From: an uncultured Bacilli bacterium
GTDB taxonomy: Bacteria; Bacillota_I; Bacilli_A; RF39; UBA660
DNA length: 32,321 bases
Assembly (NCBI GenBank): GCA_944371445.1
Contig: CALVXR010000071.1
Location: 1-32,321 of the forward strand
Reading direction: 5' to 3'
Shown here: in pieces, positions 1-32,321 of the stretch
Numbering within the stretch: position 1 is the stretch's first letter
Layout of the letters: every line of letters begins with the position of its first letter
Translations under genes and position numbers: made by a program
Notes under the pieces: model-generated
What the model was told of the DNA's origin: nothing
Seen by the model: the letters and a program-made list of their open reading frames with translations, nothing else
Databases searched by the model: none

Positions 1-8
1 TTATTAAG

Positions 9-37
9 AAAAGGACTTATATAGGTCGGCCTTTTTT
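9..37 (+). terminator. Probable terminator of an upstream gene
   Basis: AAAAGG (9-14) can pair with CCTTTT (30-35) around an inner GAC/GTC helix, and a run of six T follows. The gene it would terminate lies outside the window. The stem is imperfect, with unpaired bases on the 3' side. Confidence 0.45.
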
Positions 38-97
38 CTGACAGTTGAAATTTGTAAATGTTATTATATATTAGTTTTAGAAAGTTTGCAAGTTAGG

Positions 98-127
98 TTG
101 CGGACGCAGTCTGCCGTATGGTATAAT
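98..127 (+). promoter_or_regulatory. Promoter of the M15 peptidase gene
   Basis: A -35-like TTGCGG (98-103) is followed after 18 bases by TATAAT (122-127). TG at 119-120 makes it an extended -10. The spacer is unusually GC-rich and can form a small hairpin (GCGGAC / GTCTGC, one G-T wobble). Transcription would start near 134. Confidence 0.6.
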
Positions 128-133
128 TTACCT

Positions 134-154
134 AATATAAGTATAACTTATATT
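134..154 (+). promoter_or_regulatory. Inverted repeat between promoter and ribosome binding site
   Basis: AATATAAG (134-141) and CTTATATT (147-154) are perfect inverted repeats around a 5-base loop. They sit at the predicted transcription start and touch the GGAGGA ribosome binding site (155-160). The repeat could be a repressor operator or an mRNA hairpin that modulates translation. In AT-rich DNA such repeats also arise by chance. Confidence 0.4.
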
Positions 155-166
155 GGAGGAATAAAT

Positions 167-736
167 ATGATTAGCAAACTGAATGAAAATTATAAAACAG
201 AATTACTAATTAAATTTAATTATAATAAAGATTTAATAAATATATTAGAAGAACTTGTAATGATAAAAGTAAATTACTATGATTTTAATAATACTATTAA
301 GCAAGGTAATATTATTTGTAATCAAAAAATAGCTGAAGATTTAATATATATATTTGACAAATTATTTGAGAATAAATATAAAATAGAAAAAATAGAGTTA
401 ATAGATAACTATGATTTTAATGATATAAAATCAATGGAAAACAATAATACATCTTGTTTCAATTTTAGAAAAATACTTAATAAAAATAAATATTCTAATC
501 ATGCATATGGACTTGCTATTGATATAAATCCACTTTACAATCCTTATGTAGTAAAAGAAAATAATAAAATATTAGTGTTCCCACAAGACAGTTTAAAATA
601 TGTAGATAGAACTAAAGATTTTGATTATAAAATAGATGAAAATGATTTATGTTATAAATTATTTAAAGAAAGAGGATTTGCATGGGGTGGAAACTGGGAC
701 AATAAAGATTATCAACACTTTGAAAAAATTATTTAA
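167..736 (+). CDS. M15-family D-Ala-D-Ala carboxypeptidase-like protein, no signal peptide
   Basis: This is a 189-residue protein of the zinc peptidase M15 family (VanY/M15_4 type), which cleaves peptidoglycan stem peptides. The segment NNTSCFNFR (about 93-101), SNHAYGLAIDINP (110-122) and WGGNWDNKDYQHFE near the C-terminus are the hallmark blocks. H112, D119 and H184 are the expected zinc ligands. The start at 167 is chosen because GGAGGA lies 6 bases upstream; an in-frame extension to TTG at 86 has no such site and would cover the promoter. Neither start gives a hydrophobic signal sequence or membrane segment. The protein would therefore stay in the cytoplasm unless it leaves by lysis, as phage endolysins do, or by an unknown route. 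It is a single-gene unit with its own promoter and terminator. The family call is firm; the cellular role is not. Confidence 0.85.
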   Translation: MISKLNENYKTELLIKFNYNKDLINILEELVMIKVNYYDFNNTIKQGNIICNQKIAEDLIYIFDKLFENKYKIEKIELIDNYDFNDIKSMENNNTSCFNFRKILNKNKYSNHAYGLAIDINPLYNPYVVKENNKILVFPQDSLKYVDRTKDFDYKIDENDLCYKLFKERGFAWGGNWDNKDYQHFEKII

Positions 737-745
737 TAAAAATAT

Positions 746-793
746 AAATACACAGTTTACATTAAATAAAAAGTAAAACAGTGTATTTTTTAA
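746..793 (+). terminator. Terminator after the M15 gene
   Basis: AAATACAC (746-753) pairs with GTGTATTT (781-788). The stem continues imperfectly through GTTTAC / GTAAAAC with one bulged A, and a T run follows. Confidence 0.7.
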
Positions 794-841
794 TTTTATA
801 ATAAAATATGTGCTATTATATTATTATAGGCAGGTGGAAGT

Positions 842-3421
842 ATGAAAGATGCATATAAAATGAGTATAGAAGAAATATATAATAAATTAGATACATCAGA
901 TAATGGAATAAGTCCTAAAAAAGTAAAACAATTACACAAATTAAATGGAAAAAATGTATTAATAGAAAAAAATAAAAAAACAAAACTACAAATATTTATA
1001 GATCAGTTTAAAAACATAATGATAATTTTATTACTAGTAGTTGGAGTGTTATCACTAATATATTCTATAATAAATCAAAGTGATTATTTAGAACCTCTAG
1101 TTATATTAGGAACTACTTTAGTAAATTGTTTTATGGGATATTTGCAAGAATCAAAGGCAGAAGATGCTATTGGAAAACTAAAAAAATATTCTGCTAATTT
1201 TGTTACTGTAAAAAGAAACGGAAAATATAAAGATATAGACTCTAAAAATTTAGTTTTAGGAGATTATATAATATTAGAATCAGGAGATAAAATACCAGCT
1301 GATGCTAGAATAGTTAAAAGTTATTATGCTAAAGTAGATGAATCAATTTTAACTGGTGAAAGTATGGCTGTAGATAAAATAGAAACAGAAATAACAAAAG
1401 ATTCTTTAATACAAGAGAGAAAAAATATGGTTTATTCTGGAACTATATTAGTATCTGGGAAAATAGAAGCTATAGTTACTAATATTGGTATGGATACAGA
1501 AATGGGTAAAATAGCATCTGTAATAGGTGACAGTGAAGAACCACTAACACCACTTCAAATGAAAGTACAAAAAACAAGTAAATTTATTCTTATGGTAGCA
1601 TCTTTACTAGTAACTTTTGTATTAGTATATGGAATAATAAATAACTATGATTTTTTAACAATAACTATGCTTTGTATTTCAATGATAGTAGCATCTGTAC
1701 CAGAATGTCTTCCAATTGCTATTACAGCTACACTTTCTATAGGTGTAAGTGAAATGGCAAAGAAAAAATCAATAGTAAGAAATTTAGCAGCTATAGAAAC
1801 ATTAGGTGCTACCGAAGTGATATGCACTGATAAAACAGGTACACTTACTGAAAATAAAATGAATGTAGTAAAAGTTTATACTTCACTAAAGGAAAGTACT
1901 TTAGAAAATTTAGATGAAATATTTTTAAAAATAATTAATTACTGTAATACAGCAGTTTTAAATGAAAATAAAGTTTATACTGGTGATTCTGTTGATGTTG
2001 CACTTAAAAATTATGTTAATTTAGAAGAAAAAGACACTAAAATAGCAGAACTTCCATTTGATTCAGATAGAAAAATGATGAGTACAGTATATAAAAACGA
2101 AAATAAATTAATGTTATATACAAAAGGAAGTTTTGAATCAGTATTAAAAAGAAGTTCTAAAGTATTATTAGATGGAAAAGTTATTAAACTTACAGATGAT
2201 ATAAAAGATAAATATATAAATATAGAAAAAAATATGTCTAATGAAGCTTTAAAAGTACTAGCTTTTGCTTATAAAGAAGTAGAAAATAAAAAAGATTATT
2301 TAAATGAAGAAAATGATTTAGTATTAGTAGGATTAATAGGTCTTAAAGATCCAGTTAGAAAAAATATAAAAGAATCTATAAAAGAGTGCAAAAGTGCTAA
2401 TATTAGAGCGGTTATGCTTACAGGTGATAACTTACTTACCGCATATTCTATTGCTAAAGAAGTAGGTATATGTGATACTGAAGCTGAGTGTATTAATGCA
2501 GTAGAACTTAATAATTTAAATGAAAAAGAACTTATTAAAATAGTAAAAAAATATAATGTATTTGCTCGTGTTAGTCCAGAAAATAAACTACAGATAGTAA
2601 AAGCACTTCAAAAAGTAGGAAAAGTAGTTGCTATGACAGGTGATGGAGTAAATGATGCACCAGCTATTAAACTAGCTAATGTAGGAATTGGTATGGGTAA
2701 AAGTGGTACAGATGTTACTAAAGATACTTCTGATATTATTTTACTTGATGATAGCTTTAATACAATTACTGTTGCTATAAAAGAAGGAAGAAGAATTTAT
2801 GATAATGTAATAACTAATATATTATATAATTTGTCTTCTAACTTTACTGAAATAGCTATAATATTATTTGGAATGCTTACTGGAAATACTATTATTTCTG
2901 CTATACATGTATTATATATAGATTTAGTAGCAGATACACTTCCTTCTATAACACTTGCATTTGAAGGATCTAGTACTGATATAATGAAAAGAAAACCAAA
3001 CGGTTTAAATAAAAGAATATTTACTAATTTCTTTAGTGCTTTTCTAATGATTTCTGTAGTATTAGAAACACTTATAAGTTTATATATTTATTATCATTTT
3101 AGTTATTTAGGTGAAAATATGGCTCAAACACTTGCACTTTTAAGTATCATTATTAATGAGTTTGTATTTGCATATAACTGTAGATCACTTAAAGAACAAA
3201 TTCATAAAAGAGGATTATTTAGTAATAAATATTTAAATTATGGAATACTTTTACTTTTTGTAATTCAGTTATTAGTATTCTTTACACCAGTAGGTAAATT
3301 ATTTGGACTTGAAATAATTACAGTATCAAATTTAATATTCGTATGTGTAGTTAACTTTATATCATTTGTTATAATAGAATTATTAAAACCAGTTGTTGTC
3401 AAATTATTTAAAGATGAATAA
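842..3421 (+). CDS. Cation-transporting P-type ATPase, type II
   Basis: This 859-residue membrane pump couples ATP hydrolysis to cation transport, most likely Ca2+ or another cation across the cytoplasmic membrane. The order is an N-terminal cation-ATPase domain, membrane pair M1-M2, actuator domain with TGES (about 171-174), M3-M4, the phosphorylated Asp in DKTGT (D330), a nucleotide-binding domain, the hinge TGDGVNDAP (around D601), and M5-M10. Length and order match SERCA/PMCA-type enzymes. M4 reads PECLP (287-291) instead of the usual PEGLP. M6 reads IDLVADTLP (D694, D698), closer to the Asp-Asp pattern of Na,K/H,K pumps than to the Asn-Thr-Asp of SERCA. M5 keeps SSNFTE. The ion is therefore uncertain. 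AGGTGG lies 4 bases before the ATG. It is a single-gene unit between two terminators. Confidence 0.9.
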   Translation: MKDAYKMSIEEIYNKLDTSDNGISPKKVKQLHKLNGKNVLIEKNKKTKLQIFIDQFKNIMIILLLVVGVLSLIYSIINQSDYLEPLVILGTTLVNCFMGYLQESKAEDAIGKLKKYSANFVTVKRNGKYKDIDSKNLVLGDYIILESGDKIPADARIVKSYYAKVDESILTGESMAVDKIETEITKDSLIQERKNMVYSGTILVSGKIEAIVTNIGMDTEMGKIASVIGDSEEPLTPLQMKVQKTSKFILMVASLLVTFVLVYGIINNYDFLTITMLCISMIVASVPECLPIAITATLSIGVSEMAKKKSIVRNLAAIETLGATEVICTDKTGTLTENKMNVVKVYTSLKESTLENLDEIFLKIINYCNTAVLNENKVYTGDSVDVALKNYVNLEEKDTKIAELPFDSDRKMMSTVYKNENKLMLYTKGSFESVLKRSSKVLLDGKVIKLTDDIKDKYINIEKNMSNEALKVLAFAYKEVENKKDYLNEENDLVLVGLIGLKDPVRKNIKESIKECKSANIRAVMLTGDNLLTAYSIAKEVGICDTEAECINAVELNNLNEKELIKIVKKYNVFARVSPENKLQIVKALQKVGKVVAMTGDGVNDAPAIKLANVGIGMGKSGTDVTKDTSDIILLDDSFNTITVAIKEGRRIYDNVITNILYNLSSNFTEIAIILFGMLTGNTIISAIHVLYIDLVADTLPSITLAFEGSSTDIMKRKPNGLNKRIFTNFFSAFLMISVVLETLISLYIYYHFSYLGENMAQTLALLSIIINEFVFAYNCRSLKEQIHKRGLFSNKYLNYGILLLFVIQLLVFFTPVGKLFGLEIITVSNLIFVCVVNFISFVIIELLKPVVVKLFKDE

Positions 3422-3487
3422 AACATAGGTATATTTTTATTAGATTGTACTAAAAGATAAATGATTTTATAAATAAACTATTATATT

Positions 3488-3510
3488 GAGTGATGAAAAT
3501 CACTCTTTTA
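3488..3510 (+). terminator. Terminator after the P-type ATPase gene
   Basis: A perfect 7-bp stem, GAGTGAT / ATCACTC, is closed by a GAAA tetraloop and followed by TTTTA. A further T-rich stretch lies downstream. Confidence 0.8.
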
Positions 3511-3534
3511 TAATTCTTTTTTTATAACAATCAT

Positions 3535-3563
3535 TTGACAATTACACTGAAAAATGATACAAT
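3535..3563 (+). promoter_or_regulatory. Consensus promoter of the AbiE operon
   Basis: TTGACA (3535-3540) and TACAAT (3558-3563) are separated by 17 bases, almost the sigma-A consensus. Both hexamers overlap the inverted repeat described next, so an operator-bound protein would block RNA polymerase. Confidence 0.85.
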
Positions 3564-3577
3564 TTCAGTGTAATTGT
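3538..3577 (+). promoter_or_regulatory. Perfect 15-bp inverted repeat, probable AbiEi operator
   Basis: ACAATTACACTGAAA (3538-3552) is exactly complementary to TTTCAGTGTAATTGT (3563-3577), with 10 bases between the arms. The left arm overlaps the end of the -35 box and the right arm touches the -10 box. AbiEi antitoxins are known to repress their own promoters by binding inverted repeats, so autoregulation is the natural reading. As RNA it could also form a hairpin, but the expected transcript starts within or after the right arm. Confidence 0.8.
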
Positions 3578-3593
3578 TAGAAAGGTGTTTATT

Positions 3594-4490
3594 ATGTATA
3601 AAGAAGAAAATATTAATTTTAAAATCAATAATGAAGTACTTAGGAATTATGTGGAGTCAATTAATTCGCTAAAAGAACCAATGAATCAAATTTTGGAGAA
3701 ACTAAATCAAATTTCAAAACCTATACAAGAAGTTAGTGAATCTTTAAATAAAACTATGAAACCAGTTGTTGAAGTAAGTAATGTAATTTATAAAACAGTG
3801 GAACCAATAAAAAAAATAGATGAAAAATTAAAAAGTATTAATGTTATGTCAGACACAGTAAAAAAACTTTCAACAAAATTTCCAAATGAGCAGTCAAAAA
3901 TATTTACAGATACTATTAAACAAATAATGTATGCAAATAATGGTATGCTCTCAACAAGAATGATAGAACCACTAAATATTAATAGACAATATCTATCAGT
4001 AATGGAAAAAAATAATGATATAGAAAAAATATCAAGAGGTATTTATCTTTTACCAAATGCATTTGAAGATAGTTATTATTTATTTCAACAAAAGTATAAA
4101 AAAGCAATTTTTTCACATATGAATGCTCTATATTTTTATGGTATGACAGAAGAGTTTCCATACAACTATACAGTAACTGTTCCACAAAACTATCATGTTG
4201 ATACAGTAAATGAAAAGTGTAATGTATTTTATGTATCTGATGATATATATGAAATGGGAGTAGTGGAAATAGAAACACCAAATGGTAATAAAGTTAGAGT
4301 ATATGATAAAGAAAGATGTATCTGTGATATTATAAGATCAAAAGGAAGAATGGATTATGAACAGGTTAAGAAAACAATTAAACAATATATTCAAAGTGAG
4401 GAAAAAAATATAGGTAAACTATCTGAATATTCAAAAAAAATGGGAATAAGTGAAAAAGTAATGGAAATGGTAGGTGGATTTTATTATTAA
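3594..4490 (+). CDS. abiEi: AbiEi-type antitoxin / transcriptional repressor with N-terminal repeat extension
   Basis: The 298-residue product is the antitoxin half of an AbiE-type (type IV) toxin-antitoxin or abortive-infection pair. Residues from about 102 to the end fit the family: an N-terminal winged-helix part (KIFTDTIKQIMYANNGML onward, with RGIYLLP near 150) followed by the C-terminal AbiEi domain. The family is usually about 200 residues, so the first roughly 100 residues are extra. This extension contains tandem 14-residue units beginning EP or KP (residues 28, 42, 56 and 70) with hydrophobic residues at positions 3, 6, 10 and 13, as in a coiled coil. The start at 3594 is preferred to GTG at 3585 because AAAGG then sits 8 bases upstream. 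The gene overlaps the toxin gene by 17 bases. It probably represses itself through the adjacent inverted repeat. Confidence 0.85.
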   Translation: MYKEENINFKINNEVLRNYVESINSLKEPMNQILEKLNQISKPIQEVSESLNKTMKPVVEVSNVIYKTVEPIKKIDEKLKSINVMSDTVKKLSTKFPNEQSKIFTDTIKQIMYANNGMLSTRMIEPLNINRQYLSVMEKNNDIEKISRGIYLLPNAFEDSYYLFQQKYKKAIFSHMNALYFYGMTEEFPYNYTVTVPQNYHVDTVNEKCNVFYVSDDIYEMGVVEIETPNGNKVRVYDKERCICDIIRSKGRMDYEQVKKTIKQYIQSEEKNIGKLSEYSKKMGISEKVMEMVGGFYY

Positions 4491-5328
4491 TAATACAGCA
4501 CAATCAATAAAAGATAAATTAAAAAAAATATCAAAAGAAAAAAATGTTGATTTTAATACTATTATGAGATTTTATATGTATGATAGATTTATTGAACGTT
4601 TATCTAAGAGCAAATATAAAGATAATTTTATATTAAAAGGTGGTTTTTATTTAAGCAGACTATTTGGTATTGATAATAGAAGTACAATGGATATAGATAC
4701 TGCAATAAGAAAAGTAAAATTAAATGAAAAAAATATTATTGAAATGATAATAGAAGTTATTAATATTGATGTTTATGATAATGTTAAATTTAAAATTGAA
4801 AAAAAAGAAATCATACGTGATGAAGATGAATATGGTGGATTAAGAATTACAATAAGTTTTACTTTAGAAAATATAAAAGATAAATTTCATATTGATATTG
4901 CAACAGGTGATCCAATACATCCAGGACCAGATAATTTTAACTATGAATCGTTAATAGATAATAAAATATATAAAGTATGGTCTTATAACCTAGAAACAGT
5001 ATTAGCTGAAAAAATAGAAACTATACTTAGTAAATTAGAAATCAGTAGTAGAATGAAAGATTATTATGATATTTACTTAATACATAAATTTAAATTCAAT
5101 AAAATAAATAAAAATAAATTTAGAGGTGCAGTAGAAAAGACTTTTGAAAAAAGAAGATTTAATGCAGATTTAATAACTAATTTAAACATTGTTAAAAATA
5201 GTAGTGTTTTAAGAAAAAAATGGATAAGCTATACTAGAAAAAATAGTTATGCTAGATATTTAAAATTTGATGATACTATAAAATGCTTAGAAGAATTTAT
5301 AGAAATATTAGTGCCAGTAACTATATAA
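4474..5328 (+). CDS. abiEii: AbiEii-type nucleotidyltransferase toxin
   Basis: This 284-residue protein belongs to the AbiEii/MenT-like nucleotidyltransferase family, the toxin half of AbiE modules; relatives transfer nucleotides to RNA targets such as tRNA. All four family motifs are visible: KGGFYLS (55-61) with STMDID and catalytic acids D73 and D75; HIDIATGD (139-146); LAEKIE (177-182); and RMKDYYDIY (about 193-201). No key residue is missing, so the enzyme should be active. It starts with GTG at 4474 inside the last 17 bases of the antitoxin gene, which suggests translational coupling; no strong separate ribosome site is seen. The DNA after the stop has only a weak AGTATA/TATACT hairpin. 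The pair has the composition of its neighbours and shows no flanking mobile element. Confidence 0.9.
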   Translation: MDFIINNTAQSIKDKLKKISKEKNVDFNTIMRFYMYDRFIERLSKSKYKDNFILKGGFYLSRLFGIDNRSTMDIDTAIRKVKLNEKNIIEMIIEVINIDVYDNVKFKIEKKEIIRDEDEYGGLRITISFTLENIKDKFHIDIATGDPIHPGPDNFNYESLIDNKIYKVWSYNLETVLAEKIETILSKLEISSRMKDYYDIYLIHKFKFNKINKNKFRGAVEKTFEKRRFNADLITNLNIVKNSSVLRKKWISYTRKNSYARYLKFDDTIKCLEEFIEILVPVTI

Positions 5329-5366
5329 AATAGTATAAGAAATATATACTGATTTTAAATATTTTT

Positions 5367-5395
5367 ATGATATTTATTAAATTTTGTGGTAAAAT
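5367..5395 (+). promoter_or_regulatory. Promoter of the scaffold/GGGtGRT operon
   Basis: TAAAAT (5390-5395) is preceded by TGG, giving an extended -10. ATGATA (5367-5372) lies 17 bases upstream as a weak -35. AGGAGGG at 5423-5429 lies downstream, 5 bases before the start codon. Confidence 0.5.
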
Positions 5396-5434
5396 AGATA
5401 CGTATATAGATTTATACATAATAGGAGGGACAAT

Positions 5435-6124
5435 ATGTATACAAAAGAAGTAGAAAATATGTGTAAAGTTGCTAAAGGTGTAAATCATGGACCAGCACCA
5501 ATTCCTGAAGAAGGAAAATGGGTACAAGCTAAAGAAATAAAAGATATTTCAGGTTTTACTCATGGTATTGGTTGGTGTGCACCACAACAAGGAGCATGTA
5601 AACTAACATTAAATATTAAAGAAGGTATAATAGAGGAAGCTTTAGTAGAAACTATTGGATGTAGTGGAATGACTCACTCAGCAGCTATGGCAGGAGAAAT
5701 ATTAGTTGGAAAAACAATATTAGAAGCTTTAAATACAGACTTAGTATGTGATGCTATTAATACTGCTATGAGAGAACTTTTCTTACAAATAGTTTATGGT
5801 AGAAGTCAGTCAGCATTCTCAGAAGGTGGACTTGCTATTGGAGCAGGACTTGAAGATTTAGGTAAAGGACATCGTTCACAAGTTGGAACAATTTATTCAA
5901 CTAGAGAAAAAGGTCCAAGATACTTAGAACTTGCTGAAGGATATATTGTAGAAATTGGTTTAGATGATAAAGATCAAATAATTGGTTATAAATATGTTAA
6001 CTTAGGAAAAATGATGGATAACATTAAAGCTAAAATGGATCCTATGGAAGCTATTCTAAAAGCTAGTGGAACTTATGGAAGATTCGATGAAGCCGTTAAA
6101 AAAATCGATCCTAGGGAGGTGTAA
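5435..6124 (+). CDS. IscU/NifU-like iron-sulfur scaffold-family protein, GGGtGRT partner
   Basis: The 229-residue product resembles the IscU/NifU N-terminal scaffold fold, on which iron-sulfur clusters are assembled. The blocks GWCAPQQGACKLTL (46-59) and ETIGCSGMTHSAAMAG (72-87) followed by GKTILEAL align with the two conserved cysteine regions of IscU. The ligand pattern is altered: the APxCGD of IscU reads APQQGA with cysteines at 48 and 55, C76 fits the second ligand, and no cysteine is obvious where the third would be. About 45 residues precede the scaffold region and about 85 extra residues follow it. The next gene starts 2 bases downstream and encodes the GGGtGRT protein that regularly accompanies this family. 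The biochemical role of the pair is not established as far as I know. AGGAGGG lies 5 bases before the ATG. Confidence 0.75.
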   Translation: MYTKEVENMCKVAKGVNHGPAPIPEEGKWVQAKEIKDISGFTHGIGWCAPQQGACKLTLNIKEGIIEEALVETIGCSGMTHSAAMAGEILVGKTILEALNTDLVCDAINTAMRELFLQIVYGRSQSAFSEGGLAIGAGLEDLGKGHRSQVGTIYSTREKGPRYLELAEGYIVEIGLDDKDQIIGYKYVNLGKMMDNIKAKMDPMEAILKASGTYGRFDEAVKKIDPREV

Positions 6125-6126
6125 TA

Positions 6127-7125
6127 ATGGCATTATTTGAAAGTTACGAAAGAAGAATTAATCAAATAAAACCAGTTATGGAAAAATATGGAATCAAAGA
6201 TTTTGAAGATGCAAGAAATATTTGTAAAGAAAAAGGATTTGATCCATATGAAATAGTAAAATCAATTCAACCAATTTGTTTTGAAAATGCGTGCTGGGCT
6301 TATACATTAGGAGCAGCAATAGCAATTAAAAAAGGAAATACTAAAGCAGCAGATGCAGCTAAATCAATAGGAGAAGGACTTCAAGCTTTCTGTATTCCAG
6401 GATCTGTTGCAGATGTTCGTAAAGTAGGTATTGGACATGGTAATTTAGCTAGCATGCTTTTATCAGAAGATACAAAATGTTTTGCCTTTTTAGCGGGGCA
6501 TGAATCATTTGCAGCTGCAGAAGGAGCTATTGGTATAGCTAAATCAGCAAATAAAGTAAGAAAAACTCCATTAAAAGTAATTTTAAATGGACTTGGAAAA
6601 GATGCAGCACAAGTAATTTCTCGTATAAATGGATTTACTTATGTAAAAACAGAATTTGACTTCTATAAAAATGAAGTAAAAATTGTAGAAGAAACTAAAT
6701 ATAGTGATGGAGAAAGATCTAAAGTAAGATGTTATGGAGCTAACGATGTTAGAGAAGGTGTAGCTATTATGCATCTAGAAGGTGTTGACGTATCTATTAC
6801 AGGAAATTCAACAAATCCAACACGTTTCCAACATCCAGTAGCAGGTACATATAAAAAAGAATGCATAGAAGAAGGAAAAAAATACTTCTCAGTAGCTTCT
6901 GGTGGAGGTACTGGTAGAACACTTCACCCAGATAATATGGCCGCAGGACCAGCTTCTTATGGTATGACTGATACTATGGGAAGAATGCATTCTGACGCAC
7001 AATTCGCAGGTTCTTCATCTGTTCCAGCACATGTTGAAATGATGGGACTTATTGGAATGGGTAATAACCCAATGGTAGGAGCTAGTGTTGCAGTAGCAGT
7101 TGCTATAGAAGAAAGTTTTAAATAG
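6127..7125 (+). CDS. GGGtGRT-family protein
   Basis: This 332-residue protein carries the name-giving motif GGGTGRT at residues 259-265, followed by LHPDNMAAGPASYG. Other notable segments are PICFENACWAYTLGAA (about 49-64), the Gly/Ala-rich helix around GHESFAAAEGAIGIA, and a small-residue-rich C-terminus (NPMVGASVAVAVAIEE). It has no signal peptide and no convincing membrane segment. The family is conserved next to the IscU-like scaffold gene in anaerobes, and its molecular function is unknown to me. The glycine motif could bind a nucleotide or cofactor, but that is inference. AGGGAGGTG in the end of the upstream gene provides the ribosome site, so the two genes form one tightly coupled operon ended by the terminator at 7120-7153. 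Confidence 0.85.
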   Translation: MALFESYERRINQIKPVMEKYGIKDFEDARNICKEKGFDPYEIVKSIQPICFENACWAYTLGAAIAIKKGNTKAADAAKSIGEGLQAFCIPGSVADVRKVGIGHGNLASMLLSEDTKCFAFLAGHESFAAAEGAIGIAKSANKVRKTPLKVILNGLGKDAAQVISRINGFTYVKTEFDFYKNEVKIVEETKYSDGERSKVRCYGANDVREGVAIMHLEGVDVSITGNSTNPTRFQHPVAGTYKKECIEEGKKYFSVASGGGTGRTLHPDNMAAGPASYGMTDTMGRMHSDAQFAGSSSVPAHVEMMGLIGMGNNPMVGASVAVAVAIEESFK

Positions 7126-7153
7126 TCAAAACTTAGATTTTGACTATTTTTTT
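7120..7153 (+). terminator. Terminator overlapping the GGGtGRT stop codon
   Basis: AAATAGTCAAAA (7120-7131) and TTTTGACTATTT (7138-7149) form a perfect 12-bp stem with a 6-base loop. The run of T reaches 7153. The left arm contains the TAG stop codon (7123-7125). Confidence 0.9.
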
Positions 7154-7198
7154 GTTTAATGATATGATATACTTGCTTTTTAGAAAGGAAAAATATAA

Positions 7199-7912
7199 AT
7201 GAGTGAAAGTTTTATAGATATTAATAATGGAGCTTGTTCCTTAGAAGTTTATAAATTAAAAAATTCATTCGAAATTGAACTTGAAAAATTAGAAAATAAA
7301 AAAATGGAAACATTTCAAAGTCTTCATCCATATGCTATAGATGACGAACTTTATTGTGTAGGAAATTTTTTATATCATGGTATAAGATTTCAAGATAAAT
7401 TAGAAAAGTTAGAATCTATATTTAGAGATGGAAAAATAAAAGCAGGTAATTATATAAAAAATTATTATCCATATGATGATAATTGTAATGATGGTGAATA
7501 TATATCTTTAATAGATTATCCAAGAGAATCAAATTTAGAATATAACACTTTTATAAAAGAAAATATATCTCTTGTAATATCTCCAAGATGCAAAGCTTAT
7601 AAAACTATATATGTTCCATATGAATTATGGAAAGAAATAAAAAAAATCCCTAATTTAAAAAATAGATATAGTTATGCAAGATGTGAATATCAAGTAAAAG
7701 AATTCATACCTTTAAAAAAAGTAAAAGCTATAGGTATTCCTTATAGATATTTAGTAAAGAATAATAAAAAAGAAGTTGCTGATTTTTATAGAGCAGAAGT
7801 TATAAGATTACTTGAAAAATATGATGTAGATATACCTATAGTAGATACTAGCTTTTTTAATGATATTATTTATATAAGAAATAAAAATAAAGTTTATAAA
7901 AAAGGGTTGTGA
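7199..7912 (+). CDS. Unrecognised protein, possible ADP-ribosyltransferase-like fold
   Basis: I do not firmly recognise this 237-residue soluble protein. Its layout suggests an ADP-ribosyltransferase-like (DarT/PARP-like) fold: FLYHGIRFQDKLEKLESIF (57-75) with H60 and a following Ile/Gly-rich turn (DGKIKAGNY), then EYISL (100-104), ISLVISPR (123-130), and CEYQVKEFIPLKKVKAIGIP (162-181). H60, Y101 and E163 would match the H-Y-E triad of that superfamily. This is pattern reading and not proof. The first 50 residues are charged and of unknown role; there is no signal peptide. AGAAAGGAA lies 8 bases before the ATG, and an extended -10 (TGATATACT, 7165-7173) lies upstream. The next gene begins 6 bases after its TGA stop, so the two are co-transcribed and may act together. 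Confidence 0.6.
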   Translation: MSESFIDINNGACSLEVYKLKNSFEIELEKLENKKMETFQSLHPYAIDDELYCVGNFLYHGIRFQDKLEKLESIFRDGKIKAGNYIKNYYPYDDNCNDGEYISLIDYPRESNLEYNTFIKENISLVISPRCKAYKTIYVPYELWKEIKKIPNLKNRYSYARCEYQVKEFIPLKKVKAIGIPYRYLVKNNKKEVADFYRAEVIRLLEKYDVDIPIVDTSFFNDIIYIRNKNKVYKKGL

Positions 7913-7918
7913 TAAATA

Positions 7919-8374
7919 GTGAATTTATATGAAAATATGCTTAATATAAGAGGAATTGATATAAAAAAAGAAATAATAAAAATAATAGAAGAAACAAAAA
8001 AAGAACTTAAAAATTTAATACAAATTCAAACTTGTAAAATGTATACTGGATATTTGAAAGATAAATGTAATAAAAGAGGTATTTCTTCTAGAATAATAAA
8101 TACTAAAGAGTTAGGTCTTCCTTATGAACATGAAGCATTACTTGTAAATATAAATGAAAAAGATAATCCTTATATATTAATAGATTTAACATATAATCAG
8201 TTCCCTTTAATTTATAAAAAAATACTTTATGAAAAAGTAAAAACAAATGATTTGGAAATAAAAGGATATATGTTTGCTGATAATGAAGTATTAAAATATT
8301 ATTTAATGAGCATTGCTAATGTAGATAATTTAAATAATATAAATATAGATGAAATATATTTTGGAAAAAAATAA
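7919..8374 (+). CDS. Unrecognised small protein with papain/transglutaminase-like C-H-D pattern
   Basis: This is a 151-residue soluble protein. The segment QTCKMYTGYLKDKC (37-50), then GISSRIINTKELG, EHEALLVNI (70-78) and ILIDLTYNQF (86-95) is laid out like papain/transglutaminase-fold enzymes: C39 (or C50) as nucleophile, H71, then D89 in the typical D-x-T-Y-x-Q-F. An amphipathic, Lys/Glu-rich helix precedes it. A role in protein cleavage, deamidation or cross-linking is therefore possible, but not shown. It begins with GTG, 6 bases after the preceding gene; the nearest good Shine-Dalgarno (AAAGGG) is 12 bases away, so translation may depend on coupling. A start at ATG 7937 is an alternative that keeps the motifs. 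A terminator follows at 8408. No transmembrane segment or signal peptide is seen. Confidence 0.6.
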   Translation: MNLYENMLNIRGIDIKKEIIKIIEETKKELKNLIQIQTCKMYTGYLKDKCNKRGISSRIINTKELGLPYEHEALLVNINEKDNPYILIDLTYNQFPLIYKKILYEKVKTNDLEIKGYMFADNEVLKYYLMSIANVDNLNNINIDEIYFGKK

Positions 8375-8407
8375 ATAAAAAAATATATTTATAAAAAGAA
8401 TATGACT

Positions 8408-8456
8408 AAATTACAAATACTATAGATAAATTTATAATATTTGTAATTTTTTTTTA
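8408..8456 (+). terminator. Terminator after the two-gene cassette
   Basis: AAATTACAAATA (8408-8419) pairs perfectly over 12 bp with TATTTGTAATTT (8438-8449), and T continues to 8455. The 18-base loop may be partly paired. Confidence 0.8.
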
Positions 8457-8478
8457 AATAAATTTAAAAATCCTTCAT

Positions 8479-8507
8479 TTGCTCTTTATTTATAAAATAA
8501 CTATAAT
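8479..8507 (+). promoter_or_regulatory. Promoter of the Rpn-like gene
   Basis: TTGCTC (8479-8484), a 17-base spacer and TATAAT (8502-8507). The expected transcription start near 8514 leaves only about 10 bases before the start codon at 8525, so the message would be almost leaderless. Confidence 0.55.
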
Positions 8508-8524
8508 GCAGCCACGATGATTAA

Positions 8525-9427
8525 ATGAAAGAAAATATACCAAGTAAAATATATACAGAAGATTTTATAATTCCTCTTATATATGATGTTATAATAAGAA
8601 ATATATTAAAACAAAATAAAGATTTATTAGTTTTGATAATTAATAATGTATTAGAAACAGAATATAAAAAAGAAAATATATATTTAAAAGATGTAAAATT
8701 AGTAAAAAGAAATAGAAAAGAAAAACAAAGAGAATGTGATATATTAGTAGAAATAAAAGATAAAGTAATAAATATAGAAATAAATAAATATAATACAAAA
8801 TCTTTAGATGATAAAAATATGAGTTATGTAGGAAAATTACTTGAATCTTATTATGAAAGTGAAGTAGTTCAAATAAATATAAATGATTTTGATATATATG
8901 GTTATAATGAAGAAATATATGTATCAAGTATGGTAGAAGAAAAGCATAATATAAAAAGAACTAAAAAAATTAAAATATATGATATAAATATTGATAGTTT
9001 TAAAGAAAAATGTTATACTAACAGTAGAAGATATGACAAAGATTTTGTTTTATTTATGCAAATAATAAAACTAGATTCTAAAAAGAAAATAGAATCAAAA
9101 ATAAAAAATAGTAAACTTCTTTGGGAGGTATATGAAATGCAAGATAAATTGAGTAGAGAAGATTTGGTATTAGAGAGATTTCCAGATGATTTATTTAATG
9201 AAATGGAAAAGAAAGAACTTAGACAAAAGGCAGAAGATAGTATAAAAGAAGGATTTAAAGAAGGAATGAAAGAAGGAATGAAAGAAGGAATGAAAGAAGG
9301 AATAGAAACAAATCAAAAAGAAATAGTTATAAATTTATTAAAAAAGAATTTTTCTTATAAAGAAATAGAAGATATAGTAAATATAAGTGAAGAAAAAATA
9401 AAACAAATAGAAAAAAGTATATCTTAA
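8525..9427 (+). CDS. Rpn / PD-(D/E)XK nuclease-family transposase-like protein
   Basis: The 300-residue product belongs to the Rpn/PDDEXK_2 group, nuclease-like proteins related to recombination-promoting nucleases and often labelled putative transposases. Residues about 70-95 (ECDILVEIKDKVINIEIN) give the Asp and the E-x-N variant of the catalytic E-x-Q/K strand. Residues 242-261 are EGFK, three EGMK and EGIE, encoded by a 12-base tandem repeat; such EGxKEG runs are common in this family. The last 35 residues (IVINLLKKNFSYKEIEDIV) are the usual small helix-turn-helix-like tail. No terminal inverted repeats or target duplications are seen, so it is not annotated as a mobile element. No ribosome site precedes the ATG; the expected mRNA is nearly leaderless. 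Whether the Asn replacement leaves nuclease activity is open. Confidence 0.8.
   Translation: MKENIPSKIYTEDFIIPLIYDVIIRNILKQNKDLLVLIINNVLETEYKKENIYLKDVKLVKRNRKEKQRECDILVEIKDKVINIEINKYNTKSLDDKNMSYVGKLLESYYESEVVQININDFDIYGYNEEIYVSSMVEEKHNIKRTKKIKIYDINIDSFKEKCYTNSRRYDKDFVLFMQIIKLDSKKKIESKIKNSKLLWEVYEMQDKLSREDLVLERFPDDLFNEMEKKELRQKAEDSIKEGFKEGMKEGMKEGMKEGIETNQKEIVINLLKKNFSYKEIEDIVNISEEKIKQIEKSIS
9248..9303 (+). repeat. 12-base tandem repeat inside the Rpn-like gene
   Basis: Units close to GAAGGAATGAAA recur in tandem, the first and last diverged, encoding the EGFK/EGMK/EGIE run. Copy number could vary by slippage without changing the frame. Confidence 0.8.
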
Positions 9428-9496
9428 TAGAAAAAATTACCATCTATAAAAAGGAATAAAAATATAAATAAGAATATATTATTAATAGGTGGTAAT

Positions 9497-9607
9497 ATGA
9501 AAGTAGTAATTATTTTAATAATATTATTAATGACTTTTATATTATGGTGTATGTGTAAAATGTCATCAATGATATCAAAAGAAGAAGACTCAAACTTAAA
9601 AAAATAG
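9497..9607 (+). CDS. Small membrane peptide, 36 residues
   Basis: A short gene encodes a peptide that starts MKVVIILIILLMTFILWCMC and ends in a charged tail, KEEDSNLKK. AGGTGG (9487-9492) lies 4 bases before the ATG, the same spacing as at the P-type ATPase gene. A terminator hairpin begins inside the last codons and includes the stop codon in its loop. One transmembrane helix (about residues 2-20) with a W-C-M-C end is predicted by eye. I cannot assign a function. The hydrophobic-then-charged layout suits a small membrane regulator or a type I toxin-like peptide, but no antisense RNA was identified. The ribosome site and terminator make it a real gene candidate. Confidence 0.65.
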   Translation: MKVVIILIILLMTFILWCMCKMSSMISKEEDSNLKK

Positions 9608-9619
9608 GTTTGAGTTTTT
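9588..9619 (+). terminator. Terminator of the small membrane peptide gene
   Basis: ACTCAAAC (9588-9595) and GTTTGAGT (9608-9615) form a perfect 8-bp stem followed by T. The 12-base loop contains the stop codon. Confidence 0.75.
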
Positions 9620-9699
9620 AATTTATTATTAAATTTTTTAATTAGAACAATTATAATTTATAGTATATTTGTTATTAAGTTTTTATGAGAATAATGTGT

Positions 9700-9728
9700 A
9701 ACTGTAACATTTTTATTGCCATATAATA
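9700..9728 (+). promoter_or_regulatory. Possible sporulation (SigK-like) promoter of the collagen-like gene
   Basis: AAC (9700-9702), 17 bases, then CATATAATA (9720-9728) agrees with the mAC-N16/17-CATAnnnTA pattern of mother-cell sigma-K promoters. The same bases contain TATAAT (9722-9727), but no good sigma-A -35 is present at 17 bases. In such AT-rich DNA a chance match is quite possible. Confidence 0.35.
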
Positions 9729-9758
9729 TATAAAAGATATAATGGAGGTTTACATATT

Positions 9759-10817
9759 ATGTATTATGATAAAAGAAATGATTGTAATAAAGATTGTTGT
9801 GGTCCTCTTGCACGTATATGTTATGTCCAAGGGCCAACAGGACCAACTGGACCGACAGGTATACAAGGCATTCCGGGAACTATAGGACCAACTGGACCAA
9901 CGGGAGCACCAGGAATAGCAGGAGCTATAGGACCGACCGGACCAACGGGAGCCACAGGAATAGCAAGAACTATAGGACCGACTGGACCAACTGGAGCCAC
10001 AGGAATAGCAGGGCCAACAGGACCAACTGGACCGACAGGTATACAAGGCATTCCGGAAACTACAGGGCCAACCGGGCCGACCGGAGCAACTGGACCAACT
10101 GGAAGTCTTGGGGTAAATCCATATAATTTATATGTTGAGTCTACAGCACCTATAGGTGGAGATGGAAGTCAACTTAAACCATTTCAAACTATTGAAGAGG
10201 CATTAGTGGTAGCTTTATCTAATAGCATTATAAATGTTTTGCGTGGTGATTATCCTATTACACAGCAAATTGTTTTAAATATACCTGGGTTAACATTAAA
10301 AGGAATGGCTGGTACAAAAATTATATTGGAGTCTCAAGTTGTGCCATTTTTATGTAATGGAAATAATATTACGATTGATGGTTTTAATATGACTAGTGAT
10401 GTACCATATCCTGTTGAATTCATTCAAATAGGTGGAGATGGAAATAAAATATTAAACTGTCAGATATATGGACCAAATCAAGCTGGTGATTCTTCAACGT
10501 GGGTGATAAATAGAGGGATTGTTACACAATTAAATGCTACCAATTTACTAGTTCAAAATAACATTTTTCATACTTTACGTCAGCCTGCATATTTTAATCC
10601 TAATTCTACAGGAACGATTATGAATAATGTTGTTTATAACACTCGCGGATATGTAGTAGATAGAGCTATTTTTTTATTTTCAGGTAATTCTTGGGGAATT
10701 CCAGAAAATGCAGTTGATATTGCACTATTACCAGGGACTATATCAGGAGCACCATATGATCCAATTTCTGCATTAGAATCTAGTAATAGTAGTGCTACTA
10801 TTAGTGATCAAAGATAA
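9759..10817 (+). CDS. Collagen-like surface protein with C-terminal beta-helix (BclA-type)
   Basis: This 352-residue protein has a short Cys-rich head ([15 protein letters not shown]). It is followed by about 32 Gly-X-Y triplets, mostly GPT, GAT, GIA and GIQ (residues 25 to about 120), and then by about 230 residues resembling a right-handed beta-helix. That part opens with [20 protein letters not shown], typical of pectate-lyase-like/DUF1565 repeats, and continues with Asn-rich turns such as [12 protein letters not shown] and [13 protein letters not shown]. It has no signal peptide or wall anchor, as for exosporium filament proteins of the BclA type. Two triplets break the pattern: RTI and ETT replace GxY. 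GGAGG lies 10 bases before the ATG. The triplet region is more GC-rich than its surroundings. A spore-surface role is inference; a phage tail-type collagen protein is an alternative. Confidence 0.8.
9831..9876 (+). repeat. 46-base direct repeat, copy 1
   Basis: The DNA from GGGCCAACAGG to GGCATTCCGG is identical to 10011-10056, 180 bases (60 codons) downstream. It encodes the same [15 protein letters not shown] block. This points to recent duplication or conversion within the collagen region. Confidence 0.9.
10011..10056 (+). repeat. 46-base direct repeat, copy 2
   Basis: Identical to 9831-9876. The base just after the repeat differs: the next codon is GAA (Glu) here and GGA (Gly) in the first copy, giving one of the two Gly interruptions. 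Confidence 0.9.
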
Positions 10818-10922
10818 AAATAATTTTTAACTTAGAATTTTTTTTAAATAAATTATTAGAAATAAAATATATAAAAGATTGTATTGATATTTAAAATAAT
10901 TTAATATTAAGTATAATAAAAG

Positions 10923-10951
10923 AATCAAACTAAAATAAGTCTGATTTTTTT
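10923..10951 (+). terminator. Terminator between the convergent collagen-like and XRE genes
   Basis: AATCAAACT (10923-10931) pairs with AGTCTGATT (10938-10946), with one mismatch, followed by seven T for the + strand. On the - strand the same hairpin is followed by CTTTTATT, so it may serve both genes. Confidence 0.65.
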
Positions 10952-11153
10952 ATTTGTTTTCAATTTTAATTAATTCATTTGGTGTACACTCTAAATATTT
11001 ACAAAATTCTTCAATATATTTAAAAGAAATAGAAGAAGTTTCACCTCTTATAATTTTATTTAAATTTCTAGAAGTAATGTTCATTTTATTACAAAGCCAA
11101 TATTTACTGCGATTTCTTTCTTTTAACAGATTTTCAATATCTAACTTTATCGT
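10950..11153 (-). CDS. Small XRE/Cro-type helix-turn-helix regulator with ACG at the start position
   Basis: The 67-residue product reads (M)IKLDIENLLKERNRSKYWL, then CNKMNITSRNLNKIIRGET, and ends CKYLECTPNELIKIENK. This is the classic layout of small Cro/CI-like repressors: helix-turn-helix around residues 18-40 and the CxTPNELI tail. The expected start codon is ACG at 11153-11151, with AGAAGG (minus strand, 11166-11161) exactly 7 bases before it. No ATG, GTG or TTG lies at that site. The first in-frame ATG upstream would add about 21 residues (from 11216) that look like untranslated sequence. Either ACG is used inefficiently or a mutation has crippled the gene. The regulator lies just before the polysaccharide locus on the opposite strand, so it could control it; that is inference. 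Confidence 0.65.
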   Translation of the reverse strand, partial: TIKLDIENLLKERNRSKYWLCNKMNITSRNLNKIIRGETSSISFKYIEEFCKYLECTPNELIKIENK

Positions 11154-11261
11154 ATTTACACCTTCTTTCAATAAATATTTTATAAAAATAAAGAAATGCA
11201 AATAAGATACTTGCATTACCTTTACTGATAAGCTATCATTAATATGAAAGAAAAATGAATA

Positions 11262-11273
11262 ATTATACTTTGT
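11262..11273. promoter_or_regulatory. Possible operator and -10 region of the XRE gene
   Basis: Around 11262-11273 the + strand reads CTTTGTGTACAAAT, containing TTTGT/ACAAA arms around two bases. A second palindrome, GTATAC, lies just beside it. On the - strand TATAAT follows directly, so the site would lie in a promoter for the regulator. No good -35 is seen. Exact limits are approximate. Confidence 0.3.
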
Positions 11274-11318
11274 GTACAAATAGTATACGAAATTTTATGT
11301 TTAAAATGACTTTTAGAA

Positions 11319-11347
11319 TTGATTATAATATAAAAGTTTGATATAAT
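11319..11347 (+). promoter_or_regulatory. Promoter of the polysaccharide locus
   Basis: TTGATT (11319-11324), a 17-base spacer and TATAAT (11342-11347). It is the nearest good promoter upstream of the anchor protein and sugar transferase genes, and no terminator separates those genes from the rest of the locus. Confidence 0.65.
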
Positions 11348-11377
11348 TATATTGCTATAAAAGGAATGGAGAATATT

Positions 11378-12193
11378 ATGAGAAAAATATTATATTTTGT
11401 TATTATTTCTTTCTTGTTTTTACCTACTATAGTCCTTGCGGATAATCTAACATTTGAAGAAAATACTTTAGAATTATTAGAAACTGATAGCGGAGTAATT
11501 AAAATGATTTATGATGGAGAAGAACAAGCAACAAGTGGTTCATTTTCTGTATATTCGTCTTCTAATAATGTTTTATTAAGTAGTATTACTGGAAATCAAA
11601 ATGTAAAAGTAACAATTACAAATAGCAAAGTAACTTTTAGAGCTACAAATCCTTTAAAAAAAGGAGATTATATGATTAATATTGCAGTAGATAGTAAAAA
11701 TGCTAGTAAAGATGCTAGTATAACTATAAATAATATTAAGTTATATAATGGAAATGAATTAATAGAAGAAAAAAATAAAACTATTAATATAAAAATAGTA
11801 AATAGTAAAGAAAGTGCATTACTTGATTCTATTACCTCTAATATAGTAGAAATTCCTTTTGATAAAAATACTTTTGAATATAATTTAAAAGTTAAAAACG
11901 ATGTAAAAAAATTAGATTTAGTGGCAACTAGTGATAATATAAATGATAAAGTGGAGATAAGTAACCAAGATTTAAAAGTAGGAGAAAATACTATTACTAT
12001 TAAAGTGACAGGTACAGATGGAAGTAGTAATGAATATAAGATAAAAGTTACAAGAGAAGAAGAGACAAAAGCAAAAGAAGAAATTAAAGAAGTGAAAGTT
12101 GAAAATAAAATAGATACAAAATATATTTTAATATCTTTAATAGCTTTTATAATTATAGTTGTAGATATTTTATTTATTAAAAAGAAAAAATAG
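11378..12193 (+). CDS. Secreted, membrane-anchored protein with cadherin-like beta-sandwich domain
   Basis: This 271-residue protein has a signal peptide (MRKILYFVIISFLFLPTIVLA, listed here as MRKILYFVII plus a hydrophobic core ending VLA), an N-terminal beta-rich domain of about 120 residues, and a cadherin-like beta-sandwich domain (about residues 148-225, with PFDKNTFEYNLKV and GTDGSSNEYKIKVTREE). A Lys/Glu-rich stalk and a C-terminal membrane helix (YILISLIAFIIIVVDILF) before KKKK complete it. It would display its domains outside the membrane. The start at 11378 is chosen because GGAATGGAG precedes it by 6 bases; the ATG at 11366 has no room for a ribosome site. It lies 12 bases before the sugar transferase gene, so it is probably the first gene of the polysaccharide operon. 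It may be a surface scaffold; no catalytic motif is seen. Confidence 0.75.
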   Translation: MRKILYFVIISFLFLPTIVLADNLTFEENTLELLETDSGVIKMIYDGEEQATSGSFSVYSSSNNVLLSSITGNQNVKVTITNSKVTFRATNPLKKGDYMINIAVDSKNASKDASITINNIKLYNGNELIEEKNKTINIKIVNSKESALLDSITSNIVEIPFDKNTFEYNLKVKNDVKKLDLVATSDNINDKVEISNQDLKVGENTITIKVTGTDGSSNEYKIKVTREEETKAKEEIKEVKVENKIDTKYILISLIAFIIIVVDILFIKKKK

Positions 12194-12205
12194 TGAGGGG
12201 ATATT

Positions 12206-12868
12206 ATGGATGGAGTAGTTATAGAAAAAACATCTAGTTTTTCTGTGAGCAAAAGAGTATATTTTATTTTAAAAAGATTAACTGATATTGTATTTGCTTT
12301 ATTAGGATGTATTTTGTTAGTACCAATAGCATTGATAGTTAAAATAACTTATATATTAAATGGTGATTTCAATTCTATATTTTTTAAACAAAAAAGAATA
12401 GGTAAAAATGGTAAAGAATTTAATTTATATAAATTTAGGACTATGGTACCTAATGCAGAGGAAGTTCTTAAAAAATTACTTAAACAAGAAAAATATAAAA
12501 AAGAATGGGATTTAAATCAAAAATTTTCTAAAGATCCAAGAATAACAAAAATAGGTAATATTTTAAGGAAAACTTCTTTAGATGAAGTACCACAGTTTAT
12601 CAATGTATTAAAAGGGGATATGTCTTTGATAGGACCTAGACCTTTGATAAATGGAGAGTTAGATGCTCATAACGGTAATCATGAATTATATGAAAGTATT
12701 AGGCCTGGAATTACAGGTTGGTGGGCAGCTAATGGTAGAAGTGCTACTACATATGAAAAAAGATTAGAATTAGAATATTATTACTGCAAAAATTGTAGTA
12801 TTATGTTAGATATTAGATGTATATTTAGAACAGTGAAAGCTGTTATATTTAAAACAGGAGCTAAGTAG
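12206..12868 (+). CDS. Priming sugar-phosphate transferase (PHPT family)
   Basis: This 220-residue enzyme transfers a sugar-1-phosphate to undecaprenyl phosphate on the inner face of the membrane, the first step of repeat-unit synthesis. It has the short form of the WbaP/CpsE/PglC family: one N-terminal membrane segment (DIVFALLGCILLVPIALIV, about 27-45), then the signature blocks FFKQKRIGKNGKEFNLYKFRTM, SLDEVPQFINVLKGDMSLIGPRP and RPGITGWWAANGRS (quoted here only to name the conserved KFRTM, DE-PQ, GPRP and RPGITG motifs). The sugar cannot be told from sequence. GAGGGG lies 5 bases before the ATG. The gene follows the anchor protein closely and opens the glycan assembly set. Confidence 0.92.
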   Translation: MDGVVIEKTSSFSVSKRVYFILKRLTDIVFALLGCILLVPIALIVKITYILNGDFNSIFFKQKRIGKNGKEFNLYKFRTMVPNAEEVLKKLLKQEKYKKEWDLNQKFSKDPRITKIGNILRKTSLDEVPQFINVLKGDMSLIGPRPLINGELDAHNGNHELYESIRPGITGWWAANGRSATTYEKRLELEYYYCKNCSIMLDIRCIFRTVKAVIFKTGAK

Positions 12869-12876
12869 GTGATAAT

Positions 12877-13992
12877 GTGAAAAAAAAAGAACCTATTAGA
12901 GTAGGACATATAATTGGAAAATGGCTTGGTGGGGGAGTAGAATCTGTTGTAATGAATTATTATCGCCATATAGATAGAAGTAAAATACAGTTTGATTTTA
13001 TTTGTGATTCAGATTCTACTAATATACCATATGAAGAAATTGAAAAATTAGGTGGAAGAGTAATATTAGTTCCACCTTATCAAAAAGTATTTAAATATAT
13101 AAAAGAATTAAAAAAAGTATTTAAAGAAAATAATTATAAAATAGTTCATTCTCATATAAATACTTTAAGTGTTTTTCCATTATATGCTGCTAAAAAAGCA
13201 GGAGTTAAAGTAAGAATAGTACATAGTCATTCTACTACAAATAAAAAAGAAAAAAAGAAAAATTTAATGAAACAAGTTTTAAGACCTCTTAGTAAAATAT
13301 ATGCAACTGATTATTTTGCTTGTAGTGAACTAGCAGGTAGATGGTTATTTGGAAATAAAATTTATGATGAAGGTAAAGTATTTATACTTAATAATGCAAT
13401 TGATGTAGAAAATTTTGCATACAATGAAAAAATAAGAAAAGAAAAAAGAAAAGAATTAAAAATAAAAGACAGTACTTTAGTAATAGGTCATATAGGAAGA
13501 TTTGTAGCACAAAAAAATCATACATTCTTAATTGATATATTTAATGAAGTACATAAAAAAAATAAAGATAGTATTTTATTATTAGTTGGACAAGGCCCAT
13601 TAATGGATGAAATAAAAGAAAAAGTTAATGATTTAAATTTAACAAAATATGTTAAGTTTTTAGGACAAAGAAATGATGTAAATGAATTATATCAGGCTTT
13701 TGATGTATTTGTTTTACCATCATTATATGAAGGGCTTCCAGTTGTAGGAGTAGAAGCACAAGCATCTGGATTATTATGTTTACTTTCTGATGATATGACA
13801 AAAGAGACAAAAATATTAGATAGTACTAAATTTATGTCACTCAATGAAAGTGCTAATAAGTGGGCAAATAAATTACTAAAAGAATATAGTAAATTTGAAA
13901 GAAAAAATAAAATAGAAGAATTTTCTAAGAATGGATTTAATATAAGACAAGAGGTAAAAAAAATAGAAAATAAATATATAAAATATAAGTAG
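12877..13992 (+). CDS. GT4-family glycosyltransferase
   Basis: This 371-residue GT-B enzyme of family 4 adds a sugar from a nucleotide donor to the lipid-linked repeat unit. The N-terminal acceptor domain begins RVGHIIGKWLGGGVESVV with the Gly-rich loop. The donor domain contains GHIGRFVAQKNH and the E-x7-E motif EGLPVVGVE followed by AQASG. It starts with GTG at 12877, with AGGTGAT just upstream; the ATG two bases earlier runs straight into a stop. It is clearly related to the product of 16390-17520: both share VR/IRI-HSHS, TDYFACS-AG-W-FG and NNAID/HNAID blocks, suggesting an old duplication. Donor and acceptor are unknown. Confidence 0.88.
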   Translation: MKKKEPIRVGHIIGKWLGGGVESVVMNYYRHIDRSKIQFDFICDSDSTNIPYEEIEKLGGRVILVPPYQKVFKYIKELKKVFKENNYKIVHSHINTLSVFPLYAAKKAGVKVRIVHSHSTTNKKEKKKNLMKQVLRPLSKIYATDYFACSELAGRWLFGNKIYDEGKVFILNNAIDVENFAYNEKIRKEKRKELKIKDSTLVIGHIGRFVAQKNHTFLIDIFNEVHKKNKDSILLLVGQGPLMDEIKEKVNDLNLTKYVKFLGQRNDVNELYQAFDVFVLPSLYEGLPVVGVEAQASGLLCLLSDDMTKETKILDSTKFMSLNESANKWANKLLKEYSKFERKNKIEEFSKNGFNIRQEVKKIENKYIKYK

Positions 13993-14002
13993 GTGTTATT
14001 TT

Positions 14003-16372
14003 ATGGGAAAAAAAGTTGGTATAGTATCGTGTTATTTTAAGGACAACTATGGCAGTATGTTACAAGCATATGCAACAAAAAAAATATTAGATAATAATAA
14101 TATACCTAATGAAACAATAAATATTGATAACAATTTTGACTTTAAAAAAGGTAAGAGAAAATATTATTTAAGTCAATTAAAAAACTTCAAATTTATAAAA
14201 TCAAAATTTGGAATGTTTAAATTGAAAATTGATAAAAAATTAAACAAAAAACTTAATAAAAATATTAATATTAGAAATAAAAAGTATAAAGAGTTTAGAG
14301 AAGAATTTAATTTTTCCAGAGCTGTGCATAAATACGAAGATTTAACGGCTTTAGCTAAAGAAAAATATTCAGATGTAATAGTTGGCTCTGATCAGTTATG
14401 GCTACCTGTAAATGTTGTAGCAGACTATTATACTTTGAATTGGGTTCCAGATGATATAAATAAAATTTCATATTCAACAAGTTTTGGAGTGTCAAAAATA
14501 CCAAAAAAATACCAAGAGCAATATAGTTACTTTTTGAAAAGAATAAATCATTTATCCGTGAGAGAGGACACAGGAGTAAAAATTATAAAAGAAATTGCAA
14601 ATATTGATTCTAAATTGGTTTGTGATCCAACATTGTTGTTAACTAAAGAAGAATGGGAAGAAATTGCTACAAAAGATACTATAATAAATGAAAAGTATAT
14701 TTTATGTTACTTTCTTGGCAATAATATTGAGCATAGGAAATTTGCTGAAAGACTAAAAAAGAAAACCGGTTATAAGATTGTTTCATTAAATCATGCAGAT
14801 GAGTATGTTCCATATTCTGATAAATTTGCAGATTTTATCCCTTATGATATCGGACCTAAAGAATGGATTAATTTAATAAAAAACGCAGAATATGTATGTA
14901 CTGATTCATTTCATGGAACTGTATTTTCAATATTATTTAATAAATTATTTTTTTCTTTCAGAAGATATAGCAATAATAGTGTTACATCAACAAATTCGAG
15001 AATAGATTCATTATTAAAAGTAGCTAGAATTTCTAATAAAATGATACTTACTGGTAAGGAAAATGTAGATGATGTATTGAAATATAAAATAAATTATGAT
15101 GAGGTTTGTAATAATATTAATAAATTTAGAGAGAAATCATTAGTTTGGTTATTAAATTCTTTAGTTTGTAAAAAAGACGAAACTAAAAAAATAAATATAA
15201 CATCTAAAGAAGACTGCTCTGGATGTACAGCTTGTGCAAATATTTGCCCTAAAAATGCAATTAGTATGGTGGTAGATGAAGAAGGTTTTAAATATCCTAC
15301 GATTGATGAAAATAAATGCATAAATTGTGGGTTATGTAAAAAAGTATGCCCTATTTTAAATAAGCAAAATTTTAATGATTTTAATCAAAAAGCATATATA
15401 TTTCAAAATAAAAAAGAAAATATTCGTAAAGATTCAACATCAGGTGGATTTTTTAGCTCTATTGGAGAATATGTTATAAAAAAGAATGGTGTTGTTTATG
15501 GGGCTTCATATGATAAAAATTTTGTTGTTAGGCATACCAAAGCAGAAAAATTAGAAGATTTAAAAAAATTTAGAAAAAGTAAATATGTTCAAAGTGATTT
15601 AAGTGAAGTGTTTAAAGAAATAAAATGTTTTTTACAAAATAAGAGGTTAGTATGTTTTAGTGGTACCCCATGTCAAGTGGCAGGATTAAGTTTATATTTA
15701 GGTAGAAAATATGATAATTTAATTTTAGTAGACATAATGTGTCATTCAGTACCTTCACCATTATTTTTCGAGAAGTATAAAAAATACATATTAAATAAGA
15801 TGAAGGCAACAAAAATTATTGATATTAACTTTAGAGATAAAAGTAAATATGGTTATAAATACTCTATGATGACTATCAAAACTGATAATGGAATCTATAG
15901 TGAGGGAATTGATACTGATCCATACTTAAGAGCTTTTTTTGGAGATTATTCTGTAAGACCAAGTTGTTATAATTGCAAATTTAAAACGAAAAAGAGGGTG
16001 TCAGATATAACTATTTGGGATTGTTTTAATATTAATGAAATAGATAAACAATTTGATGATGATAAGGGTACAACTAGGTTATTAATACAGTCACAAAAAG
16101 GATTAGAAATATTAAATAAATTAAATAATATTAAATTGAAAGAAATTGATGTAAATATTGCTACTAATAAAGTTAGAGAGATGTTAAAAAGTGTTAATTA
16201 TAATTCGAAAAGAAATAGATTTTACAATAAATTTCAAGATGATAATTTTATAGAAGAATTTTTTCCAGTAAATTTAAAAACGAAATTAAATAGCTTTATC
16301 AGAAAAAGTTTAAGTAAAATTGGAATATATGACATTGCAAAAAAAACACTAAAAATAATTTTAAATAAGTGA
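14003..16372 (+). CDS. Polysaccharide pyruvyltransferase fused to ferredoxin and FrhB domains
   Basis: This 789-residue protein joins two enzymes. Residues 1 to about 395 are a polysaccharide pyruvyltransferase (CsaB/WcaK type; VGSDQLW, and DSFHGTVFS near residue 310), which would add ketal-linked pyruvate to a sugar. Residues 405-415 and 439-449 are two complete 4Fe-4S ferredoxin motifs (CxxCxxCxxxCP twice). The remainder, with STSGGFFSSIGEYV, FSGTPCQVAGL and CYNCKFK, is the coenzyme F420 hydrogenase/dehydrogenase beta-subunit domain. Such proteins occur in capsule loci, often as separate genes; here they are one chain with no frameshift sign. The FrhB part probably carries out a flavin-dependent reduction linked to pyruvylation or another glycan modification. 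AGGTG overlapping the previous stop is the ribosome site. Confidence 0.88.
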   Translation: MGKKVGIVSCYFKDNYGSMLQAYATKKILDNNNIPNETINIDNNFDFKKGKRKYYLSQLKNFKFIKSKFGMFKLKIDKKLNKKLNKNINIRNKKYKEFREEFNFSRAVHKYEDLTALAKEKYSDVIVGSDQLWLPVNVVADYYTLNWVPDDINKISYSTSFGVSKIPKKYQEQYSYFLKRINHLSVREDTGVKIIKEIANIDSKLVCDPTLLLTKEEWEEIATKDTIINEKYILCYFLGNNIEHRKFAERLKKKTGYKIVSLNHADEYVPYSDKFADFIPYDIGPKEWINLIKNAEYVCTDSFHGTVFSILFNKLFFSFRRYSNNSVTSTNSRIDSLLKVARISNKMILTGKENVDDVLKYKINYDEVCNNINKFREKSLVWLLNSLVCKKDETKKINITSKEDCSGCTACANICPKNAISMVVDEEGFKYPTIDENKCINCGLCKKVCPILNKQNFNDFNQKAYIFQNKKENIRKDSTSGGFFSSIGEYVIKKNGVVYGASYDKNFVVRHTKAEKLEDLKKFRKSKYVQSDLSEVFKEIKCFLQNKRLVCFSGTPCQVAGLSLYLGRKYDNLILVDIMCHSVPSPLFFEKYKKYILNKMKATKIIDINFRDKSKYGYKYSMMTIKTDNGIYSEGIDTDPYLRAFFGDYSVRPSCYNCKFKTKKRVSDITIWDCFNINEIDKQFDDDKGTTRLLIQSQKGLEILNKLNNIKLKEIDVNIATNKVREMLKSVNYNSKRNRFYNKFQDDNFIEEFFPVNLKTKLNSFIRKSLSKIGIYDIAKKTLKIILNK

Positions 16373-16389
16373 ATATTTAGGAGGAATTT

Positions 16390-17520
16390 ATGGAAAAAAT
16401 AAAAGTTTTATTTTTTGTTGATAGATTATTGCTTGGTGGTATTCAAAAACTTTTATATGAATGGACATTAAGATTTGATAAAACAAAATTTGAGATAGAA
16501 TTCTTAACTTTAGATGATGGTAAAAAATATGAATTAGAGCAAGTTCTCAAAAATTTAAATATAAAAGTTTACAAATTAGAAAATTGTTGGATTAATAACC
16601 CACTTGATTTAATTAAAGTAGAAAAAAAAGTTTCTAACTTTTTTAAAGAGCATAATGATTATAAGGTATTACACTTTAATTCGACAAGTAAAAATTATTT
16701 TATATTAAAGTATGCAAAAAAATATAATATTCCAATTAGGATAGCACATTCTCATAGTATATCATTTCAAACACAAAATAATATAAAAAAAATATGTGGT
16801 AATATTTTAAAAATTTTATTAAAGAAATATTCAACAGATTACTTTGCTTGTTCAAAAATTGCTGGTGAATGGATGTTTGGAAAAAGTGAGCTAGAAAAGG
16901 GAAAAGTAAAAATAATACATAATGCTATTGATTATAATAAGTTTAAATTTGATAAAAACATTAGAAAAAAAACCAGAAAAAAATTAGGAATAAGTGACAA
17001 TGATGTATTAATAGGAAATGTGGGAAGATTTGTAACTTCAAAAAATCATCTGTTTTTAATTGACTTATTTCATGAAGTATGTAAAATTAATCAAAATTAT
17101 AAGTTACTTTTAATCGGAACTGGTCCATTAGAATATCAAATAAAAAAAGAGGTATATAAATTTAATTTAGAAGAAAAAGTTATTTTTTTAGGGGAAAGCA
17201 ATAAGGTTAATGAATATATGCAAGCTATGGACCTATTTGTATTTCCTTCCTTATATGAAGGGCTTGGAATGGTTCTAATAGAAGCTCAAGCATCAGGACT
17301 TTGTTGCTTGGCATCTAAAAATGTTATACCTGAAGAAGCTGTGATATCAAAAAATTTAAAACTTCTAGATTTATCTGATAAAAATTTATGGATTTATTCT
17401 ATTTTAAGAAACGATAAAAATAGAATAAATGTGGAAAAAGAAATAAGAAAAAAGGAATATATAATTGATGATGTTGTTGAGGAATTATCACAATTTTATA
17501 TGAATAATAGAGGTGATTAA
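16390..17520 (+). CDS. GT4-family glycosyltransferase, paralogue of the upstream enzyme
   Basis: This is a 376-residue GT-B glycosyltransferase of family 4. It has LLGGIQKLLYEW in the N-terminal domain, GNVGRFVTSKNHLF at the start of the donor domain, and the E-x7-E motif EGLGMVLIE followed by AQASG. Shared segments with the enzyme at 12877-13992 (HSHS, TDYFACSKIAGEWMFG, HNAID) show common descent. The two probably add different sugars of one repeat unit. AGGAGG lies just before the ATG. The following gene starts 3 bases after its stop. Confidence 0.88.
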   Translation: MEKIKVLFFVDRLLLGGIQKLLYEWTLRFDKTKFEIEFLTLDDGKKYELEQVLKNLNIKVYKLENCWINNPLDLIKVEKKVSNFFKEHNDYKVLHFNSTSKNYFILKYAKKYNIPIRIAHSHSISFQTQNNIKKICGNILKILLKKYSTDYFACSKIAGEWMFGKSELEKGKVKIIHNAIDYNKFKFDKNIRKKTRKKLGISDNDVLIGNVGRFVTSKNHLFLIDLFHEVCKINQNYKLLLIGTGPLEYQIKKEVYKFNLEEKVIFLGESNKVNEYMQAMDLFVFPSLYEGLGMVLIEAQASGLCCLASKNVIPEEAVISKNLKLLDLSDKNLWIYSILRNDKNRINVEKEIRKKEYIIDDVVEELSQFYMNNRGD

Positions 17521-17523
17521 TAA

Positions 17524-18111
17524 GTGATAAGAAGTAAAAAGGATTACAAATATTACTTAGAATGTGATAAATTAGCGAGAGGATACAATAAAAAAAATTA
17601 TTTTGGAATTAGGGGAGAAATCCCAGTATATAAATTCCAAAGGATGATGAGAAGAGTTGAATATTTTAATAATTGTAAGCATGGTTTTTTTTACAAGATA
17701 ATTACTTTAATACTTAAATATCAATATAAAAAAATGCAAATTAAACTTGGATATTCTATTCCAATAAATACATTTGGACCTGGACTCATGATTCAGCATA
17801 GAGGGACAATATGTGTAAATGGGAAGGCTAGAGTAGGAAGAAATTGTAGAATTAATGTGGATGTTAATATTGGAACTAATATGGAAAAAGAGGGTGAAGC
17901 GCCAGTAATTGGAGATAATTGTTTTATAGGTCCAGGTGTAAAAATGTTTGGGAAGATTCATATAGGTAACAATGTAGCAATTGGTGCTAATAGTGTTGTA
18001 AATAAAAGTTTTCCGGATAACGTTACCATTGCAGGAGTACCTGCAAAAATAGTTAATAATATTGGAACAAAAAATCGTTTTAATTATTATCCAAAAGAAA
18101 TAGAGGAGTGA
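17524..18111 (+). CDS. Serine acetyltransferase-like (left-handed beta-helix) acyltransferase
   Basis: This 195-residue protein has an alpha-helical N-terminus (about 1-75) and then hexapeptide repeats of a left-handed beta-helix: GPGLMIQHRGTICVNGKA, IGDNCFIGPGVKMFG, IGNNVAIGANSVV, ending VTIAGVPAKIV. This matches the CysE/LbH-SAT group. In a polysaccharide locus it most likely acetylates a sugar of the repeat unit and does not make O-acetylserine. H92 and neighbours in the QHRGT block are the probable catalytic site. It starts with GTG at 17524, with AGGTGAT 6 bases upstream. It overlaps no gene, but its stop lies inside the ribosome-site region of the next gene. Confidence 0.85.
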   Translation: MIRSKKDYKYYLECDKLARGYNKKNYFGIRGEIPVYKFQRMMRRVEYFNNCKHGFFYKIITLILKYQYKKMQIKLGYSIPINTFGPGLMIQHRGTICVNGKARVGRNCRINVDVNIGTNMEKEGEAPVIGDNCFIGPGVKMFGKIHIGNNVAIGANSVVNKSFPDNVTIAGVPAKIVNNIGTKNRFNYYPKEIEE

Positions 18112-18116
18112 TATTA

Positions 18117-19010
18117 ATGAATGATAAAATAACTCTTTCCATATTTACTCCAACATATAATAGAGTTAATTTATTAGAAAAAGCATATAATAGTTTAATT
18201 GAGCAAACTAATAAAAATTTTAAATGGCTAATTGTTGATGATGGTTCAACGGATAGTACAGAAAAAAAAGTTAAAGAGTGGATAGATGAAAGCAAAATAA
18301 AAATAGAATATTATAAAAAAGATAATGGTGGAAAACATAGTGCTATGAATTATGCATTCAAAGTTGTTGATACAGAATTAATATTGCTATGTCTTGATTC
18401 TGATGATTATTTAACAAAAAATGCTGTAGATATAATATTAAAAAAATGGAATAGTCATGATAGTAATGAAAAAGGTATTGTAATGTTGTGTGATGATGAA
18501 AATAGAACCAATAAATATACAATAAAGTTTAATGAAAGAAAATTAGCAAAATGTTCTGTTTCTGAAGCTTTATCAAAAAATTATTTTAATGCTAGCGCTA
18601 TTTATATTGTTTCATCCGATTATATTAAAAATTTTGAATTTCCTGAAATTGAAAATGAGAAATTTTTTACAGAAGCTTATCTACTTTATCAAATGGAAGA
18701 ACCATTTATTTGGACAAAAGAAAGAATATGTATAAGAGAATATCAACAAGGTGGATTAACAAAAAATATAGGTAAGTTATTTATAAAGTCTCCAAAATCT
18801 TGGTTTTTATATAATAAATTAAGGATGCAAAAAAGTAAATCTATTATATATAAAATAAAATATACAATTTATTATATTACATTTGGTATTATTTCAAAAC
18901 AAAAAAAAATAATAATTGATTCAAATAATAAACTCCTTGTAATTCTTTTATTTCCATTAGGCTTTTTTGGAACTTTATACTTAAAGAAATCTTTAATAAA
19001 GAAAAAATAA
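18117..19010 (+). CDS. GT2-family glycosyltransferase
   Basis: This 297-residue GT-A enzyme has the N-terminal nucleotide-sugar domain with FTPTYNR, DDGSTDST (about 38-45), NGGKHSAMNYAF and the metal-binding LDSDDYL. The C-terminus has a short hydrophobic segment (LLVILLFPLGFFGTLYL) before a Lys tail, which may anchor it to the membrane. The start at 18117 is preferred because GAGGAG precedes it by 8 bases; GTG at 18108 lies inside that ribosome site. It adds one sugar of the repeat unit; donor unknown. The next gene starts 3 bases after its stop. Confidence 0.88.
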   Translation: MNDKITLSIFTPTYNRVNLLEKAYNSLIEQTNKNFKWLIVDDGSTDSTEKKVKEWIDESKIKIEYYKKDNGGKHSAMNYAFKVVDTELILLCLDSDDYLTKNAVDIILKKWNSHDSNEKGIVMLCDDENRTNKYTIKFNERKLAKCSVSEALSKNYFNASAIYIVSSDYIKNFEFPEIENEKFFTEAYLLYQMEEPFIWTKERICIREYQQGGLTKNIGKLFIKSPKSWFLYNKLRMQKSKSIIYKIKYTIYYITFGIISKQKKIIIDSNNKLLVILLFPLGFFGTLYLKKSLIKKK

Positions 19011-19013
19011 AAT

Positions 19014-20093
19014 ATGGTTGTAGAAAATAAAAAGTTTACTTTAATAGAAAAAGCCTTAGTATTTATATGTGTATTATTTAAATATTTAATTACATATGGA
19101 ATTAATAAAAATATTTTATATTTAATTTTATTATTTATAGTGTTTTTAACTTTAATTACAACTTTAAAGAAAAAGCTATATTTAGTAGAATTTAATAAAT
19201 TAATTTTTTTTGGTTTTATAGCATTAATTTTTATATTATTTTATTCTGATCAAAATTTTTTAATTTCTTATTTATTGGCTATATTATGCTTAAGAAAATT
19301 TGATAAGGAATTTATTAAAATATTTTTTTTCTCATCAATATTTTGTTTTTCTATTACTATTGTTTTTAATAAAATTGGCTTAATTGCTTCTAAAGATATG
19401 GTCAGGTATGTTGATGGTGTAGTTGTTAATAGATTTAGTTTAGGATTTTCTCATCCTAATGAATTATTTTTATTTTTTTTAGCTATAGTATTATCTGGAT
19501 ATTATCTGTATAAGGATAAGATAATATTTTATCTTGTTACTTTTATTTTTAGTATAATCTTTTATAAACTTTCACTTTGTAGGACAGGTTTTTTTACGGT
19601 TATCATCTTTTTTATCATAGTACTTGTTAATAAAAAGATTAGTATAAAAAAGTTTAGGGTATTATTGCCATATATTATTCCTTTTTTTACATTTTTATCT
19701 TTGTTTATTGCATATAAATATGGTAATGATATAACAAATAAAATTTCTGATTATTTAACTGGAAGACCTTTTTATTGGAATTTCTATCTAAAAAGTGGCA
19801 CGATGTTTTCTATGTTTGGACATAATAAAGTTGAAGGAATGTTTTTAGATAATTTTTACATTTATATGTTAGTTCAATATGGAATTTTTGGTTATTTAAT
19901 TTATACCCTAATATATTATAAATCAACAAAAAAAATGAAATTTGATGTCCAGTTTTTAATAATAATAATTATATTTTTAATATATGGTTTAGTAGAAGCT
20001 AATGTTATAATTGGAAGTATACAATTTTTATTTGCATTGCAATTAAAATATTTAATTGAGTATAGGAAAGAGGATTTTAATAATGGAAAGTAG
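19014..20093 (+). CDS. wzy: Wzy-type O-antigen/capsule polymerase
   Basis: The 359-residue, very hydrophobic product has about ten membrane segments and one larger outer loop (around RTGFFTVIIFFIIV to the TGRPFYWNFYLKSGTMFSMFG region). Position between the glycosyltransferases and the flippase, topology and the RxG loop motifs fit Wzy polymerases, which join repeat units on the outer face. Sequence conservation in this family is poor, so the call rests on topology and context. No clear ribosome site precedes the ATG; it starts 3 bases after the previous stop and is probably coupled. Its 3' end overlaps the flippase gene by 11 bases. Confidence 0.75.
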   Translation: MVVENKKFTLIEKALVFICVLFKYLITYGINKNILYLILLFIVFLTLITTLKKKLYLVEFNKLIFFGFIALIFILFYSDQNFLISYLLAILCLRKFDKEFIKIFFFSSIFCFSITIVFNKIGLIASKDMVRYVDGVVVNRFSLGFSHPNELFLFFLAIVLSGYYLYKDKIIFYLVTFIFSIIFYKLSLCRTGFFTVIIFFIIVLVNKKISIKKFRVLLPYIIPFFTFLSLFIAYKYGNDITNKISDYLTGRPFYWNFYLKSGTMFSMFGHNKVEGMFLDNFYIYMLVQYGIFGYLIYTLIYYKSTKKMKFDVQFLIIIIIFLIYGLVEANVIIGSIQFLFALQLKYLIEYRKEDFNNGK

Positions 20094-21501
20094 AGAAAAA
20101 AAACTATATAAAAATTCAATAATAATTTTCATAAGTAAAATATTTACTCAACTTTTAACATTGATATTACTACCCATTCTTACTGCAAAATTAACAACAA
20201 CCGAGTATGGTACATTTGATTTGATAACAACATATGGTTTGTTACTTGTTGCTTTTTTATCGGTACAAGTTGAAAGTGCCATTTTTCGTTTTTTGATTGA
20301 TTATAGATCTAATGAAGAAATGTGTAAATGTATAGTAACAAATGGTTTTATATCAATTATTATTTCCTTCGTTCTATCTACAACCATTTTTTTCTTGTTT
20401 TGTTTTTTATTCAATATAAAAAATAGCATATATATATTTATTTTTTCAATTTCACAGTTGATTTTAAGTATAAATCTTCAAATTTGCCGTGGTATTGGAA
20501 ATAACAAAACATATGCTTTGGCTAGTTTATATACTGGTATTATAAATTTAATATTATGTTTTGTACTTGTGTATTTATTAGAATATGGTTTAGTTGGAAT
20601 GGTTATTTCTAGTGTTATGTCTTCTATAATTGGAGGTATTTATATATTTTTTAAAGAGAAAATTTATAAATATTTTTCCTTTGATTGCTTTTCAAATTTA
20701 TTTATTATTAAAATGGTAAAATATTCTTTACCACTTGTTCCTAATAATATTACATCATGGATTTTAAGTATTTCAGATAAAATAATGATTTCATATATGA
20801 TTTCGCCATCAGCTAATGGAATATATTCAATATCAACTAAGTTTTCTATTCTAATGTCACATATTTATAGTGTATTTAATTTATCATGGACTGAATCTGC
20901 GTCGATAAGCTCAAATGATAATGATAGAGAAATATTCTTTTCAAAATCTATAAATAATATTTTTAAAATATGTTTTTCTATATGTTTAATTATGATATCA
21001 TTAATGCCTATATTTTTTAAGTATATGATTGATTCAAATTATGCAGAATCATATATATATATTCCCATATTAATATTTGCTTCTATCTTTGAAATTATAA
21101 GTGGATTGTTAGGTGCAATATATATCTCCTTGAAAGATTCAAAAAAAGTAGCACTTACAACGGTTTTTGCTAGTATGGTAAATATTATAATTAATTTTAT
21201 ATTTATTAGAAAATTGGGATTATATGCTGCGTGTTTATCTACACTAATTTCTTATTTTATTCTTTCAATATATAGATACTATGATATAAGGAAAAGTTTG
21301 AAGATAAAATTTAGTTTTAGAAATTTTATATTAGGAACTTTATTCTATTTTATTATTTCATATTTTTATTATAAAAATAATATAATTATCAGTATTATTT
21401 GTACTTTGTTTACAGTTATATTTTCAATTTTATTTAATAGAAGTTTTTTGATATCGTGTTTTAAGATGAGTAAGATAAAAAAAATAAATCATTTGAATTA
21501 A
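20083..21501 (+). CDS. wzx: Wzx-type polysaccharide flippase
   Basis: This 472-residue membrane protein has about 12-14 helices. The N-terminus (NSIIIFISKIFTQLLTLILL, then PILTAKLTTTEYGTFDLI) is the typical start of MOP-superfamily flippases, which carry lipid-linked repeat units to the outer leaflet. The start at 20083 has AGGA 8 bases upstream and overlaps the end of wzy by 11 bases. An upstream in-frame start at 20056 lacks a ribosome site. It is the last of the glycan-building genes; a weak hairpin follows before the assembly genes. Confidence 0.88.
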   Translation: MESREKKLYKNSIIIFISKIFTQLLTLILLPILTAKLTTTEYGTFDLITTYGLLLVAFLSVQVESAIFRFLIDYRSNEEMCKCIVTNGFISIIISFVLSTTIFFLFCFLFNIKNSIYIFIFSISQLILSINLQICRGIGNNKTYALASLYTGIINLILCFVLVYLLEYGLVGMVISSVMSSIIGGIYIFFKEKIYKYFSFDCFSNLFIIKMVKYSLPLVPNNITSWILSISDKIMISYMISPSANGIYSISTKFSILMSHIYSVFNLSWTESASISSNDNDREIFFSKSINNIFKICFSICLIMISLMPIFFKYMIDSNYAESYIYIPILIFASIFEIISGLLGAIYISLKDSKKVALTTVFASMVNIIINFIFIRKLGLYAACLSTLISYFILSIYRYYDIRKSLKIKFSFRNFILGTLFYFIISYFYYKNNIIISIICTLFTVIFSILFNRSFLISCFKMSKIKKINHLN

Positions 21502-21509
21502 ATAGGATA

Positions 21510-21545
21510 AAATAAGCATATTATTATTAAACTTATTTATTTTTA
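21510..21545 (+). terminator. Weak hairpin between flippase and VanZ-like genes
   Basis: AAATAAG (21510-21516) and CTTATTT (21532-21538) form a 7-bp AT-rich stem followed by ATTTTTAT. It could reduce read-through into the assembly genes; the stem is too weak to be sure. Confidence 0.3.
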
Positions 21546-21562
21546 TAAGGAGTCTGATTTAA

Positions 21563-22078
21563 ATGAAAAAAATAATCTATAGTATTTTATTTTTATTAAT
21601 GCTTATTATTATATTTATATTTTCATCACAAAATGGTGATGAATCACTTAATTTAACTATAAATGGTATAGATAAAGTAATAAGTATAAAAGGTGATAAA
21701 GAAAACATAGAAGATAATAATAAAAATAATACAAGTAACAATGAAACTAATATAAATAAAAAAGTAAACAAAGAATTACTTGTAGATAAATTAATTAAAC
21801 CAGTTAGAAAATCAGCTCACTTTATAGAATTTATGATTCTAGGTATAATAACATCATTACTTTTAAAATCATTCAAAATAAAGAATATATATCTAATAAT
21901 AATATCATTACTATTTTGTTTTATATACGCATGTACAGATGAAATACATCAGTTATTTGTAATAGGTAGAACATCTAGTTTTATAGATGTACTAATAGAT
22001 ACAAGTGGAAGTTTTACTGGAATTATGATAATATATATACTAGGTAAAAGAAGGTGTAAAAATGAAAATAATATCTAA
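21563..22078 (+). CDS. VanZ-like membrane protein
   Basis: This 171-residue protein has a first membrane helix (IIYSILFLLMLIIIFIF) and an Asn/Lys-rich insert (about 47-72). The VanZ core follows: RKSAHFIEFMILG, then CTDEIHQLFVIGR and DVLIDTSGS, with three further helices. VanZ family members confer low-level teicoplanin resistance in some hosts and are widespread in surface-glycan loci; the chemical role is not settled. AAGGAG lies 10 bases before the ATG. It overlaps the next gene by 17 bases, so the two are translationally linked. Confidence 0.85.
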   Translation: MKKIIYSILFLLMLIIIFIFSSQNGDESLNLTINGIDKVISIKGDKENIEDNNKNNTSNNETNINKKVNKELLVDKLIKPVRKSAHFIEFMILGIITSLLLKSFKIKNIYLIIISLLFCFIYACTDEIHQLFVIGRTSSFIDVLIDTSGSFTGIMIIYILGKRRCKNENNI

Positions 22079-23489
22079 AATAATAAGCATTATATCACTT
22101 ATATTAATGAGCGTATTTATAATACTTATGTTTTATTCAAATGTAGTACCTAATAAATATTTATATCCAGTAGTTATAATAGTACTTTTAATAACTGTAA
22201 TACTATCTATACTTATATTTAAAAATAAAGCAAAAATAATATCATCTATAATACTTATAATAATGTCTATATTATATATACTTGGAAGTAACTACTTTTA
22301 TAAAGCAATTCATTTAATGGATGTAATAAATAATAACAAAGAAGAAACAGAACTATATTATGTAGTAGTACTTAAAGATAGTAAATATAATGAAATAAAA
22401 GATATTAATAATAAAGAAGTAAGTATGATAAAAGAAGATAGTGAAAACTTTAATAAAGCTTTAAAAGAATTAAAAAATAAAGTAAAAATAAAAGAAAACA
22501 ATTATAAAGAACCATTAACACTCGCTAATGATTTACTAAATAAAAAAACAGATATAATTTTTATAAAAAATATACACAAAGATTTATATGATACAGAAAT
22601 AGATGGTTTTAAAGATAAAACTAAAATACTAGCTGAAATTAAAATTAAAACAAAAACAGAAAATATAAGTAAAACAGTAAATATAAAAGAAGAACCATTT
22701 AATGTATATATAAGTGGTATAGATGCATATGGAGATATTATGACTAAATCACAAGGTGATGTTAATATAATAATGACAGTAAATCCAAATGCACATGAAA
22801 TATTACTTACATCAATACCAAGAGACTATTATGTACAGTTACATGGAACAACAGGAGTAAAAGATAAACTAACGCATGCAGCATACTACGGAATAAATAT
22901 GTCTATAACTACATTAGAAGATTTATTAAATACTAAAATAAATCATTACTTTAGAGTAAACTTTGATACTCTTATTAAAGTAGTAGATGCGATAGGTGGA
23001 ATAGATGTATATTCAGATAAATCATTTAGAGCTTATACAAATAATAAAGTATATGTAAAAGAAGGATGGAATCATTTTAATGGTACTGAAGCTTTAGCTT
23101 TTTCAAGAGAAAGAATAACATATGCTACAGGTGATAGACATAGAGGAGAAAATCAACAAAATGTTCTTAAAGCAATTATGACAAAAGTAAGTACTACACC
23201 AGCACTTCTTACAAATTATAATGAAATAATGAATGTACTTGCTGGTTCATTTCAAACTGATATCGAAACAAATGAAATGACAGAACTTATAAAATATCAA
23301 ATAGATAAAATGCCTTCTTGGAATATAAAAACATATAATTTAAATGGTTATAATTCTTATAATGTAACTTATTCACTAGGTTCACTTAAAAGATATGTTA
23401 TGGAACCAGATATGCAAACAGTAGAAAAAGGAAGTAACTATATAAATGGAATGCTAGAAGGTAAAACCTTTAATGAATTAGGACTATAG
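22062..23489 (+). CDS. cpsA: LytR-CpsA-Psr (LCP) glycan-wall ligase, CpsA type
   Basis: This 475-residue enzyme transfers undecaprenyl-linked polymer to peptidoglycan. It has three N-terminal membrane helices (first about 90 residues), an extracytoplasmic accessory domain (about 100-215) and the LCP catalytic domain. The latter shows GDVNIIMTVNP, SIPRDYYVQLHG, DAIGGIDVY and FSRERITYATGDRHRGENQQ, with the conserved Asp and Arg residues that bind the lipid pyrophosphate. Three helices plus the accessory domain match pneumococcal CpsA more than the simple single-helix LCP proteins. AGAAGGTG before the ATG lies within the VanZ-like gene. It sits directly before cpsC/D/B-type genes, although in streptococci cpsA is the first gene of the locus. 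Confidence 0.9.
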   Translation: MKIISKIISIISLILMSVFIILMFYSNVVPNKYLYPVVIIVLLITVILSILIFKNKAKIISSIILIIMSILYILGSNYFYKAIHLMDVINNNKEETELYYVVVLKDSKYNEIKDINNKEVSMIKEDSENFNKALKELKNKVKIKENNYKEPLTLANDLLNKKTDIIFIKNIHKDLYDTEIDGFKDKTKILAEIKIKTKTENISKTVNIKEEPFNVYISGIDAYGDIMTKSQGDVNIIMTVNPNAHEILLTSIPRDYYVQLHGTTGVKDKLTHAAYYGINMSITTLEDLLNTKINHYFRVNFDTLIKVVDAIGGIDVYSDKSFRAYTNNKVYVKEGWNHFNGTEALAFSRERITYATGDRHRGENQQNVLKAIMTKVSTTPALLTNYNEIMNVLAGSFQTDIETNEMTELIKYQIDKMPSWNIKTYNLNGYNSYNVTYSLGSLKRYVMEPDMQTVEKGSNYINGMLEGKTFNELGL

Positions 23490-23542
23490 CCTTGAGAAAA
23501 AAATAAAAAAAAGATATAATTATTATAGTAGGAGGAAATAAG

Positions 23543-24214
23543 ATGGAAGAAATAGATTTAACAGAGTTGTTTTTATATTTTAAAAGTAAGATAGCCCTTA
23601 TAATAGGAATTACCTTTTTAATATTATTACTTGGTAATTTATATGCAATATTTTTAAGAGTACCAGTATATAAATCATCATCAACAATTGTAATCGCATC
23701 TAATAATAACAATGTAAGTACTATACAAACAGATATAACAGTAAACCAAAAACTAGTTGGGACTTATAAAGAAATAGTAAAAAGTAGAAGTGTAGTAGAT
23801 AAAGTAATAGATGATTTGGATTTAGATTATACTTATGAAGAGTTATCAAATAATATAGTAGTATCTGCAGTAGAAAATACAGAAGTCCTTAAAATATCAG
23901 TACTTGATAAGAGTGCTACTAAAGCAAAAAAAATAACAAGTACTTTATCAGATGTTTTTAAAGATGAAGTAATAGATATATATAATTTAAAAAATGTTAA
24001 AGTATTAGATAAAGCATCTACACCAAGTGGTGCTGATAATGTAAATTTTGTAAAAGATGAAGTAATATATTTTGGTATAGGTTTAGTACTTTCATTTATG
24101 ATAGTATTTATAATGTTCTATTTTGATAAAAATATAAGAAGCGTAGAACAAGTAGAAAATAGATTAGGATTACCAATACTTGGAACTATACCTATAAATG
24201 GAGGTAAAAAATGA
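23543..24214 (+). CDS. cpsC: Polysaccharide co-polymerase / tyrosine-kinase adaptor (CpsC/Wzz type)
   Basis: This 223-residue protein has two membrane helices (about 19-38 and 175-195), a coiled extracytoplasmic domain between them, and a short cytoplasmic C-terminus. This is the Gram-positive CpsC/CapA arrangement, which controls chain length and activates the separate CpsD kinase. Signature segments are VPVYKSSSTIVIAS after the first helix and ENRLGLPILGTIP at the end. AGGAGG lies 8 bases before the ATG. It overlaps the kinase gene by 4 bases (ATGA). Confidence 0.9.
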   Translation: MEEIDLTELFLYFKSKIALIIGITFLILLLGNLYAIFLRVPVYKSSSTIVIASNNNNVSTIQTDITVNQKLVGTYKEIVKSRSVVDKVIDDLDLDYTYEELSNNIVVSAVENTEVLKISVLDKSATKAKKITSTLSDVFKDEVIDIYNLKNVKVLDKASTPSGADNVNFVKDEVIYFGIGLVLSFMIVFIMFYFDKNIRSVEQVENRLGLPILGTIPINGGKK

Positions 24215-24879
24215 GATCAGAACTAATAGTAAATACAAGACCTAAATCGAATATATCAGAAAATATAAGAACAATTAGAACAAATCTTCAGTTTGCATCA
24301 GCTTCAAAAAAAGTAAAAACAATACTAATATCTAGTTCTATATCAGGTGAAGGAAAAAGTTTTATAAGTTCTAACTTAGCTACAGCTTTTGCTCAGACAG
24401 ATAAAAAAGTACTTTTAATTGATGCTGATTTAAGAAAAGGTAGAATACATGAAATATTTAAGATGAAATCAAATAAAGGACTTTCTAATTTACTTCTAGA
24501 AGATGATATGAGTGAAATGAAACACTATATAGTAAAAACTGAGATAGATAACTTATATGTTTTAACAAGAGGAACAATTCCTCCTAATCCATCAGAACTT
24601 TTAAACTCTGATAAAATGAAAGAAGTGTTTGAAACAGTAGAAGAAATATTTGATTATGTAATAATAGACGGAGTGCCAGTGGTTGGTCTTCCTGATGCAT
24701 TAATTTTATCAAAATATGCTGATGCTGTAATGCTTGTATGCTCTATAAAATATACACCGATGAATGCTTTAGTAAGTGCTAAACAAGCATTTGAAAGAAT
24801 AGGTGTTCCAGTAACAGGAGTTGTAGTAAATAAAGTTCCAAATATAAAAAGTAATTATTATACAGCATATTATGAATAA
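24211..24879 (+). CDS. cpsD: CpsD-type bacterial tyrosine kinase
   Basis: This 222-residue cytoplasmic BY-kinase autophosphorylates on tyrosine and works with the CpsC adaptor to regulate polymer export. Walker A is SISGEGKS (43-50), Walker A' is LLIDADLRKGR (about 68-78), and Walker B is DYVIIDGVP (about 148-156). The C-terminal tyrosine cluster is short: four Tyr in the last eight residues (NYYTAYYE). It starts at the ATGA overlap with cpsC. The last 8 bases, encoding part of the tyrosine tail, also hold the start of the phosphatase gene. Confidence 0.92.
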   Translation: MRSELIVNTRPKSNISENIRTIRTNLQFASASKKVKTILISSSISGEGKSFISSNLATAFAQTDKKVLLIDADLRKGRIHEIFKMKSNKGLSNLLLEDDMSEMKHYIVKTEIDNLYVLTRGTIPPNPSELLNSDKMKEVFETVEEIFDYVIIDGVPVVGLPDALILSKYADAVMLVCSIKYTPMNALVSAKQAFERIGVPVTGVVVNKVPNIKSNYYTAYYE

Positions 24880-25675
24880 TGAAATGATAGATATGCACAG
24901 TCATATCTTATATGGTATAGATGACGGAAGTAAAACTAAAGAAGAAAGCATAGAAATGTTAAAAAAACTAAAATCTTTAGGATTTACTTCCGTTATTGCA
25001 ACTCCACATTATATAGAAGGAAGTTCATATAGAGCAAACAATACAAAAAAAATAGATGTTATAACAGATATTTATAATGAAATAAAAGATAGAGAAGATA
25101 TGCCTAAAATATATTTAGGTAATGAAGTATATATTTTAAATGATATAGAAGAAGCTTTAAAAGAAGATAAAATATATACTATAAATGATACAAGATATTT
25201 ACTTATAGAGTTTTCATTTACTAATAAACCAGTAAATTTAGAAGAATTTTTACTAGATTTAAGAAGCAAAAATATAATACCAATAATTGCTCATCCAGAA
25301 AGATATAGTTACGTTCAAAAAGATACTGAAATAGTTAGACTTTGGATAAAATCAGGAGCACTTCTTCAAGGAAACTATGGAAGTATAATTAGTAGATATG
25401 GAGAAAATGCCAAAAATACATTTAAATATTTACTCAAAAATGGTTATTATCATTTTTTAGGAACAGATATGCATAGAAGTGGAAGTTCTTTTTACAATAG
25501 TTTTGATGAAATAAAAAAAGAAATAAAAAAATTAATAGGTGAAGAAGAATTTACTAAAATAACTTGTGATAATCCTAAAAAAGTTATAAGTAATGAAGAT
25601 ATAAAAGTAGAGATACCAGCACACATCTCACAAACTAAAAAATTATTCTCATTTTTAAATAAAAATAGTTTCTAA
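24872..25675 (+). CDS. cpsB: CpsB/YwqE-type PHP tyrosine phosphatase
   Basis: The 267-residue PHP-domain metallo-phosphatase removes phosphate from the CpsD tyrosine tail. Metal-binding motifs are visible in order: DMHSHILYGIDDG (H9, H11), ATPHY, the Glu in LGNEVY, IAHPERY, and GTDMHRSG. The length is normal for the family. The first ATG at 24872 overlaps cpsD by 8 bases; ATG at 24884 is a possible alternative. Neither has a clear ribosome site, so coupling to cpsD is likely. It is the last gene of the polysaccharide locus. Confidence 0.9.
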   Translation: MNNEMIDMHSHILYGIDDGSKTKEESIEMLKKLKSLGFTSVIATPHYIEGSSYRANNTKKIDVITDIYNEIKDREDMPKIYLGNEVYILNDIEEALKEDKIYTINDTRYLLIEFSFTNKPVNLEEFLLDLRSKNIIPIIAHPERYSYVQKDTEIVRLWIKSGALLQGNYGSIISRYGENAKNTFKYLLKNGYYHFLGTDMHRSGSSFYNSFDEIKKEIKKLIGEEEFTKITCDNPKKVISNEDIKVEIPAHISQTKKLFSFLNKNSF

Positions 25676-25739
25676 TAAGTATAAACTATCTATATATATT
25701 GACAAATTATATTACAGTTTTATCAAAAAATAAACAAGG

Positions 25740-25767
25740 TATGTACAATTTTGTATATATTTTTTTA
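25740..25767 (+). terminator. Terminator 1 after the polysaccharide locus
   Basis: TATGTACA (25740-25747) pairs with TGTATATA (25752-25759), with one G-T wobble, around a 4-base loop. Seven T follow. Confidence 0.65.
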
Positions 25768-25796
25768 ATTTGATAATGATTTGTTATAATTTATAT

Positions 25797-25832
25797 AATG
25801 ATGATATTAGACAAAAAGTCATCATTGTTTTT
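25797..25832 (+). terminator. Terminator 2 after the polysaccharide locus
   Basis: AATGATGA (25797-25804) and TCATCATT (25819-25826) form a perfect 8-bp stem, followed by GTTTTTAA. Together with terminator 1 it isolates parE from the locus. Confidence 0.65.
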
Positions 25833-25864
25833 AACCGTAAAAATATAAAACTTTAGATATTTAT

Positions 25865-25893
25865 TTGTTATTTTAAATAAAATTTGCTATAAT
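25865..25893 (+). promoter_or_regulatory. parE promoter
   Basis: TTGTTA (25865-25870), 17 bases, then TATAAT (25888-25893), preceded by TGC as an extended -10. The predicted start near 25900 falls on the AGGTGAT ribosome site (25899-25905), so the 5' leader would be only about 9 bases. Confidence 0.6.
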
Positions 25894-25908
25894 TATCTAG
25901 GTGATAAT

Positions 25909-27816
25909 ATGAAAAACTACAATGAAAGTTCAATAAAAATATTAGAAGGATTAGAGGCAGTTAGAAAAAGACCAGGTATGTATATAGGTTCAACTGATAA
26001 AAGGGGACTTCACCATTTAGTATGGGAGATAGTTGATAATGCAGTAGATGAAGCTATAAATGGATTCGGAAAAAAAATAAAAATAATTCTTCATAAAGAT
26101 AAAAGTGTTTCTGTAGAAGATGAAGGAAGAGGTGTTCCTGTTGGAATGCATGAATCTGGAAAATCAACACCAGAAGTAATATATACAGTACTTCATGCAG
26201 GAGGTAAATTTGAAGAAGGTGGATATAAAGTATCTGGTGGACTTCATGGTGTAGGTGGATCTGTAGTAAATGCTTTAAGTAAATGGATGGAAGTAAATAT
26301 AAAAAAAGATGGATATGAATATTACATAAGATTTGAAAACGGTGGGAAAGTAGTAGTACCTTTAAAAAAACTAGAAAAAACATCTAAAACAGGTACTAAA
26401 GTTAGATTTATGCCTGATGATACAATATTCTCAACTACTAACTTTTCATTTACAACAATATGTGAAAGAATGCAAGAAAGTGCCTTTTTACTTTCTGGTC
26501 TTACTATAGAGGTAATAGATGAGGAAGATGAAAAAAGAGAAGTATATCACTATGAAAATGGTATAAAAGCATTTGTAGAAGATATGAATGAAGATAAAAA
26601 AACTCTTCATGATGTAGTACATTTTACAGGAAATAAAAATGGAATAAATGTAGAAGTAGCTTTTCAGTACACTGATACTTATAATGATAATTTAGTTTCA
26701 TTTGTAAATAATGTAAAAACAGTAGATGGTGGTACTCATGAAGTAGGATTTAAAACTGCACTTACTAGAGTGTATAATGATTATGCTAAAAAGAACGGAT
26801 ATTTAAAAGCTAAAGATAAGAATTTAGAAGGATCTGATACTAGAGAAGGTTTAACTGCAATAATAAGTCTTCAAATACCAGAAGCAAAACTTCAGTTTGA
26901 GGGACAAACAAAAGGAAAATTAGGAACACCAGAAGCTAGAACTATAGTAGAATCTATAGTAAGTGAAAATTTACAATTTTTCTTAGAAGAAAATGCTAAA
27001 GTAGCAGCTGAAATTTTGGGTAAAATGGTTAAAAGTAAATATGCAAGAGAAGCAGCTCGTAAAGCAAGAGAAGCAGCTCGTGGTGGAAAAGATAAAAGTA
27101 AGAATGAAAAACTAATAAGTAGAAAATTAACACCTGCTCAAAGCAAAAACCCTAAAGTAAATGAACTATTTTTAGTCGAAGGCGATTCAGCTGGTGGTAC
27201 AGCTAAAACAGGTAGAGATAAAAAAATACAAGCAATACTTCCACTTCGTGGTAAAGTAATAAATAGTGAAAAAACAAGATTAGAAGAACTTTTAAAAAAT
27301 GAAGAAATAAATACAATAATTCATACAATAGGTGCAGGTGTTGGAAGTGATTTTGATATAGAAGAATCAAATTATGATAAAGTAATAATTATGACCGATG
27401 CTGATGTTGATGGAGCTCATATTCAAATACTTTTACTTACATTTTTCTATAGATATATGAAACCACTTATAGAACAAGGACACCTTTATATCGCACTTCC
27501 ACCTTTATATAAATTATATGGTGGTAAAGAAGTACATTATGTGTGGGAAGAATCAGAAAGAAAAAAAATACTTAGTGAAAGTAAAGTAAAACTTACTACA
27601 CAAAGATATAAAGGTTTAGGTGAAATGAACGCAGAACAACTTTGGGAGACAACAATGGATCCAGAAAACAGAAATTTAATTAAAATAAGTATTGAAGATG
27701 CAGCACTTGCTGATAAAAGAGTTAGAGTTCTAATGGGAGATAAAGTTGAGCCTAGAAAAGAATGGATTGAAGAAAATATAGAGTTTACTCTTGAAGATGA
27801 TTATGAACTAATATAA
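25909..27816 (+). CDS. parE: DNA topoisomerase IV subunit B (ParE)
   Basis: This 635-residue ATPase subunit of topoisomerase IV decatenates chromosomes together with ParC. The GHKL ATPase domain has VDNAVDEA, DEGRGVP and GGLHGVGGSVVNAL. The transducer carries LQFEGQTKGKLGTPEAR, which is typical of Gram-positive ParE (GyrB usually reads QYEGQTKTKLGN). The TOPRIM domain shows LVEGDSAGG and TDADVDGAHI, and the C-terminus RYKGLGEMNAEQLWETTM. Length matches ParE. The AGGTGAT site precedes the ATG. The next gene is hisS, so no parC lies directly downstream, unlike many Firmicutes. Confidence 0.92.
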   Translation: MKNYNESSIKILEGLEAVRKRPGMYIGSTDKRGLHHLVWEIVDNAVDEAINGFGKKIKIILHKDKSVSVEDEGRGVPVGMHESGKSTPEVIYTVLHAGGKFEEGGYKVSGGLHGVGGSVVNALSKWMEVNIKKDGYEYYIRFENGGKVVVPLKKLEKTSKTGTKVRFMPDDTIFSTTNFSFTTICERMQESAFLLSGLTIEVIDEEDEKREVYHYENGIKAFVEDMNEDKKTLHDVVHFTGNKNGINVEVAFQYTDTYNDNLVSFVNNVKTVDGGTHEVGFKTALTRVYNDYAKKNGYLKAKDKNLEGSDTREGLTAIISLQIPEAKLQFEGQTKGKLGTPEARTIVESIVSENLQFFLEENAKVAAEILGKMVKSKYAREAARKAREAARGGKDKSKNEKLISRKLTPAQSKNPKVNELFLVEGDSAGGTAKTGRDKKIQAILPLRGKVINSEKTRLEELLKNEEINTIIHTIGAGVGSDFDIEESNYDKVIIMTDADVDGAHIQILLLTFFYRYMKPLIEQGHLYIALPPLYKLYGGKEVHYVWEESERKKILSESKVKLTTQRYKGLGEMNAEQLWETTMDPENRNLIKISIEDAALADKRVRVLMGDKVEPRKEWIEENIEFTLEDDYELI

Positions 27817-27821
27817 AATAA

Positions 27822-27850
27822 TTGACTATAATAATAAAAAAAGTTATAAT
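27822..27850 (+). promoter_or_regulatory. Promoter of the hisS-aspS operon
   Basis: TTGACT (27822-27827) and TATAAT (27845-27850) are separated by 17 bases. Transcription from about 27857 gives a leader of roughly 225 bases that contains the T-box. Confidence 0.8.
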
Positions 27851-27892
27851 AACAATATATTTCTTATGGAGGAACTAGTATTATATAAAATT

Positions 27893-28065
27893 ATTAAAGA
27901 GAGGATATGTTTGGTGTAAATATCTATAACTTTATATAAGAAGACATCCTATAAAAACATAAGCGCTAAGTGGCGTTAAAACTATAAGTGCACAGTTATC
28001 TGTGAAATAAGGTGGTACCGCGGAATTATTCGTCCTTATATACATAATGTATATAGGACTTTTTT
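27893..28065 (+). promoter_or_regulatory. T-box riboswitch controlling hisS-aspS
   Basis: The leader shows AGAGAGGA (27898-27905), the GGTG element (27913-27916), and the specifier-loop sequence GAA-GAC-A (27940-27946) before TCCT, which pairs with AGGA. The T-box sequence GGTGGTACCGCG (28011-28022) follows, and then the terminator. In the canonical register the specifier is GAC (Asp, 27943-27945); CAT (His, 27945-27947) overlaps it by one base. The UGGU bulge (28013-28016) would pair with a tRNA ending ACCA, or GCCA by wobble. Uncharged tRNA binding should favour the antiterminator and switch on both synthetase genes. Confidence 0.9.
28032..28065 (+). terminator. T-box attenuator terminator
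   Basis: GTCCTTATATACAT (28032-28045) pairs with ATGTATATAGGAC (28047-28059), with one bulged T, followed by six T. The left arm competes with the antiterminator helix formed by the T-box sequence. Confidence 0.9.
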
Positions 28066-28082
28066 GTTAAAGGAGGATTTTT

Positions 28083-29357
28083 ATGATACAAAGACCAAAA
28101 GGAACTTATGATGTTTATGGAGTAAAAGCAAAAAAAATACTATATTTAGAAAAATTAATTAATGTACTTATGGAAAAGTATAACTATAATTATATAAGAA
28201 CACCACTTTTTGAAAAAAGTGAACTATTTCATAGAGCAGTAGGAGAAACTACCGATATAGTTACTAAAGAAACATATGATTTTAAAGATAAATCAGATAG
28301 AGATATGACACTTCGTCCAGAAGGTACAGCATCAGTAGTAAGAGCATACATAGAAAATAAAATGTACTCTGATCCTAATTTACCAAGTAAAAATTACTAT
28401 ATAGGACCTATGTATAGATATGAAAGACCACAATCAGGAAGATATAGAGAATTTTATCAGTTTGGAGTAGAAGTATTTTCATCAAATGATCCTATGATAG
28501 ATGCAGAGGTAATAAGTATTCCAGTAAATTTTTACAAATTATTAGGCCTTAAAGGAGTTAAAGTAAAAATAAATACACTTGGAGATACTGAATCTAGAAA
28601 TAAATATAAAGAAGCATTAATAGAATATTTTAAACCATACTTAGATTCGTTATGTGAAGATTGCAAAAATAGATATTTAAAAAATCCACTACGTATATTA
28701 GATTGTAAAGTAGATAATGATAAAGAATTTTTTAAAGATGCACCTAAAATGAGAGATTATTTAAATGAAGAAAGTAAAAATTATTTTGAAAAAGTTCAAA
28801 AATATTTAGATGCTTTAGAAATAGAATATGAAGTAGATTATTCGATAGTAAGAGGACTAGACTATTATAATCATACTGTATTTGAAGTAGAAGCAAGTGT
28901 AGAGGGTTTTGGTGCCCAAAATGTATTATGTGGTGGTGGTAGATATAATGGCCTTGTAAAAATGATTGGCAACACTGACGAACCTGGAGTAGGTTTTGCT
29001 CTTGGATTTGAAAGACTTTTAACTGCTTTAGAATTTGAAAATATAAATCTTCCTTATGAAGATGAAATAGATGTATATGTAATACCTGTAGGTGAAAAAG
29101 AAACTGCATTTAGTTTACTTCAAGCACTTAGATTAAATGGATTTAAAGCAGATACTGATTATATGGATAGAAGTATTAAAGCAAACTTTAAACAAGCAGA
29201 TAGATTAAACTCTAAATATGTAATAATTATAGGTGAAGAAGAAGTAAAAAATGGTATATATAAAATAAAAAATAATAAAACAAAAGAAGAATTTGAAATA
29301 AACAAAGAAGATATAATAGATTTTTTAGATCAAAACATAGATAGTGAGGAGATGTAA
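28083..29357 (+). CDS. hisS: Histidyl-tRNA synthetase
   Basis: The 424-residue class II synthetase charges tRNA-His. Motif 2 is in YRYERPQSGRYREFYQFGVE, the His-specific peptides are VRGLDYYNHTVFE and GGGRYNGLV, and motif 3 is GVGFALGFERL. The C-terminal anticodon-binding domain follows (about 320-420). Length and order are normal. AAGGAGG lies before the ATG, directly after the T-box terminator. The aspS start codon lies 1 base after its stop, with the aspS ribosome site inside the last hisS codons. Confidence 0.95.
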   Translation: MIQRPKGTYDVYGVKAKKILYLEKLINVLMEKYNYNYIRTPLFEKSELFHRAVGETTDIVTKETYDFKDKSDRDMTLRPEGTASVVRAYIENKMYSDPNLPSKNYYIGPMYRYERPQSGRYREFYQFGVEVFSSNDPMIDAEVISIPVNFYKLLGLKGVKVKINTLGDTESRNKYKEALIEYFKPYLDSLCEDCKNRYLKNPLRILDCKVDNDKEFFKDAPKMRDYLNEESKNYFEKVQKYLDALEIEYEVDYSIVRGLDYYNHTVFEVEASVEGFGAQNVLCGGGRYNGLVKMIGNTDEPGVGFALGFERLLTALEFENINLPYEDEIDVYVIPVGEKETAFSLLQALRLNGFKADTDYMDRSIKANFKQADRLNSKYVIIIGEEEVKNGIYKIKNNKTKEEFEINKEDIIDFLDQNIDSEEM

Positions 29358-29358
29358 T

Positions 29359-30669
29359 ATGAAATTATTTGTAAAAGAACTACCTAATCATTATAATGAA
29401 AATATTTCATTTCAAGGATTTGTAGACAAAATAAGAGACCTTCAATATGTACAATTTATGATACTTAGAGATAGTACTGGTAAAGTGCAAGTAACAATAG
29501 AAAAAAATGAAGAAAATAAAAAACTAAATGAAATAGTATCTAGTATTACTTTAGAAAGTACAGTAAAAGTAGAAGGTAAACTTTTAGAAAGCCCTAGCGT
29601 AAAAATGGGAGGTATGGAAATAATACCAAGTGATATTATAGTTACTAGTAAATCATTAAATGAATTACCATTTGATTATAAAAGTAAAGATAATAGTTTA
29701 AGAGAAACTAGATTAGATTATCGTTTTATAGATTTAAGAAGAGAAGAAAACAATTTATTTTTTAAATGTGAAACATTATTTGAACATGCTTTTAGAGAGT
29801 ACTGTATAAATAATGGCTTTATGGAAATACATTCTCCTAAAATAGGAAAAAAAGCTGCTGAAAGTGGTGCTGAAGTATTTAAACTAGATTACTTTGGACA
29901 GGAAGCAACTTTATCACAGTCTCCACAATTTTATAAACAAATGGCAATGGCATCAGGATTTGATAAAGTATTTGAAATAGGTCCAGCTTTTAGAGCAGAA
30001 AATTCACATACTTCTTATCATGCTACTGAAATAAATATGGCTGATATTGAAATATCTTGGATAGATAGTGTTGAAGAAGTTATGGATATGGAAGAAAAAG
30101 TTTTAAAATATGCTTTATCTAAAGTAAAAGAAAAATACGGTGAAGAAATAAAAAAACATTTTAAATCCGAAATAGGAGATCTAAGTGTTAAATTTCCAAG
30201 AATTACATTTAAAGAAGCTAAAGAAATATTAAAAGAAAAATATCATTATATTGGTGAAAAAGAAGAAGATTTTGAAAGAAAAGAAGAAATGCTTTTATGT
30301 AAATATGCTAAAGAAAAATATAATAGTGATTTTATCTTTGTTACTAAATTTCCATTTAGTGCAAGACCTTTTTATCATATGTTAGATGAAAATGGTCTTA
30401 CAGAAAGTTATGATTTACTTTATAGAGGTGTTGAAATTACAACAGGAGCTCAAAGAGAACATAGAGTTGATATATTAGAAAAACAAATGATAGAAAAAGA
30501 AATTAATCCTAGAGAATTAGATTACTATTTAGATTTCTTTAAATATGGCTGCCCTCCACATGGTGGATATGCTATTGGAATAGCAAGAATTATGATGCAA
30601 ACATTTAATATAGATAATATTAGAGAAGCAACATTTATCTATAGAGGACCAACTAGATTAAATCCTTAA
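29359..30669 (+). CDS. aspS: Aspartyl-tRNA synthetase, archaeal/eukaryotic type
   Basis: The 436-residue class II enzyme has an N-terminal OB-fold (about 1-100) and a catalytic domain without the GAD insertion of bacterial AspRS (about 590 residues). LSQSPQFYKQMAMASGFDK identifies AspRS and not AsnRS, which has SGQ at this place. Motif 2 is EIGPAFRAENSHTSYH. Motif 3 reads PHGGYAIGIARIMM with Arg410, where most class II enzymes have ER and this one has AR. This form is often called aspartate-tRNA(Asn) ligase and may charge both tRNA-Asp and tRNA-Asn, which would need GatCAB. The ATG at 29359 has GAGGAG 7 bases upstream; an in-frame GTG at 29344 has no such site. Its expression is linked to hisS by the T-box. 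Confidence 0.88.
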   Translation: MKLFVKELPNHYNENISFQGFVDKIRDLQYVQFMILRDSTGKVQVTIEKNEENKKLNEIVSSITLESTVKVEGKLLESPSVKMGGMEIIPSDIIVTSKSLNELPFDYKSKDNSLRETRLDYRFIDLRREENNLFFKCETLFEHAFREYCINNGFMEIHSPKIGKKAAESGAEVFKLDYFGQEATLSQSPQFYKQMAMASGFDKVFEIGPAFRAENSHTSYHATEINMADIEISWIDSVEEVMDMEEKVLKYALSKVKEKYGEEIKKHFKSEIGDLSVKFPRITFKEAKEILKEKYHYIGEKEEDFERKEEMLLCKYAKEKYNSDFIFVTKFPFSARPFYHMLDENGLTESYDLLYRGVEITTGAQREHRVDILEKQMIEKEINPRELDYYLDFFKYGCPPHGGYAIGIARIMMQTFNIDNIREATFIYRGPTRLNP

Positions 30670-30710
30670 TTTACATTTGTTTACAGTTGATATTCCTTTA
30701 ATAAGTAATA

Positions 30711-30747
30711 AAAAAAAGGTATTTTACAATAAAAATATCTTTTTTTG
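30711..30747 (+). terminator. Terminator of the hisS-aspS operon
   Basis: AAAAAAAGGTATTTT (30711-30725) pairs with AAAATATCTTTTTTT (30732-30746) over 15 bp, with one G-T wobble, around a 6-base loop. The T run is part of the stem. Confidence 0.8.
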
Positions 30748-30776
30748 TTTACATTAATATAATTTTTAGGTACAAT
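30748..30776 (+). promoter_or_regulatory. Promoter of the zinc-ribbon membrane protein
   Basis: TTTACA (30748-30753), 17 bases, then TACAAT (30771-30776). AGAGG at 30795-30799 is the ribosome site, 8 bases before the ATG. Confidence 0.65.
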
Positions 30777-30807
30777 TAATATAATAGAGTAGAAAGAGGT
30801 AATTGTT

Positions 30808-32178
30808 ATGAATAGTTCTAGTGAAGTTATTGTACTTTTAAAAAGTATTTTTATTGCATCATTAGTTGGAAGCTTAGTTATATATTTAATAATTGCTATA
30901 AGTTATAGTAAAATATTTAAAGCAAATGGTGAAAAAGGTTGGAAAGGTTTTATTCCAATTGTTAATATTTGGACTTTAATGAAATTATCAGATATGAATC
31001 CATTAGCAATTTTTTTACTTATAATTCCAATAGTAAATTTATTTGTACTAGCTCTTTTAAGTGTTAAACTTGCTAATAAGTTTTCAAAAAGTGCGGGATT
31101 TGCTATAGGACTTTTATTCTTGCCATTTATTTTTTATCCTTTATTAGCACTTTCATTTAGTCCTAAAAAAGAAAAACTTACAAAAGAAGAAACTAAAGAA
31201 GATGAAAAAACAGTTATTTGCCCTGTATGCGGAACAGAACTTAAAAATGGAGAGAAAAAATGCTATGTATGTGATGCTGAGATAGAAACTAATAAAGAAA
31301 TAGTAAATGAGAATGATAAACAAATCAATACAGTTGAAGATGAAAAAACATTAGAAAGTAATACCCAAAGTTCTTCTTTTAATAATAGTTTTGAAAATGT
31401 TAGTGATAATACAGTAGAAAATGGTATCGAAAATTATTCATTTGATAATAATTCTGAAAATGTTAACACTGATATAGTAGAAAATAATACTCAAGATTAT
31501 TCATTTAATAATGCTTTTGAAAATAATTATAATGATGTAATAGATAATAATAGTTATAATGAAATTAAGCAAAATGAAAATATTATTGAAAATTTGGATA
31601 ATGGAATGTTAAAAAATGATACTATAGAAGATAATATTAATGCAGGATATAATAATATAGAGCATAATAAAGAAATATATCGAAATCCATTAGATAGTAA
31701 TTTTGATGATTTATTCCTTAGAAATAATAATGAAAATGTTCTAAGTAAAGAGTTAGTAAAAGAAGATGAAAGAAAATTTAATGAAAAAGTTAATAATGAT
31801 GAATTAAATATAAGTGAAATAGGAATAATTGATAATTATAATACTAATTTAAATACTATTCCTAATATTAAAGTAGAAGAAAAACCTAAATATAAAAGTT
31901 CTACAAAAACTTTAGATGAAATATTAAAGATTAATCAAAATTTATATCAAAATACAAATGTTAACAAAATAAATGATGAGAGTAAGAATATTGACGTAGA
32001 AAAAAAAGATAATAATGATGAATTGATGGATAAAATAAACGAATTAAATAAAGAAATAGAAGAAGGATTAAAAGAAATAAGAGAAGAAGAACCAAAAGTA
32101 AAAATATGTAATGTATGTGGAACTACTATACCAAGTTATAGTGAAAAATGTTTGCTTTGTGGTTCTCCAGTTGAATAA
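30808..32178 (+). CDS. Membrane protein with two zinc ribbons and Asn-rich repeats
   Basis: This 456-residue protein has an N-terminal membrane domain of about 120 residues with three or four helices, including GWKGFIPIVNIWTLMKLSD between them, as in DUF5684-type proteins. A first zinc ribbon follows, CPVCG...CYVCD (from about residue 138). Then comes a long, Asn/Glu-rich, probably disordered linker, and a C-terminal ribbon, CNVCG...CLLCG (from about 434). The linker contains three tandem units of about 21 residues that begin with SF(N/D)N and contain the ENV/ENN core. The ribbons and linker should face the cytoplasm. The function is unknown to me; the linker may tether or gather partners at the membrane. 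The gene has its own promoter and terminator. Confidence 0.75.
   Translation: MNSSSEVIVLLKSIFIASLVGSLVIYLIIAISYSKIFKANGEKGWKGFIPIVNIWTLMKLSDMNPLAIFLLIIPIVNLFVLALLSVKLANKFSKSAGFAIGLLFLPFIFYPLLALSFSPKKEKLTKEETKEDEKTVICPVCGTELKNGEKKCYVCDAEIETNKEIVNENDKQINTVEDEKTLESNTQSSSFNNSFENVSDNTVENGIENYSFDNNSENVNTDIVENNTQDYSFNNAFENNYNDVIDNNSYNEIKQNENIIENLDNGMLKNDTIEDNINAGYNNIEHNKEIYRNPLDSNFDDLFLRNNNENVLSKELVKEDERKFNEKVNNDELNISEIGIIDNYNTNLNTIPNIKVEEKPKYKSSTKTLDEILKINQNLYQNTNVNKINDESKNIDVEKKDNNDELMDKINELNKEIEEGLKEIREEEPKVKICNVCGTTIPSYSEKCLLCGSPVE
31371..31562 (+). repeat. Three tandem 63-base coding repeats
   Basis: Each unit encodes about 21 residues: SFNNSFENVSDNTVENG, SFDNNSENVNTDIVENN and SFNNAFENNYNDVIDNN, each with a short tail. 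The copies have diverged in DNA but keep the frame. Limits are approximate. Confidence 0.6.
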
Positions 32179-32206
32179 AAATTAGAATAATAAAAGACCG
32201 TGTAAG

Positions 32207-32244
32207 AATAACTGTGTAAGTTGAAAACTTATGCAGTTATTTTT
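32207..32244 (+). terminator. Terminator after the zinc-ribbon gene
   Basis: AATAACTGTGTAAGTT (32207-32222) pairs with AACTTATGCAGTTATT (32226-32241) over 16 bp, with two G-T wobbles, around a 3-base loop. TTTTT surrounds the end of the right arm. Confidence 0.85.
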
Positions 32245-32255
32245 AGTGGTGAAAA

Positions 32256-32321
32256 ATGAAATTAGAAGAATGGATGAAAAGAGAATTAGATGATGTATAT
32301 GTAAGTACAATAATAATGAAA
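32256..32321 (+). CDS. Start of a gene cut by the window end
   Basis: The reading frame stays open from ATG to the last base and encodes 22 residues starting MKLEEWMKRELDDVYVS. AGTGGTG lies 4 bases upstream, only a moderate ribosome site. The terminator immediately before suggests that its promoter lies in or before that hairpin or that read-through feeds it. The fragment is too short to assign. Confidence 0.5.
   Translation, partial: MKLEEWMKRELDDVYVSTIIMK

What the first reader, a model, noticed from the sequence alone, without database searches (positions are those of the whole stretch)
27893..28065. T-box before hisS reads Asp in the canonical register, with an overlapping His codon
The specifier loop reads GAA-GAC-A-TCCT. 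By the usual GAA-NNN-purine layout the codon is GAC (Asp), although hisS is the first gene. CAT (His) begins at the last base of GAC. The UGGU bulge can accept G73 of tRNA-Asp by wobble but not the C73 usual for bacterial tRNA-His. The switch may therefore sense tRNA-Asp for both genes, or be a dual-codon T-box; a two-codon T-box has been reported in Clostridium acetobutylicum.
Basis: partly seen in the sequence, partly recalled or inferred. Interest (0 to 1): 0.6.

Follow-up and report, generated by a model that had tools for sequence, protein, structure and literature searches.

The report
Aspartate T-box before hisS-aspS operon
An ordinary RNA switch that senses uncharged aspartate tRNA sits in front of the histidyl- and aspartyl-tRNA synthetase genes of a gut-type Bacilli bacterium; the overlapping histidine codon is a by-product of the switch's layout and is repeatedly lost in relatives while the aspartate codon is kept.

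Summary
Window 27860-28040 is a T-box (Rfam RF00230, 112.5 bits) before hisS-aspS. The specifier loop is GAAGACA, with GAC in the standard register and CAU overlapping it. The Asp reading is supported and the dual-codon reading is not.

(1) I read 112 hisS leaders with a T-box from Bacilli relatives. All have an Asp codon (110 GAC, 2 GAU) and UGGC or UGGU, which fit G73 of tRNA-Asp. Eleven lack any CAY (GACAG, GACAA, GACGY, GAUAC, GAUAG), in at least 9 changes on a HisRS tree. None keeps CAY without an Asp codon.
(2) The last base of 'CAU' is paired in Stem I (U27947-A27873) and covaries with its partner. The same overlapping CAY occurs in Asn, Ile, Tyr, Phe and Leu T-boxes of this family.
(3) In one relative family hisS and aspS are apart; hisS has no T-box and the GACAC T-box precedes aspS.
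(4) A true His T-box (plasmid pHDC) puts CAC where GAC sits here.

So it is an Asp T-box that brings hisS along. GACAC hisS-aspS T-boxes, and the suggestion of tRNA-Asp or dual sensing, are already published. This is a new member of a known kind, with comparative evidence against dual sensing.

The parts
27860..28040 (+). T-box leader (Stem I to antiterminator)
   Evidence: RF00230, 112.5 bits, full-length model match
27870..27873 (+). 5' strand AGGA of the Stem I helix closing the specifier loop; A27873 pairs with U27947
   Evidence: MFE fold; covarying G-C/A-U pairs in relatives
27874..27880 (+). 5' side of the specifier (E-) loop, ACUAGUA
   Evidence: AGUA is conserved in the family T-boxes
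27940..27946 (+). 3' side of the specifier loop, GAA-GAC-A
27943..27945 (+). specifier codon GAC (Asp), positions 2-4 from the 3' end of the loop
   Evidence: register as in TBDB and as in the other T-boxes of this genome; conserved in 112 of 112 leaders
27945..27947 (+). overlapping CAU; its U is base-paired in Stem I; judged not to be a specifier
   Evidence: lost in 11 leaders
28009..28037 (+). antiterminator AAGG...CCUU carrying the T-box bulge
28013..28016 (+). UGGU bulge pairing with the NCCA end of the tRNA; U28016 opposite G73 of tRNA-Asp (G-U wobble)
   Evidence: own tRNA-Asp G73
28032..28065 (+). intrinsic terminator hairpin (28032-28059) and U tract, mutually exclusive with the antiterminator
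   Evidence: z = -5.0
28083..29357 (+). hisS, histidine--tRNA ligase
   Evidence: TIGR00442, 485 bits
29359..30669 (+). aspS, archaeal/non-discriminating-type aspartate--tRNA ligase
   Evidence: NF003483 487.5 bits; TIGR00458 371.6 bits against cut-off 368.4

Best explanation
This is a transcription-attenuating T-box riboswitch specific for tRNA-Asp. The anticodon of tRNA-Asp (GUC) pairs with GAC 27943-27945. When the tRNA is uncharged, its 3' GCCA end pairs with the UGGU bulge and stabilises the antiterminator, so RNA polymerase reads through into hisS-aspS. Charged tRNA-Asp leaves the terminator to form. hisS is carried along because it lies ahead of aspS in the operon. The overlapping CAU arises because a codon ending in C is followed by the usual purine A and then by the pyrimidine that closes Stem I. 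The anatomy, codon conservation and discriminator fit are shown here; tRNA binding and antitermination are inferred from the T-box family.
For: RF00230 match and fold with GAC in the standard register (register rule in PMC7778990). The same position gives the expected codon in other T-boxes of this genome: asnS AAC, pheS UUC, valS GUA, metG AUG. 112 of 112 hisS leaders with a T-box carry Asp (110 GAC, 2 GAU), and 11 lack CAY: L068 GACGU, L152 GACGC, L089/L116/L126/L147/L208 GACAG, L141/L210 GACAA, L121 GAUAC, and the same-genus G004 GAUAG. The HisRS tree needs at least 9 changes of this trait. The bulge is UGGC in 75 and UGGU in 37 of 112, never UGGG or UGGA, with at least 13 changes between C and U; both letters can pair with G73, and tRNA-Asp is G73. 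Wherever the downstream side could be read, a hisS T-box had aspS in the operon, and the 23 evaluable hisS loci without nearby aspS had no T-box. In family f6 (G041, G052) hisS and aspS are apart; the T-box (GAAGACAC, UGGU) precedes aspS and none was found at hisS. The Y of CAY is paired and covaries (G-C 39, A-U 31, G-U 4 of 81). Y stands there in 51 of 53 other T-boxes of the family, and given NNC-A in 24 of 26, against 102 of 110 here.
Against: No experiment. CAY is kept in 101 of 112 leaders, more often than in NNC T-boxes of other genes taken together (24 of 35, Fisher p = 0.005, relatedness not corrected); the excess comes from A rather than G or U after the codon, not from Y. It remains odd that hisS would follow Asp rather than His supply. 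tRNA-His of this very genome was not seen.
Confidence: 0.93

Rival explanations
1. Dual-codon T-box: the loop can present GAC to tRNA-Asp or, shifted by two bases with the top pair of the helix opened, CAU to tRNA-His, so that either starvation induces both genes.
For: CAY present in 101 of 112 leaders. Dual sensing of hisS-aspS T-boxes has been suggested (PMC4342826, citing Gutierrez-Preciado 2009). A two-codon T-box (tRNA-Asn/tRNA-Glu) is known from C. acetobutylicum (PMC4052509).
Against: CAY is lost at least 9 times while the Asp codon is kept. Its last base is helical and covaries. The same CAY occurs in T-boxes of asnS, ileS-type, tyr-, phe- and leu-type leaders. It persists in front of aspS without hisS in family f6. 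N of UGGN follows G73 of tRNA-Asp.
Confidence: 0.05
2. His-specific T-box read in a non-standard register.
For: hisS is the first gene.
Against: 11 leaders have no His codon in the loop; no leader has CAY without an Asp codon. A true His T-box (Tetragenococcus pHDC, hisS without aspS) has CAC in the standard register (specifier also in PMC5313534).
Confidence: 0.01
3. Relict or non-functional T-box.
For: None found.
Against: Full-length model match, intact UGGU, antiterminator and terminator; conserved specificity over 112 leaders.
Confidence: 0.01

Closest known systems
hisS-aspS T-box with GACAC in the specifier loop (bacilli, lactobacilli; Gutierrez-Preciado et al. 2009 as cited in PMC5313534 and PMC4342826)
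   Same: Same operon, same GAC plus overlapping His codon, same UGGC/UGGU bulge; tRNA-Asp proposed as the main ligand.
   Different: GACAU instead of GACAC in this window; the aspS is the short non-discriminating type. Both are small variations seen in other relatives.
Two-codon T-box of Clostridium acetobutylicum (Saad et al. 2013, as cited in PMC4052509)
   Same: Overlapping candidate codons in one specifier loop.
   Different: There both tRNAs were shown to bind; here the second codon is not conserved and its last base is paired.
His-specific T-box of hisS in histidine decarboxylase clusters (pHDC, L387)
   Same: T-box before hisS.
   Different: CAC sits in the standard register, the bulge is UGGA, and no aspS follows on that plasmid stretch.

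Membership tests
T-box riboswitch (RF00230) | covariance-model match above the gathering score | tested here: met
   112.5 bits against 93
T-box riboswitch (RF00230) | Stem I specifier loop with AGUA/GAA E-loop, UGGN bulge, competing terminator | tested here: met
T-box riboswitch (RF00230) | tRNA-dependent antitermination | not testable with these tools
   needs in vitro transcription
Asp-specific T-box | Asp codon in the standard register, conserved | tested here: met
   112 of 112 leaders
Asp-specific T-box | UGGN compatible with the discriminator of tRNA-Asp | tested here: met
   UGGU or UGGC only; tRNA-Asp G73
two-codon (His + Asp) T-box | both codons conserved across orthologous leaders | tested here: not met
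   CAY absent in 11 of 112, at least 9 changes on the tree
two-codon (His + Asp) T-box | both codons unpaired in the loop | tested here: not met
   U of CAU pairs with A27873; covarying pair in relatives
two-codon (His + Asp) T-box | binds both tRNAs | not testable with these tools
   experiment needed

The most novel reading that the evidence does not exclude
In those leaders that keep GACAY, including this one, tRNA-His can still bind in a frame shifted by two and give weak antitermination on His starvation, i.e. a leaky or lineage-specific two-tRNA switch.
Probability: 0.05. Interest if true: 0.5.

Novelty: new member of a known kind. Interest (0 to 1): 0.25.

Why it matters
It answers by comparison a published suggestion that hisS-aspS T-boxes sense two tRNAs. 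Natural leaders that lost the His codon at least nine times, and aspS-only operons that keep GACAC, point to tRNA-Asp alone. This means HisRS supply in these bacteria follows aspartate charging. It also warns that overlapping codons in T-box loops arise from layout and should be tested against other T-boxes before being called dual.

Tried and rejected
UGGN as sole proof: rejected, because the true His T-box on pHDC has UGGA. A Stem-I covariance model to read the codons: not built; mafft scattered the specifier columns, so loops were read by eye from printed sequence. Automatic pattern picking mis-chose some sites and was not used for the codon tally. RNA fold z-score for Stem I is uninformative (0.14). 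tRNA-His search in the own genome with a B. subtilis-type and a same-genus probe: nothing. L220 looked like a T-box without aspS, but aspS lies one gene further on. The curated list gives L332 (asnS) as UGGC; it is UGGU, so UGGC occurs in three Asn and one Ser leader, none reading an A73 tRNA. aspS-only loci of family f22 have no T-box, so they say nothing either way. The 2008 and 2009 T-box surveys and the 2013 two-codon paper were not held; they are cited through papers that describe them.

Full report
What is there. The window holds one T-box, 27860-28040 (+), RF00230, 112.5 bits, full length. hisS (TIGR00442) and aspS (NF003483/TIGR00458, short non-discriminating type) follow. Folding Stem I alone gives AGGA 27870-27873 paired with UCCU 27947-27950, an internal loop of 7 + 7 nt (ACUAGUA / GAAGACA), then the upper stem. 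The antiterminator with UGGU 28013-28016 and a competing terminator with a U tract to 28065 are intact.

Register. TBDB takes the specifier as bases 2-4 from the 3' end of the loop (PMC7778990). This gives GAC here. The same rule gives the expected codon in other T-boxes of this genome: AAC for asnS, GUA for valS, UUC for pheS, AUG for metG. In TBDB's terms CAU would be frame +2, which TBDB does not consider.

Comparative test. hisS leaders were collected from named species genomes and from genomes of the same family and class. 112 carry a T-box: 109, plus G002, G004 and G007. Every one has an Asp codon, 110 GAC and 2 GAU. 101 have GACAY. Eleven have no CAY: GACAG five times, GACAA twice, GACGU, GACGC, GAUAC, and GAUAG in G004, which belongs to the same genus as the window. 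None has CAY without an Asp codon. On a HisRS tree the CAY trait changes at least 9 times.

Bulge and discriminator. UGGC in 75 and UGGU in 37 of the 112, changing at least 13 times, never A or G. tRNA-Asp has G73 in this genome and in relatives. tRNA-His has G-1 and C73 in the relatives' genes read, including four of the same genus. In other T-boxes of the family UGGC occurs only with Asn and Ser codons; the others have UGGU. A true His T-box (pHDC hisS, L387) has CAC in the standard register and UGGA, so lack of complementarity to C73 does not by itself exclude a His T-box; the constancy of C or U does fit Asp.

Why CAU is there at all. The base two places 3' of the codon closes the Stem I helix. 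In 81 leaders where the helix could be placed it is G-C 39, A-U 31, G-U 4 with its partner (the register was chosen for best pairing, but with a fixed 7-nt loop the same trend holds, G-C 28 and A-U 27 with no G-U). It is a pyrimidine in 51 of 53 T-boxes of other genes in this family. Of 35 other T-boxes with a codon ending in C, 24 have an overlapping CAY, among them all Asn and Ile leaders of the set. Given NNC-A, the pyrimidine is present in 24 of 26 of them and in 102 of 110 hisS leaders. There is therefore no sign of selection for a His codon beyond the layout. These counts are not corrected for relatedness.

Gene association. Among hisS loci with enough flank, T-box leaders have aspS in the operon in every case that could be judged; in L220/L389 aspS is one gene further on, L045 ends at a contig edge, and L141 could not be judged. 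The 23 evaluable hisS loci without nearby aspS have no T-box. In same-family relatives other genes stand between the T-box and hisS: a nitroreductase in G002 and G007, an AAA+ protein in G004. In family f6 (G041, G052) hisS and aspS are about 6 kb apart on one contig; the T-box, GAAGACAC with UGGU, lies directly before a small gene and aspS, downstream of hisS, and hisS has none. A GACAC T-box that cannot act on hisS is the clearest sign that the element belongs to aspS.

Mechanism. Shown here: anatomy, codon, bulge, terminator and conservation. Inferred from the T-box family: uncharged tRNA-Asp pairs with GAC and UGGU, stabilises the antiterminator, and lets polymerase into hisS-aspS.

What is known. 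PMC5313534 reports that GACAC in hisS-aspS specifier loops was noted by Gutierrez-Preciado et al. 2009, who suggested that it mainly interacts with tRNA-Asp. PMC4342826 cites the same review for a suggestion that the element adopts two structures and senses both tRNAs. The two-codon T-box of C. acetobutylicum (tRNA-Asn/tRNA-Glu) is described in PMC4052509. The finding is thus a new member of a known kind; what is added is comparative evidence that favours tRNA-Asp alone.

Noticed in passing
29359-30669 (+): aspS scores as aspartate--tRNA(Asn) ligase (non-discriminating type), although the same genome has asnS under its own Asn T-box (L003) and gatB (L392); either it is discriminating despite its type or both routes to Asn-tRNA exist.
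   Followed up: partly
L364, L346, L350: In same-genus and same-family relatives the Asp T-box is separated from hisS by an inserted gene: a nitroreductase in G002 and G007, an AAA+ ClpX-like protein in G004.
   Followed up: partly
L005, L007, L008, L010, L011: In the same genome T-boxes stand directly before a dUTPase-like gene, a small kinase-like gene, deoC, a CYTH-domain gene and an rnr-like gene, presumably first genes of operons that reach a synthetase further on. Names are by eye from translations.
   Followed up: no
G001, G003, G010, G017, G023, G027, G029: Several genomes of the same genus or family have only a distant HisRS (about 26-37% identity) instead of the window's type; in G005 a distant copy lies next to tRNA-His (L186).
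   Followed up: no
L393, L414: In family f6 the GACAC T-box controls a small acetyltransferase-like gene plus aspS, away from hisS.
   Followed up: yes
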